The position numbers and the translations under genes are program-made. Positions 1 to 64,000 of a stretch of 64,000 nucleotides of DNA are shown one piece after another. The notes beneath the pieces are model-generated. The model saw only the letters and a program-made list of their open reading frames with translations. It had not been told where the DNA came from and searched no databases. Source of the stretch: Haloarcula taiwanensis (lineage in GTDB: Archaea > Halobacteriota > Halobacteria > Halobacteriales > Haloarculaceae); the NCBI GenBank assembly GCA_002844335.1, contig CP019154.1:1364001-1428000 (forward strand), read 5' to 3'. How positions within the stretch are numbered: the stretch's first letter is position 1; the number at the start of each line of letters is the position of its first letter.

Positions 1-685
1 CGGCGATGGCAACGTCAGGCGCGAGGTCGAACCCGACCATCTTTGCACCCTGCACGCCGACCTCCTCTTGTACTGTCGAGACCGCGTAAACCGTCGCGTC
101 CACATCCGACTCTGCCGCACGGCGAAGGCCCTCAGCGGCCGCCCAGATACCGATGCGGTTGTCCATCCCCCGGGCCGCCAGCCGGCCGTTCTCCAGTTCG
201 CTCAGCGTCTGGACGAACGTCACCGGGTCGCCACGGTCGACGAGCGATTCCACTTCGTCGCCGTCCGCTGCACCCACGTCCACGTGCTGTTCGGCGATCT
301 CCGGCACGGAGTCGTCATCCGAGTCCCGGAGGTGAATCGCGGTCTGTCCGACGACGCCCGAGACGGGACCGTCGGCCGTGTGAATGGTGACGTGTTGCCC
401 GCGCGAGACAGTCTTGTCTGAGCCGCCGATGCGGCCCAGTTTGACGAACCCGTCGTCGGTGAAGTCCCGAACAATGAAGCCGATCTCGTCCCCGTGGCCC
501 GCGAGCGCGACGGTCGTGTCGCCGCCCTCGACTTTCGCGACAGCGTTCCCGTAGTCGTCCGTTCGAACCTCGTCGGCGAACTCGCTGACGTAGTCGAGCC
601 ACACCCGCTGGCTGTCGGCCTCGTATCCAGACGGACCGGGCGTTGTCAGAAGGGATTCGAGAAACTCTCGTCGTCGTGTGTCCAT
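1..685 (-). CDS. M42 family metallopeptidase (aminopeptidase/endoglucanase-like), 3' end beyond window
   Basis: Reading the minus strand from an ATG at 685 gives an open frame of 228 residues that runs off the left edge. It contains the M42 hallmarks: AGHGDEIGF near residue 65 (first metal-binding His-x-Asp), GMDNRIG near residue 175 (bridging Asp) and QEEVGVQGAK near residue 212 (Glu-Glu pair with the catalytic base). Enzymes of this family are cytosolic di-metal aminopeptidases that trim peptides, often as large tetrahedral assemblies. M42 proteins are usually about 350 residues, so roughly the last third is missing here. The start is set by the MDTRRREFLE opening, which matches the N-terminal helix of the family. 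The substrate is not readable from sequence. Confidence 0.9.
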   Translation of the reverse strand, partial: MDTRRREFLESLLTTPGPSGYEADSQRVWLDYVSEFADEVRTDDYGNAVAKVEGGDTTVALAGHGDEIGFIVRDFTDDGFVKLGRIGGSDKTVSRGQHVTIHTADGPVSGVVGQTAIHLRDSDDDSVPEIAEQHVDVGAADGDEVESLVDRGDPVTFVQTLSELENGRLAARGMDNRIGIWAAAEGLRRAAESDVDATVYAVSTVQEEVGVQGAKMVGFDLAPDVAIA

Positions 686-796
686 AGGCGACATAGATCC
701 CCCGTGGTCATGAAAACAGCGGACTGCACACGGATGGGACCGGCTGTCGTAGCCCGGTACCGCCACGGCTAAGAGCCGCGGCGTCGAACTGTCACT

Positions 797-1075
797 ATGG
801 CAGAATTCACCTTCCTGGAAGTACATCTCGACGGTGCGGAGTTCACTGCGAACGCTCCGTTCAGCGCTGGTGACGATGACGACGGCTCAGACAGCACGTC
901 GTCGTGGTCGCGGACGGACAGATCACGCGACGAAACGGACGCAGAAGGCGGCAGTGGCCCCAGTGTCGCTCGCCTCGCACTCGCGGTACTCGGTGTCGTC
1001 GCAGTTGTCGCGCTCGTGCTGCGCCTGTACCTCGGCGGGTCCGATGACGGTGCTGCTAGCGATGGCGACCTGTAG
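797..1075 (+). CDS. Small acidic single-pass membrane protein, unknown function
   Basis: This is a 92-residue protein that I do not recognise. The first 30 residues are ordinary (MAEFTFLEVHLDGAEF), followed by an Asp/Ser/Arg-rich linker, one strongly hydrophobic segment at about 57-77 (ARLALAVLGVVAVVALVLRL) and a short acidic tail. That layout suggests a soluble N-terminal domain anchored by a C-terminal transmembrane helix. It stands alone between the divergent peptidase gene and the metalloprotease gene. The ATG at 797 has no competing upstream start close by. Acidic composition and reading-frame GC bias fit a real haloarchaeal gene. Confidence 0.65.
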   Translation: MAEFTFLEVHLDGAEFTANAPFSAGDDDDGSDSTSSWSRTDRSRDETDAEGGSGPSVARLALAVLGVVAVVALVLRLYLGGSDDGAASDGDL

Positions 1076-1159
1076 CGGATAGGCCCCGCTCCCGAACCGG
1101 ACGCGGGGAGTCGTTTTTACAGGGAGAAGGCCTATTTCCTCCCGCCACATTTCAGACGT

Positions 1160-2110
1160 ATGGGATTATACCACAGTGTACAGGCTGTCGCCGGCGCGAC
1201 CGGCGACGGTCCCATCGACTGGAGTGCTGTCGCCGACGCCGCAAAGGGGGCCACTGACACAGGCGACCTCACCGTCGAGAAGCCTGAACGCGACGGCTAC
1301 GCCACCGACGTTCGGGACGCCAGAGACCGCGTTCGTGAGGTCGGTGAACTCGCCTTTGATCTGCCCGAGACTGTCGAAATCCAGAACCGCCACCACTGGA
1401 TCGACGCCAACGTCGCGACGTTCAGTCGCGTGATGGAGCCGATCGAACAGCAGGCCGAGTACATGCCCGGCATCGCCCGCGTCGTCAACACCGGGTCGAT
1501 GGCCGTTGCATTGTCGTTCCTAGGAAACAACGTTCTTGGCCAGTACGACCCCGTCCTGCTCGCGGACAACGACGCCCACGCGCTGTACTTCGTGCGCCCC
1601 AACATCAACCGGGTCGCCGATCAGTTGAACGTCGAGCGGGACCGCTTTCGCCGCTGGATTGCCTTCCACGAGGTCACGCACGCGGCGGAGTTCGGCGCGG
1701 CCCCGTGGCTCTCGGACCATCTCGAAACGGCGATGGAGGACGCCATCGACAACCTCACCGACGGCAACATCGACCGGACGGCGCTTGGTGAACTCGATAC
1801 GACGATGACCGCCGTCGAGGGGTACGCGGAACTGCTGATGGACCGTGCCTTCGACGACGCGTACGACGACCTGCGGCGGAAAGTCGATCAGCGCCGACAG
1901 GGACGTGGTCCCATCGCGTCGCTTATGCGACGACTGCTCGGTCTCGGGATGAAACGGCAGCAGTACGAACGCGGAAAGGCGTTTTTTGACACAGTCGCAG
2001 ACGCCCGCGGCGTCGCTGCGGCCGGGCGCGTCTGGGACTCGCCGGACACCCTTCCCACTGAAGACGAAATAGAGACGCCGACGCTGTGGATCGACCGCGT
2101 CGACCCCTGA
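1160..2110 (+). CDS. Zinc-dependent metalloprotease-like protein, zincin-2/DUF2342 family
   Basis: The protein has 316 residues. It carries an HExxH-type zinc motif (FHEVTHAAEFGAAPWL, about residues 173-188), a later conserved stretch around EGYAELLMDRAFDD (about 217-230), where the third zinc ligand of this family would lie, and a basic segment near 250-270. This matches the zincin_2/DUF2342 family, often labelled coenzyme F420 biosynthesis-associated protein; the F420 link rests on gene co-occurrence and not on biochemistry. No signal peptide is seen, so it is probably cytosolic. A T-rich element (TTTTTAC, 1114-1120) lies about 40 bases upstream. No F420 genes are visible nearby, so context does not confirm the role. 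Confidence 0.8.
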   Translation: MGLYHSVQAVAGATGDGPIDWSAVADAAKGATDTGDLTVEKPERDGYATDVRDARDRVREVGELAFDLPETVEIQNRHHWIDANVATFSRVMEPIEQQAEYMPGIARVVNTGSMAVALSFLGNNVLGQYDPVLLADNDAHALYFVRPNINRVADQLNVERDRFRRWIAFHEVTHAAEFGAAPWLSDHLETAMEDAIDNLTDGNIDRTALGELDTTMTAVEGYAELLMDRAFDDAYDDLRRKVDQRRQGRGPIASLMRRLLGLGMKRQQYERGKAFFDTVADARGVAAAGRVWDSPDTLPTEDEIETPTLWIDRVDP

Positions 2111-2147
2111 AGTAGGCTACAGCACGCTACGTGGCCGTACAGACCGC

Positions 2148-2678
2148 TTATTTCTCCGGCTCTTCGACAGGCGCTTCGATTTTCGCGACGTCGAGGAGGA
2201 TTTCGCTGTTCGATTCGTCGACAGCGACAACCGTCCCGGCGACGACGAGCTTTGAGATCGGCGTCGGGCCGAGAATGACTGCCTGGCCTTCGCTGAAGTC
2301 CTGTACCGAACTCTGGAGGTGGAACCGGGCGCGGCACTTCTCCGGGTCGTGGACGTTCGTAAAGTTGATTTCCTCGACAGTGACGTCGACCCGTTCGTAG
2401 TCGTGAGCGACGACGACGCTCTCGGCCTCGTCGATCTGCTGGCGGTCGATTGCGTCGAAGGCCTCGGAGGTCGGCTTGTATCCGCCTGTCGGGCCGGGAA
2501 TACCTTCGACAAGCCCCAGCGAGGTCAGGCTCTGCATCTGGTTTCGTACTGTTCCGGGGTTCCGGTCGATCTCCTCGGCGATTGTCTCACCGGTGACCGC
2601 CTCACCGGTCTGTTGATACCTGTTTACCAGCGTCGTAAGCATCGTTCGCTGGCTGTTGTTCAGATCGATGCTAACCAT
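2148..2678 (-). CDS. Winged-helix transcriptional regulator with C-terminal beta domain (Rrf2-like)
   Basis: This 176-residue protein has an N-terminal winged helix-turn-helix at about 1-75: SQRTMLTTLVNRY, then the recognition part TVRNQMQSLTSLGLVEG and a wing with GPTGGYKPT. That order resembles Rrf2-type regulators and related archaeal regulators. Residues 85-170 hold a second compact domain rich in beta strands (RARFHLQSSVQDF, PISKLVVAGTVVAVDE), perhaps for sensing or dimerisation. The Cys residues of iron-sulfur Rrf2 proteins are absent, apart from one Cys at about residue 114 (EKCRARF). It lies 75 bases downstream of the phosphatase-like gene on the same strand. Target genes are unknown. 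Confidence 0.75.
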   Translation of the reverse strand: MVSIDLNNSQRTMLTTLVNRYQQTGEAVTGETIAEEIDRNPGTVRNQMQSLTSLGLVEGIPGPTGGYKPTSEAFDAIDRQQIDEAESVVVAHDYERVDVTVEEINFTNVHDPEKCRARFHLQSSVQDFSEGQAVILGPTPISKLVVAGTVVAVDESNSEILLDVAKIEAPVEEPEK

Positions 2679-2753
2679 ACCGGTGTGTATCGGGAGCGGC
2701 TACTTATCCCATTGGGTTCACTCATTCGACGCCAGTCGCTGGCACGGCCGCAG

Positions 2754-4298
2754 CTACTCCATGTATCCCAGTTGTTTCAGGCGGTCTTCGACGGCGTCGC
2801 CGTCGTCGCTCCCGAGCGCGTCCGCGATGCTGAGCGGGTCGCGCTCGCCGACGGCGGGGTCCTCGGCAAACACCGGGAGCACCTCGCCGCGCATGTCCGT
2901 CGGCACCGCACAGCCGTGGGCAGCTAGCAGCGTCGGGGCGATGTCGAGGATGCTGATACGGTCGAGTTCGCCCTGTGGCTCGAAATCCGGCCCACTGGCG
3001 GCGAAGATGCCGTAGGGCGTGTTCTCGGCCGCCCAGCGGTCAGGGCCGCTCTGGACAGTCCCGCCGCCGATGCCGTCGTTGACGTGGACGCCCGGACGCT
3101 GGTCGACGACGACCTCCGGCCCGGCGTCGACATAGGGGCCGCTGTACACGTCCTCGCCCCGGTACACGTCGGTAAACAGCGGGCCGTGTTCGTCCTCGAC
3201 CTCGCGCAGGTCGGCCATCAGCGACTCGCGGACCGATTCCACGTCGAACCGGGGGTTGATGTACACAGGCCCCTGCCCACTGGCGACAACTTCCGTCTGT
3301 TCTAGGTCGATAGCTTCGAGCTTCCGGTCCCGCTTGACGCCGTCGCGCTGTGGAACAAGCTGCTGGATGGACTCGGGGACGACGCGAGCGAGCGTGTCGA
3401 CCAGTCCAGCACGCTTTGCGACCGCAAGCAGGTTCTCCCGGTCGAGTCCGATCCGGGTGAGGACGGCGTCGACGCTGGTGTCCCGGACCTGATAGCCGTT
3501 TTCGGCCAGCCACTCGTTGATGTAGAACTCCGTCTGGGTCGCGTCGCAGCCGTGATCGGACATCAGGACGAGGTTCAGCTCCTCCCGGTCGTCGAGTCGG
3601 CCGACCCACTTGTCGACCAGCTCCCACGCGCGCAGGCTCGGTTCGTCGTCCCAGAAGAAGTGATGCAGGACATTGAGGTAAAACAGCGTCACGTGGACGA
3701 AATCGAGGTCTCGCTCGTCCAAGAGCGTCGTCGCTACCTCGAATCGCTTCTCCAGCAGGTCGAGAATGGCGTCGACCTCCGCGCCGCGCTCGTCGTTCGA
3801 GGACAGCAGCGGGTCCGGGTGGACGCTGTAGTCGAACCGGGATTCAAGTTCCTCGGCCAGTTCCGGCGGCGAGGTGTAGCCGGAGCTGATTGACCGGTAT
3901 TCGCCCTCGACGGCGTCAGGGCCGCCGGCGACGACGAGGTCGTCGATGTCCCGCGGCGGGTACATCGTCGGCATGTTGACGACGCCGGCCGACTGCCCCT
4001 CGTCGTTGAGGTAGTCCCACAGCTCGGCGGTATCGTAGTCGCCGCCGTTCATTACGGTGATCTCGCCTGCGGCGAGGTCGACGTTCTCGAACCAGAACAC
4101 GCCAAAGCCACCGGGGTCTTTCCCCGAGGAGTAGCACTTCCAGTTCGGGAACGTCACTGGCGGCAGACAGCTCCGTGTCCCCGCCCAGGTACCGGTGTCC
4201 CGTAACGCGGCCAGATTCGGGAGCTCGCCGGCCTCAATCCACGGGTCGAGCAGTTCCCAGCTCGCGCCGTCGAGGCCGACGACGAGGGTCTTCGTCAT
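2754..4298 (-). CDS. Alkaline phosphatase superfamily protein (type I phosphodiesterase/nucleotide pyrophosphatase-like)
   Basis: The 514-residue product opens with VVGLDGASWELLDPW, the first metal-binding Asp of the superfamily. It continues with a probable nucleophile region (LPPVTFPNWKC, about 45-55) and a second metal site (LVLMSDHGCD, about 240-250). The middle and C-terminal parts include GPDFEPQGELDRISILDIAPTLL-like features of nucleotide pyrophosphatase and phosphoglycerate-mutase relatives. Such enzymes cleave phosphodiester or phosphomonoester bonds; the substrate cannot be told from sequence. There is no signal peptide, which suggests a cytosolic site. In other haloarchaea similar proteins occur near cell-surface sugar genes, but no such neighbours are present here. 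Confidence 0.82.
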   Translation of the reverse strand: MTKTLVVGLDGASWELLDPWIEAGELPNLAALRDTGTWAGTRSCLPPVTFPNWKCYSSGKDPGGFGVFWFENVDLAAGEITVMNGGDYDTAELWDYLNDEGQSAGVVNMPTMYPPRDIDDLVVAGGPDAVEGEYRSISSGYTSPPELAEELESRFDYSVHPDPLLSSNDERGAEVDAILDLLEKRFEVATTLLDERDLDFVHVTLFYLNVLHHFFWDDEPSLRAWELVDKWVGRLDDREELNLVLMSDHGCDATQTEFYINEWLAENGYQVRDTSVDAVLTRIGLDRENLLAVAKRAGLVDTLARVVPESIQQLVPQRDGVKRDRKLEAIDLEQTEVVASGQGPVYINPRFDVESVRESLMADLREVEDEHGPLFTDVYRGEDVYSGPYVDAGPEVVVDQRPGVHVNDGIGGGTVQSGPDRWAAENTPYGIFAASGPDFEPQGELDRISILDIAPTLLAAHGCAVPTDMRGEVLPVFAEDPAVGERDPLSIADALGSDDGDAVEDRLKQLGYME

Positions 4299-4421
4299 GC
4301 TGAGACGGAGACAGGCGAGTCACTAGTCCCTTTCGCACCCGTCGCCAACGCGGGCCGACGGGCGACCGCGGGTCGAAACTAACAACGCGTCACTTTTGAG
4401 CGCGCCGCCGGAACTGGCAGT

Positions 4422-4847
4422 ATGAGCAACCGGTCGGACATCGCACCGGACACCGTCTCGGTCGAGTTAACCGAGGACGGCGTCGTCGTGGAGTACCTCG
4501 ACGGCCGCCAGGCGTTCTATCACGGCGTCCCAACGGCGGTCGAAGGGAGCATCCAGACTGCCCCGGGAAAAGACACACACGTCCTGATTACCGACGAGAC
4601 GGAGACGTCGGGTATCCTCGTGTACGTCAACGACCTCCGGACGCATGACGACATTCTCGAAGAGACGGGCGTCGGACGGGTCATCCTTGACGACGGCGAG
4701 GAAGACGAACTGTTTCCGGGGGTCACGGTCCGGGACAATCAGATGCGGACAGAAGTGGAAGTGGACTACGACGTGACGAACGGCCGGGTATTCGTCTTCG
4801 AGGAGGACGAACTCGGCGAGCGGAGCTTCGAAATCGTCGAAGCGTAA
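4422..4847 (+). CDS. Haloarchaeal conserved protein (DUF5796-like)
   Basis: This is a 141-residue acidic protein without a transmembrane segment. It is mostly beta-strand-like (VSVELTEDGVVVEYLDGRQ, HVLITDETETSGILVYV) and ends in EEDELGERSFEIVEA. I recall it as the DUF5796 family restricted to haloarchaea; no function is established. It starts at an ATG at 4422, divergent from the phosphatase gene. The neighbour downstream on the opposite strand is a small zinc-finger gene. The family name rests on memory of similar sequences, so treat it as likely and not certain. Confidence 0.7.
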   Translation: MSNRSDIAPDTVSVELTEDGVVVEYLDGRQAFYHGVPTAVEGSIQTAPGKDTHVLITDETETSGILVYVNDLRTHDDILEETGVGRVILDDGEEDELFPGVTVRDNQMRTEVEVDYDVTNGRVFVFEEDELGERSFEIVEA

Positions 4848-4887
4848 TGCCTGTGGTGCGGGTGCGTGACTGCGAGGGCGAGGACCG

Positions 4888-5022
4888 TTACTGGATGTAG
4901 GACGGGTCTTCGTCGTCACAGTTCTCCTCGTGTTGACGCGCGTCGCTCTGGTCGTCGAACATCAGGCCACAGGTCTCGCACTTGTACCACGTGACCTCGT
5001 CTCGCTCGGTTTGGACAACCAT
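4888..5022 (-). CDS. Tiny C2H2-like zinc-finger protein
   Basis: A 44-residue protein starts at the ATG complementary to 5020-5022 ([14 protein letters not shown]). It contains one finger-like pattern: CETC, then 12 residues including GLMFDD, then His, and a final Cys (ARQHEENC). This spacing is like a classical C2H2/C2HC finger. A longer open frame extends upstream, but it overlaps the promoter and start of the cdc48 gene in the other direction, so the short form is preferred. Such mini zinc-finger proteins are common in haloarchaea and may bind nucleic acid or protein. The gene is divergent from cdc48, with about 85 bases between the two starts. Confidence 0.7.
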
Positions 5023-5107
5023 ACCAGAGATTCCGACGGCCGCCCGTATATTATTTTCCCGCAACACAACGGGAACCCTCAAGGGAGTCGGATTGCAAGA
5101 AGGCGGC

Positions 5108-7225
5108 ATGAGCGGGGCCACTGACGCCGGTGTCGAACTCACAGTCGAGGGTGCGAACAAGCGCGACGCCGGGCGCGGTATCGCACGACTGCCGGAGTCC
5201 GCACGGACTGAGCTGGGCGTGCTGAGCGGGTCGCCCGTCATCGTTGAAGGCGACGATAGGACTGTCGTGAAGGTCTGGCCGGCGGATGACGACGGGTCCT
5301 TCGTCCGCATTGACTCAGATACCAGAGCGAACGCCGGCGTCAACATCGGTGACACGGTCACCGTGACCAGCGGGTCAGTCTCCGAGGCCACTGAGATCGC
5401 CGTCCAGCCGGTCGAACCGATGCCGGGCAGCGAGGACTACGAGAGTCTGGTCAGGAAGCGCCTCGTCGATCAGATAATCCAGGCCGACGAGCGGACCCAC
5501 ATCGAGGGGCTGGGGACCTTTCTCGTCCGCAAAACGTCGCCGTCGGGGCCGGTTCGGGTCACCGGCACGACGGCAGTGACTGTGCTGCCCGGCCTCGACG
5601 GCGGCAGCGATACCGACCAGTCGTCATCCGACGAGGCAGCCACGGCGAACACACCGACCGCCGAGACGGAGTCCGGGGTGAGCTACGAGGACATCGGCGG
5701 CCTCGACGAGGAACTGGACCGCATCCGGGAGATGATCGAGATGCCCCTCTCCGAGCCCGAGGAGTTCCGCCGCCTAGGCATCGACCCCCCGAGCGGCGTC
5801 CTCCTGCACGGCCCGCCCGGGACGGGGAAAACCCTCATCGCCCGTGCCGTCGCCAACGAAGTCGACGCCTACTTCGACACCATCTCCGGCCCCGAAATCG
5901 TCTCCAAGTACAAGGGCGAAAGCGAGGAGCGACTCCGGGAGGCCTTCGAGAAGGCCGAGGCGAACGCGCCGGCTATCCTCTTTGTCGACGAAATCGATTC
6001 CATCGCGGGCTCCCGCGACGAGGACGCCGACATGGAGAACCGCGTCGTCGCCCAGCTGCTCACACTGATGGACGGCCTCGAAGACCGCGGCCGGGTCGTC
6101 GTCATCGGGGCGACGAACCGCGTCGACGCCATCGACCCGGCGCTGCGCCGCGGCGGCCGCTTCGACCGCGAAATCGAGATCGGCGTCCCCGGTGAGAGCG
6201 GCCGTCGCGAGATTATGGATGTTCACACGCGGGACATGCCGCTCCACGAGGACGCAGATCTGGACCGCATCGCCGCACAGACCCACGGTTTTGTCGGGGC
6301 GGACCTCGCGTCGCTGACCACTGAAGCCGCGATGGCCGCACTCCGGGCGGACCGCGATGACGGTGACGTCCACCAAGACGACTTCGAAAGTGCGCTCGCC
6401 ACCGTCGACCCCAGCGCGATGCGGGAGTACGTCGCCGAGTCGCCGACGGCGACGTTCGACGACGTGGGCGGGCTGTCCGAGGTCAAACAGACGCTGACGG
6501 AGGCTATCGAGTGGCCGCTGTCGTACGGAGAACTGTTCACCGCGACGAACACGGACCCACCGAGCGGTATCCTGCTGTACGGCCCGCCCGGGACGGGGAA
6601 GACCCTGCTGGCGCGGGCCGTCGCCGGCGAGAGCGACGTGAACTTCATCCACGTCGCCGGGCCAGAAATCATGGACCGGTACGTCGGTGAGAGCGAGGAA
6701 GCCGTCCGAGAACTGTTCGAGCGCGCCCGCCAGACCGCGCCGAGCATCATCTTCCTCGATGAAATCGACGCCATCGCCAGCCACCGCGGCCAGGGCAACG
6801 AAGTCACCGAGCGCGTCGTCTCGCAACTGCTTGCCGAACTGGACGGCATCACCGAAAACCCCAATCTGGTCGTGTTGGCCGCGACCAACCGCCGGGACAT
6901 GATCGACGACGCGCTGCTGCGGCCGGGTCGCCTCGAACAGCACGTCGAGGTCCCCAACCCCGACCGTGACGCTCGCGAGGAGATTCTCGCTGTCCACACC
7001 GCCGGGAAACCGCTCGCTTCTGACATCGATATCGGGGACCTCGCCGAGGAGACTGATGGTTTCTCTGGCGCAGAACTGGAGGCCGTCGTCCGTGAAGCGT
7101 CGATGTTGGCCATCCGGGAGGTGGCGTCCGCCTACGGGCCCGAGGAAGCCACCGAGAACGCCGACGAAGTGACGATTACGCGTGCACACTTCAGCGAAGC
7201 GCTGGAACGGGAACGCGCGCGGTAG
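5108..7225 (+). CDS. cdc48: Cdc48/VAT-type AAA+ ATPase
   Basis: The 705-residue product has an N-terminal double-psi-barrel substrate or adaptor domain (about 1-155; [16 protein letters not shown] is typical), then two AAA modules. D1 has Walker A GPPGTGKT and Walker [11 protein letters not shown]2 repeats GPPGTGKT and has IIFLDEIDA. Both have the arginine-finger and sensor regions ([28 protein letters not shown]). Such hexamers unfold proteins and feed the proteasome. The frame is open back to 4982, but the ATG at 5108 is chosen because [16 protein letters not shown] fits family N-termini and 4982 lies inside the divergent zinc-finger gene. Haloarchaea usually carry several Cdc48 paralogues; which one this is cannot be told. 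Confidence 0.92.
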
Positions 7226-7496
7226 CCACGAGCGACGCGGTCGGGTCAAGCCGTTTTGCAGCAACTGCTGGTCAGTGGTTTCTCTTGACGCGTTCGGCCG
7301 AAAGGCGAGGAGAGGCGAAAGGGTCGACTCCGGGAGAGGAGTAAAAAGGCTGTCCGGACAGCCTTGGCGGACGAGCGACGCCGAGTGGCCGAGCAGCGAG
7401 ACGGGCGTTAGCGCCGGCATCGACGTGAAAAGCGCCTTGCCGGCAGCTACTCGTAGCGAGTGGACACGCAAAAAAGGCCCGGTTGTCGGGTTCCGG
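7226..7496. other. Gene-free gap with several hairpins between convergent genes
   Basis: No convincing reading frame is seen in these 271 bases. The stretch holds a perfect 20-base palindrome (7346-7365), a GGCG/CGCC hairpin with TTAG loop (7404-7415), GCCGGCA paired with TGCCGGC (7413-7419 and 7438-7444) and ACTCG/CGAGT around TAG (7449-7461). It may be a shared 3' region with terminators, or a small structured RNA gene. I do not recognise it as RNase P RNA or SRP RNA. Confidence 0.5.
7346..7365 (-). terminator. Perfect 20-base palindrome followed by T-run on the minus strand
   Basis: The sequence AAGGCTGTCCGGACAGCCTT is fully self-complementary. Read on the minus strand it is followed at once by a run of T, which looks like a stem with a U-rich tail. 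It lies about 130 bases downstream of the stop of the DUF4349 lipoprotein gene on that strand. Archaeal termination mostly depends on the U-tract and the stem is not required, so the stem may have another role, such as RNA stability. Confidence 0.45.
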
Positions 7497-8516
7497 CTAC
7501 GCCTTATCGTCAGGCGACTCCGAATCCGGTTGGTCAGTGGGCTCCTGCTGTGGGGCGTTGCCTCCGCCTCCACCGTCGCCGTCCTCTGTAGCTGATTCCG
7601 ACGCGCCACGTCGGCCCAGTAGCGGGAGCGACCGACCGCGAAGGAGCCGCCGGCCGCCGACGACTGGAACGGCGAGGGCGACGAGCCAGGGCGCGAGACT
7701 CGCAGCAGTCACCAGCAGGCCTCGGGTGAACACGTATACGTCGGTCACCGACGAGAGGAACGCAGTGACCAGCGACCGCTCGTGGTACGGCACCTGCTGG
7801 GCCGACGGTTCCGGCGCTGGCTCGTGGATTTCGACACGCAGCGTCGAATAGGCGACCCGCTGTTCGAGTGAGCGTTTCTGTGCTTCGAGACGTTCGATGT
7901 CACTCTGCACTGACGACAGTTCGTCCTCGATGCGGAGCAGTTCTTCCGTGCTATTTGCCCGGTCGTAGAAGGCCCGCAGTCTGTCGCGGCGCTCCCGGAG
8001 ATTGGTCAGCCGCGCTTCGAGGTCGACCAGTTTGTCGGTCACGTCTTTCGTCGTCGTCTCTTCGGAGCGGACCGTCCCCTGCTCGGCCACCATCGACTGG
8101 GTCGACTCGTACTCCTCGCTTGGCACTCTGACGACGATGTATCCGGTGTACCACGTTTCGCCGTCATCGCGGTGGAGTTCACGGTTGGAGTCGCTCACGT
8201 ACCCGCCGGACGCGCGAGCGCGGGCGGCGATTGCGTCGGCCGTCGTCGAGTAGTTCTCCACTTCGACCACCATCCGGCCGTTGCGGATGATGGCCCGGTC
8301 GGCCGCCGCGTCGCCGGCCTGAATATTCCCGCTATCCGCGGCGTTCGCCCCGGAGTCCGCTTCGACGGGCTGACTTGAGCTGCTGTCACCGCCGGACATC
8401 TGTGCGCCGTCACCGCCGCCCTGTGGCCCGCCCGCGTCGCTGCTCCCACCCAGACCGGCACAGCCGGCAAGGAGGAGGAGGGCGACGACAGCGAGGACCC
8501 TAACTCGCGAAGCCAT
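7497..8516 (-). CDS. DUF4349-type lipoprotein with coiled coil and C-terminal membrane helix
   Basis: The 339-residue protein starts at the ATG at 8516, giving MASRVRVLAVVALLLLAGCAG: a signal peptide with lipobox LLAGC, so Cys18 is the predicted lipidated residue. A Gly/Ser-rich linker follows. The DUF4349 core has RMVVEVENYSTT, GGYVSDSNRELH and a heptad-rich coiled coil around DKLVDLEARLTNLRERRDRL. After HERSLVTAFLSSVTDV come one or two membrane helices (TAASLAPWLVALAVPVVGG) and an acidic, Gly-rich cytoplasmic tail. Function is unknown; the shape suggests an envelope protein. A longer frame begins at 8564, but it would bury the signal peptide. Confidence 0.82.
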   Translation of the reverse strand: MASRVRVLAVVALLLLAGCAGLGGSSDAGGPQGGGDGAQMSGGDSSSSQPVEADSGANAADSGNIQAGDAAADRAIIRNGRMVVEVENYSTTADAIAARARASGGYVSDSNRELHRDDGETWYTGYIVVRVPSEEYESTQSMVAEQGTVRSEETTTKDVTDKLVDLEARLTNLRERRDRLRAFYDRANSTEELLRIEDELSSVQSDIERLEAQKRSLEQRVAYSTLRVEIHEPAPEPSAQQVPYHERSLVTAFLSSVTDVYVFTRGLLVTAASLAPWLVALAVPVVGGRRLLRGRSLPLLGRRGASESATEDGDGGGGGNAPQQEPTDQPDSESPDDKA

Positions 8517-8594
8517 ACGGGATGGAATCGTCCTGACGACGGTATAATGACAGCGAACGCTCAAAAACCGCTTTTTGTCAAACAGCGACTGCGG

Positions 8595-9413
8595 TTATGG
8601 CCAGTCCGTCCGGCGGTCTGCAAGCGCCGGAAACTCCTCGCGGACCTGTTCGACACGGGTCGAGTCGAGAGTGGCAGTCACCAGCGCGGGGTGGTCGTCG
8701 GCGCTGGCGAGCGTCGTTCCCCACGGGTCGTACACCGTCGACCGACCCAGCAGTTCCGCGTCCTCGAATTTCCCGACGCCGTTCGCTGCGGCGACGTACA
8801 GCTGATTCTCGACTGCGCGGGCGCGACCGAACAGTTTCCAGTGCTCGACGCGCGGATACGGCCACGCACTGGGCACGAGCGTCAGCGTCACGCCCTCGTC
8901 GACGAGGTGGCGGTACAGCGCTGGGAACCGGAGGTCGTAGCAGGTGGTGACTCCGACAGTGAACCCCTCGAAGTCGACAGTCGGAACCGTCTCACCCGGC
9001 TCCAGTAGCTGGGATTCCGCGGAGTCGTAGCCAAACAGATGCTGTTTGCGATACACTGCCCGTCGCTCCCCGTCGCGGTCGAAGAATACGGCGGTGTTCG
9101 CCAGTCCGGCATCGGCGGGCACGTCGAACCCGGCCTCAGCGCTCGTCGCCAGGTCCTCGACGACGCTCCCGGCCAACACAGCCACGTCGTGGTCCGCGCC
9201 GGTGCTGCGGATTCGACTGAGCGTCTCGCCGTCCAGCCCCTCTGCTTCGCGTGCGTATCGGTCGAACGCGAAGTAGCCGACGTTGAACAGTTCCGGAAGC
9301 ACGACGAGGTCCGCGCCGTCCGCGGCCGCGTCCTTGATGGCGGTCGTCGCGCGGCTGACGTTCTCGGCGACCGAGTCCGACGAGACGTCTATCTGGGCAA
9401 GTGTGAGCCTCAT
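8595..9413 (-). CDS. Carbon-nitrogen hydrolase (nitrilase superfamily)
   Basis: The protein has 272 residues and the Glu-Lys-Cys triad of the nitrilase superfamily: Glu in VVLPELFN (about 41), Lys in VYRKQHLF (about 121) and Cys in TTCYDLRFP (about 157). These cytosolic enzymes hydrolyse amides such as omega-amides, ureides or carbamoyl compounds. It resembles the omega-amidase and predicted amidohydrolase branch, but the substrate is open. Its ATG overlaps the stop of the SRPBCC gene upstream by four bases (ATGA), so the two are translated as one unit. Length is normal for a single-domain member. Confidence 0.88.
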   Translation of the reverse strand: MRLTLAQIDVSSDSVAENVSRATTAIKDAAADGADLVVLPELFNVGYFAFDRYAREAEGLDGETLSRIRSTGADHDVAVLAGSVVEDLATSAEAGFDVPADAGLANTAVFFDRDGERRAVYRKQHLFGYDSAESQLLEPGETVPTVDFEGFTVGVTTCYDLRFPALYRHLVDEGVTLTLVPSAWPYPRVEHWKLFGRARAVENQLYVAAANGVGKFEDAELLGRSTVYDPWGTTLASADDHPALVTATLDSTRVEQVREEFPALADRRTDWP

Positions 9414-9841
9414 GCTTCGACTTCGAGGTCGTCCCGCAGCGCCTGTTCGAGGTTCTGCATCTCGCCGTCGAGGTTCCGCTTGAAGAAGCGCTCGACGCCC
9501 GGGAGCTTGCCGTCGACGATGAACCGGTTCGTCAGCTTCGTGCCGCCGTCGGCTGTCTCTTCGAGTTCGTGTTCGCCCTGAACGGTCATCACCTTCGAGC
9601 GACCGATAAAGCGAGCGTACTCCGGGCGACGCTGTTCGACGTCCTCGGTTTTCACCGTCATCGTCTGGTTGACCACCGGAATCGGGAGTTCGATCGACCA
9701 GTTCGCGTGTGTGTCGTCGATGATTTCCCAGTCAGTGACCACACTAATCGGCCGAGCCCGTTTATCCGGGTCAGTGATGAATTCCCAGACACGTTCCGGT
9801 GTGGCCGGCACAGTCATCGTTCGTTCGACCCGGACAGTCAT
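9410..9841 (-). CDS. SRPBCC (START-like) family protein
   Basis: The 143-residue product starts MTVRVERTMTVPATPERVW, the typical first strand and helix of the SRPBCC/polyketide-cyclase fold. It then alternates beta strands (WSIELPIPVVNQTM, RFIGRSKVMTVQGEHEL) and ends in the long C-terminal helix (VERFFKRNLDGEMQNLEQAL) that closes the hydrophobic pocket. Such proteins bind lipids or other hydrophobic ligands; CoxG-like and cell-envelope roles are both known in the superfamily. The four-base overlap with the nitrilase-type gene points to co-translation, and perhaps to a shared small-molecule substrate. Confidence 0.82.
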   Translation of the reverse strand: MTVRVERTMTVPATPERVWEFITDPDKRARPISVVTDWEIIDDTHANWSIELPIPVVNQTMTVKTEDVEQRRPEYARFIGRSKVMTVQGEHELEETADGGTKLTNRFIVDGKLPGVERFFKRNLDGEMQNLEQALRDDLEVEA

Positions 9842-9908
9842 GGAAGATACTGAGGACTACTGGCCGATGAATCCACCGATTGTAACAGTGCGGAAAACCC
9901 GGCAGCGG

Positions 9909-10136
9909 CTATCCAGTCGGCGTGACGCGCCACGTCGTCGACCGTGCGCGCCCCCATTTCTCGATCTCGACCTCGTCGGCCTCCTCAGCTAAGCGTGGGA
10001 GTCGCGCACCCACTTGCTTCGACGAGAGGCCGAGCTGCTCAGCGATGTTCTTCGCGCGGAAGTAGCTCTCCCCACGCGAGACGCTGTCCCGGAGATATTC
10101 GAGAATGCGTCGGTCTTCCTCGCTGTAATCGGCCAT
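9909..10136 (-). CDS. Small helix-turn-helix protein (DUF7123-like)
   Basis: This 75-residue protein is nearly all winged helix: EEDRRILEYLRDSVSRGESYFRAK would be helix 1, IAEQLGLSSKQVGARLPRL is a clear helix-turn-helix, and WGRARSTTWRVTP forms the wing. I recall it as a haloarchaeal family numbered DUF7123; no target is known. It is a likely DNA-binding protein of minimal size. It sits between the SRPBCC gene and another small gene on the same strand, with short gaps. Confidence 0.7.
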   Translation of the reverse strand: MADYSEEDRRILEYLRDSVSRGESYFRAKNIAEQLGLSSKQVGARLPRLAEEADEVEIEKWGRARSTTWRVTPTG

Positions 10137-10199
10137 ATAGGAGATACGGTCTCGGCGTTTTTAACGGTTCCCTTCACAGTCTCGCAGCTGATACCGGTA

Positions 10200-10430
10200 T
10201 CAGGCGTCGTAGGCGTGGATCGCCACGATAGCCACGGCCGCGGCGAGCATCGCGAGCCCGAACGCGCCGCCGGACGTCACGAGCAGGTTCCCCGTCTCAA
10301 GCTCCTGTGCGTGCAACACTGCGTAGTTGTAGCTGTTAGTTGCTGTGAACAGGGCCGCACCGACCGAGACGAGCCCGAACACTAGGGCCAGGCCCATCCC
10401 CATGTCGCTTTTGGACGCCTTGGAACTCAT
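10200..10430 (-). CDS. Small two-helix membrane protein (DUF7525-like)
   Basis: The product has 76 residues with two hydrophobic segments: about 10-30 (MGMGLALVFGLVSVGAALF) and about 50-73 (TSGGAFGLAMLAAAVAIVAI). A short loop with a Tyr-rich stretch lies between them, so it is a small integral membrane protein. I recall similar haloarchaeal proteins as DUF7525. There are no catalytic motifs. Downstream on the minus strand lies the small helix-turn-helix gene; upstream lies the broken LEA-2 fragment, which points the other way. Confidence 0.65.
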   Translation of the reverse strand: MSSKASKSDMGMGLALVFGLVSVGAALFTATNSYNYAVLHAQELETGNLLVTSGGAFGLAMLAAAVAIVAIHAYDA

Positions 10431-10469
10431 GTACGACGCTTTCGGTGTTGCCCACTTAGTTCATTCGGG

Positions 10470-10705
10470 CTGGGGCCACAGGACATATACCGACCCGTCG
10501 AAGCGAACCAGCCGCTCGTCTCGGACCCGGTGCTCTACGTCAACGAGACCCGCGGCGCGTGGGACCGGGCGAACCTCACACAGTCCGAGACGCCGCTGCA
10601 CCTCGCGTTCGACACCTACAACCCCAAGCCGTACCCCTACACGATTACGAAGGTCGGCTACACCATCCGGATGAACGACGTGACCGTCGGAGAGGGCGCT
10701 CCGTC
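10470..10705 (+). pseudogene. Remnant of an LEA type 2 (water stress/hypersensitive response) domain gene
   Basis: The plus strand in the frame of 10530 reads RPVEANQPLVSDPVLYVNET, then GAWDRANLTQSETPLHLAF, DTYNPKPYPYTITKVGYTIR and MNDVTVGEGA. This is the start of the second half of haloarchaeal LEA-2 domain proteins, where a YNPKPYPYT-like motif and MNDV-x-x-GEGA follow each other. Upstream of about 10470 I see no start codon and no further homology. After GEGA the frame turns into the antisense of the AbrB-PhoU gene. Both ends of the original gene (usually over 300 residues) are therefore missing. It fills the gap between the small membrane gene and the PhoU-like gene. Confidence 0.65.
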
Positions 10706-10763
10706 GTCGAGACAGACACGGCACGGCCAGCGGAAGGAAAAAACCGGACCGGTTCGGCGTCGC

Positions 10764-11798
10764 TTACTCGATGGTCGTGTGCTCGGACTCCTCGTTGAGC
10801 GCGAGGTTCGTCGCGATTTCGGCGCTCCGGACCGCGAACTCGGCGGTCTGCTGGAGGCTGACGAGCACTTCACGCACTTCCAGCAGCGCCTCGTTGTCCA
10901 TCTCCGGCAGGTCGTCCAGAATCTCGTGTTCCTTGTCGCCGATGTCCTTGTACAGCTCCCGGACCTGAATCGCGGTGTCGTAGTTGCGGTCGACGGCTGC
11001 CTGCACCGCCAGCTCGGTGATGTCGTTGACCTGGTCGGTGAACTCGCGGATGCGCCGCATCGTCGAACTGTCGACGTTGAGCGAGTGGTCCTCGGTCTCG
11101 AGGGCGATTTCGGCGATGTCCTCGGCGTTGTCGGCAGTCAGTTCGAGGTTCTTCGCAATCGAGCGGTAGCCGATGAGCGGGAAGCCGTCGTTGAGGCCGA
11201 TGGCCCGCGCGAGATTCGGGTTCTGGTAGGCCGTGAAGATGAGGCGAAGCAGGAGGACGAATATCTTGTTGGCCTGTCGCTCGCGGTTGAGCGCCCGCTG
11301 CGCGAGATCGGGGTTGCCGTGTGCGAGAGATTTTACTGCCTCGTTTCGCATCGTCGAGCCGGTGGACTCCAGCCGTTCGAGGAGGTTGTTGAGCGTGAAG
11401 TCCTCCGGGTCGACGGAACAGCGGATGGCGATTCGGTCGGGCGTCTCCTCGATGACACCAAGCCCCATCAGCTGGGTTTCGGCGTTGTAAACGGCGTTGA
11501 TGTGAGAGGATTCCAGCGTCTCGCCCTCTGGGGCTTCGACGTGGATGACGCGCCGGCCGAGCACGTACTGGGCGACGATAGCCCGCTCGACAGACGCAGC
11601 ATCGAGATTCTCCGCGTGGATGATAGCCTCCGACTCCTCGGTCTGGACGGACTCGGGCATGACTGTCAGCGTGCCTTTGCCGCCCATCCGTAGCGACACC
11701 TCGTCACCTTTTTCGACGTCGTGCGCACTGGCCCACTCCGCAGGCAGCGTCATCGCGAGCGTCGACGGCCCCAGTCGCTGGACTTTCCGTGTTTCCAT
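10764..11798 (-). CDS. AbrB/SpoVT-PhoU family phosphate regulator
   Basis: The protein has 344 residues. Residues 1-45 form an AbrB/SpoVT swapped-hairpin DNA-binding domain (METRKVQRLGPSTLAMTLPA, then EKGDEVSLRM). The rest has two PhoU-like three-helix units with acidic metal-binding stretches (about 120-225 and 230-330). Haloarchaea use such fusions near pst phosphate transport genes or as stand-alone regulators of phosphate response. Here no pst genes are adjacent. The upstream region is AT-rich and holds an inverted repeat (11841-11869) that could be an operator. It follows the NAD-kinase-like gene on the same strand. Confidence 0.85.
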   Translation of the reverse strand: METRKVQRLGPSTLAMTLPAEWASAHDVEKGDEVSLRMGGKGTLTVMPESVQTEESEAIIHAENLDAASVERAIVAQYVLGRRVIHVEAPEGETLESSHINAVYNAETQLMGLGVIEETPDRIAIRCSVDPEDFTLNNLLERLESTGSTMRNEAVKSLAHGNPDLAQRALNRERQANKIFVLLLRLIFTAYQNPNLARAIGLNDGFPLIGYRSIAKNLELTADNAEDIAEIALETEDHSLNVDSSTMRRIREFTDQVNDITELAVQAAVDRNYDTAIQVRELYKDIGDKEHEILDDLPEMDNEALLEVREVLVSLQQTAEFAVRSAEIATNLALNEESEHTTIE

Positions 11799-11840
11799 AT
11801 GTCCTTTGTGGGGCGTGAGATACCTTAATCTTGACTATAC

Positions 11841-11869
11841 ATGATAAAATACCGCGGGCGATATATCAT
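11841..11869. promoter_or_regulatory. Inverted repeat ATGATA-17-TATCAT upstream of the PhoU-type gene
   Basis: The half-sites ATGATA (11841-11846) and TATCAT (11864-11869) are exact complements in an otherwise GC-rich genome. The stretch lies 43-71 bases before the AbrB-PhoU start, over or just upstream of where the TATA element should be (TTTTATCAT on the minus strand). It could be an operator, perhaps autoregulatory, but AT-rich promoter DNA forms such repeats easily. Confidence 0.35.
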
Positions 11870-11896
11870 GGCCTGCCGCCCTCGACTGTGGAAGCG

Positions 11897-12967
11897 TCAG
11901 ACGACTTCGACAAGTCTCCGCTCGTGACGCCCGACGCGGACCCGCAGCCAGCCGCGCAGTTCCTCGTCTAATTCCGAGTCGCCAGTGTCGACACGGAGCG
12001 TGCCGATGCCGTCCAGCTTCCGCCGCGAAGCGACCACTTCGAGGTCACACTGCCTGATGACCGCCGGCGACAACTGTTGGTTCCCCCGGCCGAACACGAA
12101 CCCCTGCCCGCCGATGGGCGATACAACGATGATATTCCGGTCGCCGAGAGCATCGAGAATGTCCGATTCGGCAGCGTCGCGGACGAGTACCTCTCCGTCG
12201 CGCCACACATCGACACCAAGGGTCGTCCCGTCGAATCCGATTTCACCTTTGATAGCGCCGACAGTGCTCCCCGGACCAAGAATGTACGTGACGCCTGGTT
12301 CGACGGCGTCGGCGACGCTCTCTGCGAGGGACCCGACGCTCCCGCCGCCCAGCTGCTTGGCCGACTGGCGCTGGTCGGCGACGGGGACCGTGGCGACCGC
12401 CCGCAGTTCCGTGACGACCTCCCCGCCCCTGAAGGCGTCCTCGTCGATGTCGTTGACCTCCGCACGCTCCGTCTCAGAGAAGCGGGCGACGATGCGGCCG
12501 GCCGCCCGCGGCGACACGCCGAACACGGAGGAGTACACCTTGACGCCCGCCGGCACCCCGAGAATCGGGATCGTCGCGCCCAGTTCGTCGAGGGTCATCG
12601 CCACGTCCACGGCCGTGCCATCGCCGCCGACGAACAGAATCACGTCCGCGTCAGCCTCGACGAAGGCCCGGACCGCCGCCCGCGTGTCCTCGCTCGTCGT
12701 CTCGTCGGCGGTTGCCGGAGCGCCGACAACAGTCGGGTCGAATCCTACCTTGCGAGCGATATCCGCACCCATCGGGTCACCGTACGTGAGCAGTTCCACA
12801 TCCGCCCCAACCTGGGCGAGCGATTCCAGCGCGATCCGTGCCCGGTCCGGTGCGCGTTGCTCCGCACCGCGACGGCGCGCCTCCGCAACTTTCCCGTCAG
12901 TGCCCTTGAGGCCGACGCGGCCGCCCATGCCAGCGATGGGGTTGACCACGACACCGATTCGTCGCAT
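11897..12967 (-). CDS. ATP-NAD kinase family protein (AcoX-like)
   Basis: The 356-residue product begins RRIGVVVNPIAGMGGRVGLK and has the GGDGT kinase motif (VILFVGGDGTAVDVAMTL, about 112-129). It continues with IPILGVPAGVKVYSSVFGV and a C-terminal domain with GSTVGAIKGEI. That is the layout of the ATP-NAD/AcoX kinase family, which is longer than classical NAD kinase (about 280 residues). The family phosphorylates NAD or a related compound; for the AcoX branch the true substrate is not settled. It is cytosolic. It heads a minus-strand pair with the PhoU-like gene, about 98 bases away. Confidence 0.82.
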   Translation of the reverse strand: MRRIGVVVNPIAGMGGRVGLKGTDGKVAEARRRGAEQRAPDRARIALESLAQVGADVELLTYGDPMGADIARKVGFDPTVVGAPATADETTSEDTRAAVRAFVEADADVILFVGGDGTAVDVAMTLDELGATIPILGVPAGVKVYSSVFGVSPRAAGRIVARFSETERAEVNDIDEDAFRGGEVVTELRAVATVPVADQRQSAKQLGGGSVGSLAESVADAVEPGVTYILGPGSTVGAIKGEIGFDGTTLGVDVWRDGEVLVRDAAESDILDALGDRNIIVVSPIGGQGFVFGRGNQQLSPAVIRQCDLEVVASRRKLDGIGTLRVDTGDSELDEELRGWLRVRVGRHERRLVEVV

Positions 12968-13046
12968 TCGCCGTCACTACGCGACCCTGCGGCAAAAGCG
13001 GTCCGGGAGCGTGCCTTTCAAGCCACCCCACGCAGAACGCACAGCT

Positions 13047-13163
13047 ATGTCAGTCGTACTCCAGAGTGGCGTCCAGACAGGAATCATCAACGCGTCCGGC
13101 GCAGTCATCACGCTCGGTGGCCTGCTGCTTACGTTTCTCTGGCTGAACCATCTCTACCGGTAG
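13047..13163 (+). CDS. Mini membrane protein of 38 residues
   Basis: An ATG at 13047 opens a 38-residue frame, starting MSVVLQSGVQTGIINASGAV and ending with a hydrophobic helix (ITLGGLLLTFLWLNHLYR). It stops at the tag 13161-13163, directly before the convergent CinA-like stop. The single membrane helix, clean start and position between a divergent and a convergent gene favour a real microprotein. There is no known function. It is too short for coding statistics to be decisive. Confidence 0.5.
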   Translation: MSVVLQSGVQTGIINASGAVITLGGLLLTFLWLNHLYR

Positions 13164-13859
13164 TCACTCCGCCGTTGGTGAGTCGACGCGCTCGCTGAAC
13201 CACGCCGCTGCCTCCTCGACTAGCTTCTCCTCTGTCCCCTCGAACCGGACGGTCACGTGGTCGCCCGGATAGCTACCGACCTTGACCGGGAACTGCTCCT
13301 GTACCTCCGCGAGTCGGTCGAGCAGCGCGCTCTCGGGCTCATCGGCGTCGACGGTGCGCACGTACCGCTGCTCGCCGGTGAACTCGTCGGCGACCTCCTC
13401 GAACATCCGCTTCATCTCGGCCGGCACGCCCGGCAAGACGTAACAGCTCTCGACGACACAGCCGGGTGCGACGCCCTCGTGATTGGACAAGACACGGGAC
13501 CCCTCCGGCACCTCGCCGGTCCCATCGGTCAGGTCGTCGCGCGTATACCCGCCGTGTTCCTCCAGCCACGCGATGGCGTCCTCGCTCTCGACGACGTCCC
13601 GGCCGAACGCCGCGGCGACGGCCTCGATGGTTTTGTCGTCGTGCGTCGGTCCGAGGCCGCCGGTGACGATGACGGCATCGAACTCCGCGTGGTACTCGTT
13701 GACCACGCGGGCGATGTCCGCGATCTCGTCGGGGACGACCGTCGTCCGTCCGACAGTGACGCCCCGCTCCGCGAGCTGTTGTCCCAGCCACGCGGCGTTC
13801 GTGTTGACCGTCTCGCCACTGAGCAGTTCGTCTCCGACCGTGACTACCGCGACGCGCAT
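13164..13859 (-). CDS. CinA-like molybdopterin-binding domain protein (nicotinamide mononucleotide deamidase-related)
   Basis: The 231-residue protein starts at 13859 with MRVAVVTVGDELLSGETVNT, the first motif of the CinA/MoeA-type MPT-binding (COG1058) domain. It has VIVTGGLGPTHDDKTIEA at about 62-79 and EGVAPGCVVE with LPGVPAEMKRMFEEV near 125-145. The C-terminal deamidase domain of bacterial CinA is absent, as is usual in archaea. The role may be hydrolysis of ADP-ribose or handling of damaged nucleotides. An in-frame start at 13886 exists, but the family starts with the MRVAVV strand. Confidence 0.85.
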   Translation of the reverse strand: MRVAVVTVGDELLSGETVNTNAAWLGQQLAERGVTVGRTTVVPDEIADIARVVNEYHAEFDAVIVTGGLGPTHDDKTIEAVAAAFGRDVVESEDAIAWLEEHGGYTRDDLTDGTGEVPEGSRVLSNHEGVAPGCVVESCYVLPGVPAEMKRMFEEVADEFTGEQRYVRTVDADEPESALLDRLAEVQEQFPVKVGSYPGDHVTVRFEGTEEKLVEEAAAWFSERVDSPTAE

Positions 13860-13933
13860 ACCGCCTGCTTGGACTGGGGGACACAAATACTGTCGGTCAC
13901 AGCACTTAGCGGTTTCAGTGAATCGGAGAGAAA

Positions 13934-14008
13934 TGCTCCGTCAGGGATTTGAACCCTAGTCATCACCGTGAGAGGGTGATATGATTGGCCGGACTACACC
14001 AACGGAGC
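13934..14008 (-). tRNA. tRNA-Glu (anticodon CTC)
   Basis: The minus strand folds into a 75-base cloverleaf: acceptor GCTCCGT paired with ACGGAGC, D arm around TGTAGTCCGGCCAA, anticodon stem TCACC/GGTGA with loop CTCTCAC (anticodon CTC), and T arm AGGGTTCAAATCCCT. The discriminator base is A and CCA is not encoded. No intron is visible. A TATA-like TTATACG lies about 30 bases upstream. Confidence 0.95.
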
Positions 14009-14034
14009 GTACACAACTTCGTAGCGAGGAGATA

Positions 14035-14043
14035 CGTATAATC
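14035..14043 (-). promoter_or_regulatory. TATA-like element of the tRNA-Glu gene
   Basis: On the minus strand the sequence GATTATACG ends about 27-35 bases before the tRNA 5' end at 14008. That is the right spacing for an archaeal TATA box, and the surrounding DNA is richer in A and T than its neighbours. Confidence 0.5.
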
Positions 14044-14148
14044 ATTGCGTTTCAGCCCCGCCCTGTGCTGGTTTATCATACTGGTCGCTGTAACTATTAC
14101 CAGCTCTCTGCGGTAGCGAAATGTCACACGGACGCACAGCCGGACGTA

Positions 14149-15363
14149 TCACTCATCGTCAAACGGTGATCCAGCGGCGTCGGGTTCCTGACCGGCGAGG
14201 CTGATTATGTTCTCGCGGCCGACCCTGAGCTTCGAGATATCGCCGTCGTCTTCCATGTCAGAGAGGAGCATGCTCACTTTCGACTTCGACCAGTCGGTGC
14301 TGTCGACGATATCCACCTGCTTCATTCGGCCGCCGTTCTCCTCCAGCAGCTTGCGGACGCGGTCGCTGTCGGTGAGTAACTCCTCGTCAGGGACCGCCGG
14401 TTCGTCGGGCGTATCGGTGTCCGCTGTTGCATCGCCCGGCGGAGCCGACGACGGCTGCTCCGTGGCCGCAGCGGCTGACGGTGTCGAAGCGGGCGGTTCG
14501 TCGTCGTCGGTTCCCAGCACCTGTCCCAGCGCGCCGGACCGCCACGCGGCCGCACCGCCGGCGACGAGGGCGATAAAGATGACGACAGCCGGGAGCATCC
14601 ACGATGGCCCGCCACTGGACCCGTCAGGGGCGTCGGCAGCCGCCGTGGTACCGCGCTCCGTCTCGGTATTCTGCCCGGTCTCGCGCGGTTCCAGTTCCAC
14701 GTAGGGCCGGCGGTCGTTGAACGACTGCTCGCCGTTCCACGTGACACTCGCGCTGTTTTCGAGCGAGTCAGGGGCGCTCTGTGAGTCCGGGTCCGGCTGG
14801 ACATCGACGAACGTCAGTTCGGGGCCGCGCTCAAAGACGAACGACTGACTCGACCCGATGTAGAACCCGCCGTCGAATACGTCGCTGACAACCACTGCAT
14901 CGCCCTCGACGACCGCGAAATTATGCCAGCGGAACGACATCTTCACCGTCCCAGTGTTCTGGAGCGGGTCGACCGTTGCCGACCGGTCGTAGTCGGTCGC
15001 ACTCATGTTCCGGCCGGTCACGTTCGTCCCGTACTGCGTCAGCAGCGTCGACTGCCTGACGAAGTTCTGGTATAATGGCTGCTCTGACTGCTCGAACTCC
15101 GCGGCGAACTCCTCGAACTGCTGTTGCTCGGACTCGTTCGTGAGCGGGGTCCTGTGGAGGATAGCCCACTCCGCGGACCCGTTCTGATACAGCGTGACCT
15201 GGAACGTCGTCCGGTCGAACCTGTCCGGCGTCTGGACGCCGACGCTCTCGTCGGTCGGCTGTGCCACCGCCAGCGGCGCGGCACCGCTTCCCAGCAAGAG
15301 AACCAGCACGAGACTGGCGACGACCAGGCGTACCATCTGTCGTATATCATCGATGGACCGCAT
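14149..15363 (-). CDS. Membrane-anchored winged-helix protein (DUF7345/DUF7343-like)
   Basis: The chosen start at 15363 gives 404 residues. A signal-type hydrophobic segment (MVRLVVASLVLVLLLGSG, about 10-27) precedes an extracellular beta domain with FQVTLYQNGSAEWAILHRT. An acidic linker and one membrane helix (WMLPAVVIFIALVAGGAAAW, about 250-270) follow, then a low-complexity Ser/Pro/Ala/Asp linker. The C-terminus is a winged helix (RVRKLLEENGGRMKQVDIVD, then WSKSKVSMLLSDMEDDG). This is a one-component receptor layout: sensor outside, DNA-binding domain inside. The open frame runs further upstream to 15564, but that part is not hydrophobic and would precede the signal segment. Confidence 0.82.
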   Translation of the reverse strand: MRSIDDIRQMVRLVVASLVLVLLLGSGAAPLAVAQPTDESVGVQTPDRFDRTTFQVTLYQNGSAEWAILHRTPLTNESEQQQFEEFAAEFEQSEQPLYQNFVRQSTLLTQYGTNVTGRNMSATDYDRSATVDPLQNTGTVKMSFRWHNFAVVEGDAVVVSDVFDGGFYIGSSQSFVFERGPELTFVDVQPDPDSQSAPDSLENSASVTWNGEQSFNDRRPYVELEPRETGQNTETERGTTAAADAPDGSSGGPSWMLPAVVIFIALVAGGAAAWRSGALGQVLGTDDDEPPASTPSAAAATEQPSSAPPGDATADTDTPDEPAVPDEELLTDSDRVRKLLEENGGRMKQVDIVDSTDWSKSKVSMLLSDMEDDGDISKLRVGRENIISLAGQEPDAAGSPFDDE

Positions 15364-15681
15364 AAAAGCGCTGTGAATAGCACTGTTCTCAGTCAGTATC
15401 GGGCCGGTGTCCGGTGATTTCTCGATACGAGTACAACGAAGGTGCTGGTGACCGAAACCGGTGTCGCGCGCCGTGCGGGCGCTCGATCTCACAGCCCTCA
15501 CCGGGTTCGAAGTAGATTCAATCGGCACTCTGTCCCGTGGTATCGGTTGTCTCTCGTCTAACACGTGACCATGGGAGGGGGCGATTCCTGTTTTGACACC
15601 GGTGTCTTGGCTTCTACACCGGTATTTCGCATAAATTTCCGGTGGGTTATTTAGAGAGGAGGGTCCAACGAACGGTAACCT
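15364..15681. other. Divergent intergenic region before the liv operon
   Basis: These 318 bases separate the membrane-anchored winged-helix gene (minus) from livH (plus). I see no convincing gene. The region holds three ACCGGTRT elements (15457-15464, 15598-15605 and 15618-15625) and a TATA-like GGTTATTTAG (15645-15654) before livH. Confidence 0.6.
15595..15625 (+). promoter_or_regulatory. Tandem ACACCGGTRT sites, likely operator of the liv operon
   Basis: ACACCGGTGT (15596-15605, part of the 12-base palindrome GACACCGGTGTC) and ACACCGGTAT (15616-15625) lie exactly 20 bases apart, about two helical turns. They sit just upstream of the TATA-like element at 15645-15654. A third ACCGGTGT lies at 15457-15464. 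Spacing and symmetry suggest a dimeric regulator bound twice on one face of the DNA. The regulator is not identified. Confidence 0.5.
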
Positions 15682-16797
15682 ATGGGAATTGCTGAGTTCG
15701 CAAGAGACGGCCGCGTAGTGGTGGGCGATCGGCCGGGCGCAGCAGTGGTAGCCGCTGTAAGTGGCTTCCTCTTGCTGGATTTAGTTGCAAAGCTCGCTGG
15801 GACAACCGTGTTCTTCCTCGGAACCAAGTTGCTGGGTGGCTCCCTCACTGTGGGCTCGTTGCTCTCGATGGTGGTGGACGGGCTGCTCGTCGGACTAGCG
15901 GTTGGACTCGCCGGAATCGGCCTGTCGATGACATACAGCATCCTCGACTTCGCTAACTTCGCACATGGGGACACGGTGACTGTCGGGGCGTTCCTGGGAT
16001 GGGTCGCCGCTTATATCACCGCTGGCCTCGGGACCGGAGCCCCGATTTCAGAGCTGTTTATGCTTAACTCGGGACGGCAGTTGAGCACCGTTTCGACGTT
16101 CGGTCCGGTGCTTCTGGGTCTCGTCATCGCCGGCGTTGGGTCCATCGGTATCGTGTTACTTATCGACCGCCTCACCTATCGCCCCATGCGCGACACGGAC
16201 AACATCTCGTTGTTGATTGCGTCAATCGGCGTCGCGCTCGCGCTGCGCTATCTCATCGCGTTCGTCTTCGGCACGCAGACCAGTGGGGTCGCAAGCGGCG
16301 GGCTTCGGGTGACCGTTTTCTCGATGGTCTCGGTGACCGACAACGAAATCACTCTGCTGGTAGTGTCGGTCCTGCTGATGCTCGGCGTCCACCTTCTGCT
16401 ACAGCGGACGAAACTGGGCAAAGCAATGCGGGCGATGGCTGACAACGAGGATCTCGCACGCGTGACCGGGATTCCGACTGAACGCGTGATCCGGCTCACC
16501 TGGATTCTCGGTGGCGGCCTGGCGGGCATCGGCGGCTACCTCCTTGTTCTGGAAAGCGGCACCATCGCGTTCAATTTCGGTTGGATACTGCTGTTGCTCA
16601 TCTTTGCCGCCGTTATCGTCGGCGGTATCGGCTCGATATACGGGGCGATGGCCGGCGGCGTCCTCATCGGGTTGGTTGACAGTCTGGCCCTGATCTGGTT
16701 GCCATCTGGGCTGACCCGGGCTTCCGCGTTTCTGGTGCTCATCGTCGTCTTGCTGTTGCGCCCGTCCGGCATCTTCGGGGGGGTGTCGACAGCATGA
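15682..16797 (+). CDS. livH: Branched-chain amino acid ABC transporter permease
   Basis: The 371-residue product is very hydrophobic, with about eight to nine membrane helices. It has the family signature after the third helix (LSMTYSILDFANFAHGD) and the cytoplasmic coupling region KLGKAMRAMADNEDLARVTG, which contacts the ATPase. LivH permeases are usually about 300 residues; the extra length is an N-terminal stretch of about 70 residues with one or two additional hydrophobic segments. It is the first gene of the liv operon and ends in a four-base overlap with livM. The substrate is probably Leu/Ile/Val, though relatives carry urea or amides. Confidence 0.9.
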   Translation: MGIAEFARDGRVVVGDRPGAAVVAAVSGFLLLDLVAKLAGTTVFFLGTKLLGGSLTVGSLLSMVVDGLLVGLAVGLAGIGLSMTYSILDFANFAHGDTVTVGAFLGWVAAYITAGLGTGAPISELFMLNSGRQLSTVSTFGPVLLGLVIAGVGSIGIVLLIDRLTYRPMRDTDNISLLIASIGVALALRYLIAFVFGTQTSGVASGGLRVTVFSMVSVTDNEITLLVVSVLLMLGVHLLLQRTKLGKAMRAMADNEDLARVTGIPTERVIRLTWILGGGLAGIGGYLLVLESGTIAFNFGWILLLLIFAAVIVGGIGSIYGAMAGGVLIGLVDSLALIWLPSGLTRASAFLVLIVVLLLRPSGIFGGVSTA

Positions 16798-18077
16798 GTA
16801 CTGTTGATACTGTTCGAGACCGTCTGGACGCACTCCCAGACGTAGGGCTAGTTCTCGGCTTCATCGCCAGTATCTGGGCCGTCATGCTCGTGCTGGCAAT
16901 CGCTGTCGGCGGTGCGAACTGGACGAACCTCGCCGCCGGCTTCGTCGGCAGCGTGACCGTTCTTATCGGTGGCTATGCCATCCTCGCGCTGGCGCTGAAT
17001 CTCCAGTGGGGATACACCGGCCTGTTCAATATCGGCATCGCGGGGTTCATGGCCGTCGGCGCGTACACGACGGCGGTGCTCACCGCGCCAACTGACCCGG
17101 CTGCCGGGGCGGTCCCGGGCTTCGGCCTCCCGCTGTGGTTCGGCCTCATCGGCGGCATGGTGATGGCCGCTATCGTCGGCGGCCTCGCAGCGCTACCGGC
17201 GCTTCGACTGAAAGCAGACTACCTCGCCATCGTGACGGTTGCGTTCTCCGAGATCATCCGGCTTATCGTCAACTGGAACGGCCTCGCCGAGGTCTCGCTG
17301 TTCGGGGTGCCGTTCGGAACCGGCGGCGCGACTGGTATCTCGTTCAAGTCCGCGAACGAGGTGGCGTCGACGCTTATCAACGGCGTCGGGCAGCCACTCG
17401 TTACCGCTGCGGAGGGTGTCGGCGTCTCCGGGCCGAACCTGGCGAACCTCACGTACGGAATACTCCTCTTGCTGGTCGTGGCCGCGAGCTACTGGGTGCT
17501 CGCTCGAATCACCAATTCGCCGTTCGGCCGCGTGCTGAAAGCGATCCGCGAGGACGAGACCGTGACCCAGTCACTGGGCAAGGACACCCGGCTGTTCAAA
17601 ATCAAGACGTTCATGATCGGCTGTGCGCTGATGGGGCTGGCCGGCGTCCTGTTCCGCGGACAGGCGGGCTACGTCAGCCCGCAGCAGTTCAGACCGACGA
17701 TTACGTTCTACGTGTTCGCGGCGCTCATCATCGGCGGCTCCGGATCCAACACCGGGAGTATCATCGGCGCAGCGACGTTCTCCGGGCTGCTGTTCTACCT
17801 GCCCGCCCGACTGGGCGAGAACGTCACTCTTGGCGGCACTCGCGCACCCGGCAACATCATCGACGCAGTCGCCGGGCTCGGGTCGCTGGATCCACTTCCT
17901 CTCCTCGCATACACCATTAGCAACGTCAGTACGCTCCGGTTCGTTCTCATCGGCGTCGTGCTGATATACATCATTCAGAACCAGCCAGAGGGGCTGCTTG
18001 GCCACCGGAACGAACCCGCAACGAGCGTGCGCCTCGATAGATCGCAGTCAGGGTCAGGAGGTGAGGCAGATGAGTGA
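16794..18077 (+). CDS. livM: Branched-chain amino acid ABC transporter permease
   Basis: This 427-residue integral membrane protein is the second permease of the transporter. Typical features are LALNLQWGYTGLFNIGIAGF, LRLKADYLAIVTVAFSEIIR and the coupling loop FGRVLKAIREDETVTQSLGK. The ATG overlaps the livH stop (ATGA), and its own 3' end overlaps livG by eight bases, so the operon is tightly coupled. The C-terminal 30 residues are charged and probably cytoplasmic. Confidence 0.92.
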   Translation: MSTVDTVRDRLDALPDVGLVLGFIASIWAVMLVLAIAVGGANWTNLAAGFVGSVTVLIGGYAILALALNLQWGYTGLFNIGIAGFMAVGAYTTAVLTAPTDPAAGAVPGFGLPLWFGLIGGMVMAAIVGGLAALPALRLKADYLAIVTVAFSEIIRLIVNWNGLAEVSLFGVPFGTGGATGISFKSANEVASTLINGVGQPLVTAAEGVGVSGPNLANLTYGILLLLVVAASYWVLARITNSPFGRVLKAIREDETVTQSLGKDTRLFKIKTFMIGCALMGLAGVLFRGQAGYVSPQQFRPTITFYVFAALIIGGSGSNTGSIIGAATFSGLLFYLPARLGENVTLGGTRAPGNIIDAVAGLGSLDPLPLLAYTISNVSTLRFVLIGVVLIYIIQNQPEGLLGHRNEPATSVRLDRSQSGSGGEADE

Positions 18078-18900
18078 ACCTGATGCTGCACCGCGACAGG
18101 AGACCGCCGTCACGAGCGACGCGATCGAGTCGCCACTGCTGGAAGTCGACGGCCTCCGCAAGGAGTTCGGTGGCGTCGTCGCGGTCGACGGGGCGACGTT
18201 CTCCGTCGCAGAGGGGTCGCTCACTGGCCTCATCGGGCCGAACGGGGCCGGCAAGTCGACGACGTTCAACTGCATCACGGGCATCCACGAGCCGACTGGC
18301 GGTCGGGTTACCTTTGACGGCCAGAATATCACCGGGCTCGCGCCGTACACGCTCGCAAACCGCGGGCTAGTCCGGACGTTCCAGATCGCCCGCGAACTGT
18401 CCGACATGACCGTCATAGAGAACGTAATGCTCGCGCCGGGCGGGCAGGTCGGTGAATCGGTCATCCGGTCGGTGACGCCGGGGCTTCGCGGCGACGTGAT
18501 CGCGGACGAGACCGCCGTTCGCGACCGCGCGTGGGAGACGCTGGAGTTCTTCGAGATCGATCACCTCGCACACGAGAACGCCGGCAATCTGTCGGGCGGC
18601 CAGCGAAAGCTGCTTGAGATGGCGCGGGTCCTGATGACCGACCCCGAGATGATCCTGCTGGACGAACCACTCGCCGGCGTCAATCCGACGCTCGAAGAGA
18701 AGTTGCTGGAGCGGATCCACGAACTCCGCCGAGAGCAGGGCCTGACCTTCCTGCTGGTCGAACACGACATGGATGTCATTATGAACAACTGCGAACACAT
18801 CATCGTCATGCACCAGGGGAGCGTCCTCGCCGAAGGGGACGCCGAGACCATCAAGTCGGACGAGCGGGTACTCGAGGCGTATCTGGGAGGTGACGTATGA
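18070..18900 (+). CDS. livG: Branched-chain amino acid ABC transporter ATPase (LivG)
   Basis: The 276-residue ATPase starts at the ATG at 18070, preceded by a strong ribosome binding site (GGAGGTGA, nine bases upstream, inside livM). It has Walker A GPNGAGKST, signature LSGGQRKLLEMARVL, Walker B MILLDEPLAG and the H-loop LLVEHDMDV. The insert region and length fit LivG, not LivF. The frame is open back to 17998 inside livM, but MSEPDAAPRQ with its Shine-Dalgarno site is the better start. It ends in an ATGA overlap with livF. Confidence 0.93.
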   Translation: MSEPDAAPRQETAVTSDAIESPLLEVDGLRKEFGGVVAVDGATFSVAEGSLTGLIGPNGAGKSTTFNCITGIHEPTGGRVTFDGQNITGLAPYTLANRGLVRTFQIARELSDMTVIENVMLAPGGQVGESVIRSVTPGLRGDVIADETAVRDRAWETLEFFEIDHLAHENAGNLSGGQRKLLEMARVLMTDPEMILLDEPLAGVNPTLEEKLLERIHELRREQGLTFLLVEHDMDVIMNNCEHIIVMHQGSVLAEGDAETIKSDERVLEAYLGGDV

Positions 18901-19652
18901 GCCAGCGTGCAACGGAGTCCGAGACTGTCACGCTCCCTAACCCAGCCGAGCGACTTCTCGCCATCCGGGACCTCGATGCGGGCTACGGCGACCTGCAGGT
19001 CCTGAGTGACGTCCACATGGACGTTGCGGACGGCGAGTACGTCGTCATCGTCGGCCCGAACGGAGCCGGCAAGTCGACAGTGATGAAGTCCGTCTTCGGC
19101 CTGACGACGTACATGGGCGGGGATGTCATCTTCGACGGGACCGATATCAGTCAGCGAAATCCCGACGAAATCATTTACGAGGGAATCAGCTACGTGCCCC
19201 AGACCGGCAACGTGTTCGGCTCGCTGAGCGTCCGCGAGAACCTCGAGATGGGCGCGTACATCCTCGACGAGGTCCCGGAGAACCGCATCGAGGACGTGTA
19301 TGAGCGGTTCCCGATTCTCCGGGAGCGGTCCGACCAGTCGGCCGGGACGCTGTCGGGCGGCCAACAGCAGATGCTCGCCATGGGCCGGGCGCTGATGCTC
19401 GACCCCGACCTGCTGTTGCTCGACGAGCCGTCCGCCGGGCTCGCTCCCGACCTCGTTGACGATATGTTCGACCGCATCGACCGCATCAATGACGACGGCA
19501 CGGCTATTCTGATGGTCGAGCAAAACGCAAAAGAGGCACTTCGGCGGTGTGATCGGGGTTACGTGCTCGTACAGGGGCAGAACCGCTACGAGGACGACGG
19601 AACGGTTCTCCTCAACGACGAGCAGGTTCGACAGGACTTCCTTGGCGGATAA
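18897..19652 (+). CDS. livF: Branched-chain amino acid ABC transporter ATPase (LivF)
   Basis: The 251-residue ATPase has Walker A GPNGAGKSTVMKSVFGL, the LivF-type YVPQTGNVFGSLSVRENLEMG, signature LSGGQQQMLAMGRAL, Walker B LLLLDEPSAGL and the H-loop region MVEQNAKEAL. It forms the heterodimeric motor with LivG. The start overlaps the livG stop by four bases. The gene ends in TAAATAAAAAC, an AT-rich tail only 27 bases from the stop of the convergent binding-protein gene. Confidence 0.93.
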   Translation: MSQRATESETVTLPNPAERLLAIRDLDAGYGDLQVLSDVHMDVADGEYVVIVGPNGAGKSTVMKSVFGLTTYMGGDVIFDGTDISQRNPDEIIYEGISYVPQTGNVFGSLSVRENLEMGAYILDEVPENRIEDVYERFPILRERSDQSAGTLSGGQQQMLAMGRALMLDPDLLLLDEPSAGLAPDLVDDMFDRIDRINDDGTAILMVEQNAKEALRRCDRGYVLVQGQNRYEDDGTVLLNDEQVRQDFLGG

Positions 19653-19679
19653 ATAAAAACGGTCGGCGCTGCGGCCCCG

Positions 19680-21056
19680 TTACTGGTTCATCGCACTGTT
19701 GATCTCAGACGTGTAGGACGACTGTTGTTGCTCGAAGCCGACCTGATTGACGATGGTTCCGCCCTCCGCTTCGAACGCGCCGGCAAACGCCTCCTGCAAC
19801 GCCTGCCCGTAGCTGTTGTTCACGTACAGCGTCGATGCAGTCTCGGCACCGAGTTCGTCCACGCCGACTTGCGCCAGGACCTGCCCCTGCAGGGCGTCGC
19901 TGGGTGGGGTACGGAACATGTAGTCGTTGTCTTCGAGGTCGGTAATCGTCGGCGACGTGGACGCCGGCGAACAGCCGACGACGCCGCTGTCGATGAGCAC
20001 GTTCCTGGCGACCTGTATCGACGTTTCGGAGCTGGCCGCACCGGTGATAGACGGATAGCCCGCACTGACCAGTGAGTTGGCCGCGTCGATGCCCGCCTGC
20101 GCCTGCGTCTGGGTGTCACCGACCTGATAGTCGAACTCGAAGTCGACCTCGCCTTCGAGTTGCAGGGCCGGAAGTATCGCGCCGTCGCGGATTGGCCTTC
20201 CGAGCGGCCCGAGATCGCCGGTCTCGGGCATCAGCACACCGAACCGGATCGTCCGTCCGGAGTCGCTCCCGGAGCCGTTTGGTTCCGGCTGCGGGATGTC
20301 GTCGCCAGCGTTGAAGTCGACGGTGCTGAGCGATTCGATGCCACCGCCGTCCTGGAAGCCAAAGACCTGATACTGCGCGGAGGCCATGTCCCCGTTTTCG
20401 TCGAAGTTGACTGCACTCGACGCCCCCTCGTACTGGATGTTCTCGCCCGCGGCGGCCGCTTCGACGGCCGCTGGCAGTTCGGAGGGACCGTACGTGTCAC
20501 CCCCGGGGTTGGCGACGACGCGCATGTGATTCCGGACGGCTTGTCCGTCGTTTTCGCCGGCCAACACGTTCGCGAGAATCTGAACTGCCGTCGCGTCGTA
20601 GGCCTGTGAGGTGAACACGCCGGCCTCGTCGTAATCGAATTCGGAGGTGAACAGGTCGGTGAACGTATCGACGCCGGGACCGGCCGCCGACGGGGCCGTG
20701 CCACGGGCGTTCGACATATCGTTGCCGACGTTGCTCGGCAGCTCCCCGTCCTGCAGTCCGTCGGTGACGAGGATATCGGCGGCGTCGTCGCCATAGTCGG
20801 CATAGAAGTCCTTGAACAGTTGGACACCACTCTGGGGGTAGCCGACGACCATCAGCACGTCCGGAGACTCCGGACCGCTGTCGCCACCGGACTCGGTCCC
20901 GGTTCCGGTCATTCCGCCATCACCCCCGTCCCCGCCGTCTCCGCCATCTCCGCCGGTCTGTTCGGTCGAGCAGCCTGCTAATCCGCCGAGCAGACCGACA
21001 GTGCTTATCGCCCCGGTTCGCTTCAGGAACGCTCGCCGATTGGTATCGCGAGACAT
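19680..21056 (-). CDS. ABC transporter substrate-binding protein, Tat lipoprotein (LivK-like)
   Basis: The 458-residue protein begins MSRDTNRRAFLKRTGAISTV, a twin-arginine signal, and has a lipobox-like GGLAGC near residue 28, so it is probably exported folded and lipid-anchored. A Gly/Asp-rich linker follows. The Leu/Ile/Val-binding fold starts at RFGVLMPETGDLGPLGRPIR, but this segment comes after an earlier half containing DVLMVVGYPQSGVQLFKDFY. The order looks circularly permuted or repeated compared with usual LivK proteins. It is convergent to livHMGF, an unusual orientation, and has its own promoter (TTTTATAAG, 21079-21087). Confidence 0.85.
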   Translation of the reverse strand: MSRDTNRRAFLKRTGAISTVGLLGGLAGCSTEQTGGDGGDGGDGGDGGMTGTGTESGGDSGPESPDVLMVVGYPQSGVQLFKDFYADYGDDAADILVTDGLQDGELPSNVGNDMSNARGTAPSAAGPGVDTFTDLFTSEFDYDEAGVFTSQAYDATAVQILANVLAGENDGQAVRNHMRVVANPGGDTYGPSELPAAVEAAAAGENIQYEGASSAVNFDENGDMASAQYQVFGFQDGGGIESLSTVDFNAGDDIPQPEPNGSGSDSGRTIRFGVLMPETGDLGPLGRPIRDGAILPALQLEGEVDFEFDYQVGDTQTQAQAGIDAANSLVSAGYPSITGAASSETSIQVARNVLIDSGVVGCSPASTSPTITDLEDNDYMFRTPPSDALQGQVLAQVGVDELGAETASTLYVNNSYGQALQEAFAGAFEAEGGTIVNQVGFEQQQSSYTSEINSAMNQ

Positions 21057-21078
21057 ACCACTTACCAGTGATGCACAT

Positions 21079-21087
21079 CTTATAAAA
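21079..21087 (-). promoter_or_regulatory. TATA box of the substrate-binding protein gene
   Basis: On the minus strand TTTTATAAG lies 23-31 bases before the ATG at 21056. This spacing fits an archaeal TATA box feeding a leaderless or nearly leaderless transcript. Confidence 0.55.
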
Positions 21088-21243
21088 CTATATCCTCCCG
21101 TAACCCTGCTGTTCCGTAGTCTGCTACGAGCGCATCGATATTTTTTGTTGCCGTCGTTAGATATTAACGTTGAACTACTCGCTATCGGTTCAGATAGCGC
21201 TCAGAGGACCAGCACCGCTGCAAAAAACGTCGATGGTCGTCCC

Positions 21244-21855
21244 TTACTCGAAGTGACTGACCGACTTCTCGTACTCTTCAGCAGCCTTGTCCCAGTCGAC
21301 GACCTCGAAGAAGGCGTCGATGAAGTCACCGCGGGCGGGACCGTAGTCGTAGTAATAGGAGTGCTCCCAGACGTCGAGCGCGAGGATGGGATGGGAGCCC
21401 CAGAGTGCGCCCTGGTCGTGCTTGTCGACCGGCACGTTGCGCAGTTGCTTGGCAACGGGGTCGTACACGAGCAGCGCCCAGCCGCCGGCGGCAGATGCGG
21501 CGGCTTCGAACTCGCCTTTCCAGCCTTCGTAAGAGCCGAAGTCCTCCTCGATGCGGTCACGGAGGGCACCCTCCGGCTCACCGCCGCCGTTGGGGTCCAT
21601 GTTCTCCCAGAACAGCGTGTGGAGATAGTGCCCACAGCCGTTGTGGGTGACGTTGCCCATCGCAGCAGCGCTCGAGCCGAAGTCACCGGACTCGCGGTTC
21701 TCGGCGAGCGTCTCCTCGGCCGATTCGAGGCCGTTTACGTACCCCTGGTGGTGGGTGTCGTGGTGCCAGGTGAGCACCTGCTCGGAGATGTGTGGCTCCA
21801 GTGCGTCGTAGTCGTACGGGAGCGGTGGCAGTTCGGGATTTGAGTGTTCGGACAT
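21244..21855 (-). CDS. sod: Superoxide dismutase, Mn/Fe type
   Basis: The 203-residue enzyme shows the four metal ligands: His in LTWHHDTHHQGYV (about 30), His in HTLFWENM (about 79) and the Asp and His of LALDVWEHSYYYDYG (about 160-165). The second-sphere residues MGNVTHNGCGHYLH and GGWALLVYDP are also present. Haloarchaeal enzymes of this type are manganese-dependent and remove superoxide in the cytosol. The gene has a good ribosome binding site (GGAGG, 21865-21869) and a palindromic AT box (21897-21906). It precedes photolyase downstream on the same strand, a pairing known from halophiles. Confidence 0.95.
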   Translation of the reverse strand: MSEHSNPELPPLPYDYDALEPHISEQVLTWHHDTHHQGYVNGLESAEETLAENRESGDFGSSAAAMGNVTHNGCGHYLHTLFWENMDPNGGGEPEGALRDRIEEDFGSYEGWKGEFEAAASAAGGWALLVYDPVAKQLRNVPVDKHDQGALWGSHPILALDVWEHSYYYDYGPARGDFIDAFFEVVDWDKAAEEYEKSVSHFE

Positions 21856-21864
21856 ATGAAAACG

Positions 21865-21869
21865 CCTCC
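21865..21869 (-). promoter_or_regulatory. Shine-Dalgarno site of sod
   Basis: GGAGG on the minus strand ends nine bases before the sod ATG. It stands out because many genes here appear leaderless and lack such a site, so sod mRNA probably has a short leader. Confidence 0.6.
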
Positions 21870-21896
21870 ATCAATATCTGTCGCGCGGCTGCCTGT

Positions 21897-21906
21897 TAAA
21901 CGTTTA
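21897..21906 (-). promoter_or_regulatory. Palindromic TATA-like box TAAACGTTTA upstream of sod
   Basis: The ten-base palindrome TAAACGTTTA lies 42-51 bases before the sod start. It could act as TATA element with a transcription start about 25 bases downstream, which would leave a leader of roughly 20 bases containing the GGAGG. Confidence 0.5.
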
Positions 21907-22037
21907 GGAGCCATTTGGTAGCACTAGACAAGGACAGCGAGACAGAGCGGTGACGGCCCGTGGCAGAGACGCTATCGAGCGCCTTCGTTTCGCGTGTAAG
22001 CGCCCGGGAGAGTTCAGCAAAGCAGAACGAAGCCGCC

Positions 22038-23435
22038 CTAGTCGTCTCCTCTGGCCTGCTCGAACATCGCGAGGGCTTGCTCGCGTCGCTCACTGTGGTC
22101 GACAACTGGGTCCGGGTACTCCGGCGCAGCGTTGCGCCGTTGTGTGAGCGAGCACTCGTTCCAGTCGTGGATAACTTCTGGCGCAGCGTCCCGTAACTCC
22201 GGGACGTACTCCTTGATGTACTCGGCGCTCGGGTCGTAGTCTTCACCCTGTGTCATCGGATTGAAGATGCGGAAGTAGGGCTGTGCGTCGGTCCCCGTTG
22301 AGGCTGCCCACTGCCAGCCGCCGTTGTCGTTGGCCGTGTCGTGGTCGACCAGTTTCTCCCGGAACCACTCGTAGCCGTGCCGCCAGTCGATGAGTAGGTC
22401 CTTGGTGAGGAAGGAGGCGACGATCATCCGGACGCGGTTGTGCATGTAGGCTTCCTCCCGGAGCTGTCGCATTCCGGCGTCGACGATGGGATAGCCCGTC
22501 TCGCCGTCTTTCCAGGCCTGCAACAGCTCTTCGTCGTTTTCCCACTCTATTGGATTCTCGTAGGACTTGTAGTTCGAACTGACGACGTGGGGATGGGCAA
22601 ACAGTACTTGCGTGTAAAACTCTCGCCAGGCCAGCTGGGACTGGAACTCACGGACGGACTCGCGACGGTCGCCGCCGGTCCCCTCCTTGGCGTCCTGCGT
22701 GCGGTCGTACACCTCGCGAATACCGATGGTACCGAACTTCAGATGAGCCGAGAGCCGGGACGTGCACTCGTCAGCCGGGAAGTCCCGGCGCTCCTCGTAC
22801 TCGTAGACGTTCTCGTCGAGGAAGTCATTGAGCAGGGCGCGCGCTTCATCGGTTCCCGCCGCTGGCACGTCCGCTTCCGGTTCCTCGAAGCCGAGGTCGG
22901 CCAGTGTCGGGAGCGTATCGCCGTCGACGTCGGCCAGTTCGTCGGCTGACGGCGGCTCATAGGGAGCCGCCTTCTCGCGGTCGTGCCATTTCCGGCCAAA
23001 GTAGGTGAAGACGCTGTAGGGGTCGCCGTCGTTCGTCGTAATCTCACCGGGTTCGTGCAACACGGCGTTCTGGACGGCCTCGCGGGCCACGTCCGCATCG
23101 TCGAGGGCTTGCCGGACGGCCGCGTCACGTTCCCGTGCGAGCCCGGAGTAATCCTTGCCCCAGGTGACTTTTTCGGCGCCGTACTCGGCTGCCAGCTCTG
23201 GCAAAACGGAGGTGGGGTCGCCCTCAGCTACAATCAGGTCACTGCCGCGGTCGCGGTACCACTCGCGCAAACTGTCGAGCGCGTCCAGCATGAACACGAC
23301 CCGTGGTGGGCCAGCGTGGTCGAGCACGGCCCTGTCGAAGACGAACACCGGGACAACCCGGTCGGACGGTGTCGCCGCGGCGAGGCCAGCATTGTCCGTC
23401 GGCCGGAGGTCACGGCGATGCCAGTGGAGACGCAT
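22038..23435 (-). CDS. phr: Deoxyribodipyrimidine photolyase
   Basis: From the ATG at 23435 (MRLHWHRRDLRPTDNAGLAA) the protein has 465 residues. The N-terminal Rossmann domain for the antenna cofactor is followed by the FAD-binding helical domain with QLAWREFYTQVL, TGYPIVDAGMRQLREEAYMH and NRVRMIVASFLTKDLLIDWR. The C-terminal VIHDWNECSLTQRRNAAPEYPDPVVDH-type region is typical of class I CPD photolyases. It repairs UV-made pyrimidine dimers using blue light. A longer frame up to 23930 is antisense to the enoyl-CoA hydratase gene and is rejected as start. Together with sod upstream it forms a light and oxygen defence pair. Confidence 0.93.
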   Translation of the reverse strand: MRLHWHRRDLRPTDNAGLAAATPSDRVVPVFVFDRAVLDHAGPPRVVFMLDALDSLREWYRDRGSDLIVAEGDPTSVLPELAAEYGAEKVTWGKDYSGLARERDAAVRQALDDADVAREAVQNAVLHEPGEITTNDGDPYSVFTYFGRKWHDREKAAPYEPPSADELADVDGDTLPTLADLGFEEPEADVPAAGTDEARALLNDFLDENVYEYEERRDFPADECTSRLSAHLKFGTIGIREVYDRTQDAKEGTGGDRRESVREFQSQLAWREFYTQVLFAHPHVVSSNYKSYENPIEWENDEELLQAWKDGETGYPIVDAGMRQLREEAYMHNRVRMIVASFLTKDLLIDWRHGYEWFREKLVDHDTANDNGGWQWAASTGTDAQPYFRIFNPMTQGEDYDPSAEYIKEYVPELRDAAPEVIHDWNECSLTQRRNAAPEYPDPVVDHSERREQALAMFEQARGDD

Positions 23436-23541
23436 ACGTAGTACACGGACCAGCCCGGCCAAAAGGTACTGCCCAACGATGTTGGTCTGGCAGGCGCTGA
23501 CGGACACCACTGTTATCTTGCCGCCGGTCGAGGGCCAACGT

Positions 23542-24336
23542 ATGGAAGACGCGACCGTGACGCTGTCTGTTGACGACGGAATCGCCACAGTAACGCTGAA
23601 CCAGCCGGAGTCGCGGAACGCCCTGTCGGCAGAGTTGGCCGACGCACTCACCGCGCAGTTCGAAGCAGTGATGGACAGCGACGCCCGGTGTGTCGTACTG
23701 GAGGGTGCGGGACCGGCGTTTTGCGCTGGCGGAGATATCAATGCGATGTTACAGGGCGTGAAACACGACCGACCGCCGGCCACGCAGGTCGAACTGGTGG
23801 TTTCGTCGCTCCACGAAGCGATTCGGACCGTCCATAGCTGTCCGCTCCCGGTCGTCGCAAAAATCGACGGCCCCGCCTTCGGTGCCGGCGCAGGACTCGC
23901 GCTGGCCTGTGATATACAGATCGCAAGCACTGCCGGCCAGATCGGCTTTGGCTTCCGGCAGGTCGGACTGGCGTGTGACTCCGGCGTCTCCTATTTCCTT
24001 CCACGTATCGTCGGCCCGAACAAGGCCAAAGACCTCCTGTTTACCGGCGAACTACTGGATGCTGCGGCGGCCGAGGAACTCGGGCTGTTTACCCGGGTGT
24101 TCGACGCAGAGACGTTCGAGTCGGAGTTTTCGGCGCTTGTCGCGGATATCGCCGCTGGACCGACGGTCGCACTCGGGCACGCCAAGCGGCTGGTCAACCG
24201 AAGCCTGGACAGTTCGCTGGAACAGGCACTCGAAAACGAAGCCACCGCGCAGGGTGTCGCGTTCACGACTGCCGATCACGAGGAAGGGACGACCGCGTTC
24301 GTCGAGAAACGCGACCCGGAGTTCGAGGGCCAGTAA
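23542..24336 (+). CDS. Enoyl-CoA hydratase/isomerase family protein
   Basis: The 264-residue crotonase-fold protein starts at the ATG at 23542 (MEDATVTLSVDDGIATVTLN). It has ARCVVLEGAGPAFCAGGDIN (first oxyanion-hole segment) and KIDGPAFGAGAGLALACDIQ (second segment), then FRQVGLACDSGVSYFLPRIV. The position of the first catalytic Glu of hydratases is occupied by FRQVGLACDSG, as in several isomerase or less-defined members, so hydration activity is not certain. It is probably part of fatty acid or amino acid breakdown. The upstream ORF extension overlaps photolyase antisense and is not used. Confidence 0.85.
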   Translation: MEDATVTLSVDDGIATVTLNQPESRNALSAELADALTAQFEAVMDSDARCVVLEGAGPAFCAGGDINAMLQGVKHDRPPATQVELVVSSLHEAIRTVHSCPLPVVAKIDGPAFGAGAGLALACDIQIASTAGQIGFGFRQVGLACDSGVSYFLPRIVGPNKAKDLLFTGELLDAAAAEELGLFTRVFDAETFESEFSALVADIAAGPTVALGHAKRLVNRSLDSSLEQALENEATAQGVAFTTADHEEGTTAFVEKRDPEFEGQ

Positions 24337-24484
24337 GTTGATTACTGTGACCGACGCAACCACTGAGTCAGCAATCGGTAGTCAGCAGACAGATAATGTC
24401 TACGAGCTTTCCAACGCAGATTCGACCGAGCACACGTACCGTGACTGAGCGCGTCTGTCCCTCCGCCGGGACGGGAGTTCTGAC

Positions 24485-25003
24485 ATGACCGACAACCCCC
24501 CGGACTGGGAGTTCAGCGAGCGGGATATGTACATTCTGCGAGAGCTCTCGGCGGACCCCCAGCGGTCGTCCCGCGAGCTTGCGGACCTGCTGGAGTCCGA
24601 GTACGACATCGACGTGTCTCACGTAACGGTCAGCGAATCGATCCGAGAGATGCGTGACGCGGACGTTTTCCGGGAGACCATCGTCCCGAACGAGGAACTG
24701 TTCAATTTCGCACTGTTCGAGTTCAAGTTCAATCCCGAGCATTTCGCCGACTCCTGGCACGACGCGATGGTGTCCATCCGGGACGACCGGCACACGCTCT
24801 TTTACTTCCTCTCCGACGGTGAATATCAGTGGAAGTCAGTGATGATGTTCCCGAGCCGAACGGCCGAATCCCGCTGGATACACGACTTCTATAAGGAACA
24901 CGGCGACGTGATCCAGAACGTCCGGAACTCGGTCGTTCACAATGTCCTGAAGTTCAAGACAGACCCGGAGGTGTTCACAGAACTCAACGGTGAACGGTCG
25001 TAG
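24485..25003 (+). CDS. Lrp/AsnC-like winged-helix transcriptional regulator
   Basis: The 172-residue product has an N-terminal helix-turn-helix: SERDMYILRELSADPQRSSR, ELADLLESEYDIDVSHVTVS and ESIREMRDADVFRE. It continues with an RAM-like or related alpha/beta domain (NFALFEFKFNPEHFADSW, RDDRHTLFYFLSDGEYQWKS). Typical Lrp proteins are about 150 residues. It lies 148 bases after the enoyl-CoA hydratase gene on the same strand and may control it. Ligand is unknown. Confidence 0.8.
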   Translation: MTDNPPDWEFSERDMYILRELSADPQRSSRELADLLESEYDIDVSHVTVSESIREMRDADVFRETIVPNEELFNFALFEFKFNPEHFADSWHDAMVSIRDDRHTLFYFLSDGEYQWKSVMMFPSRTAESRWIHDFYKEHGDVIQNVRNSVVHNVLKFKTDPEVFTELNGERS

Positions 25004-25061
25004 CCAACGGGAGAGACGGATCGAAATAAAGACGAGAGAATCCGACGCAGGGCCAGCCTGC

Positions 25062-25343
25062 TTACAGTTTCCGCTCGGCGTCCTCGGCCAGTTCCTTCAT
25101 CCGCTTGCTGACACGGCCCGCGTCAGAAAATTCGTCTTCGCTCATCGCCGTCGCCAGCGAGTTTCCGAGCACGAACACGGCGTGTTTGTGTTCGCTCTTC
25201 GATTTGTGCACGTCGGAGGGACGCACGTCGAGTTCCTGGTAGGCGTCGAACAGGTCGGGGTCAACCGAGTCCATGTCGTCGCGGAAGTACTCCATAATCG
25301 TCACCATCTGCTCGTGTAGCTCGAGAAGCTCGTCTTTGTGCAT
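25062..25343 (-). CDS. UPF0058 family protein
   Basis: The 93-residue, mostly helical protein starts MHKDELLELHEQMVTIMEYF and has the family landmarks HKSKSEHKHAVFVLGNSLA and SKRMKELAEDAERKL. UPF0058 proteins are small archaeal helical-bundle proteins with His/Glu-rich, possibly metal-binding, helices and no assigned role. An in-frame start nine codons upstream exists; the MHKDE start fits the family. Confidence 0.85.
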   Translation of the reverse strand: MHKDELLELHEQMVTIMEYFRDDMDSVDPDLFDAYQELDVRPSDVHKSKSEHKHAVFVLGNSLATAMSEDEFSDAGRVSKRMKELAEDAERKL

Positions 25344-25414
25344 AGCTACAGTATGCGGTGGCATGTGCATAAGAATTGCTTGAGAAGGGATACCAGACGC
25401 TCACGCCTGTATTT

Positions 25415-25630
25415 TCAGAAGACGTACTCGTCGTCGTGGCCCATCATGCCGTCTTCTTCGAACCCTGGTTCCTCGTCTTCGTCCTGTGGTCCGGAGGTTT
25501 TGTACGCCTTGAGCCCGGTCGATAGGAGGTCCTCGATGGCTTCCTCGCGGTTGAGGAACTCGCCTTTTTCGACGAGCTGCGCGATCTGCATCTCCAGGTG
25601 TTCCGGGATATTGATCTCTACCTTAGGCAT
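25415..25630 (-). CDS. Ribbon-helix-helix (CopG-like) protein
   Basis: The 71-residue protein opens with a ribbon strand (MPKVEINIPEHLEMQIAQLV), then two helices (EKGEFLNREEAIEDLLSTGL), the standard ribbon-helix-helix DNA-binding unit. A disordered acidic tail follows (GPQDEDEEPGFEEDGMMGHD). It should bind DNA as a dimer. The upstream DNA has an AT-rich box (TTTAAATAGGG on the minus strand near 25660). Targets are unknown; self-regulation is common for such proteins. Confidence 0.8.
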   Translation of the reverse strand: MPKVEINIPEHLEMQIAQLVEKGEFLNREEAIEDLLSTGLKAYKTSGPQDEDEEPGFEEDGMMGHDDEYVF

Positions 25631-25889
25631 CGCAACATAGGGGGCTTCGACTATGCCCTATTTAAACCTGACGGGGGTATGTTCGGAGATTGCAGAATTA
25701 CAATTGTAGAACTGAGAGAGGAAGTTCGTAAACTCAGATATTAATTTCCGCGAATCGGAATCCGGTTACTGTCACGTCGCGTGGCAGGTCAGAACGGCGA
25801 GAACTCGGCGGCTCCGGGCGGCGGTCCGGTTGTGCGCGGAATCGAGCGTATAGTTAGGCTCAAAGGTGCGCAATCCTAAGACATGGCTG

Positions 25890-27227
25890 ATGGAACCACT
25901 GCGTGGTGACGGGACGACGGTTGGTGAGACAACGGTCGTCGCACGCGGGTGTCGCCTCGACGATGCACCGGTGCGAGCGGTACTGGAGACAGACGCTCGC
26001 CCCCGGTTCTTCTGGGCGGCCGGTACAGAATCAATCGCAGCCCGCGGGAGCGCGGCGACTGTGACTGCCGACGGGCAGTCGCGGTTCGACGACGTTCGGA
26101 CAGCGCTCGAAGCGCTGTTCGATGACTGCTCCGTTCCCGACAGCCTCCCGAGCATCGCTCGACCGCGAGCGTTCGGTGGGTTCGCTTTCCACAACGGAAC
26201 ACACGAAGGGGAGGACTCTCCCTGGGATGGGTTCCCAAGCGCGGCGTTTTTTCTCCCCGAGATACAGGTGACAAGGAGAGACGACGACGCCTGGCTCACG
26301 GCGATTGCGACAGGTCCCGAGGCCGCGACCGAAGCTGAGACGCTACTGGGTGAGTGGCGCGACAGGCTAGCCACAGACACCGAACGCGAGCCGGGCACCC
26401 CACCGGGAATTTCACACCGGAAGCGCACGCCAACACAAGACGGCTGGCGCGAGCAGGTGTCGGCCGCCATCGCAAGCGTCGACTGCGGCGACCTCCAGAA
26501 GGTCGTCCTCGCACAGAGTCTCAGGGTCGCGCTGGAGACCGACCTGTCGGTCCCCGACGTGATGGCGCGGCTGTCCCGGACCTATCCGGACTGCTACCGG
26601 TTCATGCTGTCGCCCGAGGCCGGCGGCACCTTCTTCGGGGCCACGCCGGAGCGGCTGGTCTCGGTCCGCGGGCGCACCGTCAGGACAGAGGCGCTCGCCG
26701 GCTCGACGGGCCGGGGCGACACGCCCGCCGAGGACGAGTGGCTCGCCGCCGAACTCCTCGATAGCGAGAAGGACCGCCACGAGCAGAAGCTCGTCGCCGA
26801 CGCGATACGCGACCAGCTGGAGCCGTTCGCCTCGACGGTCCGCATCGGCGACCGAACGGTCCGCCGGCTCGCCACGGTCCAGCACCTGCGCACGTCGATA
26901 ACGGCCGAACTCGACGACGACGAGCACGTCCTCTCACTTGTCGAGGCGCTCCACCCGACGCCGGCCGTCGGCGGCCTGCCGCCGGACGCCGCGCTGCGGA
27001 CGATACGCGAGACTGAGGCGTTCGACCGCGGCTGGTACGCCGCCCCTATCGGCTGGGTCGACGCCGCCGGCAACGGGACTTTCGCCGTCGGCATCCGCTC
27101 GGCCGTCGCCACGGAGCAGAAGACGACCCTCTTTGCGGGCGCGGGCATCGTCGCCGACAGCGACCCCGACCGCGAGTGGGACGAGGTCCAGCTCAAGTAC
27201 CGGCCGATTCTGGACGAACTGGAATGA
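25890..27227 (+). CDS. menF: Isochorismate synthase
   Basis: The product has 445 residues from the ATG at 25890. The C-terminal chorismate-binding domain is clear: QKVVLAQSLRVALETDLSVP, GTFFGATPERLVSVRGRTVR, TEALAGSTGRGDTP, HLRTSITAEL, LHPTPAVGGLPPDAALRTIR and GWYAAPIGWVDAAGNGTFAV. It turns chorismate into isochorismate, the first step of menaquinone synthesis. Its 3' end overlaps menD by four bases. A GTG at 25866 would add eight residues; the ATG is preferred but either is possible. Confidence 0.92.
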   Translation: MEPLRGDGTTVGETTVVARGCRLDDAPVRAVLETDARPRFFWAAGTESIAARGSAATVTADGQSRFDDVRTALEALFDDCSVPDSLPSIARPRAFGGFAFHNGTHEGEDSPWDGFPSAAFFLPEIQVTRRDDDAWLTAIATGPEAATEAETLLGEWRDRLATDTEREPGTPPGISHRKRTPTQDGWREQVSAAIASVDCGDLQKVVLAQSLRVALETDLSVPDVMARLSRTYPDCYRFMLSPEAGGTFFGATPERLVSVRGRTVRTEALAGSTGRGDTPAEDEWLAAELLDSEKDRHEQKLVADAIRDQLEPFASTVRIGDRTVRRLATVQHLRTSITAELDDDEHVLSLVEALHPTPAVGGLPPDAALRTIRETEAFDRGWYAAPIGWVDAAGNGTFAVGIRSAVATEQKTTLFAGAGIVADSDPDREWDEVQLKYRPILDELE

Positions 27228-29002
27228 CCGCGCCGAACGTCAACACGCTGTGGGCGGAGACACTCGTTTCCGAACTCGTCGCCGGCGGCGTCGACGCAGC
27301 GTGTCTCTCGCCCGGCAGCCGCTCGACGCCGCTGACGGTGGCCTTCGCCGAACACCCCGAGGTCGAGGTGTTCTCCCACCTCGACGAGCGCTCGGCGGCC
27401 TTCTTCGCGCTGGGCCGGGCCCGCCGGACCGGCGAGCCGACGCCGCTGGTCTGTACCTCGGGAACTGCGGCCGCGAACTACCACCCGGCAGTCATCGAGG
27501 CGAACCAGTCAGGCGTCCCGCTGCTCCTGTTGACGGCGGACCGACCGCCGGAGCTCATCGACAGCGGCGCGAACCAGACCGTCGACCAGGAGAAACTCTA
27601 CGGCGATGCCGTCCGGTGGTATCGGGACATGCCCGAACCCGAGGCCGAGCCCCGGAAGATGCGGATGCTCCGGACCACGGCGGCCCGTGCGCTCACCGAA
27701 AGCACCGGCGCTGACCCGGGCCCGGTCCACCTGAACTGTCGGTTCCGGAAGCCGCTGGAACCGACGCCGACGCCCGCGGACGATCCGGCCGGCGTCCCGG
27801 ACGACTGGGCGGGCGGCGACGACGCGGCCGAAGCCGGCCGCGACGGCCCGTTCGTCTCGACCAGCGAGGGCGTCGCCGAACCGGACGAGGAGACGGTGCG
27901 CCGCGTTCGAGCGGCGATCCGGACCGCCGAACGGGGCCTCATCGTCGCCGGGCCGGCCGACCAGGGGCTCGGTGCCGCCTCGCTGGAGCGACTGGCGTCG
28001 GCGACGGGCTTCCCCGTCCTCGCGGACCCGCTGTCGGACCTGCGGTTCGGCCCCCACGTCGACCGCCTCGACGTGCCGGTCTGTGGCGGCTACGACGGCT
28101 ATCTCGGCAGCGGCGGCGTCGAGGAGTGGGGCGACCCCGACGTGGTCGTCCGCTTTGGCGCGTCACCGACCTCGAAGCCGCTGCGACATTACCTCCGTGA
28201 CGCCGACTGCCGGCAGTTCGTCGTCGACCCGAGCGGCGGCTGGCCGGAGGCCGAATTCACGGCGACAGACCTGCTCGTCGCCGACTCCGACGCTACCGCG
28301 GACGCGCTCGCGGCGGAGCCGCTGGGTGGCGGTTCGGAGTCGTGGCGCGAGCGGTTCGCCGGGGCGGAACGGGTCCACTGGGCGGCCGTCGACGAAACGG
28401 TCGCCGAAACCTACTGGGAGGGCGGCGTTCTCGCGGACGTGGCCGCGCTGGCCCCGGACCCAGCCACGCTGTTCGTCTCCAACAGCATGCCGGTGCGGGA
28501 CGTGGACCGCTTCGGGCGGCCCCGCGACGCCGACCTGACCGTGCTGGGCAACCGCGGGGCCAGCGGCATCGACGGCATCACGTCGACGGCGCTCGGGGCC
28601 GGCAGCGCGACGGCGGACCCGCTCGTGCTCGTCACCGGCGACCTGGCATACTACCACGACATGAACGGCCTGCTCGCGCTCGGGCGCTGTGGCGTGGACG
28701 CGACGGTCGTCCTCGTCAACAACGACGGCGGCGGCATCTTCCACATGCTCCCAATCGAGGACCACCCCACCTTTGAAGACCAGTTTCGGACGCCACACGG
28801 TCTCGATTTCGAGCCGACAGAGGCGCTCTATTCGCTTGAGTTCGAGCGGGTGGCCGACCGCCGGGCGTTCCGCGAGCGGTTCGGCGAGTCAGTCCGGAGC
28901 GATGGGACACAGGTCATCGAGGTCCAGTTCGATGCCGGCGACAGCCACGCAGTCAGAGACCGGCTTGCCGAACAGGTCGCCGAGGCCCTCGCCGGCGACT
29001 GA
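27224..29002 (+). CDS. menD: SEPHCHC synthase (MenD)
   Basis: This 592-residue thiamine-diphosphate enzyme starts MTAPNVNTLWAETLVSELVA and shows the catalytic-Glu region SHLDERSAAFFALG, the domain-1 motif TSGTAANYHPAVIEA-like (CTSGTAAANYHPAVIEANQS) and the ThDP-binding GDLAYYHDMNGLLAL with VVLVNNDGGGIFHMLP. It joins 2-oxoglutarate to isochorismate, giving 2-succinyl-5-enolpyruvyl-6-hydroxy-3-cyclohexene-1-carboxylate. ATGA overlap with menF shows translational coupling. Length is near the usual 550-600. The frame opening at 27176 lies within menF and is not used. Confidence 0.95.
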   Translation: MTAPNVNTLWAETLVSELVAGGVDAACLSPGSRSTPLTVAFAEHPEVEVFSHLDERSAAFFALGRARRTGEPTPLVCTSGTAAANYHPAVIEANQSGVPLLLLTADRPPELIDSGANQTVDQEKLYGDAVRWYRDMPEPEAEPRKMRMLRTTAARALTESTGADPGPVHLNCRFRKPLEPTPTPADDPAGVPDDWAGGDDAAEAGRDGPFVSTSEGVAEPDEETVRRVRAAIRTAERGLIVAGPADQGLGAASLERLASATGFPVLADPLSDLRFGPHVDRLDVPVCGGYDGYLGSGGVEEWGDPDVVVRFGASPTSKPLRHYLRDADCRQFVVDPSGGWPEAEFTATDLLVADSDATADALAAEPLGGGSESWRERFAGAERVHWAAVDETVAETYWEGGVLADVAALAPDPATLFVSNSMPVRDVDRFGRPRDADLTVLGNRGASGIDGITSTALGAGSATADPLVLVTGDLAYYHDMNGLLALGRCGVDATVVLVNNDGGGIFHMLPIEDHPTFEDQFRTPHGLDFEPTEALYSLEFERVADRRAFRERFGESVRSDGTQVIEVQFDAGDSHAVRDRLAEQVAEALAGD

Positions 29003-29006
29003 TTTT

Positions 29007-29960
29007 TCAGAGCCGCAACACCGACGCTGTCAACAGCGAGAGTCCGAACGGGAGCCACGTCCCCGACAGCGCGAGCGCCCCAATGAGCGAGAGCGCGCTG
29101 ATGTTCAAGACCACCAGCAACACCGCCGTCGTCAGGCTCCAGCTCCCAAATACCATAATCGCAATCGTGGGCTCGGACTGGAGGTAGCCGACCATGAAGA
29201 GGGTACAGGCCCCGATTGTCAGGTTGACCCACAGGGGGAACGCCGGCAACAGTGCGCTGAACAGCATCACCGGATAGAGGGCGAACGTGATGGCAAACAG
29301 CGTCAGCCCCCGGCCGGTCGGCATCTCCAGAAGCGACCCGCGGGACGGCGTGTCGGTCTGGCGAACGGAGTACGTGGCCGACGAACTCCATGTGGCCTCG
29401 CCGCCGGCATTGTCGCTGAAATCGCTAGTCGCAGCAGCCCCGGAGCGACGGGTGGAACCTGCGTTCGACGCGGCCGCCGTTCCGCTGGTCGGATCGGTCG
29501 ACTGTTCGTCGCTCGACGACGCATCGGTGTCGGTCGTCGAGCGGTCGGCTCTGTCTTCGGCGACGCGCTCCCTTGCAGCCCGTTCTCGTTGTTCTCGCTC
29601 CCGGGCGCTTGTCCGGGACGTGCCCTGACCAGCGCTTGCCTCGGTCCGGTCGCTACCTGACGGAGATCCGCCATAGCCCGCCCGCCGTGCCGCTTCGGCC
29701 ACGTCACTGCTGTGGGCGTCTGCTATATTGCTCTCGCCCGCAACGTAGGCGTCGTGACCCAGCCGGTCGTATCGCGCCCGCTCGTCCTCGTCGGTGAGCA
29801 CGTCCCGGGCTTCGATGAGCCGCTGTGTCGCCTCGCCGGCGTCAGCAGCGTCGCTCACGTCGGGGTGTGTCTCTTTCAGTCGTTCCCGATAGGCCGTTTC
29901 GATGGCCGCCGTCGACGCGTCAGTCGGGACGCCCAGTATCTCGTAGAACGTCTCGCTCAT
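29007..29960 (-). CDS. DnaJ-domain membrane protein
   Basis: The 317-residue protein starts at 29960 with a J domain: FYEILGVPTDASTAAIETAY, the HPD loop in KETHPDVSDAAD, and ARYDRLGHDAYV. A long Ser/Thr/Arg/Glu-rich disordered linker follows (about 85-215), and the C-terminus has three to four membrane helices (LTLFAITFALYPVMLFSALL, LWVNLTIGACTLFMVGYL, AIMVFGSWSLTTAVLLVVLN, LSLIGALALSGTWLPFGLSL). It could recruit DnaK to the membrane face. The gene is convergent with menD, four bases from its stop. Confidence 0.85.
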   Translation of the reverse strand: MSETFYEILGVPTDASTAAIETAYRERLKETHPDVSDAADAGEATQRLIEARDVLTDEDERARYDRLGHDAYVAGESNIADAHSSDVAEAARRAGYGGSPSGSDRTEASAGQGTSRTSAREREQRERAARERVAEDRADRSTTDTDASSSDEQSTDPTSGTAAASNAGSTRRSGAAATSDFSDNAGGEATWSSSATYSVRQTDTPSRGSLLEMPTGRGLTLFAITFALYPVMLFSALLPAFPLWVNLTIGACTLFMVGYLQSEPTIAIMVFGSWSLTTAVLLVVLNISALSLIGALALSGTWLPFGLSLLTASVLRL

Positions 29961-29994
29961 GGCGGCCGAACCACCCGTCCGCGGCTCTGGTCGG

Positions 29995-30252
29995 TCACTC
30001 CTCCTCGACGCCTCCGTCAGTCTCCGCGCCACGGCCGGACGACTCGCGGTCCCTCGCGAGGCGTTCGAGCGCCGCCGCGATGCGTTCGAGCGTGAACACG
30101 AACCGCACGATTAGATACAGAACCCAGGGGACAACGGCCACTAGCAGGCCGAGGAGAATCTGCTGGACGATAAGCAGGCTGTACAGGACGATAGCCACGG
30201 AGAGGCCTGCGAGTATCCCTATCACCGCCTTGCTGTTCGGGTTGGAGGGCAT
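29995..30252 (-). CDS. Small two-helix membrane protein upstream of the DnaJ-type gene
   Basis: The 85-residue product starts MPSNPNSKAVIGILAGLSVA, has two hydrophobic segments (about 8-28 and 32-52), then a charged coiled-coil-like tail (ERIAAALERLARDRESSGRG) and an acidic end. A GTG five codons upstream (30267) is an alternative start. It precedes the DnaJ-type gene on the same strand with a gap of about 35 bases, so the two may work together at the membrane. Function is unknown. Confidence 0.65.
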   Translation of the reverse strand: MPSNPNSKAVIGILAGLSVAIVLYSLLIVQQILLGLLVAVVPWVLYLIVRFVFTLERIAAALERLARDRESSGRGAETDGGVEEE

Positions 30253-30341
30253 CGCTAGCCCGTTCACGCCTGCGGAACCAAAGCGTTTGCTCCCGCGTGG
30301 ATACGAGGAATCTTTTTGCGAGGGCCGTCCCGAGCCACGGT

Positions 30342-31301
30342 ATGGTCTCTGAGCTATTCGACCCGGCCCGCTGGACCGCCGTCGACCGGTTCGACTTCAC
30401 CGATATCACCTACCACCGCTCGACGGAGACGGGCGCAGTCCGCATCGCCTTCGACCGGCCCGAGAAGCGCAACGCCTTCCGCCCGGAGACGGTCGACGAA
30501 CTCGCGACGGCGCTGGACCACGCCAAGCGCCAGACCGACGTTGGCTGTGTCCTCCTGACCGGGAACGGCCCCTCTGAGAAGGACGGGGGCTGGGCCTTCT
30601 GTTCCGGCGGGGACCAGTCCATCCGGGGCGAGAGCGGGTACGAGTATCAGGCGGACGAAGATAGCGAGTCGCGGAGCGACTCGGAGCGGTCGAGCGGGGA
30701 GTCCGGCGACCCGCGAGACGTCGGCGACCCGGACGCCCCCGAGAACGTCGGCCGCCTCCACATCCTCGAAGTCCAGCGCCAGATCCGTCACATTCCAAAG
30801 CCCGTGGTCGCCGTCGTCCCGGGGTGGGCCGTCGGCGGTGGCCACTCCCTGCACGTCGTCTGTGACCTCACGCTCGCCAGCGAGGAGCACGCGAAGTTCC
30901 TCCAGACGGACCCCGACGTGGGCAGTTTCGACGGTGGCTTCGGCTCGGCGTACCTCGCCCGACAGGTGGGCCAGAAGAAGGCCCGCGAGGTGTTCTTCCT
31001 CGGCAAGACCTACAGCGGCGAGGAAGCCGCCGAGATGGGGATGGTCAACGAAGTCGTGCCACACGAAGACCTCGAAGACACCGCTATCGAGTGGGCCGAG
31101 CGGATGAACGAGAAGTCGCCGACGGCGATGCGGATGCTGAAGTACGCCTTCAACCTCGACTCGGACGGGATGGTCGGCCAGCAGGTGTTCGCCGGCGAGG
31201 CGACCCGGCTGGCCTATATGACCGACGAAGCACAGGAGGGTCGTGACGCCTTCAACGAGGGCCGGGACCCGGACTTCGACGACGTGCCCTGGCACTACTG
31301 A
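30342..31301 (+). CDS. menB: 1,4-dihydroxy-2-naphthoyl-CoA synthase
   Basis: The 319-residue crotonase-fold enzyme closes the second ring of the naphthoquinone. Key segments are WAFCSGGDQS (oxyanion hole), VPGWAVGGGHSLHVVCDLTL, TDPDVGSFDGGFGSAYLARQ and KKAREVFFLGKTYSGEEAAE. Asp190 sits where actinobacterial bicarbonate-independent MenB has its catalytic Asp and E. coli MenB has Gly, so this looks like a type II enzyme (inference from remembered alignments). An acidic Ser/Asp insert at about 107-139 is longer than in bacteria. The ATG at 30342 (MVSELFDPARW) is preferred over an earlier in-frame start. Confidence 0.93.
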   Translation: MVSELFDPARWTAVDRFDFTDITYHRSTETGAVRIAFDRPEKRNAFRPETVDELATALDHAKRQTDVGCVLLTGNGPSEKDGGWAFCSGGDQSIRGESGYEYQADEDSESRSDSERSSGESGDPRDVGDPDAPENVGRLHILEVQRQIRHIPKPVVAVVPGWAVGGGHSLHVVCDLTLASEEHAKFLQTDPDVGSFDGGFGSAYLARQVGQKKAREVFFLGKTYSGEEAAEMGMVNEVVPHEDLEDTAIEWAERMNEKSPTAMRMLKYAFNLDSDGMVGQQVFAGEATRLAYMTDEAQEGRDAFNEGRDPDFDDVPWHY

Positions 31302-31328
31302 GCCGACGGAACGGAAGGAACTGCGCGC

Positions 31329-31679
31329 TCAGTCCTCGTAGGCCAGCGTCATGACCCACTGCGAGAAAGTATCGTCGTGGGGGTCGACTTCTTCATCGCC
31401 GATAAACGGCGAGAGCTGGTCACCGGCCATCAGGAGCGAGAAATCCAGATCGCGGGCCGCAGGCGTCAGGTAGTACGTGTTGTGGCCATCGTACACCGTC
31501 TCCTCACGCTGAATGAGGTCCTTCTCGAACAGGGACTCGACGATGCGACTCCCCTTTCGCGAGGAGACGTCGAGTTCCTTCCAGAAGTCGCTCTGGTGGA
31601 TGCCACCGGACTCCCGAATCAGTTCAAGCCCGGCCCGCTCACCATCAGAAAGGTCCGCCTCCGACGCTGCTGAACTCAT
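31329..31679 (-). CDS. Winged-helix regulator (MarR/Lrp-type fold)
   Basis: The 116-residue protein has an N-terminal winged helix: DGERAGLELIRESGGIHQSD, FWKELDVSSRKGSRIVESLF, EKDLIQREETVYDGHNTYYL. A C-terminal acidic segment follows (SPFIGDEEVDPHDDTFSQWV). This is typical of small haloarchaeal regulators. It sits between menB and the NRDE gene, convergent with menB, so it is a candidate regulator of the menaquinone genes, though no operator is visible. Confidence 0.75.
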   Translation of the reverse strand: MSSAASEADLSDGERAGLELIRESGGIHQSDFWKELDVSSRKGSRIVESLFEKDLIQREETVYDGHNTYYLTPAARDLDFSLLMAGDQLSPFIGDEEVDPHDDTFSQWVMTLAYED

Positions 31680-31706
31680 GTATTACTCATACCGTGAGTC
31701 GGCCGC

Positions 31707-32444
31707 TTAAATCTGACCTTCGACCGGGCGGTACGGCGTCCGACATGGCGGCCCGGCCGCGTGCTGATACTCGTGGTCGGCACCCAGTGTGATGAGCGAC
31801 GACGACCGCGTCCCGAATCCGTCGCCGTGGACGCAGACGCCGTACTCGTGGTCGCTGATGGTTTCGCCTGCCCGGTCAATCCATTCGCCGGCGGACTCGC
31901 CCGGTTCCGGTCGCATGGCCTCGTGTAGCCGCGCCGCGTTGTTCGCCTGCTCCTCGCCGGCGTCGGGCCGACGCGATGGAATCCGGTAGTCGCCGTCCGC
32001 GCCGACGTTGACGACGACGTGAACCCCGGGCTGGAAGTTCCGGACCGCGAGCTGCCCGTCCCATTCCAGCAGCACGGCGGCGTTCTCGTCTGCCAGCAGA
32101 AGATTGAATCCCGAGTATTCGGCCTCTCTGGTCGCCTGTTCGACAGCGCGGGCGGCTGATTCGGCCGTTTCGTGGCTCAGCGCGTCCCGGACGAGCAGGC
32201 CGCGTGAGCGGTCGCCGGCAAGATCGGTGTCGATCCAGCGGTTCGTCACCGCCGCTAGCAGGCCGTGCTCGTTGTAACCTATCCACGTGCCGTCAGCTTC
32301 TTGGTCGGCGGGCGCGACGACGCGACTCCCCCAGTGGCGCTGTCGCGGCGGCTGTGACGGCCTGTCGAGTCGCTCGTCGCGGTTCGCTGCGACCGCGACG
32401 GGCGTGCCGTCGAAGACCTGCCACGCGAGGACGATTGTACACAC
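31707..32444 (-). CDS. NRDE family protein (TANGO2-like)
   Basis: The 245-residue product starts MCTIVLAWQVFDGTPVAVAA and has the name-giving NRDE in AANRDERLDRPS, then WIGYNEHGLLAAVTNRW, GFNLLLADENAAVLLEWDG and a C-terminal FGTRSSSLITLG. Cys2 right after the start Met resembles an Ntn-hydrolase nucleophile. Eukaryotic TANGO2 has been tied to heme or lipid handling; the archaeal role is unknown. It lies between the small regulator and menE on the minus strand. Confidence 0.88.
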   Translation of the reverse strand: MCTIVLAWQVFDGTPVAVAANRDERLDRPSQPPRQRHWGSRVVAPADQEADGTWIGYNEHGLLAAVTNRWIDTDLAGDRSRGLLVRDALSHETAESAARAVEQATREAEYSGFNLLLADENAAVLLEWDGQLAVRNFQPGVHVVVNVGADGDYRIPSRRPDAGEEQANNAARLHEAMRPEPGESAGEWIDRAGETISDHEYGVCVHGDGFGTRSSSLITLGADHEYQHAAGPPCRTPYRPVEGQI

Positions 32445-32498
32445 GGGCTTCTATACGCTATCGACGTAGAAAACCGCTTGGCTGTGGCCCCCAGTCCG

Positions 32499-33995
32499 CT
32501 ATGCCGATTCGTCCGATTCGCTGGCAGTCCTGAGCCGCGACCGGACGGCCTCGCGGTCGACGGTGCCCGAGGGCGTCCGCGGGAGCCCGTCGACGACCCG
32601 GACCGTCTTCGGGACCTCGTAGGCCGCGAGCCGCCCGGCGCAGTGCTCGCGGACGGCCGCGGGCGTCACGTCCCCGACGACCAGCGCGGCGACCCGCTGG
32701 CCCCACTCCTCGTCCGGCAGACCCACCACGGCCGCGTCCTCGACGGCGCGGTGGTCCCGAACCGCCGCGGCGACCGTGCCCGCGTCGACGTTCTCGCCGC
32801 CGGTGACGATACGGTCGTCGACGCGGCCCTCGACCCAGAGGCGGCCGTCGCCGTCGCGGTAGCCCAGGTCGCCTGTCCGGAAGCCGAACTCGCCGAACGC
32901 CGCGCCGTCGCCGCTTAGATAGCCCGACGTCACTGTGGGACCGTCGACGACTATCTCGCCGCGTTCACCGGGATCGCAGGGCTCCCCGTCCGAAACGACC
33001 GTCACGTCGGTGAACGCGAGCGGCTGGCCGACGGTGCCGGCATAGTCGAAGGCCGTCTCCGGCCGGGCCGTCGCTATCTGGGACGCCGTCTCGGTCATCC
33101 CGTAGGTGGGACAGACCGGGACGCCCCGCTCCCGACAGCGGTCGACGAGCGCCTCGGTCGCCGGCCCGCCGCCGAGCAGGACGAACCGGAGCGCGGACGG
33201 CGGTTCCCAGCCCGCATCGAGCAATCGCGAGAGCATCGTCGGCACCAGCGAGACGCCCGTCGCCCCGTGCTCCGCGATGACCCGCTGGGTCGCGTCGGCG
33301 TCGAACGACCGCTGGACGACGACCGCCGTGCCGTACAGCGCGCTCCGGACGAACGGGGCCAGCCCGCCCATGTGGTAGGTCGGCAGGCAGACCAGCCAGC
33401 GGTCCGTCGGCAGGACGCCCAGCCGGTAGGAGGACGCGACGGCGCTGGCGACGAGGTTGCCGACCGTCAGCCGGACGCCCTTGGGTTCGCTCGTGGTCCC
33501 CGAGGTGAAGACGACGAGCTGGGTGTCCGTCCGGGAGAGGGCCGCCGGCGTCACGTCGGACTCCCGGTCGGCACTCGCTCCGTCCGGCTGGACCGGGAGG
33601 TCTGCCACCGAGACGACCGGGCACGTCGCCGCTTCCGCGGCGAGGTCGCGCGTCGACGGCTCACAGACCAGCAGGTCCGCCTCGACGGTCGCACACTGTG
33701 CCCGGAGCGTCGCCGCGTCGAGTTCGACGTTCAGCGGCGCGAGCGTCGCGCCCAGTCGCATCGTTGCGAACAGGAGCGTCCCGGTTTCGGGTCGGGTCGG
33801 CAGGAGTGTCGCGACGGTTGGGTCTGCGTCGAGTCGCCGGTCGAAGTCGGCGGCCACCGCGTCGACGGCGGCGTCGAGTTCGCGGTATGTCGCCTCGTTG
33901 CCTGCGTCCGCCGCAACCATCGCCGTCCGGTTTGGCGTGGCGCTCGCCCGGTGGGTCACGAGGTCTTTCGTCGGCCAGTCGATTGGGTCACGCAT
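32499..33995 (-). CDS. menE: o-Succinylbenzoate-CoA ligase
   Basis: The 498-residue adenylate-forming enzyme has TQLVVFTSGTTSEPKGVRL (phosphate-binding loop), CPTYGMTETASQIATARPET (A5) and FRTGDLGYRDGDGRLWVEGR (A7-A8). The A10 motif near the end reads PRTPSGTVDREAV: the usual catalytic Lys after Gly is Thr (residue 478). The acyl-CoA ligase at 36125 keeps this Lys (TATGKVQ), so the change is specific to this gene. It activates o-succinylbenzoate with CoA. Start overlaps menC's stop by eight bases. The order menA-menC-menE on one strand makes the name secure. Confidence 0.92.
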   Translation of the reverse strand: MRDPIDWPTKDLVTHRASATPNRTAMVAADAGNEATYRELDAAVDAVAADFDRRLDADPTVATLLPTRPETGTLLFATMRLGATLAPLNVELDAATLRAQCATVEADLLVCEPSTRDLAAEAATCPVVSVADLPVQPDGASADRESDVTPAALSRTDTQLVVFTSGTTSEPKGVRLTVGNLVASAVASSYRLGVLPTDRWLVCLPTYHMGGLAPFVRSALYGTAVVVQRSFDADATQRVIAEHGATGVSLVPTMLSRLLDAGWEPPSALRFVLLGGGPATEALVDRCRERGVPVCPTYGMTETASQIATARPETAFDYAGTVGQPLAFTDVTVVSDGEPCDPGERGEIVVDGPTVTSGYLSGDGAAFGEFGFRTGDLGYRDGDGRLWVEGRVDDRIVTGGENVDAGTVAAAVRDHRAVEDAAVVGLPDEEWGQRVAALVVGDVTPAAVREHCAGRLAAYEVPKTVRVVDGLPRTPSGTVDREAVRSRLRTASESDESA

Positions 33996-35034
33996 CGGTT
34001 TCCACCTCTGCTGGATTGATGCCGAGGCCGGTCGACTGGGGGACCGACATCGCGCCGTCGGTCACCGTCGTCGGGTCCGGCGCGAGGTCGACGGCCAGTC
34101 TGTCGCCGGTCGCCAGACCGCAGGCCGAAACGTCAGGAATCGCGGCGGCGACGTGTAGCGCCGCGAGGCGGGCGACGACCGCGTCGATAGTCGTCGTGAC
34201 GACCGGCTCGACGCCCTGCTCGCGGGCGCGCATCGCCAGCGTGTGGGCGTTGCCCGGGCCGCCCAGCACCATCGGTTTCAGTATCAACACGTCGGCTGCG
34301 TCGGCGTCGAGCACGCTGTCGACCCGACGGTCGACGAGCGACTCATCAAGTGCGACGCCGACGCCATAGCCCCGAAGCTTGGCGTGGCCGGTGAGGTCGT
34401 CGGCCGGGAGCGGCTGTTCGACGTAGGCCACGTCCAGCGGGGCGAGCCGGTCGATGGCGTCTGCGGCCTTCTCGCGGGACCACGCGCCGTTGGCGTCGGC
34501 CCGCAGGGTCACGTCGTCGCCCACGCGCTCACGGACGGTCCGAACGCGCGCGACATCTTCGTCAACGGTTCGCTTCCCGACCTTGACCTTACAGCAGTCG
34601 TAGCCGGCCGCGACCGCCCGCTCGACGGCGTCGGCGGTTTCGGTCGGGGACCCGTCGCCGACTGTCGCGTTGACCGGGACGCGATTACAGTGCCTGTCGG
34701 AGTCGAACCACCGGTATAGCGGCACGCCATCGGCCCTGGCGTCGGCGTCCAGCAGCGCGGTCGCGAAGCCGTGGCGGGCGGCGGGAACCGATGCGGCGTC
34801 AAGCGAGAGGAGAATGTCTGTGTGCCCGCCGTCGGCCGCGACTGTGGTCGCGTCATCGAGCGCGCGCTGACAGTCGTCGGCGGACTCAGTCCAGCCCGGA
34901 AGCGGCGTGGCTTCGCCGACACCCGTTTCGCCGCGGTGGTCGTAGCGGACGACGAACCCTGAACGCTGGCTGATAGTCTCGCGGGCGGTGGCAAGCGGAC
35001 TCGACAGCGGGAGCGAGAACGAGTCGACCTTCAT
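33988..35034 (-). CDS. menC: o-Succinylbenzoate synthase (enolase superfamily)
   Basis: The 348-residue product shows the enolase-superfamily catalytic set: KVKVGKR (Lys-x-Lys, about 147-153), LRADANGAW (first metal Asp), AYVEQPL (Glu) and GVALDESLVD (Asp-Glu), with ILKPMVLGGPGNA carrying the second Lys. It dehydrates SHCHC to o-succinylbenzoate. Length is typical (about 340). ATGA overlap with menA upstream and eight-base overlap with menE show one transcript menA-menC-menE. Confidence 0.93.
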   Translation of the reverse strand: MKVDSFSLPLSSPLATARETISQRSGFVVRYDHRGETGVGEATPLPGWTESADDCQRALDDATTVAADGGHTDILLSLDAASVPAARHGFATALLDADARADGVPLYRWFDSDRHCNRVPVNATVGDGSPTETADAVERAVAAGYDCCKVKVGKRTVDEDVARVRTVRERVGDDVTLRADANGAWSREKAADAIDRLAPLDVAYVEQPLPADDLTGHAKLRGYGVGVALDESLVDRRVDSVLDADAADVLILKPMVLGGPGNAHTLAMRAREQGVEPVVTTTIDAVVARLAALHVAAAIPDVSACGLATGDRLAVDLAPDPTTVTDGAMSVPQSTGLGINPAEVETDA

Positions 35035-35990
35035 AGTAACTGTGGGATGGCGAGTCCCAGCGCGAACAGAACGGAGTGGGCGAACAGCGTCTGGCCGACC
35101 CGTTCAAGCGTCGGGTTCAGCGCGTCGCCGCTGGTCTGCGTGAGGACTGTTTTCGAAATCGTCGCCGCCAGTGGCAGGGTCAACAGCGGAGCCAGTGCCG
35201 GCAGCCCGTACTGGCCGTCAAGGGCGAACACGACCGGGACAGCGTAGGCCATCCCGACCAGCAGGAGAAATTCGACGCGGCTCCATCTGTAGCCCATGTA
35301 GACGGCCAAGGTCTTCTTGCCCGCGGCGCGGTCCGTCTCGCGGTCGCGGATGTTGTTGACGACGAGAATCGCGGTCGACAGGCCGGCCGCCGGGAGGCTC
35401 GCCGTGATAGCGGCGGCAGTGACTGACCCCGGCGGGAGTGTCATCGGGAACGTGCCGACGCCGCTTGCGCTCGCAACAGCCTGCACGTAATATGTGCCGG
35501 TGACCGCGATGACGCCAAAGTAAACGAACACGAACAGGTCGCCCAGACCGCGGTAGCCGTAAGGGAACGGACCACCGGTGTAGAGAATCCCGGCGGCGAT
35601 ACCCGAGAGGCCGACGACGACGATGGGAAGGCCGCCGACGGCAACGAGATAAATACCGATGACGACGGCGAGCCCGTAGGTCGCGATCATCGCTCGTTTG
35701 ACTTCGTCGGCGTCGATGAGGCCGCCAGCGGTCACTCGGGTGAACCCCTCGCGTTCGTCGGTGTCGGCCCCCTTCACCGCGTCGTAGTAGTCGTTCGCGA
35801 AGTTCGTTCCAATCTGGATGAGCAGCGCACCCACCAGCGCTGCGACTGCCGGCAATAGAGCGAAGACGCCGGCGTGGACTGCCAAGCCCATCCCGACGAT
35901 GACCGGCGCGGCCCCGGCAGGCAGTGTTTGTGGCCGCGCGGCCATCACCCACGCCTGCCGCTTCGAAACGTCCGCCGTCGCTGTACTCAT
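35031..35990 (-). CDS. menA: 1,4-dihydroxy-2-naphthoate polyprenyltransferase
   Basis: The 319-residue protein is a UbiA-family membrane prenyltransferase with about nine helices. It has the first Asp-rich motif in QIGTNFANDYYDAVKGADTD and the second in LVVNNIRDRETDRAAGKKTL. It attaches the polyprenyl chain to DHNA. It is the first gene of the minus-strand menACE operon; the start at 35990 (MSTATADVSKRQAWVMAARP) has a family-like N-terminus. A polyprenyl side chain such as MK-8 is known for haloarchaea, not shown here. Confidence 0.93.
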   Translation of the reverse strand: MSTATADVSKRQAWVMAARPQTLPAGAAPVIVGMGLAVHAGVFALLPAVAALVGALLIQIGTNFANDYYDAVKGADTDEREGFTRVTAGGLIDADEVKRAMIATYGLAVVIGIYLVAVGGLPIVVVGLSGIAAGILYTGGPFPYGYRGLGDLFVFVYFGVIAVTGTYYVQAVASASGVGTFPMTLPPGSVTAAAITASLPAAGLSTAILVVNNIRDRETDRAAGKKTLAVYMGYRWSRVEFLLLVGMAYAVPVVFALDGQYGLPALAPLLTLPLAATISKTVLTQTSGDALNPTLERVGQTLFAHSVLFALGLAIPQLL

Positions 35991-36092
35991 TGGCGAAAAC
36001 TGGGGACGCTATCCCCAAAGCGACTGTGGTTCGACGGACACCCAAAATATGACCCGTTCTGAGACAGCAAGATCAGGGGAGTATCACAACCA

Positions 36093-36100
36093 CTTTATCA
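36093..36100 (+). promoter_or_regulatory. TATA box of the acyl-CoA ligase gene
   Basis: CTTTATCA lies 25-32 bases before the ATG at 36125 in an AT-rich stretch. The distance predicts a leaderless mRNA. Confidence 0.5.
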
Positions 36101-36124
36101 TGATTAACCATACGATAGCCTGAG

Positions 36125-37744
36125 ATGCATAAGCCACTGCTTACCACGGATTTTCTCGACCGGGCGCGGGAATACTACGGGGATAAAGAGGCCATCGTCG
36201 CCACGACCGGCGAGCGCTTCACATACGACGAATTCGGCGAGCGAGCCGACGGGTTCTCTGCGGCGATGGCTGCCCGCGGCATCGAGAAGGGGGACCGGGT
36301 GGCCGTGCTGGACCCGAACACGCACTACCAGCTCGAAGCGGCCTACGGGACCATGCAACTGGGCGCAGTCCACACACCACTGAACTACCGGCTCGTGCCG
36401 GACGATTTCGAATATATTCTCTCGGATGCGGAGGTCGACGCCGTCTACGCGGACTACGAATACGCGGATAAAATCGAGCCGATCCGCGACGAGGTGCCCA
36501 CCGAAATTTTCGTCACCAACGACACCGACGCCGTCGACGGTGACTGGGAGTCCTTCGACGACATCATCGAGGAGGCGGGGACCGACTACGACCGCCCCGA
36601 GATGGACGAGGACGACCTCATCACCATCAACTACACGTCGGGGACGACCGGCGACCCGAAGGGCGTCTGCCGGACCCATCGTACCGAAACGCTCCACGCT
36701 TACATCGTCGCGCTCCACCAGGAGATCTCGGACGACGACGTGTACCTCTGGACGCTCCCGATGTTCCACGTCAACGGCTGGGGCCACATCTTCTCCGTGA
36801 CGGGGATGGGCGCGAAACACGTCTGCACCCGCGGCGTCGACGCCGAGGGCATCTTCGAGGCCATCAGGACCGAGGACGTGTCCTACCTCTGTGGCGCGCC
36901 GACGGTGCTGAACATTCTGGCGGACCGCTACGACGACCACGATGGCGACATCGAGACAACGGGAGCCAACGACGTTCGCATCGCCACGGCCGGCAGCGCG
37001 CCGCCGGAAGCAGTCATCCGGACCGTCGAGGACGACTTCGGCTGGTATCTGAAACACGTCTACGGCGCGACCGAGACCGGCCCGCTTGTCACGACCTCCG
37101 ACGCTCGCCGCTTCTTCGACGACGGCAGCGACGCCCGCTTCAGCGTCAAGAAGCGGCAGGGCATCGGCTATCTCGGGACAGACGTCCGGGTCGTCGACGA
37201 GGACGGCAACGACGTGCCCCACGACGATGAGACGCTGGGGGAAGTCGTCGTCCGCGGCAATCAGGTGATGGACCGCTACTGGAACAAGCCCGAACAGACC
37301 GAGGAGGCCTTCTCGGACCGCGTCGAGGGCTACTACCACATGGGCGACCTGGCGACGGTCGACGAAGACGGCATGATCGCCATCCGCGACCGCAAGAAGG
37401 ACATCATCATCTCCGGCGGCGAGAACATCTCCAGCATCGAACTGGAGGACACGCTTTACGAACACGACGCCGTCAGCGACGTCGCGGTCATCCCTGCGCC
37501 GAGCGACGAGTGGGGCGAGACGCCGAAGGCCTTCGTGGTCCCGAACTCCGGTGACCCCGACAACCCCGGTGTGACAGCCGAGGACCTCCGGACGTTCACC
37601 CGCGAACAACTGGCGACCTACAAAGTCGTTCGCCGGGTGGAGTTCGTCGAGGAACTGCCCACGACGGCGACCGGGAAGGTCCAGAAGTACGAACTCCGCG
37701 AGCAGGAGTGGGAAGACGAGGACGAGATGGTCGGCCAGGGGTAG
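36125..37744 (+). CDS. Acyl-CoA ligase (fatty-acid-CoA ligase, AMP-forming)
   Basis: The 539-residue enzyme has the adenylate-forming motifs ITINYTSGTTGDPKGVCR (A3), YGATETGPLVTTS (A5), YYHMGDLATVDEDGMIAIRD (A7), RKKDIIISGGENISSIELED (A8) and PTTATGKVQKYELRE (A10, Lys present). It joins a carboxylic acid, probably of medium or long chain, to CoA in the cytosol. The substrate is not readable. It stands alone with its own promoter, divergent from menA, and may belong to fatty acid use and not to menaquinone synthesis. Confidence 0.9.
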   Translation: MHKPLLTTDFLDRAREYYGDKEAIVATTGERFTYDEFGERADGFSAAMAARGIEKGDRVAVLDPNTHYQLEAAYGTMQLGAVHTPLNYRLVPDDFEYILSDAEVDAVYADYEYADKIEPIRDEVPTEIFVTNDTDAVDGDWESFDDIIEEAGTDYDRPEMDEDDLITINYTSGTTGDPKGVCRTHRTETLHAYIVALHQEISDDDVYLWTLPMFHVNGWGHIFSVTGMGAKHVCTRGVDAEGIFEAIRTEDVSYLCGAPTVLNILADRYDDHDGDIETTGANDVRIATAGSAPPEAVIRTVEDDFGWYLKHVYGATETGPLVTTSDARRFFDDGSDARFSVKKRQGIGYLGTDVRVVDEDGNDVPHDDETLGEVVVRGNQVMDRYWNKPEQTEEAFSDRVEGYYHMGDLATVDEDGMIAIRDRKKDIIISGGENISSIELEDTLYEHDAVSDVAVIPAPSDEWGETPKAFVVPNSGDPDNPGVTAEDLRTFTREQLATYKVVRRVEFVEELPTTATGKVQKYELREQEWEDEDEMVGQG

Positions 37745-37858
37745 CGACGCGCGCCACCCTCACAGACATGTAGAAGAGGGATTCTGACACGAGCCAATGA
37801 CAACACACGTCGACCGGTAATAGTGTGGATGTGTCAGCGTCCGATTCCAGAGACGGTC

Positions 37859-37865
37859 TTTTAAG
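37859..37865 (+). promoter_or_regulatory. TATA-like element of the LOV kinase gene
   Basis: TTTTAAG lies about 37-43 bases before the ATG at 37902. A transcript starting 25 bases downstream would carry a leader of about 10-15 bases. Confidence 0.4.
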
Positions 37866-37901
37866 TCAGCGACCTATACTGTGTGACAACTACCCAAACC
37901 T

Positions 37902-40148
37902 ATGACGCATATTGCTGACCCTATCCGTATTCTTCACGTCGACGATGAGCCGGGGTTTGCCGACATGACGGCAACGTTTCTCGAACGCGAGGACGACCGG
38001 ATAGACGTCCAGACTGCGACGAGTGCCACGGCGGGGCTGGAAACTCTGGCCGACACCGACATCGACTGTGTCGTCTCTGACTACGATATGCCCGAGCGGA
38101 ACGGCATCCAGTTCCTCGAAGCCGTTCGCGAGGAGTACAGGTCGCTTCCGTTCATTCTCTACACTGGCAAAGGGTCGGAGGAAATCGCAAGCGACGCTAT
38201 CTCGGCTGGTGTCACCGATTATTTGCAGAAAGAGAGCGGCACGGACCAGTACACGGTGCTGGCAAACAGAATCACGAACGCTGTGGAGTCCCAGCGAGTC
38301 AAGCGAGAGCGCAACCGCCAGCTTGACGCCATCGAGAGCGCAAAGGAGGGGATCAGCATCCTTGACGAGGACGGGCGGTTCATCTTTGTCAACGAAGCGT
38401 ACGCGGACCTCTACGGCTACGAGCCCGAGGAGATGCGGGGGGAGCACTGGGAACTGCTGTACCGGGATGAGGACATCCCGCGCATCTACGAGGACATCCT
38501 TCCGACTGTCGAAGAAAACGGCTACTGGACCGGGACGACGATGGGACTCCGTGCTGACGGGAGCACATTCACCGAGGACCACGTGCTCGCGATGACCGAC
38601 CACGGCGAGCTGGTCTGTACAGTCCGGGACCTCTCTGAAAGACAGGGCGACGAGCAGGAGCTGTCCCGAATCAAACGTGCGATGGACGAGGCACCCATCG
38701 GTATCGTGATCACCGGTCTCGAACAAGAAGGGACTCCGATAATCTACACCAACCGCCGGTTTCTGGAACTGACCGGCTACACAGAGTCGGAGGTACTCGG
38801 CCGAAACTGCCGGTTCCTGCAGGGCGAGGCGACAGAGTCCGAGCCGGTCGACGCAATGCGTGCGGCCATTGAAGCGGACGAGTCTGTGTCGGTCGAACTC
38901 CGGAACTACCGGAAAGACGGGACCCTGTTCTGGAATCAGGTGACTATCGCACCCGTGCGTGACGATGACGGAGCGGTCGTCAATTACGTCGGGTTCCAAC
39001 AGGATATCACCGAGCGGAAAGAACACGAACACCGCCTCAGAGCACTCAGTGAGTCGGTCCAAGACCTACTCCGGGCTGACACCCGCGAAACGGTGGCCGA
39101 GATCGGCGTCGAAACGGCGCGCACTGTCCTGGGGCTCGAAGCGAACACGATTCACCTCTACGACGAGGACGCACGGACTCTCGAACCGGTCGCCGCATCC
39201 GACGCGATATATGAGCTGATAGACGAGTTGCCGACCTTTACGCCCGGGGATAGCATTGCATGGCGCGTCTACGAGTCCGGCGATGCTCTCGCCGTCGACG
39301 ACGTCCATGCTGACCCGGACATCTACAACCCGGACACGCCGATCAAAAGCGAACTGTATCTTCCGCTTGGCGAGCATGGCATCCTGCTGGCCGGCTCGGA
39401 GACGGCCGCGGCGTTCGACCAGCGGGACGTCGTCCTCGGGGAGATTCTCGCCGGACACGTCACCAGCGCGCTCAAGCAGGTCGAAGGGACCGAACAGTTA
39501 CGTGACCGCGAACGGGCTCTCGAACAGCACAACGACCGGCTCGAATCGTTCACCAGCGTCGTCTCACACGACCTACGGAATCCGCTGAACGTCGCCCAAG
39601 GCCGACTGCAACTCGCACGCGAGCAGTGTGAGAGTGAGCATCTGGCCGCTGTCGAGCGAGCACACGAGCGGATGGACACGCTGCTAACTGATCTGCTCAC
39701 GCTGGCACAGGACGGTGATACCGTCACCGACCGCGAACCGGTCGCGCTCGCATCGCTCGCCGAAAACTGCTGGAAGACTGTCGAAACGGCCGATGCGACA
39801 CTCATCACCGATATCGACCGGACCGTGCTGGCAAACGAGAGCCGTCTGAAGCAGTTGTTCGAAAATCTCGTTCGGAATGCGGTCGAACACGCCGGAACGG
39901 ATGTGACCGTGCGGGTCGGGGCATTGGACGACGGGTTCTACGTCGCCGACGACGGCCCCGGTATCTCCGAAGACGAGCGAGAGACAGTGTTCGAAGCCGG
40001 CTACTCGACGAGCTCGGAGGGAACTGGGTTCGGGCTCAGTATCGCCCGGCAGGTCGCCTCGGCACACGGCTGGGAGCTCAGCGTTCGAGACAGTGCCGAT
40101 GGTGGCGCACGCTTCGAGATTACCGGCGTCTCGTTTTGTGATTCGTAG
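37902..40148 (+). CDS. Hybrid sensor histidine kinase: receiver-PAS-LOV/PAS-GAF-HisKA-HATPase
   Basis: The 748-residue protein has these domains: receiver at 1-125 (phosphoacceptor Asp60 in VVSDYDMPERNG); PAS at about 140-255; a second PAS with the LOV signature GRNCRFLQG (Cys303) at about 265-380, followed by NYRKDG, LFWNQ and VGFQQD, which supply the Asn, Asn and Gln that hold flavin in LOV domains; GAF at about 390-525; HisKA with His556 in VVSHDLRNPLN; and an ATPase with ENLVRNAVEHAG, DDGPGIS and GTGFGLSIARQVA. All parts look intact. The receiver-first order is common in haloarchaea. It has no membrane helix, so it senses inside the cell. Partner and output are unknown. Confidence 0.92.
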   Translation: MTHIADPIRILHVDDEPGFADMTATFLEREDDRIDVQTATSATAGLETLADTDIDCVVSDYDMPERNGIQFLEAVREEYRSLPFILYTGKGSEEIASDAISAGVTDYLQKESGTDQYTVLANRITNAVESQRVKRERNRQLDAIESAKEGISILDEDGRFIFVNEAYADLYGYEPEEMRGEHWELLYRDEDIPRIYEDILPTVEENGYWTGTTMGLRADGSTFTEDHVLAMTDHGELVCTVRDLSERQGDEQELSRIKRAMDEAPIGIVITGLEQEGTPIIYTNRRFLELTGYTESEVLGRNCRFLQGEATESEPVDAMRAAIEADESVSVELRNYRKDGTLFWNQVTIAPVRDDDGAVVNYVGFQQDITERKEHEHRLRALSESVQDLLRADTRETVAEIGVETARTVLGLEANTIHLYDEDARTLEPVAASDAIYELIDELPTFTPGDSIAWRVYESGDALAVDDVHADPDIYNPDTPIKSELYLPLGEHGILLAGSETAAAFDQRDVVLGEILAGHVTSALKQVEGTEQLRDRERALEQHNDRLESFTSVVSHDLRNPLNVAQGRLQLAREQCESEHLAAVERAHERMDTLLTDLLTLAQDGDTVTDREPVALASLAENCWKTVETADATLITDIDRTVLANESRLKQLFENLVRNAVEHAGTDVTVRVGALDDGFYVADDGPGISEDERETVFEAGYSTSSEGTGFGLSIARQVASAHGWELSVRDSADGGARFEITGVSFCDS

Positions 40149-40255
40149 CGACTGGGGAAGCGTCCGTCTGGGGTGTCGTTGGCACCCGTTCGAAGGGCCT
40201 CGCCGCCCCGCAACTGCTCGATACCGTTCGCAAAACCGTCGCAAACTGCGTTCCG

Positions 40256-40690
40256 TTAGTCTTCGAGCGCGTCGGCGATACGGTCAAGCGACCGTCGCAT
40301 GTCGTGGACTTCGTCCCGGAGCTTTCGCATCTCGCGCGTGAGCTCCTCGTTGTCGCTGCCGCCCGATTCCTCGTGCTGCCCTGGCGGGCCGCCGCCCATG
40401 CCGCCGGGACCGCCCGGACCGGGGCCGCCGGGGCCGCCGCCCATCATGCCGCCCATCATCTGCGCGAACGGGTTGCCGCCGCCCATGCCGCCGGGGCCGC
40501 CGCCACCGCCCATCATCTCTTCCATGCGCTCTTCGCGGCTCATCTCTTCGCCGTCGCCCTCGCCTTCTTCGCGCTCCTCGGCGCGCTGCTGTCGGATCTC
40601 TTCGACCCGCTCGCGGAAGGACTTCTCCTCGCCGCCGTCCTCGGTCGCATCCGCCGATTCGTCAGCGTTCTCAGGTTCATCGTCTGCCAT
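40256..40690 (-). CDS. Gly/Met/Pro-rich low-complexity protein with flanking charged helices
   Basis: The 144-residue protein has three parts. Residues 1-58 are acidic and helical (EEKSFRERVEEIRQQRAEER). Residues 59-107 are nearly all Gly, Met and Pro (EEMMGGGGGPGGMGGG, MMGGMMGGGPGGPGPGGPGG). Residues 108-144 are acidic then coiled-coil-like (NEELTREMRKLRDEVHDMRR). There are no Cys or catalytic motifs. The organisation suggests a scaffold or condensate-forming protein joined by coiled coils, but no function is known to me. It is convergent with the LOV kinase gene. Confidence 0.65.
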   Translation of the reverse strand: MADDEPENADESADATEDGGEEKSFRERVEEIRQQRAEEREEGEGDGEEMSREERMEEMMGGGGGPGGMGGGNPFAQMMGGMMGGGPGGPGPGGPGGMGGGPPGQHEESGGSDNEELTREMRKLRDEVHDMRRSLDRIADALED

Positions 40691-40755
40691 ACGCCCGGCT
40701 TTGGTTGGGCCGCTGAAAAGGGTTGCCGTCCGAAGGCAGGCTGCGGTACAGGCGG

Positions 40756-40900
40756 TTAGCGAAGGACGCTGGTCCGGAGAATCTCACCGTATTCAGGTGA
40801 CTGGTTCGCGAAGTTGGAGATGAACCGAGTCACGCTGGCGTCCGGCCAGGAGGTCGTCGGGTCGTGCGCATACCGTTCGACGTTTCTCTGACGGGGTTCC
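40756..40900 (-). pseudogene. Possible C-terminal gene remnant
   Basis: On the minus strand a frame ending at the stop 40756-40758 reads RNVERYAHDPTTSW, then PDASVTRFISNFANQ and SPEYGEILRTSVLR. The composition is protein-like and the frame ends cleanly, but no start or upstream domain is visible before the frame meets sequence without coding character. I do not recognise the family. It could be the tail of a decayed gene, or chance in GC-rich DNA. Confidence 0.3.
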
Positions 40901-40961
40901 GAAACCTTGGGCTGCTGAAAAGACGGTCGAGAGTGCCTGATATAGCCAGCGACAGCCCGTC

Positions 40962-41252
40962 TCAGGCGAGCCGTCGGACTAGCACCGAGAGCCCCAGCCC
41001 ACAGGCGAGGATGACGACGAGGTTGAACCCCGCCCTGAACAGCGGTCGATACCTGTCGGTGACGAACGTATCAATCGCCGACGACGCGGAGAAGTAGAAC
41101 TGGAGCGTCGCGATGAGCGCCACGAGCGTGAGGATAGCGAATACTGCCCACTGTGCGTAGATTGCTATTGCCGGTCCGGTGTCGTCGTCCGGTTCGTCAA
41201 CAGCGTCGCCGGTGTCCTGTGCCACTGCGTCGGTGGTGGAGGTGTCACTCAT
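40962..41252 (-). CDS. Small two-helix membrane protein
   Basis: The 96-residue protein starts MSDTSTTDAVAQDTGDAVDE with an acidic tail outside the membrane part. Two hydrophobic segments follow (IYAQWAVFAILTLVALIATL; LFRAGFNLVVILACGLGLSV) and a short basic end (LVRRLA). Its start overlaps the 3' end of the PGF-CTERM gene by eight bases, so both are likely made from one mRNA. Function is unknown. An ATG or alternative start 15 codons upstream is possible but would lie deep in the neighbour. Confidence 0.7.
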   Translation of the reverse strand: MSDTSTTDAVAQDTGDAVDEPDDDTGPAIAIYAQWAVFAILTLVALIATLQFYFSASSAIDTFVTDRYRPLFRAGFNLVVILACGLGLSVLVRRLA

Positions 41253-42261
41253 TGGTCTGTCTCCGTGCGATGAGGAGGCCGCTTGCGAGGACTGCAATCA
41301 GTCCGAGCACCGCCGTGAAGCCGGGACCTTCTCCGGCCGCAGTCTGCTGTGGCTCTTCCATCTCCCGGTCTTCGGGGCGGTCCTGCTCGAAATCGCTGGA
41401 CTGGAAGCCGATCTGTTGTCTGGTTTCGTTCTCCTGCAGCCGCTCCGTCGGATGGAGGTTCGCCGGAGAACTTTCCGTCCCGACGATGACGCCGTCCGAG
41501 AGCAGCATCCCGTCAAGCCAGTAGTTGTAGTCGTCAGGCACCGTCAGTTGCGTTCTGATGATCTCCGTTCGGCCGGGCCGAATCTGACCGACCCGCACGG
41601 TCGACTCGTCTGCGATGACGTTCGAGTCAGCCTGCCGCGCCCGGAGGCGCAGCGAGAGGTCATCAGACGGATTGTTGCCGGCGTTCGTGACGTACACCGA
41701 GACGTTCAGCGTCGTCTGGTTGTTCGAGACGCTGTCAATCCGATAGGTGATGGAGTCCAGCGGGACGCCGGCGTTCTCGAACCGCTGGAAGGTCACGGTA
41801 CTGCGAGCGTACGCCGGAGTGAGTGCGTCGACGTTCTGGACCGACCGCTGACCGGTCTCGACGCGGTTACCGTCCTCGTAGACGATTGTGTCGATCCGAT
41901 AGCCGCCCGCCCGCTCGACTGTAATGTTTGACCGCACCGATACTTCTCGTTCCCCTTCGATTGTGCCGACTGACTGCCGCGTGGTCGTCGCGACGAGGCC
42001 GGTGTCCGCATCTATGGCCCGCGTCTCGACAGTGACGTTCTCGGCCGGCCCGCCGCGATGTGAGAGTCGGGCGTCTAGAGAGAGCGTCACAGTCTGGCCG
42101 TCGACCGACGCCGGTTCGATGGTCGTCTCGCGGAGGTCGAGGTAGCTCTCGCGAACGTTGTCCTCGGGTTCGGAGAGCGCGCCGGGGACCGCTGTTGCAC
42201 CGATGAGCATGGCCAGGACGACCACGACCATGCCACCGGTCAGGAGGGTTTCACGTCGCAC
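41245..42261 (-). CDS. Secreted PGF-CTERM surface protein (DUF7490-like)
   Basis: The 338-residue protein starts with GTG at 42261. It has an N-terminal signal (TGGMVVVVLAMLIGATAVPG) and two beta-sandwich-like repeats with a shared pattern (TVTLSLDARLSHRGGPAENV; TTLNVSVYVTNAGNNPSDDL). An acidic Gln/Glu linker follows, then a C-terminal PGF motif with helix and basic end (GPGFTAVLGLIAVLASGLLI, ARRQ). This C-terminus is the target of archaeosortase A, which replaces it with a lipid, so the protein should sit on the outer cell surface. It is co-encoded with the small membrane protein downstream. The ligand is unknown. Confidence 0.85.
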   Translation of the reverse strand: MRRETLLTGGMVVVVLAMLIGATAVPGALSEPEDNVRESYLDLRETTIEPASVDGQTVTLSLDARLSHRGGPAENVTVETRAIDADTGLVATTTRQSVGTIEGEREVSVRSNITVERAGGYRIDTIVYEDGNRVETGQRSVQNVDALTPAYARSTVTFQRFENAGVPLDSITYRIDSVSNNQTTLNVSVYVTNAGNNPSDDLSLRLRARQADSNVIADESTVRVGQIRPGRTEIIRTQLTVPDDYNYWLDGMLLSDGVIVGTESSPANLHPTERLQENETRQQIGFQSSDFEQDRPEDREMEEPQQTAAGEGPGFTAVLGLIAVLASGLLIARRQTNE

Positions 42262-42338
42262 AGACGAATGGCCAACAGCCGCCTTTAAATGTCTTCTGCA
42301 CTGTCAGATTCGGAACACAGCGACGTCAGTCTCCACCG

Positions 42339-43121
42339 TTACCCGAACGCGCCGAGGCTCGACTGAAGGTCCCGGTCGGTCCCGCCGTCTGAGAGTTCGT
42401 AGCCAACGAGCTGGCGGAGGTCCACGGCGTAGACGCTGCCGTTGTTCGCAAGCACGGCGACTCGTCCTTTCGTCCCTCGGACGGTCCCCGTCGCCAGGAT
42501 TTCATCCATCGGTCGGTCCGACAGAGTCAGACCGTACTCGAAGTCGTAGGTCGCCAGCGGGTCGTAGCGCTCACACAGCGACGCCCACCAGTCGGTGTCG
42601 ACGGACTGGTCGAAGCCCGATATTTTGGTGGGCACTCTGACCCGGTCCCCCAGTTCGGCGGCGATGTCGGCTTCGACCTGTCGGGCGATACGGCCGTCGG
42701 CGACGGTCCGGAGGTGGGCGGCCTTGTCTGCTCCCTGCTCGCGGAGCCGGGTTTCCAGCCGCCAGGAGCGGGTGACGCCGACCTTGATAACATCGGGCGC
42801 GAACGCCGCCAGATACACCGCGTGTTCCTCGTCGCAAGTGTCGAGCGGTTTGTTGCAGTCCCCGGTACAGCGAGCACACGGCCAGATGTCGGTGTGTTCC
42901 GGGCAGTATGGCGCGGGGTCGTTGTCACAGTGAAAATGTCGGTCGCCGTCGACCGCGCCGGCGCAGTGTCGCTCGCCGAGTGTGTATGAGAGTTCGGTGT
43001 CCGGGTCCAGCCGCTCAGTAATCACGCTCCCGTCCTCGGCCAACAGGAGCGCGGCGTGTTCGTCGACCCGCGCGCGATAGCCCACGACCTGCACGTCCGG
43101 CGGTTCGGCGCGGAGCCGCAA
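42339..43121 (-). CDS. DUF2797 family protein with GIY-YIG-like region
   Basis: The 260-residue product carries a Cys/His-rich central part (ERHCAGAVDG, HCDNDPAPYCPEH, CARCTGDCNKPLDTC), which looks like zinc-binding knuckles. A GIY-YIG-like core follows (AVYLAAFAPDVIKVGVTRSW, RLETRLREQGADKAAH). DUF2797 is a bacterial and archaeal family without firm function; the GIY-YIG likeness hints at nucleic-acid binding or cutting. The first in-frame start is a TTG at 43121; a GTG a few codons inside is possible. It is divergent from the PEBP-family gene. Confidence 0.78.
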   Translation of the reverse strand: MRLRAEPPDVQVVGYRARVDEHAALLLAEDGSVITERLDPDTELSYTLGERHCAGAVDGDRHFHCDNDPAPYCPEHTDIWPCARCTGDCNKPLDTCDEEHAVYLAAFAPDVIKVGVTRSWRLETRLREQGADKAAHLRTVADGRIARQVEADIAAELGDRVRVPTKISGFDQSVDTDWWASLCERYDPLATYDFEYGLTLSDRPMDEILATGTVRGTKGRVAVLANNGSVYAVDLRQLVGYELSDGGTDRDLQSSLGAFG

Positions 43122-43139
43122 ATGGCTGCCGGGACGATG

Positions 43140-43148
43140 TTTTTATCG
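43140..43148 (+). promoter_or_regulatory. TATA box of the PEBP-family gene
   Basis: TTTTTATCG lies 22-30 bases before the ATG at 43170, in the typical position for a leaderless haloarchaeal transcript. Confidence 0.6.
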
Positions 43149-43169
43149 TTGTCTGTCATATCTTCAGAC

Positions 43170-43625
43170 ATGGCAAATCTACAGCTCCGAAGTCCGGCGT
43201 TCGACGACGGCGAGCGCATTCCCGAGGAACACGGCTACTCGGCAGCGAACACGAATCCCCCGCTGGAGGTCGAGACTGTCCCGTCGAACGCCTCGTCGCT
43301 CCTCCTCATTGTCGACGACCCGGACGCGGAGGAGCCGGCCGGGAAGGTGTGGGACCACTGGCTCGTCTGGAACATCCCGCCAGATATCGGCCGGATTCCG
43401 GAAGGATGGGAGCCTGCCGAGGCAACAGAGGGACAGAACGACTTCGGCGAGGTTGGCTGGGGCGGTCCGAGTCCGCCCGACCGAGAACATACCTATCGGT
43501 TCCTCCTGTACGCGCTAGATACGACGCTCGACCTCTCTCCGGCGGCAGACAAAGATGACGTATACGACGCGGCTAGCGGCCACGTCGTCGAAAAGGCACA
43601 ACTGAACGGTACGTATCCGGCCTGA
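43170..43625 (+). CDS. PEBP/YbhB-YbcL (Raf kinase inhibitor-like) family protein
   Basis: The 151-residue protein has the ligand-pocket signature of phosphatidylethanolamine-binding proteins: NTNPPLEVETVP, LLLIVDDPDAEEPAGKVWDH (Asp-Pro-Asp), WLVWNIPPDIGRIPEG, and WGGPSPPDREHTYRFLLYAL (the Pro-Pro then His core). Members bind phosphate-bearing small molecules or lipids; the prokaryotic role is not settled. There is no signal peptide, so it is cytosolic. It has its own promoter and is convergent with the epimerase gene. Confidence 0.92.
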   Translation: MANLQLRSPAFDDGERIPEEHGYSAANTNPPLEVETVPSNASSLLLIVDDPDAEEPAGKVWDHWLVWNIPPDIGRIPEGWEPAEATEGQNDFGEVGWGGPSPPDREHTYRFLLYALDTTLDLSPAADKDDVYDAASGHVVEKAQLNGTYPA

Positions 43626-43632
43626 GCCGCGC

Positions 43633-44559
43633 TCAGAGTTCTTCGAGCAGTTCGCGGGTCGACTGCCGCACCGCGTCGTCGCTCGACTGTTCGGGTTCCC
43701 AGCCGAGCGCGGAGAGCTTATCGATGGAGAGGCGCATCCGCGGCACGTCGCCGGTCCAGCCGCGGTCGCCGCCGGTGTACTCGTACTCGGGGTCGATATC
43801 CATCTCGTCGGCGACGATGCTGGCGATGCGGTCGACCGAGGTAGTCGTCCGCGTGCCGAGATTGAACACGTTGTGGTCCCTGTCAGCGTGTTCGACGGCA
43901 AACAGCATCGCGTCGAGACACTCAGAGATGTGCATGTAAGATTTCTCCTGGCGGCCGTCACCGAGAATCGTCAGCGTCGACGGGTCCTCGGAGAGTTTCT
44001 CGATGAAGTCGGGAATGACCGCCCCCCGCAGGCGTGGCCCGACGATATTGGCGAACCGGAACACCCACGACTGGATGTCGTGGCTGTGGGCGTACGTCGA
44101 GACGAGTGACTCCTCGGCGAGTTTCGCCGCGCCGTAGACGCTGATCGGCTCAAGCGGCGCGTAATCTTCCGGTGTCGGTCGCGGCGCCTCGCCGTATACC
44201 GTGGAGGACGACGTAAACACCAGATTCCCGACGCCAGCGTCCTGCATTCGTTCGAGGATGTTGTACGTGATGTCGCTGTTGTCCTCGAACTGCCGGCGGG
44301 GGGTGTCCGTATCCACCAGTTTCGACGCCGCGAGGTGGACAACGAGGTCGACGTCGCTCGTGATAGCCTCAGCGACGACATCGGGGTCGGTAAGGTCACC
44401 GTCTAGATAGGTTGCGTCCCCGTGGACCCACTCGGATTGTCCGTTCGCTTCGTTGTCGACGACCACTACGTCGTTGTCCGGAACGAGGCGCTCCACCAGA
44501 TGCGACCCGATAAAGCCTGCCCCGCCGGTGACGACTATTCGCTTCTCTGATACGTCCAT
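43633..44559 (-). CDS. NAD-dependent sugar epimerase/dehydratase (GalE-like)
   Basis: The 308-residue short-chain dehydrogenase has the NAD loop GGAGFIGSHLVERL, the Asp that sets NAD preference (VVVDNEANG), the catalytic Ser/Thr in FTSSSTVYGEA and the Tyr-x3-Lys in YGAAKLAEE. The C-terminal half resembles UDP-glucose/GalNAc epimerases (IVGPRLRGAVIPDFIEKL, MHISECLDAMLF). It acts on a nucleotide sugar, perhaps for S-layer glycans; the exact sugar is open. It stands without other sugar genes. Confidence 0.88.
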   Translation of the reverse strand: MDVSEKRIVVTGGAGFIGSHLVERLVPDNDVVVVDNEANGQSEWVHGDATYLDGDLTDPDVVAEAITSDVDLVVHLAASKLVDTDTPRRQFEDNSDITYNILERMQDAGVGNLVFTSSSTVYGEAPRPTPEDYAPLEPISVYGAAKLAEESLVSTYAHSHDIQSWVFRFANIVGPRLRGAVIPDFIEKLSEDPSTLTILGDGRQEKSYMHISECLDAMLFAVEHADRDHNVFNLGTRTTTSVDRIASIVADEMDIDPEYEYTGGDRGWTGDVPRMRLSIDKLSALGWEPEQSSDDAVRQSTRELLEEL

Positions 44560-44647
44560 AGTTGCGATGTTACGTATGCGAGGTAAAACGTTGCGGTCGC
44601 GGCCGATTCCAGTGGAGTCGGTAGCCCCGTACCGGATGACAACGTCG

Positions 44648-44654
44648 TTTTATA
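44648..44654 (+). promoter_or_regulatory. TATA box of the DsbA-like gene
   Basis: TTTTATA lies 23-29 bases before the ATG at 44677, giving a leaderless mRNA for the DsbA-like/trm56 pair. Confidence 0.6.
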
Positions 44655-44676
44655 GCTTCCCCTGTGAGAGTCGGCT

Positions 44677-45330
44677 ATGACTCGATTCACTCGCCGCGGC
44701 TTCCTCTCGGCGACGACTGTCGCTCTCGGCGCGCTGGCCGGGTGTGTCGGTGGCGGTTCCGAGTCGGCCGGAACGGAGACGCCGACCCCCGCGCCGGGCC
44801 AACCGCTCTCGACGCCGGTTGCAGGCGACCCTGAAGCTGACGTTACGGTCGCTGTGTACGAGGATTACGCCTGTCCGCACTGCGCGACCTACTCGGAGTC
44901 CGTCTTCCCTAAAGTTCAAGACGACTACCTCACTGCTGGAGCCGTCCGGTACGAGTTCCATGACTTCCCGATACCGGTCGACGAGGAAGTATCGTGGCAG
45001 GCCGCAAGCGCCGCGCGTGCCGTACAGGACAACGTCGGCGACGAGGCCTTCTTCACCTACTCCAAGCGTCTGTTCGCAAACCAGAACCAGCTGGGGCCGG
45101 ACACCTACGCCGACCTGACGGAGGGACTGGACGTCGACGGCGAGACCGTTCGAGCGGCTGCGACGGGGGAGCTGTACCGCCCGACGGTCTCCGGTGACCG
45201 CGAGGCCGGTATCGACCGCGGCGTCCAGGGAACACCAGCCGTGTTCGTCAACGACGAGCAGGTCGAGTGGAGCGAGATTGCTTACGAACCGGTCCGGGAC
45301 GCTATCGAAGCGGCACGGAGCGACGGATGA
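44677..45330 (+). CDS. DsbA-family thioredoxin-fold Tat lipoprotein
   Basis: The 217-residue protein opens MTRFTRRGFLSATTVALGAL with a twin-arginine motif and a lipobox (LAGC, Cys23), so it is exported and lipid-anchored. After a Thr/Pro linker comes the thioredoxin fold with the active pair CPHC in VYEDYACPHCATYSES (about 68-71), YEFHDFPIPVDEEVSWQAAS and the cis-Pro loop QGTPAVFVNDEQVEW. It should oxidise or isomerise disulfides on the cell surface. The stop overlaps the trm56 start (ATGA), an unexpected operon partner. Confidence 0.92.
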   Translation: MTRFTRRGFLSATTVALGALAGCVGGGSESAGTETPTPAPGQPLSTPVAGDPEADVTVAVYEDYACPHCATYSESVFPKVQDDYLTAGAVRYEFHDFPIPVDEEVSWQAASAARAVQDNVGDEAFFTYSKRLFANQNQLGPDTYADLTEGLDVDGETVRAAATGELYRPTVSGDREAGIDRGVQGTPAVFVNDEQVEWSEIAYEPVRDAIEAARSDG

Positions 45331-45869
45331 AGGACTCCCCGCAAGTGACGGTACTTCGGCTGGGCCACCGCCCCGGTCGGGACGAGCGGATGACGACCCA
45401 CGTCGGACTCACCGCACGCGCGCTCGGGGCAGACAAGGTCGTGCTGGCCAACGCTGCCCGCAACCAGGCCGACACCGTCATTGACATCACCGACCGGTTC
45501 GGCGGCCCCTTCGACGTGGCTTCGACGGAGGAGCCAAAGCGACTCATCCGCGACTTCGAGGGGCGCGTCGTCCATCTGACGATGTACGGCGAGCCGGTCC
45601 AGGACGTGGAAGGCGACGTTCGCGCGGCCCACGCCGAGGAGCCGCTGCTGGTCGTCGTCGGCGCGGAGAAAGTCCCCTTCGAGGTGTACGAACACGCCGA
45701 CTGGAACGTCGGCGTCACCAATCAGCCACACTCCGAGGTCGCCTCGCTAGCTGTCTTCCTCGACCGCCTGTTCGAAGGCCGGGAGCTGGACCGCGACTGG
45801 GAGAACCCCGACAGGGTGGTCGTCCCGCAGGAAACCGGCAAGCGGGTCGTCGACCCGGACGAAGAGTGA
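45327..45869 (+). CDS. trm56: tRNA (cytidine(56)-2'-O)-methyltransferase
   Basis: The 180-residue archaeal-specific SPOUT enzyme methylates C56 in the tRNA T loop. The N-terminus VTVLRLGHRPGRDERMTTHV, the middle FGGPFDVASTEEPKRLIRDF and the knotted cofactor site (LLVVVGAEKVPFEVYEHADW, VGVTNQPHSEVASLAVFLDR) match the family. It is coupled to the DsbA-like gene by a four-base overlap. The open frame begins earlier at 45267, but the MKDSPQVTVLRLG start fits family length. Confidence 0.9.
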   Translation: MKDSPQVTVLRLGHRPGRDERMTTHVGLTARALGADKVVLANAARNQADTVIDITDRFGGPFDVASTEEPKRLIRDFEGRVVHLTMYGEPVQDVEGDVRAAHAEEPLLVVVGAEKVPFEVYEHADWNVGVTNQPHSEVASLAVFLDRLFEGRELDRDWENPDRVVVPQETGKRVVDPDEE

Positions 45870-45894
45870 TACCCACGCAGTTGTGCCGCGGGCC

Positions 45895-45900
45895 TTTTAT
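45895..45900 (+). promoter_or_regulatory. TATA box of the sulfatase-like gene
   Basis: TTTTAT lies 25-30 bases before the ATG at 45925. Together with the lack of a Shine-Dalgarno site it supports this start over the earlier in-frame ORF start at 45883, which lies upstream of the box. Confidence 0.6.
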
Positions 45901-45924
45901 CGCTCGACGCTAACTGTGGCTCAG

Positions 45925-47277
45925 ATGTCGCGTCACAACGTGTTGCTCGTCGTCGCTGACAGTCTCCGCGCTCGGAGCACCTCCGTGCTGGGCTATCGCC
46001 GTGAGACGACGCCCTTCCTCGACGCCTTCGCCGAGGAAGCAACGGTGTACACGCAGGCTCGCAGCCCGAGCAACTGGACCGTCCCCAGCCACGTCAGTCT
46101 GTTCACGGGCCACGAAACCCACGAACACGGCGTCGACCACACCGCTAGACTCGACGCCGGCCACACGATCTTCGAGGAACTGGCCGATGCGGGCTATGAC
46201 ACGGGATTGTTCTCCGATAACCCGTTCCTGACCGACCACGAGTCGGGCCTCGACGAGGTGTTCCAGACGGCTGTCGGCTCGCCCGAAGAGTACGATTCGG
46301 CGTACGAGACCAACGGCTCGCTGGGCGACTGGCCCAACGGCTTCTGGTACGCCGATCGGACGCTAGAGTGGATCTCTGAGCGGGAGGGCGACTGGGCCGC
46401 CTGTATCAATCTGATGGACACCCACCGCCCGTACGAACCGCTCGCCGAGTACGACGAGTGGAGCGACGAGCGCTCCCGCGACATGCAGGAGTCGATGGGA
46501 TTCAAGTGGCACTGGGAGTTCCTCTCGGGGACCCTCTCGCTTGGCTTTGCCGGCATTCTCGAACAGATATACGACGGCGCAGTCCGGCAGGCAGACGCCA
46601 TCTTCGAGAGTCTGATCCGTGGACTAGAGGAGCAGGGTGTCCTCGACGACACGCTGGTCGTCTTCGCCGGCGACCACGGCGAGGGGTTCGGCGAGCCGAC
46701 GGCGATTCCTGCGGAGCCGCCGGCGGTCAGCCATCGCATCGGGACCCACGACACGATGTACCACGTCCCGCTCATCGTCCGTGCCCCCGGCCAGCGTGAG
46801 GGACACCGCGTCACCGACCTGGCGACGCTCAGCCGATTCCCCGACGCCGTCCGCGCGATGGCGCTCGGCGACGGCAACGCCGACGGCCCGGCGTTCGCCT
46901 CGCCGAACGGGACCGTCGTCGCGTCCCAGTCCCCTATCGGTCCGGCGATGCGCGAGGAGGCCGAACGGGTCTGTGGGGACGCCACCCCGTTCGCAAAACA
47001 CGCCAGGCTGGTCTATCACGACCGGCCCGGCGACGAAGTGCGAAAACGGGCGGCGTGGGGCGACAGTGCCCACGAATCCATCATCAAAGGCTGTGGCGGC
47101 ACAGCCGAGGATACCGATATCGATGCCGCCATCGTCCGGAACCACTTCGACAGCGACCGGTACGCGGACGTGGATATTGCAACGCCGCTCGACGGCTACA
47201 CCGAGTTCGAGGATGCGTCCGACACGCAGTTTGCCGGGGACCTCGACGAGCGACTGGAGGCACTGGGATACAAATGA
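45925..47277 (+). CDS. Sulfatase-like hydrolase/transferase
   Basis: The 450-residue protein is of the alkaline phosphatase/sulfatase fold: MSRHNVLLVVADSLRARSTS (first metal Asp), the active-site region ARSPSNWTVPSHVSLFTGHE and DDTLVVFAGDHGEGFGE (second metal Asp-His). The Cys/Ser-x-Pro-x-Arg motif needed for formylglycine is not present, so a true sulfatase activity is doubtful; phosphoethanolamine- or glycerol-phosphate-transfer relatives use Thr here. No signal peptide is seen. Its stop overlaps the dihydrofolate reductase start by four bases. Confidence 0.85.
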   Translation: MSRHNVLLVVADSLRARSTSVLGYRRETTPFLDAFAEEATVYTQARSPSNWTVPSHVSLFTGHETHEHGVDHTARLDAGHTIFEELADAGYDTGLFSDNPFLTDHESGLDEVFQTAVGSPEEYDSAYETNGSLGDWPNGFWYADRTLEWISEREGDWAACINLMDTHRPYEPLAEYDEWSDERSRDMQESMGFKWHWEFLSGTLSLGFAGILEQIYDGAVRQADAIFESLIRGLEEQGVLDDTLVVFAGDHGEGFGEPTAIPAEPPAVSHRIGTHDTMYHVPLIVRAPGQREGHRVTDLATLSRFPDAVRAMALGDGNADGPAFASPNGTVVASQSPIGPAMREEAERVCGDATPFAKHARLVYHDRPGDEVRKRAAWGDSAHESIIKGCGGTAEDTDIDAAIVRNHFDSDRYADVDIATPLDGYTEFEDASDTQFAGDLDERLEALGYK

Positions 47278-47831
47278 CGACAATACCCGACACAGAACTG
47301 GTCCTTGTGGTCGCCGCCGACGAGAACAACGTTATCGGTCTGGATGGCGGCGTCCCCTGGCACTATCCCGAGGACGTGCGCCAGTACAAGGCCCGTATCG
47401 CCGGCCACCCTATCATCCTCGGCCGGCGGACGTTCGATTCGATGAAGCCCATCCCGGACTGCTACACCGTCGTCCTGACGAGCGACGACAGCCGGAGTGC
47501 CAATGCGGAGACAGTCGAGTACGCCACGACGCCCCAGATAGCCGTCGAAGCAGCCGCCCGCGCCGGTACGACCGAAGCGTTCGCCGGCGACAGCGCTGGC
47601 GCAGGTGACTCGCCGCCTATCACGTACGTCATCGGCGGCGAGGCGGTGTACGACCTGTTTCTCCCGTTCGCCAGCCGGGTTTTCCTCAGCCGCATCCACG
47701 AACGCAACGAGGGCGACCGGTATTTCCCGGATATGGGTTCAGAGTGGACAGAACTGTCCCGAGAGTCGTACGACGGGTTCGATGTCATCGAGTACAAGCA
47801 GGCGTCGCCGCGGCCGCTTGAGGACCTATGA
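47274..47831 (+). CDS. folA: Dihydrofolate reductase
   Basis: The 185-residue enzyme has VLVVAADENNVIGLDGGVPW (substrate-loop start), HYPEDVRQYKARIAGHPIIL, GRRTFDSMKPIPDCYTVVLT and YVIGGEAVYDLFLPFASRVF (NADPH-binding GG). It has a short acidic insert in the middle (TEAFAGDSAGAGDSPPI), as seen in halophiles. It reduces dihydrofolate to tetrahydrofolate. It is coupled to the sulfatase-like gene; no thymidylate synthase gene is next to it, although hts-hdr pairs are known in other haloarchaea. Confidence 0.93.
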   Translation: MTTIPDTELVLVVAADENNVIGLDGGVPWHYPEDVRQYKARIAGHPIILGRRTFDSMKPIPDCYTVVLTSDDSRSANAETVEYATTPQIAVEAAARAGTTEAFAGDSAGAGDSPPITYVIGGEAVYDLFLPFASRVFLSRIHERNEGDRYFPDMGSEWTELSRESYDGFDVIEYKQASPRPLEDL

Positions 47832-47929
47832 CCGGTCACCGATGAAGCAGGCGACCCGAAACTGTCCGTGGTTTGAAAACCATAGCTGTTAAAGTAATCC
47901 AACTGACTACTATTCGGCAGCAACACGCG

Positions 47930-48181
47930 ATGTTAGATAAAATCAAAAAATCCGTATCAGATGTACTCTCGGGTGGGAAGGAGCAGTCGGATAACGGACT
48001 ACAGGCAGGCACGGTGAGTAATAAACGCATTCAGGCTAGCTCTGCCGGCGACGACGGTGCAGATTCGACCGGCGAACCCGAATCGAATCTCTACGAGTGT
48101 CCGTCCTGTGACTCCGTCTTCGTCGCTATCGACAAAGAGACGTGCTCCTCCTGCCGGACTCCGGTCGAGCGAATCGAATAG
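47930..48181 (+). CDS. Small zinc-ribbon protein
   Basis: The 83-residue protein starts MLDKIKKSVSDVLSGGKEQS at the ATG at 47930. It has a helical first third, a disordered Ser/Asp linker and a C-terminal two-Cys-pair ribbon (YECPSCDSVFVAI, then TCSSCRTPVERIE). A longer frame to 47873 has no good start context. Such small proteins are often found with transcription or protein-complex genes; here TFE lies just downstream. Confidence 0.7.
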   Translation: MLDKIKKSVSDVLSGGKEQSDNGLQAGTVSNKRIQASSAGDDGADSTGEPESNLYECPSCDSVFVAIDKETCSSCRTPVERIE

Positions 48182-48327
48182 CGGGGCGGCGCTGTTGGAT
48201 ACCGTTTCAAACGGTAGCGGAAAACACTGCTCACCGCCGCTGTTGCTGAACATCGGGCTCGAGAGCGCTCCGTGCCAGCAGCACGGTCCCGTCCCGTGTC
48301 GGCGTTCAAGAGAGGACGACCCGATGG

Positions 48328-48333
48328 TTTTAA
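48328..48333 (+). promoter_or_regulatory. TATA box of the tfe operon
   Basis: TTTTAA lies 27-32 bases before the ATG at 48360. It sits after the small zinc-ribbon gene, so tfe and its followers can be transcribed on their own. Confidence 0.55.
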
Positions 48334-48359
48334 CCACGTGACTCCCGGATGTGCGGGTA

Positions 48360-48890
48360 ATGGCTTTTGAGGAACTCTTGGAGGACCCCGTCATACAGAA
48401 GTACCTCCACGAGCTGGTCGGACCGAAAGGGATGCCGGTCGCCGCCGCGCCGCCGGACGGCGAAGTGACCGACGAGGAACTGGCCGAAGAGCTCGGGCTC
48501 GAACTGAACGACGTGCGCAGAGCGCTGTTTATTCTCTACGAGAACGACCTCGCGACCTATCGTCGGCTCCGAGACGAGGACTCCGGATGGCTCACGTACC
48601 TCTGGACGTTCCAGTACGAGAAGATTCCCGAGCAACTGCAAGAGGAGATGCACCGCCTGCTCGACGGCCTCGAAGAGCGCCGCGAGTACGAGCGGGAAAA
48701 CGAGTTCTACCTCTGTGAGCACTGTGGCATCCGCTTCGAATTCGGCGAGGCGATGGAGTTCGGCTTCGAGTGTCCCGAGTGTGGCAATCAGGTCGAAACG
48801 ATGGAGAACACCCGTCTCGTCACCGCGATGGAGAACCGCATCGAGGAGCTCAGAGACGAGCTGAACGCCGACGTGGACGTGGAAGCCTGA
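48360..48890 (+). CDS. tfe: Transcription factor E (TFE alpha)
   Basis: The 176-residue protein has the winged helix of TFE (MAFEELLEDPVIQKYLHELV, TDEELAEELGLELNDVRRAL, FILYENDLATYRRLRDEDSG), followed by a zinc ribbon with two Cys pairs (LCEHCGIRFEFGEAMEFGFE, CPECGNQVE) and an acidic helix at the end. It helps RNA polymerase open promoters. The ATG at 48360 is preferred over the GTG-type start three codons before. The stop overlaps the DUF2110 start by one base. Confidence 0.93.
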   Translation: MAFEELLEDPVIQKYLHELVGPKGMPVAAAPPDGEVTDEELAEELGLELNDVRRALFILYENDLATYRRLRDEDSGWLTYLWTFQYEKIPEQLQEEMHRLLDGLEERREYERENEFYLCEHCGIRFEFGEAMEFGFECPECGNQVETMENTRLVTAMENRIEELRDELNADVDVEA

Positions 48891-49561
48891 TGGTCGTTCT
48901 CGGTACAAAAGTGTACGTCGCCGGCGACGCCCGGGACCGTACGCTCGACGGACTGCGCTCGATGGTCGGCAACGAACTCGGCGACCTCGACGTGGAATAC
49001 GACATCGGCCTCCGGGACGACGAGTTCCCGTCGGTGACTGTCGACGGCCCCGACGAAACCGTTGCGCGAAACCTCCTCCGCGAGGAGTTCGGCGAGCTGG
49101 TCGCCGACCACGAGGACGGGGAGACGTACGTCGGAACGCTCGACTCGTGGGACGAGGACGGCTTCGTTCTCGATGTCGGCTTCGGCCAGACGGTCCGGAT
49201 TCCGGCTGAGCAGCTCGGTCTCGGCCAGGGGACGCCGACCCAGATCCGAAAGCGGTTCGGACTGGTCCAGCACCTGCCGCTCCGGTTCGTCGCCGGCGAC
49301 CCGCCGCGTCTCGCCGAAGTCGAACAGGATCGCCTCTACGAGTGGACCCGCGGCAACGGCCGCATCAACGCCAACAGCGTCACCCGCTCGGAGGCGCGCG
49401 CCACGGTCAACCGCGCCGGCCACGCACAGGACATCGTCACCGTCGAACGCATCGGCCTGCTGGAACAGAGCATCGTCTGTAACCCGGACACCGACCCGCC
49501 GGGACTGCTCGCCGACATCGGGCAGTACATGCCGTCGGAGCTGCTGGCAATCGTGCCCTGA
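48890..49561 (+). CDS. DUF2110 family protein
   Basis: The 223-residue product starts MVVLGTKVYVAGDARDRTLD, joined to tfe by a one-base overlap (TGATG). It contains an S1-like or related middle region (VGTLDSWDEDGFVLDVGFGQ, TVRIPAEQLGLGQG) and a C-terminal part with HLPLRFVAGDPPRLAEVEQD and AQDIVTVERIGLLEQSIVCN. DUF2110 is an archaeal family next to tfe in many genomes; the constant pairing suggests a role in transcription or RNA binding, but none has been shown to my knowledge. Confidence 0.85.
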   Translation: MVVLGTKVYVAGDARDRTLDGLRSMVGNELGDLDVEYDIGLRDDEFPSVTVDGPDETVARNLLREEFGELVADHEDGETYVGTLDSWDEDGFVLDVGFGQTVRIPAEQLGLGQGTPTQIRKRFGLVQHLPLRFVAGDPPRLAEVEQDRLYEWTRGNGRINANSVTRSEARATVNRAGHAQDIVTVERIGLLEQSIVCNPDTDPPGLLADIGQYMPSELLAIVP

Positions 49562-49571
49562 CTTTCGAGCC

Positions 49572-50354
49572 ATGAAACGCCGCCACCTCCTGCTGGTCGC
49601 CGTTCTCGCACTGGTCGCCCTCTCGGGCTGTACCGGCTTCTTCGGCTCCGAAGAGGTCGACCCGGAGCGGCTGAACGAGAACGCGAGCTACGACTGGAAC
49701 ACCTCGGCAGACGGGACCATCGTCATCGAGGAGTCGAAATACACCGCCGTCTACGCCGTCGAAAACGAGACGACGTTCGACGTGTACACCGTCGACAGCC
49801 TCGGGCGCGAGCGGAGCGTCCCCATCAGTGCGCTTCGGTTCCGGTACGAGAACGGAACTGTCGTTAGCGCCGCCAACTCCTCGCTGAGCGCCTCGGAAAC
49901 CCGCCAGCGAACGACTGTCAATCTCTCCGGGAACGTCTCCGGAAAAGTGGGGTACTCAGTTGGGCGGACCGGCAAGCGCTTCGCCTCCCCGACCCTCGTC
50001 GAAGACGGATCGTACACGGTCGTACTCCCGCCCAACACTGGGGCCGGGATACCGTTCCTCTCACGGATTAGCCCGGGTGGCTACGAGTCCGAGACCGTCG
50101 ACGGCCAGCAGGTCATCCGCTGGGACGAGGTGACCGCCGACCAGATTATCGTCCGGTACTACCTCGACCGTGACCTGTGGCTGTTCGGCGGCCTGTCGGC
50201 CATCGCCATCGTCATCGGCGTCGTGGGAACGCTGTACTACTACCGGCAGCTACAGGCGGTGATTCGCCGACGCAAGGAGGCCGGTATCGACCTCGAAGAA
50301 GAGGACGGCGACGACGACCCGCGGGACCGCGGGCCGCCGCCAGGAATGCGCTGA
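49572..50354 (+). CDS. Membrane lipoprotein (DUF5803-like)
   Basis: The 260-residue protein begins MKRRHLLLVAVLALVALSGC, a Sec signal with lipobox, Cys20 lipidated. An external beta-rich domain follows (TIVIEESKYTAVYAVENETT, VNLSGNVSGKVGYSVGRTGK), then one membrane helix (LWLFGGLSAIAIVIGVVGTL) and a charged cytosolic tail. It follows DUF2110 after 10 bases, so an envelope protein is carried in the tfe operon. Function is unknown. Confidence 0.82.
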   Translation: MKRRHLLLVAVLALVALSGCTGFFGSEEVDPERLNENASYDWNTSADGTIVIEESKYTAVYAVENETTFDVYTVDSLGRERSVPISALRFRYENGTVVSAANSSLSASETRQRTTVNLSGNVSGKVGYSVGRTGKRFASPTLVEDGSYTVVLPPNTGAGIPFLSRISPGGYESETVDGQQVIRWDEVTADQIIVRYYLDRDLWLFGGLSAIAIVIGVVGTLYYYRQLQAVIRRRKEAGIDLEEEDGDDDPRDRGPPPGMR

Positions 50355-50429
50355 GGGCGGAACGGGACTGAGCACGGTTCGCAGACGCTAACCGGGTCAC
50401 TTTTTCGCATCCGGCGTGCACACACGGCT

Positions 50430-51272
50430 ATGAGCAACGGGTGGTTCGCCGGGCTGGACCCGGACGACGACGCGGCCGCTGTCGAACAGATAGCGGCCGG
50501 GCGAGCCGACACGCCGGAAGACTGGCCACAACAGGCCATCGCGGCGGGGTTCGCAGACGATGAAGCGGCCTACTACGACCGGCTGCACGAGGTGACGATG
50601 GCGGCCACCAGCGCGGCGGTCGCCGAACAGGAGGGCGCCGACGACCAGCAGCTTGTCCACGCGGTGCGGGCGATGGCCGACTGCGAACGCACGGCGAATG
50701 AACTCTCCGAACGGGTCGCTGAATGGGGCGGAAGCCGATACGGCGACAGCGGAAGCGGCGTCGAGTACGCCCGCTCACTGGCCGACCGGGAGGACGAGGA
50801 CGAGGGCGACACGGCACTTCGAGCGCTCGCCGAGCAGACGGCCGGGCTGGCCGACGAGGCGGACTCGCTTCGGGCGTACATCGAGCGGACCGCGCCCGCC
50901 GTTGCGCCGAACCTCTCGATGCTGGCCGGACCAGTGCTGGCGGCCCGGCTCATTTCACTGGCCGGCGGCCTCGAAGCGCTGGCGAAGAAACCGAGCGGGA
51001 CGGTGCAGGTTCTCGGGGCGGAAGACGCGCTCTTTGCCCACCTCAAGGGGAACGCACCGTCGCCGAAACACGGCGTCATCTTCACCCACGAGTACGTGCG
51101 CGGAACTCGCCGGGAGGACCGCGGGTCGGCCGCGCGAGCACTCGCCGGGAAGCTCTCGATTGCCGCCCGTATCGACCACTACAGCGGCGACCGCCGGCCG
51201 GACCTGCAGGCGGAACTCGACGACCGAATCGAACGGATTCAGGCACGAGCCGAGGAGGGAGACGACGAATGA
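50430..51272 (+). CDS. nop5: Nop5/Nop56-type C/D box RNP protein
   Basis: The 280-residue protein has the Nop domain: YIERTAPAVAPNLSMLAGPV, LAARLISLAGGLEALAKKPS, GTVQVLGAEDALFAHLKGNA and PKHGVIFTHEYVRGTRREDR, which contacts L7Ae and guide RNA. A coiled-coil region precedes it. Archaeal Nop5 is often 380-420 residues; here the N-terminal fibrillarin-binding domain is short (about 70 residues). The GAC-type basic C-terminal tail is absent, replaced by acidic residues. It is joined to fibrillarin by an ATGA overlap. Confidence 0.9.
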   Translation: MSNGWFAGLDPDDDAAAVEQIAAGRADTPEDWPQQAIAAGFADDEAAYYDRLHEVTMAATSAAVAEQEGADDQQLVHAVRAMADCERTANELSERVAEWGGSRYGDSGSGVEYARSLADREDEDEGDTALRALAEQTAGLADEADSLRAYIERTAPAVAPNLSMLAGPVLAARLISLAGGLEALAKKPSGTVQVLGAEDALFAHLKGNAPSPKHGVIFTHEYVRGTRREDRGSAARALAGKLSIAARIDHYSGDRRPDLQAELDDRIERIQARAEEGDDE

Positions 51273-51901
51273 CGCTGCCAAACGGCGTCGAACGCCACGA
51301 CTTCGGCGGCGAGGCGAGCCTCGCCACACAGGGACAGCCGGTGTACGGCGAGCGGACCGACGGCGACTGGCGGCGGTGGGACCCCCACCGCTCGAAGCTC
51401 GGCGCGATGCTCGAACAGGGAATGGACACCGGCCTCGACGGCGGCGAGACGGTGCTGTATCTCGGTGCGGCGGCCGGGACAACGGTGAGCCACGTCGCCG
51501 ACTTCTGTGGCCCGACTTACGCCGTCGAGTTCGCCCCTCGGCCGGTTCGGGAACTGCTCGACGCCGCGGAGAGCCGTCCGAACCTCTTCCCGCTGCTCAA
51601 GGACGCCCGCAAGCCCGGGAGCTACGCCCACGTCGTCGAACCGGTCGATGTCGTCGTGCAGGACGTGGCGACACGAGGGCAGGCCCGGGTGGCGGCGCTC
51701 AACAAGCGGTTCCTCGGCGACAACGGCCGGCTCCTCGCGGCGATCAAGGCCCGGAGCGAGGACGTGACCGCCGACCCCGACACTGTGTTCGACAGCGTCC
51801 GCGAGGAACTCAGCGCCGAGTACGAACTGCTTGAGACGGCGCGTCTGGACCCGTATCACGAGGATCACCTCGGTATCGTTGCCCGGCCCCGCGAGGACTG
51901 A
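51269..51901 (+). CDS. flpA: Fibrillarin-like rRNA/tRNA 2'-O-methyltransferase
   Basis: The 210-residue methyltransferase has the fibrillarin signature YGERTDGDWRRWDPHRSKLG, the AdoMet site VLYLGAAAGTTVSHVADFCG, YAVEFAPRPVRELLDAAESR and VVVQDVATRGQARVAALNKR. With Nop5 and L7Ae it forms C/D box RNPs that methylate ribose in rRNA and tRNA. The start is fixed by the ATGA overlap with nop5. Length is slightly below the usual 225. Confidence 0.95.
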   Translation: MTLPNGVERHDFGGEASLATQGQPVYGERTDGDWRRWDPHRSKLGAMLEQGMDTGLDGGETVLYLGAAAGTTVSHVADFCGPTYAVEFAPRPVRELLDAAESRPNLFPLLKDARKPGSYAHVVEPVDVVVQDVATRGQARVAALNKRFLGDNGRLLAAIKARSEDVTADPDTVFDSVREELSAEYELLETARLDPYHEDHLGIVARPRED

Positions 51902-52007
51902 TTCGGTCCCTTCTGCTCACGCGACTTACTTCACGCGCGGACCAGTTATGCGGGCTGTGCGGGCAGGGACGGAAGGCTTTACCGGGTCGATTCCGATGTG
52001 CTGAGTA

Positions 52008-53087
52008 ATGGACGCGACGGGTTCTGCCGAGCATTTTACCCGGATGGGGACGCTCGGCATCGAGGAAGAGTTCTACGTCGTCGACGAGTTCGGTCGCCCG
52101 ACGTCTGGCACGGACGAGCTCGTCTACGAAACGGAGCCGCCAGCGGTTCTCGACGGCCGGCTCGATCACGAACTGTTCAAGTGCGTTATCGAGACACAAA
52201 CACCGCGTATCGACGACCCGGCGGACGCCGGTGACCACCTCCGGTCGGTCCGGGATGCGCTGGTCGGCCACGCCGACGCGAACGGGTTCGGGGTCGCCGC
52301 CGCGGGCCTGCATCCGCTGGCGAAGTGGCGCGAACTCGAACACGCCGAGAAGCCACGCTACAAGTCACAGCTGGACCGCATCCAGTATCCACAGCACCGC
52401 AACACGACCGCGGGCCTGCACGTCCACGTCGGTGTCGACGACGCCGATAAGGCCGTGTGGGTGGCGAACGAACTCCGCTGGCATCTCCCGCTGATGCTCG
52501 CGCTGTCGGCCAACTCCCCGTACTGGAACGGCTTCGACACCGGGTTGCAGTCCGCTCGCGGAAAGATCTTTGAGGCCCTGCCCAACACTGGGATGCCGAC
52601 GGCGTTCGACGATTACGACGCCTTCGAGGCGTACGAGCGGCGGATGCTCGAAACGGGCAGTATCGACGACCGGGGCGAACTTTGGTTCGACGTGCGACCC
52701 CACTCCGGCCACGGCACCGTCGAAGTGCGTGCGCCGGACGGGCAGGCCGATCCGGACCGCGTGCTTGCCTTCGTCGAGTACGTCCACGAACTCGTCGTCG
52801 ACCTCGCTGAGCGCTACGAGGACGGCGAATCCGGCCGACAACTCCGCCGAGAGTTCCTCGACGAGAACAAGTGGCGCGCGATCCGTCACGGCCAGTCCGC
52901 GGACCTGCTGTCGCGCGATCTTTCGACCACACGCTCTGTCGAAGAACTGGTCGAAATCGAGAGTGACCGACTTGATATCGATGGTTTGTGGGAGCTGTAT
53001 GACCGCGAAAGCGGCGCAGAGCGACAGCGCCGGCTTCGCTCTGAGGAGGGTGTCATGGCGCTCGCGGACTCACTGCGACTGGCCTGA
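52008..53087 (+). CDS. gshA: Glutamate-cysteine ligase (GshA, GCS2 family)
   Basis: The 359-residue enzyme starts [20 protein letters not shown] and has the GCS2 core: [13 protein letters not shown] (metal-binding Glu), [45 protein letters not shown] and [20 protein letters not shown]. It makes gamma-glutamylcysteine, the main low-molecular-weight thiol of haloarchaea, which lack glutathione. It has its own promoter region and stands alone. Confidence 0.92.
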
Positions 53088-53136
53088 CCTGGGACCGGAA
53101 CCGGCTGATTGGCACGGCAGAGAGCTATAGCCAAGG

Positions 53137-53144
53137 TTTTTATT
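53137..53144 (+). promoter_or_regulatory. TATA box of the winged-helix gene
   Basis: TTTTTATT lies 34-41 bases before the ATG at 53178; the mRNA would have a leader of about 10 bases. Confidence 0.5.
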
Positions 53145-53177
53145 CAGCTGTAGCTTTTGTCCTCACAGAGACAACGT

Positions 53178-53732
53178 ATGTCTGCAGACGACACCGACCA
53201 CGACGACCTCGAGGACACAGACGATGTCCGTGACCGAATCGAGCAGGAGGCAGACCGCGCGGTCGAGCAGTTCGACGAAGGGATTGTCGACCTGCTGGCG
53301 TGGGTCCTCGACACGGAGACGCGGGCGCGGATCTACGTTCACTTGCGACAGCAGCCCGAAAGCACCAGCGAGGAGATAGCCGAGGGGACCGGCCTGTATC
53401 CGAGCACTGTCCGCGAGGCCCTGGCCGCGCTCACCGAGGAAGAGGTTGTAACGCGTCAAAAGCGTGAGAGCGACGGCGCGGGCAACAACCCCTACGAGTA
53501 CAGCGCCATCTCGCCGAGCGACCTCGTCAACACCATCGTCGGTGACATCCAGTCGGAACTGAACACGGTGTTCAACCTCGACGATCACATCGGTGGCGAA
53601 ACGACACTAGAACCTGACGACGAGCCGGTAACGATCTCTGTCGAGGATGCGAACGACGACGCCGACGCGAGCGAAGATACTGGCAGCGACGAGGGCGGAT
53701 CTGAGGACGAGAACGACGACGCCGACGTGTAG
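53178..53732 (+). CDS. Winged-helix transcriptional regulator with acidic tail
   Basis: The 184-residue protein has a charged N-terminal helix (DVRDRIEQEADRAVEQFDEG), a winged helix (LAWVLDTETRARIYVHLRQQ, STSEEIAEGTGLYPSTVREA, LAALTEEEVVTRQKRESDGA) and a long, extremely acidic tail. The fold is ArsR/TrmB-like. It starts at 53178 (MSADDTDHDDLEDT); an ORF start seven codons earlier lies before it. Target is unknown; it lies 70 bases before coaD. Confidence 0.8.
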   Translation: MSADDTDHDDLEDTDDVRDRIEQEADRAVEQFDEGIVDLLAWVLDTETRARIYVHLRQQPESTSEEIAEGTGLYPSTVREALAALTEEEVVTRQKRESDGAGNNPYEYSAISPSDLVNTIVGDIQSELNTVFNLDDHIGGETTLEPDDEPVTISVEDANDDADASEDTGSDEGGSEDENDDADV

Positions 53733-53802
53733 TCAAACCCCGCTCAAGCGAGCTGTTTCGCAAGTCGATATTACTAAACCTACCCGTGCCGTTGCCCGGG
53801 AT

Positions 53803-54291
53803 ATGAATGTCGCGCTGGGGGGAACGTTCGACCCGATTCACGACGGACACCGCGCGCTGTTCGAACGCGCATTCGAACTCGGGGACGTGACAGTCGGCCT
53901 CACCAGCGACGACCTCGCGCCGAAGACGCGCCACGACCAGCGCCACGTTCGCCCGTTCAGCGAACGGCAATCCGCACTCGCCGACGAACTCGCGACGCTC
54001 GCCGCTGAGAAAGGGCGCGAGTGGGAGGTCCGGGAACTCACCGAGCCGACCGGCATCGCCACGGAGCCGCAGTTCGACACGCTCGTCGTCTCGCCCGAGA
54101 CAGAGACTGGCGGCCGCCGAATCAACGAAATCCGCGAGGAACGGGGCCACGACCCGCTCAAAATCGAAGTCGTCCCGCACGTCCGCGCCGAAGACGGCGA
54201 CATCATTTCGTCGACCCGGATCGTCAAGGGCGAAATCGACGAACACGGGAACCTCACCCCGAACCGCACTGGCCGACAAAACATTCCGTAG
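53803..54291 (+). CDS. coaD: Phosphopantetheine adenylyltransferase, archaeal type
   Basis: The 162-residue nucleotidyltransferase has the HxGH-type site GTFDPIHDGHRALFERAFEL, Lys in LAPKTRHDQRHVRPFSERQS, and the late ISSTRIVKGEID motif (SSTR). It transfers AMP to 4'-phosphopantetheine, the fourth step of coenzyme A synthesis. The archaeal form differs from bacterial CoaD. The start is the ATG at 53803; the frame is open upstream into the regulator gene. panB, another gene for coenzyme A, lies 4 kb downstream. Confidence 0.92.
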   Translation: MNVALGGTFDPIHDGHRALFERAFELGDVTVGLTSDDLAPKTRHDQRHVRPFSERQSALADELATLAAEKGREWEVRELTEPTGIATEPQFDTLVVSPETETGGRRINEIREERGHDPLKIEVVPHVRAEDGDIISSTRIVKGEIDEHGNLTPNRTGRQNIP

Positions 54292-54600
54292 CTACCAGCC
54301 CGGCGCTTCGAGTCCGGCTGTCTCCAGCAGGTCCTTCCAGCGTTGCTGAATCGTCAACCGGGAGACGCCCGTCGCCTCTGCGACGGCTGACTGGGAGCGC
54401 TCCTCACCGGCAACCAAGGCACCGACGTACACGCTGGCCGCCATCGTCGCCTGTTTCGATCGGTCTTCCTCCGGGACTGTCGAGAGAAACAGGTCGACCG
54501 CGTGGGACCGCGCCGCCGTCCCGAGGTCGAGCCTGTCCGACGCTGTTTCGATGTCGGACAACCACGTATCGTGCTCGATGCGGTCACTGGCGCGGTACAT
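54292..54600 (-). CDS. Mini-TFB: transcription factor B-like single cyclin repeat
   Basis: The 102-residue protein is one cyclin fold: SDIETASDRLDLGTAARSHA, VDLFLSTVPEEDRSKQATMA, ASVYVGALVAGEERSQSAVA and EATGVSRLTIQQRWKDLLET. The last part is the helix-turn-helix of the TFB C-terminal repeat. Zinc ribbon, B-finger and first cyclin repeat are absent, so it cannot recruit polymerase like TFB. It may compete for or modulate BRE binding. It ends directly at the convergent coaD stop. Confidence 0.8.
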   Translation of the reverse strand: MYRASDRIEHDTWLSDIETASDRLDLGTAARSHAVDLFLSTVPEEDRSKQATMAASVYVGALVAGEERSQSAVAEATGVSRLTIQQRWKDLLETAGLEAPGW

Positions 54601-54686
54601 ATCACTCCATTGCTCCCCCTCCCACCTAAACCTTCGTCGCCGGCAAGCGAAGGGTTCTTGATGCCAACGCGGATATCGACTGGTGC

Positions 54687-54771
54687 GCGCGGGTTGCCGA
54701 GCCAGGCCAAAGGCGTAGCGCTTAGGACGCTATCCCGTAGGGGTCCGCCGGTTCGAATCCGGTCCCGCGCA
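54687..54771 (+). tRNA. tRNA-Leu (anticodon TAG)
   Basis: An 85-base type II tRNA: acceptor GCGCGGG/CCCGCGC, D arm with GCCGAGCCAGGCCAAAGGC, anticodon stem TAGCG/CGCTA with loop CTTAGGA (TAG), long variable arm CCCGTAGGGGT and T arm CCGGTTCGAATCCGG. It reads CUA codons. The variable arm and TpsiC half are identical to the tRNA-Leu on the other strand at 55329-55413. Confidence 0.95.
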
Positions 54772-55003
54772 CTTCTCGGCTTGAACAACTCGTGAGTGGC
54801 GTGAATGCGGAATGAGGATTCGAACCCTGCAAAGAACGCGCAGCGAACCGTTGTGAGCGAGCATTTCTTGCTCTGGTTCGAATCCGGCCTGGACACTCCG
54901 ACTACAGACTCCGCCCTCGGTGTCAGACCTGATTCCCACACCGCAGGAATCGCAACTGCCGCTTATGAGGAATGTCCGCCTCGTTCCAAACGAGGGACTG
55001 ACG
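54772..55003. other. Gap after tRNA-Leu with two loose T-arm-like fragments
   Basis: No solid gene is seen. AGGATTCGAACCCT (54815-54828) and CTGGTTCGAATCCGG (54873-54887) look like tRNA T arms in opposite directions, without the rest of a tRNA. An ORF from 54805 has no protein-like character. Possible relics of tRNA duplication or of integration and excision at tRNA genes. Confidence 0.4.
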
Positions 55004-55192
55004 ATGTCGGTGTATGACCCACTCCGTGACCCGTCTGCTCGCCCCGCGGGAGCAACTCGCTTCGACTATGCGGTCGACGATGCGGACAACCCGACGGAGC
55101 TCACCGTCTTCAGCGATCAGGACGGTGAGCTCCCGACTCACTGGATTTCGGTCGACATCGAGCACGCTGTCGCGCTCGACGAGATGCGGTGA
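55004..55192 (+). CDS. Small conserved-looking protein (DUF7511-like)
   Basis: The 62-residue frame starts MSVYDPLRDPSARPAGATRF and ends with NPTELTVFSDQDGELPTHWI and SVDIEHAVALDEMR, a pattern of two strands and a final helix that I associate with small haloarchaeal DUF7511 proteins. It sits alone between the two tRNA-Leu genes. Earlier in-frame starts exist at 54920 and 54965. No function is known. Confidence 0.55.
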   Translation: MSVYDPLRDPSARPAGATRFDYAVDDADNPTELTVFSDQDGELPTHWISVDIEHAVALDEMR

Positions 55193-55328
55193 GCGAGGCG
55201 TGCGCTCGCTCGGGACACGTCTCTCGATTTCTTGAGAACGGACTGGACGGCGAACGCTCTGGAAGCGTTGTGTCCGAAGTAAGTTTGCGTGGGTGCAGTC
55301 CCAAGGGAATGCACCTGCACTCTGAGAG

Positions 55329-55413
<85 letters not shown>

Positions 55414-55544
55414 GCGCTCTTGCTTAGTGCATTCAACTGTTCCCGGTGGGTAAATAAAAGCGCTTTCGTTTAGAGCCGCCCCGGGAGGGTGTGACACTCG
55501 GTCGAACCGGACGTTTGAAATATCACGAAACCGCTACGGGGGGC

Positions 55545-56045
55545 ATGGCCAAATACTCGACCGGCAGTGGTGGCGACAGCGCCGGCGGGAGCTGTGAGCT
55601 CTGCGGTAGCGACGGCGACCTCCAGACCGCGAACGTCGCTGGTGCGACCCTTCAGGTGTGTGACAGCTGTGCACGTGACCACGGGGAAAACGAGCGAACG
55701 ACGGGTAGTGACAGCTCGCGCGACGAGCAGAACCGGAAACGCAAAGCCGCACAGAACGCGGCGAAGCTACAGGACGCACAGCAAGCCGACACGTCTCACT
55801 GGGAGGACGGCGCTGATTACGACGACGACCAGCTCCCGTATCTGGTCAGCAAGTACGGCGAGCGCGTGACAGAGGCGCGCCAAGACGAGGGACTGCAGAC
55901 GAGTGAACTGGCCGAGGAGCTCGATCTGGACGAAGCGGACATCCTCGCTGTCGAGCAAGGGCGCGCGACGCAGGCGAACGTCGGCGGGTCGACGATCAAG
56001 GCGCTCGAACAGTACCTCGACATCGACCTCGTCGAGTCCAGCTGA
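55545..56045 (+). CDS. mbf1: Multiprotein-bridging factor 1 (aMBF1)
   Basis: The 166-residue protein starts MAKYSTGSGGDSAGGSCELC. It has an N-terminal zinc ribbon (CELC and VCDSCARDHG), a charged linker (RDEQNRKRKAAQNAAKLQDA) and a Cro/C1-type helix-turn-helix (YGERVTEARQDEGLQTSELA, EELDLDEADILAVEQGRATQ). Archaeal MBF1 binds the small ribosomal subunit and may affect translation or transcription. Length and order match the family. Confidence 0.93.
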   Translation: MAKYSTGSGGDSAGGSCELCGSDGDLQTANVAGATLQVCDSCARDHGENERTTGSDSSRDEQNRKRKAAQNAAKLQDAQQADTSHWEDGADYDDDQLPYLVSKYGERVTEARQDEGLQTSELAEELDLDEADILAVEQGRATQANVGGSTIKALEQYLDIDLVESS

Positions 56046-56083
56046 CCCCCTGATATTTTGCCGACTCCGGCGTAACTGTCGGT

Positions 56084-57211
56084 ATGGATCTCTCCGCTGA
56101 GCAGCGAGCCATCCGTGACACCGTTCGAGAGTTCGCCGTCGAGGATATCCGCCCGAAAGCCGCCGATGCCGACCGTGAGCAGTCCTTTCCCGAAGAGTGC
56201 TGGGACGGGCTCGCAGATATCGACATCACTGGACTGACGACGCCAGCCGAATACGGCGGCTTCGACGCCGACAAGCCGACGTACGCGCTGGTCAACGAGG
56301 AACTCGCGTATGGGTCGCTTGCGGTCGCGACGGCGCTGTCTGTCCACTGCCTCGCGACCTCATGTATCGCACAGTTCGGCTCCAAGGCAGTGCAAGACGA
56401 CTGGCTCCCGGAGATGGTTGACGGCCGCCCGGTCGGCGCGTTCGCGCTCTCAGAACCACAGGCGGGGTCGAATCCGCGGGAGATGTCAACGACCGCTCGA
56501 CGGGACGGTGACGAGTACGTCATCAACGGCGAGAAGCAGTGGATAACCAACGGCAAACGGTCTGGCGTCGTCATCGTCTTCGCGAAGACCGACCCCGACG
56601 ACCCCGACTCGATAACGCAGTTTCTGGTGCCGAAAGACACCGACGGGCTCACCGCCGGCGAAAAAGAGGACAAGCTCGGCCTCCGTGCGAGCGACACGAC
56701 CCCCCTCCAGTTCGACGGCGTCCGCGTGCCCGAGCGCTACCAACTGACTGAGGAAGGCAAAGGGCTGGCCGCAGCGCTGTCGATTCTGACGACCGGCCGG
56801 GTCGCTATCGCCGCTCAGGCGGTCGGCCTCGCACAATCCGCGCTCGACGAGGCCCTCGACTACGCCACGGAACGCGAACAGTTCGACCAGCCGATCAGCG
56901 AGTTCCAGGCGATTCAGCACAAACTCGCGGACATGGCGACGAATGTGCAGGCCGCGCGATTACTGACGTGGAACGCCGCACAGCAACTAGAACGCGGCGA
57001 GCAGCCGAGAGCGGCAGCGAGCATGGCGAAGTACTTCGCAAGTGAGACAGCGGTCGATGTGGCGAACGAGGCGATCCAGATCCACGGCGGCTACGGGTAC
57101 ACGACCGACTACCCCGTCGAGCGCTTCTACCGCGACGCGAAGGTGACGACTATCTACGAGGGGACCAGCGAAATCCAGCAAAACATCATCGCACAGGACT
57201 TGCTGGAGTGA
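56084..57211 (+). CDS. Acyl-CoA dehydrogenase
   Basis: The 375-residue flavoenzyme has [40 protein letters not shown] (FAD/substrate site), [40 protein letters not shown] and the C-terminal catalytic Glu in [20 protein letters not shown]. It oxidises an acyl-CoA to the trans-2-enoyl-CoA, passing electrons to ETF. Chain length is not deducible. Length is standard. The enoyl-CoA hydratase and ligase elsewhere in the window could act in the same pathway. Confidence 0.93.
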
Positions 57212-57259
57212 GTCCAAGAGTGCGAAGCGGTTTTGCGGGCGTCGGCCGTACCACTGTAT

Positions 57260-57802
57260 GTGACACACGACGCCGTCATCTACGACCTTGACGGGACGCT
57301 CGTCAGGCTGGCTGTCGACTGGGGGACGGTGACCAGCGACGTTGCGACGGTCCTGCGCGACCGAAACGTCGACCCTGGGGCCCGCGACCTCTGGGAGATG
57401 CTGACGCTGTCCTCGGAGACTGGCCACCGTGACGCCGTCGAAGCGACGATCACCGACCACGAGCGGACCGGTGCGCACGAGTCGGAGCGACTGGCGCTCG
57501 CCGAGGGGCTCCCACACAGCGTCCCTGTCGGCGTGTGCTCGCTCAACGCAGAGGAGGCGTGCCAGCTGGCGCTGGACGTTCATGACCTCGACAGTTACGT
57601 TGGCCCGGTCGTCGGCCGTGACACCGTCGCGTCATCGAAACCGGATCCGGAGGGACTGCTGGCGATCGCCGACGAAATCGGGGTCGATCCCGGTGCAGCC
57701 GTATTTGTCGGCGATTCAGAGAGCGACGCGACGGCCGCCCAGCGGGCCGGGATGGCCTTCGAGTGGGCGAGCGAGTTCGATCAGGCCCGGTACCGCGCGT
57801 AG
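57260..57802 (+). CDS. HAD-superfamily hydrolase (phosphoglycolate phosphatase-like)
   Basis: The 180-residue product starts at a GTG at 57260 (MTHDAVIYDLDGTLVRLAVD). It has HAD motif I DLDGT, motif III in SSKPDPEGLLAIADE (Lys) and motif IV VFVGDSESDATAAQRAGM. Cap size fits subclass I phosphatases. A TTG nine codons earlier (57233) is an alternative start. Its 3' end overlaps the convergent DUF5822-like gene by 22 bases. Confidence 0.85.
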   Translation: MTHDAVIYDLDGTLVRLAVDWGTVTSDVATVLRDRNVDPGARDLWEMLTLSSETGHRDAVEATITDHERTGAHESERLALAEGLPHSVPVGVCSLNAEEACQLALDVHDLDSYVGPVVGRDTVASSKPDPEGLLAIADEIGVDPGAAVFVGDSESDATAAQRAGMAFEWASEFDQARYRA

Positions 57803-58008
57803 AGGTAGACACAGACGGCCGTCAGGAACCAGATGAGCGCGCCGACGCGGACCGCGAACAGCGCCCGCGCGGTCCATGTCTGAAGCGTGACCGCGGTCGA
57901 CGCGAGGACGACGAGCGGCGAGCCGACGAGAATCGTCGTCACGAACGTGACCTGCATTACCCACCCGAAATCTACGCCGTCCGGGTCCGTCTTCTCGACT
58001 GTTGGCAC
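57781..58008 (-). CDS. Small two-helix membrane protein (DUF5822-like)
   Basis: A 75-residue frame from the GTG at 58008 reads MPTVEKTDPDGVDFGWVMQV, then two membrane helices (TFVTTILVGSPLVVLASTAV; ALFAVRVGALIWFLTAVCVY) and a short basic tail. I recall this pattern as the haloarchaeal DUF5822 family. The open frame extends further upstream, but that part is antisense to panB. Its end overlaps the HAD gene by 22 bases on the other strand. Confidence 0.7.
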   Translation of the reverse strand: MPTVEKTDPDGVDFGWVMQVTFVTTILVGSPLVVLASTAVTLQTWTARALFAVRVGALIWFLTAVCVYLYARYRA

Positions 58009-58105
58009 GTCCGATGGTACAGCTAGGTGGGGCAAGCGCCTTGCGATTTCCTGACCGAGTCGCGCAACCCGAACAGGTAAGGCGGAGGCGCGCCCCCGCT
58101 CGGAT

Positions 58106-58915
58106 ATGCCAACTGTCCGGGATCTGCAGGCGATGGCTGGTGAGGAGCCGATCACGATGCTGACAGCGTACGATGCCGTGACCGCGAGCATCGTAGATGA
58201 CACCGGTGTGGACATCATTCTCGTAGGCGACAGTATGGGGAACGCCGTTCTCGGTCACGACGACACGCTCCCGGTCACCCTCGACGAGATGGCGTCCCGG
58301 GTCGGCGCGGTCGCACGCGGCGCAGACGACGCCTTGGTCGTCGCCGATATGCCGTTTCTCTCCTTCGGCGCAGACGAGAGCGAGAGCATCCAGAACTGCG
58401 GACGAATGTTGAAAGAGGAGGGTGCGAACGCGGTCAAGCTCGAATCAGGGCCACATACGGTCGAGCTGACTGAGCGACTGACGGAGCTGGGCATCCCGAC
58501 GATGGCCCACCTCGGGCTCACGCCCCAGAGCGTGAACCAGACCGGCTACACCAGACAGGCGACCGGCCGGGAGGAGGCCGAGGAAATCCTCGACCTCGCG
58601 CGAGAACACGAGGCCGCCGGCGCGTTCGCGCTGGTGCTCGAACACATCCCGGCCAACCTCGCCGCTCAGGTTACTGAGACCGTCGACATCCCGACCATCG
58701 GCATCGGAGCCGGCGGCGACTGCGACGGCCAGGTGCTCGTGTTCACCGACGTGGTTGGCCTCTCTGAGCGGAGTCCCCCCTTCGCCGAGCAGTTCGGTGA
58801 CGTTCGCGGTGAGGTGGCCAACGCTGTCGACGAGTATATCGACGCCGTCGAGTCTGGCGAGTTCCCGGGCGAGTCACACAGCCACACCGAAGACGAACTC
58901 GACGACCTGTACTGA
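58106..58915 (+). CDS. panB: 3-methyl-2-oxobutanoate hydroxymethyltransferase (ketopantoate hydroxymethyltransferase)
   Basis: The 269-residue enzyme has PITMLTAYDAVTASIVDDTG, ILVGDSMGNAVLGHDDTLPV (metal Asp), VVADMPFLSF, NAVKLESGPHTVELTERLTE, MAHLGLTPQSVNQTGYTRQA and the catalytic Glu in VLEHIPANLAAQVTETVDIP, then IGIGAGGDCDGQVLVFTDVV. It adds a hydroxymethyl group to ketoisovalerate on the way to pantoate and coenzyme A. An acidic C-terminal tail is halophilic. Confidence 0.95.
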   Translation: MPTVRDLQAMAGEEPITMLTAYDAVTASIVDDTGVDIILVGDSMGNAVLGHDDTLPVTLDEMASRVGAVARGADDALVVADMPFLSFGADESESIQNCGRMLKEEGANAVKLESGPHTVELTERLTELGIPTMAHLGLTPQSVNQTGYTRQATGREEAEEILDLAREHEAAGAFALVLEHIPANLAAQVTETVDIPTIGIGAGGDCDGQVLVFTDVVGLSERSPPFAEQFGDVRGEVANAVDEYIDAVESGEFPGESHSHTEDELDDLY

Positions 58916-58921
58916 GAAGGC

Positions 58922-59647
58922 TCAGCCCGCCGTGGCCGTCCGGTTCTCCAGCCAGGCGTCGTAGGCCGATTGGTTCTTGACGACAACAGTGGCGTCCATC
59001 TTGCTGTGGCCGGCCCCGCACATCTCGGCGCAGTACAGCCGGTACTCGCCGGGGTCAGTGGCGCGCGTTCTGGCTGTCATCGTCCGGCCGGGGAAAATAT
59101 CCTGTTTGACGCCCAGTTGCGGGATGTAGATCGCGTGAATCACGTCCGTCGTTTGCAGCCTGAACGTGACGTTCCTGTCCGCGGGAAGGACCAGCCGTTC
59201 TTCAGTCGTGACGTTCGCCTCTGCGTAGGAGAACTCCCAGCCCCACTGGTAGGCGAGCACGTCTATCTCGGTGTCGTCCGCGAAGGCGTCGTCCCCGTCG
59301 GCGGCCTGGGCCGCCGCGGGCGTGATGTAGGGGTTCGCCATCACCACGAACGCCGAGACGCCGACGAAGACGAGTATCGCGCCCGTCGCGGCCGTCCAGG
59401 TCACCTCTAGCGCCGGGTCGTCGACCGTCGGTTGCGGGTCGTCGTTGTTCCGGAACCGGTAGATCACGTACACGAGCGTGAGTTCGACGAACAATGTCAG
59501 CGGCAGAGCGACGTACAGGAGCTGTTCGTTGAGGTCGTCGATAGCCGCCCTGTTGACCGACTGCGCTGTGGCCGGCGCAGCAAGTAGCGAGAGTCCGACC
59601 ACGACAAGACTTGCCTGTATCACGCGCCGTCGGAGACGCATTGTCAC
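58922..59647 (-). CDS. coxB: Cytochrome c oxidase subunit II
   Basis: The 241-residue protein has a signal peptide (LVVVGLSLLAAPATAQS), two membrane helices (LLYVALPLTLFVELTLVYVI; GAILVFVGVSAFVVMANPYI) and the CuA domain: WGWEFSYAEANVTTEE, VIHAIYIPQLGVKQDIFPGR and CAEMCGAGHSKMDATVVV, with the two Cys, His and Met that hold the dinuclear copper. It takes electrons from halocyanin or cytochrome and passes them to subunit I. Start is at 59647 or two codons inside (59641). It is divergent from coxA. Confidence 0.94.
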   Translation of the reverse strand: MTMRLRRRVIQASLVVVGLSLLAAPATAQSVNRAAIDDLNEQLLYVALPLTLFVELTLVYVIYRFRNNDDPQPTVDDPALEVTWTAATGAILVFVGVSAFVVMANPYITPAAAQAADGDDAFADDTEIDVLAYQWGWEFSYAEANVTTEERLVLPADRNVTFRLQTTDVIHAIYIPQLGVKQDIFPGRTMTARTRATDPGEYRLYCAEMCGAGHSKMDATVVVKNQSAYDAWLENRTATAG

Positions 59648-59773
59648 ACTGTACCAATTCGCATGTCAAATAACTTGCCCAAGCCACGGACATAGAGGCC
59701 GTTACTGCTACGGACCCAAGCCCCCTGCGTAGTTTTATGACCGTGGGCCTGTCAGAAAGTGGTAACGTATAGC

Positions 59774-59824
59774 ATGACTGACCGAGCACTCGTCCCGGCG
59801 TGCCGAGCCACAGACAGATGCTGA
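59774..59824 (+). other. Upstream ORF overlapping the coxA start
   Basis: The first ATG after the coxA TATA-like TTTTATG (59733-59739) opens a 16-codon frame (MTDRALVPACRATDRC) that stops with TGA at 59822-59824. The ATG at 59818 in the coxA frame overlaps that stop (ATGCTGA). It may couple or dampen coxA translation, or may mark a wrong start or a frameshift. Confidence 0.45.
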
Positions 59825-62100
59825 ACAGGGCTATCGTCGAGGGGACCGCCCTGGCCGTGCTGGCGCTGGCGGTGCTTCTTCTGTGGCTCCGGGAGCGGCA
59901 GAAAGCACGACCGGAGAGCGACGGCGGCTACACGACCCGAGAGGAGATTGAATTCGAAATCGGTCGACTCCAGTCTGAAGTGTACCGCTGGCTGACGACA
60001 ACGGACCACCGGGATATCGGTCTGCTCTACATCGCGTTCGGCACTGCCGCCGGTCTATGGGGCGGTGTCGACGCGATGATGCTCCGGACAGAACTGCTGA
60101 CGCCGCCGGCGGACATCTGGACGCCGGAAACGTACAACGCGCTGTTTACAACGCACGGGCTGACGATGCTGATATTCTTCGTCCTGCCCGTGTTCTTTGG
60201 CATCGGGAACTACGTCCTGCCGCTGCTCATCGGGGCCGACGATATGGCATTTCCGCGGGTCAACGCCGTCGGGTTCTGGCTCTTGCCCCCGGCGCTGCTG
60301 CTCGTCCGGATGGGCCTCCTGATTCAGGTGCTCGGCCAGGTGCTGAATCTGGTCCTCCCGGCCGACGCCATCCGGTTTTTCCTCACGATGCGGGAGGTGA
60401 GCGTCGGCTGGACGCTGTACGCCCCGCTGTCGGTCCAGCAACCGAACCCACAGATTGACCTGCTGTTGCTCGGCTTGCATCTCTCCGGCATCGCCACCAC
60501 GGTCGGAGCCATCAACTTCATCACCACAATCGTCTACGAGCGCGGTGAGGGCGTCAGCTGGGCAAATCTCGACATCTTCTCGTGGAATATGCTTGTCACA
60601 AGCGGGATTGCGCTGTTCGCCTTCCCGCTGCTCGGGAGCGCTCTCGTGATGCTCCTGCTCGACCGAAACCTCGGGACGGCCTTCTTCGCCACCGAGGGCG
60701 GCGGTGCCATCCTCTGGCAACACCTGTTCTGGTTCTGGGGCCACCCCGAAGTGTACATCCTCTTTCTCCCGGCGACGGGGCTGATGAGCCTCATCCTGCC
60801 GAAGTTCGTCGGCCGCAAACTGTTCGGCTACCAGTTCATCGTCTACTCGACGCTGGGGCTCGGCGTCCTCTCCTTTGGCGTCTGGGCCCATCACATGTTC
60901 ACGACAAGTGCTGACCCGCGGGTCAAACTCTCCTTTATGGCCGTCTCCATCGCCATCGCCGTCCCGAGCGCCATCAAGGTGTTCAACTGGATCACGACGA
61001 TGTGGGAAGGGGACATCCGGCTGACTGCGCCATTTATTCTGTGTGCCGGCGGCATCGGGACGTTCATCGTCGGCGGCGTCACCGGCGTGTTCCTCGCCGT
61101 CATCCCCGTCGACATCCTCTATCACGGGACCTACTACGTCGTCGGGCACTTCCATCTCATCGTCGTCGGTATCATTCCGTTCCTGATGATCGCCGCGAGC
61201 TACTACTGGTACCCGCTCATCACCGGCCGGTGGTACGACACGCGGCTGGCGCGGTTCCAGTCGCTGCTCATCGTCTTTGGCTCGTTCGTGACGTTCATGA
61301 CGTTGCTGGTCATCGGCGGGCTGGGGCTCCCGCGGCGGCAGGCCATCTACCCGCCGGAGTACCAGTTCGCCCAGCAGATTGCGACGGTGGGCGGCTACGT
61401 CATCGGCCTGAGCGCCCTGCTGTGGCTGTACAACATGCTCGTCTCCTACTGGCGGGGGACGCCCGTGACGACGACGGACCCGTGGGGGCTGAAGGCGACG
61501 AACCAGTTCACCCGCGAGTGGCAGTGGTTCGAACAGCGGCTGATGGACAAGTACGACATGGAGCCGACGGAGCCGGAGACGACGCGGCGCTCCTACGCCC
61601 CTGAAGCCGAACCGACTGGGCTGGCCGGCGGCGTCGGCACCGTCGCCCAGACGGTCTCTCGGAACGCCTGGATGGCCGCAGCCGGCGGCTTCGTCGGGAC
61701 AGTCCTGATGAGTGGCGGACTTATTACAGCGATACTCATCGGCGTCCTCGACCCCGTCTCGTTCGGTGAAATCGCCGAACTGGTCGGACTGCCCGCGAGC
61801 CCGGCCATCGGCGCAGTCCTGTTCCTCATCGGCGGGACCGTCACCTGGCCGCTCCTGTTCCTTGCGTTCTCCGACTACCTCCCCGGTCGCCTGCTGTTCG
61901 AAACCGGGCTGGTGTTTGCGACGCTCATCTCCAGCGGGTTCGCCATCGCCTTCTACACCGGCCAGAGCGGGCTCGCGTTCGTCGGCTACCTCACCTTCGT
62001 CGTCGTCTCCCACTGGGCGTACGGCATCGGGCTGACCGTGACCTTCCAGTATCTCAAATCGGACGAGGTGCTACAGACCCGGACCGATGGGGGCGGCTGA
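59800..62100 (+). CDS. coxA: Cytochrome c oxidase subunit I with extended C-terminus
   Basis: The protein has 766 residues from a GTG at 59800 (or 760 from the ATG at 59818). Haem-copper oxidase landmarks: FTTHGLTMLIFFVLPVFFGI (haem a His), LFWFWGHPEVYILFLPATGL (CuB His and Tyr), SFGVWAHHMFTT (His-His) and YYVVGHFHLIVVGI (haem ligands). An extra N-terminal helix precedes the core. After about residue 620 come four more membrane helices (VGTVLMSGGLITAILIGVLD, AIGAVLFLIGGTVTWPLLFL, GLVFATLISSGFAIAFYTGQ, GYLTFVVVSHWAYGIGLTVT) that ordinary subunit I (about 550 residues) lacks. It reduces oxygen and pumps protons. Confidence 0.93.
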   Translation: MPSHRQMLNRAIVEGTALAVLALAVLLLWLRERQKARPESDGGYTTREEIEFEIGRLQSEVYRWLTTTDHRDIGLLYIAFGTAAGLWGGVDAMMLRTELLTPPADIWTPETYNALFTTHGLTMLIFFVLPVFFGIGNYVLPLLIGADDMAFPRVNAVGFWLLPPALLLVRMGLLIQVLGQVLNLVLPADAIRFFLTMREVSVGWTLYAPLSVQQPNPQIDLLLLGLHLSGIATTVGAINFITTIVYERGEGVSWANLDIFSWNMLVTSGIALFAFPLLGSALVMLLLDRNLGTAFFATEGGGAILWQHLFWFWGHPEVYILFLPATGLMSLILPKFVGRKLFGYQFIVYSTLGLGVLSFGVWAHHMFTTSADPRVKLSFMAVSIAIAVPSAIKVFNWITTMWEGDIRLTAPFILCAGGIGTFIVGGVTGVFLAVIPVDILYHGTYYVVGHFHLIVVGIIPFLMIAASYYWYPLITGRWYDTRLARFQSLLIVFGSFVTFMTLLVIGGLGLPRRQAIYPPEYQFAQQIATVGGYVIGLSALLWLYNMLVSYWRGTPVTTTDPWGLKATNQFTREWQWFEQRLMDKYDMEPTEPETTRRSYAPEAEPTGLAGGVGTVAQTVSRNAWMAAAGGFVGTVLMSGGLITAILIGVLDPVSFGEIAELVGLPASPAIGAVLFLIGGTVTWPLLFLAFSDYLPGRLLFETGLVFATLISSGFAIAFYTGQSGLAFVGYLTFVVVSHWAYGIGLTVTFQYLKSDEVLQTRTDGGG

Positions 62101-62103
62101 CAG

Positions 62104-62625
62104 ATGAGCGACGGCGCTGACTCGTTTGTGTTCCAGTATCTCGCGCCCTTCGTCGGCGTCCTGCTCATCGCAGTCGGTATCGCCGGAGCCGTGCCCGGCG
62201 GCTACGCAATTATCGAACCGGAGCTGGAGAACTGCGGAAACCCGACTATCGGCGTGGAAGGGCCGGAGGAGACCGCCGAGCGGTTCGGTGGGGACGAGGG
62301 GCCGCGGCTCCCACAGGTAACCTTCGAAGACCTCTCTTCGGCAGAGCAGACGGCGTTTCTGACGGCTGTAGACGACCCGGTCGGTGAGGAACAAGTCGTC
62401 GGTAGCGTACCCAACGCCGATGCTTTCCGTCGCGGGTCTATCGTTACCTACGAGGGCGAGCGGTACTACGTTACTCTCGTCGCCGAGAACACCTGTTTCG
62501 CGGCCGCGCCGCTCCAGTTTCCGCTCGGCGTGTTCGCCATTGCGCTGGGCTTTCTCGGCATCTTGGCCCCGCCCCTGTACCGGCGACTGGTGCGGCTAGA
62601 ACAGCGGGCCGGCCGGTCGAAGTAG
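62104..62625 (+). CDS. Unknown two-helix membrane protein in the cox operon
   Basis: The 173-residue protein starts three bases after coxA. It has a membrane helix near the start (YLAPFVGVLLIAVGIAGAVP), an external domain with PQVTFEDLSSAEQTAFLTAV and a late Cys (ENTCFAAAP) that may pair with the early Cys (ELENCGNP). A second helix (LGVFAIALGFLGILAPPLYR) and a basic tail follow. It has no known oxidase motif. Its tight position behind coxA suggests an accessory or assembly role. Confidence 0.75.
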   Translation: MSDGADSFVFQYLAPFVGVLLIAVGIAGAVPGGYAIIEPELENCGNPTIGVEGPEETAERFGGDEGPRLPQVTFEDLSSAEQTAFLTAVDDPVGEEQVVGSVPNADAFRRGSIVTYEGERYYVTLVAENTCFAAAPLQFPLGVFAIALGFLGILAPPLYRRLVRLEQRAGRSK

Positions 62626-62647
62626 CGACCATACACTCGGCGTTCAT

Positions 62648-63463
62648 TCAGAGCGCAGCGCCGACGTAGAGGACGACAACGAGGACCACCCACACGAGGT
62701 CGACGAAGTGCCAGTAGAGCGACGTGGTCCGGATAGCCGTGTCCCGCTCGGGCGTGTAGTGGCCCCGGAGCGCGCGACCGAACGCGATACCGAGCAGCAG
62801 GACGCCGAGCGCGACGTGCAGGCCGTGGAGGCCGGTCAGGCCGTAGAACGCGCTCCCGAACGCCCCCGAGCCGATGCCGAAGCCCTCCACGGCAACGAAC
62901 TCGTAGTACTCGTACACCTGTCCGCCGAGGAAGACGACGCCGAGCGCGAGCGTCACCCCGAGCAGGCCGAGGAACCGCTTCCGGTTTCCGTCTTCGAGTG
63001 CCTCATGCCCGTAGTGGAGCGTCACACTGCTAGCGAGAAGTAGCGCCGTGTTGACGACCACGAGCGAGCCGAGCAGCGGCGGGAGGTGGGCCGGCGGCCA
63101 CGACCCGGCCCGGATGACGGCGTAGTAGACGAAGCCAGCGGCGAACGTCGCCACGTCGGAGACGAGGAACAGGATCATCGTCGTGGCGTACAGGTCTGCG
63201 CTGGAGTCTCCGGGCCGCTGCAGGTAGTCGGCGATGAACGCCTCGTTGGCCCAGCCAGCGAGCCCCGCGACGAGACCGCCCGCGCCGAGTACGCCTAGCG
63301 CGAGCGGGACTACGGTCGGAACCAGGTCCAGCCCGACGAACACCAGACCAACGCTCAGATACAGCGACGCGGCACCGATTGCAGCGACGAGCGGCCATCG
63401 ACTCCGGTGTTCGTGGCCGTCTTCGGCGACGTGTTCGGTTCCCGTCTCCGTCGAACCAGCCAT
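62648..63463 (-). CDS. coxC: Cytochrome c oxidase subunit III
   Basis: The 271-residue protein has seven hydrophobic segments. Subunit III features are clear: FFSAGFVYYAV-like ATFAAGFVYYAVIRAGSWPP, SSVTLHYGHEALEDGNRKRF, LGLLGVTLALGVVFLGGQVY, YEYYEFVAVEGF, FYGLTGLHGLHVALGVLLLG and TTSLYWHFVDLVWVVLVVVL. It is read convergent to the unknown membrane gene, so subunit III is on a separate transcript. An acidic His-rich N-terminus precedes the first helix. The start at 63463 (MAGSTETGTEH) is preferred. Confidence 0.94.
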   Translation of the reverse strand: MAGSTETGTEHVAEDGHEHRSRWPLVAAIGAASLYLSVGLVFVGLDLVPTVVPLALGVLGAGGLVAGLAGWANEAFIADYLQRPGDSSADLYATTMILFLVSDVATFAAGFVYYAVIRAGSWPPAHLPPLLGSLVVVNTALLLASSVTLHYGHEALEDGNRKRFLGLLGVTLALGVVFLGGQVYEYYEFVAVEGFGIGSGAFGSAFYGLTGLHGLHVALGVLLLGIAFGRALRGHYTPERDTAIRTTSLYWHFVDLVWVVLVVVLYVGAAL

Positions 63464-63537
63464 GCGGGTCTGTAGCACCGGGGCTGGTAAAACCGTACCC
63501 CCGCGGCTGACACATCCATCGCCGGACTCACCCGAAT

Positions 63538-63544
63538 CTTTATC
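63538..63544 (+). promoter_or_regulatory. TATA box of bioB
   Basis: CTTTATC lies 25-31 bases before the GTG at 63569. This supports a leaderless mRNA starting at or next to the GTG. Confidence 0.55.
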
Positions 63545-63568
63545 AGACCGTCAACCGACACCGAGAGT

Positions 63569-64000
63569 GTGGTTTACGAGACGGGCAACCAAACGGTAGA
63601 CGACGCCGTCGCCCGCGTGCTTGACGGCGAACGCCTCGACCGCCGGGACGGGCTAGCACTCATCGCACAGCCGGTCGACGACCTGGCGGCCGGGGCCGAC
63701 TACGTCCGCACGCAACTGGGCGACGACACGGTTGATGCGTGTTCAATCGTAAACGCCAAAGCCGGCAACTGCGCGGAAGACTGTGGCTTCTGCGCCCAGT
63801 CGGTCCACTTCGACACCGGCATCGACAACTACGGCTTCCTCGGCCCCGAGAAGATACTGGAGGCCGCACAGCGGGCAGAGCGCGACGGCGCACAGCGGTT
63901 CGGAATCGTCGTCGCCGAGAAGGGCGTCTCGAAGGAGAACCGCCCGGAGGAGTGGGAGGAGGTCCTCGAAGCCATCCGCCTCGTCCGTGACGAGACGGAC
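63569..64000 (+). CDS. bioB: Biotin synthase, N-terminal part (cut by window edge)
   Basis: From the GTG at 63569 the frame runs open for 144 codons to the edge. It reads MVYETGNQTVDDAVARVLDG, then DACSIVNAKAGNCAEDCGFC and AQSVHFDTGIDNYGFLGPEK. The CxxxCxxC of radical SAM proteins is in GNCAEDCGFCAQS, exactly as in BioB. It inserts sulfur into dethiobiotin. The rest (about 200 residues) lies outside. No other bio gene is visible. Confidence 0.93.
   Translation, partial: MVYETGNQTVDDAVARVLDGERLDRRDGLALIAQPVDDLAAGADYVRTQLGDDTVDACSIVNAKAGNCAEDCGFCAQSVHFDTGIDNYGFLGPEKILEAAQRAERDGAQRFGIVVAEKGVSKENRPEEWEEVLEAIRLVRDETD

Follow-up and report, generated by a model that had tools for sequence, protein, structure and literature searches.

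The kinase and its gene neighbourhood

The window, i.e. the whole stretch of 64,000 nucleotides of Haloarcula taiwanensis DNA analysed here, contains on its forward strand a gene for a multidomain sensor histidine kinase, which is made up as follows.

37902-40148, + strand: open reading frame of a soluble histidine kinase of 748 amino acids with the architecture REC-PAS-LOV-GAF-HisKA-HATPase_c, delimited by the open frame, Pfam matches and orthologues that are 82-88% identical over their full length
37929-38249, + strand: N-terminal receiver, residues 10-116 (Pfam Response_reg, 2.3e-21)
38325-38651, + strand: first PAS domain, residues about 142-250 (Pfam PAS_8)
38670-39035, + strand: LOV domain, residues about 257-378 (Pfam, NCBIfam, phmmer against PDB, AlphaFold and PDB fold matches)
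39009-39083, + strand: long helix following the LOV core, residues about 370-394 (AlphaFold model, helix 132-156 of the construct)
39081-39473, + strand: GAF domain, residues 394-524 (Pfam GAF_2, 2.1e-15)
39543-39710, + strand: HisKA domain, residues 548-603 (Pfam HisKA, 2.5e-11), with the predicted phosphoacceptor His556 in SHDLRNP
39834-40124, + strand: HATPase_c domain, residues 645-741 (Pfam, 2.5e-21), with the N (NLVRNAV), G1 (DDGPGI) and G2 (GFGLS) boxes

The receiver, both PAS domains, GAF, HisKA and HATPase_c each exceed the curated cut-offs of Pfam, which labels the LOV region simply as PAS (residues 267-371). The protein carries the phosphoacceptor histidine and the N, G1 and G2 boxes that define a sensor histidine kinase of the HisKA type, and the catalytic residues of both the kinase core and the receiver (in the latter the acidic pair D14/D15, the predicted phosphoacceptor D60, T88 and K110) are intact and conserved. 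The original prediction of a LOV domain fused to a receiver, a further PAS domain, a GAF domain and an intact kinase core is borne out by the Pfam matches and motifs. The accompanying description of the protein as a “hybrid” kinase does not hold: because its sole receiver is N-terminal and Pfam finds no C-terminal receiver in the 748 residues, we reject classification as a classical hybrid histidine kinase. The first PAS domain was also considered as a second LOV domain and rejected, since inspection of its sequence found neither the LOV motif nor a Cys at the LOV position. No match to response-regulator families was found among the neighbouring genes covered by a non-exhaustive scan.

The kinase gene adjoins an acyl-CoA ligase-type (AMP-binding) gene and a menaquinone cluster, with menD, a MenE-like AMP-binding gene, menC and menA at 27176-35990. 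Of these, menC and menA are on the opposite strand to the kinase, and menD is 9 kb away from it. The order MenE-like gene, menC, menA, AMP-binding ligase, kinase and following genes is kept around the five named orthologues, from Haloarcula argentinensis, sebkhae, mannanilytica, vallismortis and japonica. Directly downstream of the kinase, on the opposite strand (40256-40690), is a gene for a short acidic protein rich in Gly, Met and Pro, which is 94-99% identical across five Haloarcula species and has no Pfam match.

A photolyase and a superoxide dismutase had been pointed out as sharing the window with the kinase. Both are present (photolyase at 22038-23930 and Fe/Mn superoxide dismutase at 21244-21855, both on the − strand), but being 14-19 kb distant, with unrelated genes (e.g. 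the menaquinone cluster) in between, they lend no support to light sensing. They are rejected as a functional link, the conserved direct neighbours of the kinase being the AMP-binding ligase and the men genes. Taken by themselves, the Fe/Mn superoxide dismutase and the adjoining photolyase, which is of the 8-HDF type (21244-23930, − strand), are likely to be a light/oxidative-stress pair.

The LOV domain and its conservation

The signature of LOV photoreceptors is present in full, in four segments whose functional residues can be aligned with those of YtvA of Bacillus subtilis.

38799-38825, + strand: GRNCRFLQG, residues 300-308, with Cys303 (codon 38808-38810) aligned with YtvA Cys62
38904-38921, + strand: NYRKDG, residues 335-340, with Asn335 at the position of YtvA Asn94
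38925-38939, + strand: LFWNQ, residues 342-346, with Asn345 at the position of YtvA Asn104
38985-39005, + strand: YVGFQQD, residues 362-368, with Gln366 at the position of YtvA Gln123

All four motifs are thus where they had been predicted, and the Cys, two Asn and Gln of LOV chemistry correspond one-to-one with those of the characterised protein, with which 58 of 126 aligned columns (46%) and the key pocket residues are identical. Judged from sequence, a signature of this kind lies far beyond what chance would produce. The published search pattern for LOV domains (PMC4844311) has a single match in the protein, at residues 284-303, the last of which is Cys303. YtvA is also the best sequence match in PDB (phmmer, E = 8.7e-35), with a YtvA-FixL fusion, Meiothermus LOV, Chloroflexus LOV, aureochrome and phototropin among the other top matches. 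The NCBIfam model of YtvA (NF052652) matches residues 257-389 with E = 5.8e-52; its score of 176.6 bits is below the whole-protein cutoff of 250, as the match is confined to the LOV half of the model (positions 2-134 of 243).

Structure prediction agrees with the sequence matches. An AlphaFold model, which is ligand-free, was built from 48 haloarchaeal sequences for a construct that begins at residue 239; it has a mean pLDDT of 89 and shows the structural elements expected of a LOV domain, followed by the long C-terminal helix, predicted to be the output helix leading into the GAF domain. It agrees with crystal structures of LOV domains to about 1 Å, and each of the 50 PDB fold matches listed is a LOV entry, with the best cores at 0.7-1.0 Å (3t50, Brucella LOV-HK, 0.7-1.0 Å; 1n9l, phototropin LOV1, 0.9 Å; 9vf7, Meiothermus LOV, 1.0-2.2 Å). 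That Cys303 would face the flavin C4a is suggested by the alignment together with this fold match.

Cys303, Asn302, Arg304, Gln307, Asn335 and Gln366 are invariant in the alignment of 48 haloarchaeal LOV sequences, and Asn345 is kept in 47, with Ser in the remaining one. As the 48 were collected by similarity to the kinase's own LOV domain, i.e. as close relatives, invariance of the Cys is in part a selection effect. Tyr362, which stands where YtvA has Phe119, is the same in 45 of the 48. Close matches, with identities of 78-100% over the LOV domain, are found in 13 genomes of the genus, including the source, in open frames of 753-774 amino acids. Every domain of the kinase that was tested is under purifying selection. 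In most pairs the LOV domain evolves somewhat faster than most of the other domains and is still constrained; with dN/dS of 0.10-0.22 against the five Haloarcula orthologues, along with conservation of the Cys, a decaying LOV domain can be rejected. More widely, a search of the family at E ≤ 1e-20 finds LOV relatives in 130 of 146 genomes. In a phylum-wide draw at 1e-25 all 63 matching genomes fall in the same order, from which nine genomes are listed that have no match at that threshold.

The same genome encodes a second canonical LOV kinase (L002:586-2484, G000 C1:1729735-1730100), with the architecture REC-PAS-LOV-HisKA-HATPase_c, the motif GRNCRFLQG and a LOV domain 44% identical to that of the kinase at 37902-40148. 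On another contig, a 223-amino-acid open frame (L003:1453-2121, G000 C2:133303-133626) encodes a LOV-like PAS domain with Leu instead of Cys (GENLRLLQG) and several other LOV residues kept; no output domain was detected in this frame. Two weaker PAS matches (L004 and L005) are without the LOV motif. There are also four microbial rhodopsins (G000 C1 375232, 734309, 2108721 and 492027), which give the organism further ways of sensing or using light.

A proposed light switch and its alternatives

Sequence, profile, fold and conservation evidence concur that the LOV domain is canonical and Cys-containing and belongs to a soluble histidine kinase, as had been predicted, and a reading of the protein as a putative blue-light-sensing kinase is well supported by these sequence comparisons and the model. 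We consider it highly probable that it is a canonical LOV blue-light receptor within a cytoplasmic haloarchaeal sensor histidine kinase, which would switch the kinase core by way of the C-terminal helix of the LOV domain and the GAF domain. By analogy with known LOV chemistry, FMN would occupy the LOV pocket, and blue light near 450 nm would lead to a thioadduct between Cys303 and the flavin C4a. Protonation of the flavin N5 would then reorient Gln366, and the change would travel from the LOV core along the long C-terminal helix and through the GAF domain to the HisKA/HATPase core, altering autophosphorylation at His556. The phosphoryl group would be expected to pass to the receiver of another protein or to the kinase's own N-terminal receiver, which could also serve as an input. 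Since PAS and GAF domains flank the LOV domain, light may be one of several inputs.

Among the alternatives, the one that fares best is that the domain binds flavin and is photochemically active, and yet acts in the cell mainly as a sensor of redox or flavin state, or as a scaffold, with light not the physiological signal. LOV proteins lacking the Cys can still signal through flavin reduction (PMC4682037), and the redox flavoprotein NifL was also matched in the profile search, more weakly than YtvA. The nearby menD, menC and menA offer a redox context, but given their strand and distance such a neighbourhood is weak evidence. Pure redox sensing would not need the adduct Cys that is strictly conserved in all 48 sequences, and the haloarchaeal habitat is strongly lit. 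We regard this explanation as unlikely. A further reading, in which Tyr362 diverts part of the photochemistry from the thioadduct to a flavin radical, seems to us quite improbable; were it true, these kinases would respond to both light and redox state, and the quinone genes close by might be linked to this role.

A different route for the signal can also be envisaged from the domain order, as the receiver and a PAS domain lie upstream of the LOV domain, and the GAF domain separates it from the kinase core. Light might then bypass the GAF route and alter only the receiver or the dimer state, e.g. if phosphotransfer at the N-terminal receiver were gated. LOV kinases, however, usually couple the LOV domain to the kinase through C-terminal helices, and we give this arrangement very little credence. 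Least credible of all is an ordinary LOV-like PAS domain with no flavin bound, for which the presence of several PAS domains in the genome and the plain PAS label of Pfam could be cited, since the domain keeps every pocket residue checked, unlike L004 and L005 with their missing motif, and scores best to LOV proteins.

Comparison with known LOV systems

As a candidate blue-light receptor, the kinase fits the known group of haloarchaeal LOV kinases without any departure, and its novelty is small. A 2014 survey by Losi and colleagues recorded 167 LOV proteins in archaea. Among those from Halobacteria about 30% have an HTH output, and the others are LOV kinases with RR, GAF and PAS units (PMC4844311). 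The present kinase shares with the latter the Cys-bearing LOV domain combined with REC, PAS and GAF domains and a kinase, and no difference between them is evident (PMC4844311). The role of blue light in LOV-bearing archaea was described there as unexplored, and for that reason a Haloarcula whose genome encodes just two canonical LOV proteins would make a practical test case. With the present kinase, the large and little-explored group of blue-light kinases of archaea gains one more well-supported member, whose gene neighbourhood is conserved across species of Haloarcula.

Literature searches found no study of a Haloarcula LOV kinase and no experimentally characterised close relative of the present LOV domain. 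Valle and colleagues (2025) reported on 28 LOV sequences of haloarchaea in Lake Diamante, most of them from histidine kinases with REC, PAS and GAF domains. Among these, ALovD-1, from Halonotius sp., binds FMN, absorbs at 446 nm, forms a 390-nm adduct and completes its photocycle in salt concentrations of up to 3 M (PMC12202551). ALovD-1 likewise comes from a haloarchaeal multi-PAS histidine kinase, its parent protein having three PAS domains. It belongs to group A, with Tyr for Phe in the LOV motif, whereas the present domain has the plain GRNCRFLQG and, in FWNQ, the group-B residue as defined in the same study (PMC12202551). Replacement of a flavin-side Phe by Trp or Tyr is on record for haloarchaeal LOV domains (PMC12202551), and Tyr362 probably corresponds to that position.

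Among other LOV-related regulators of haloarchaea, Bat of Halobacterium and the Bat-like LOV-HTH proteins share PAS/LOV and GAF-associated domains with the kinase and differ in output, which is HTH_10 in the former and a kinase here. One of the loci analysed (L036) is such a LOV-BAT-HTH_10 protein; Bat of H. salinarum is without the LOV Cys (PMC4844311).

Two bacterial systems are also close to the present kinase. YtvA has the key pocket residues in common with the present domain and differs in its basic residues (11 K and 3 R in YtvA against 3 K and 11 R here) and in having Phe119 in place of Tyr362; the output of YtvA is a STAS domain, not a histidine kinase. In Brucella abortus LOV-HK, whose structure (3t50) the model matches so closely, a LOV domain is likewise coupled to a histidine kinase, although this is of the HWE-type family and has neither an N-terminal receiver nor a GAF domain.
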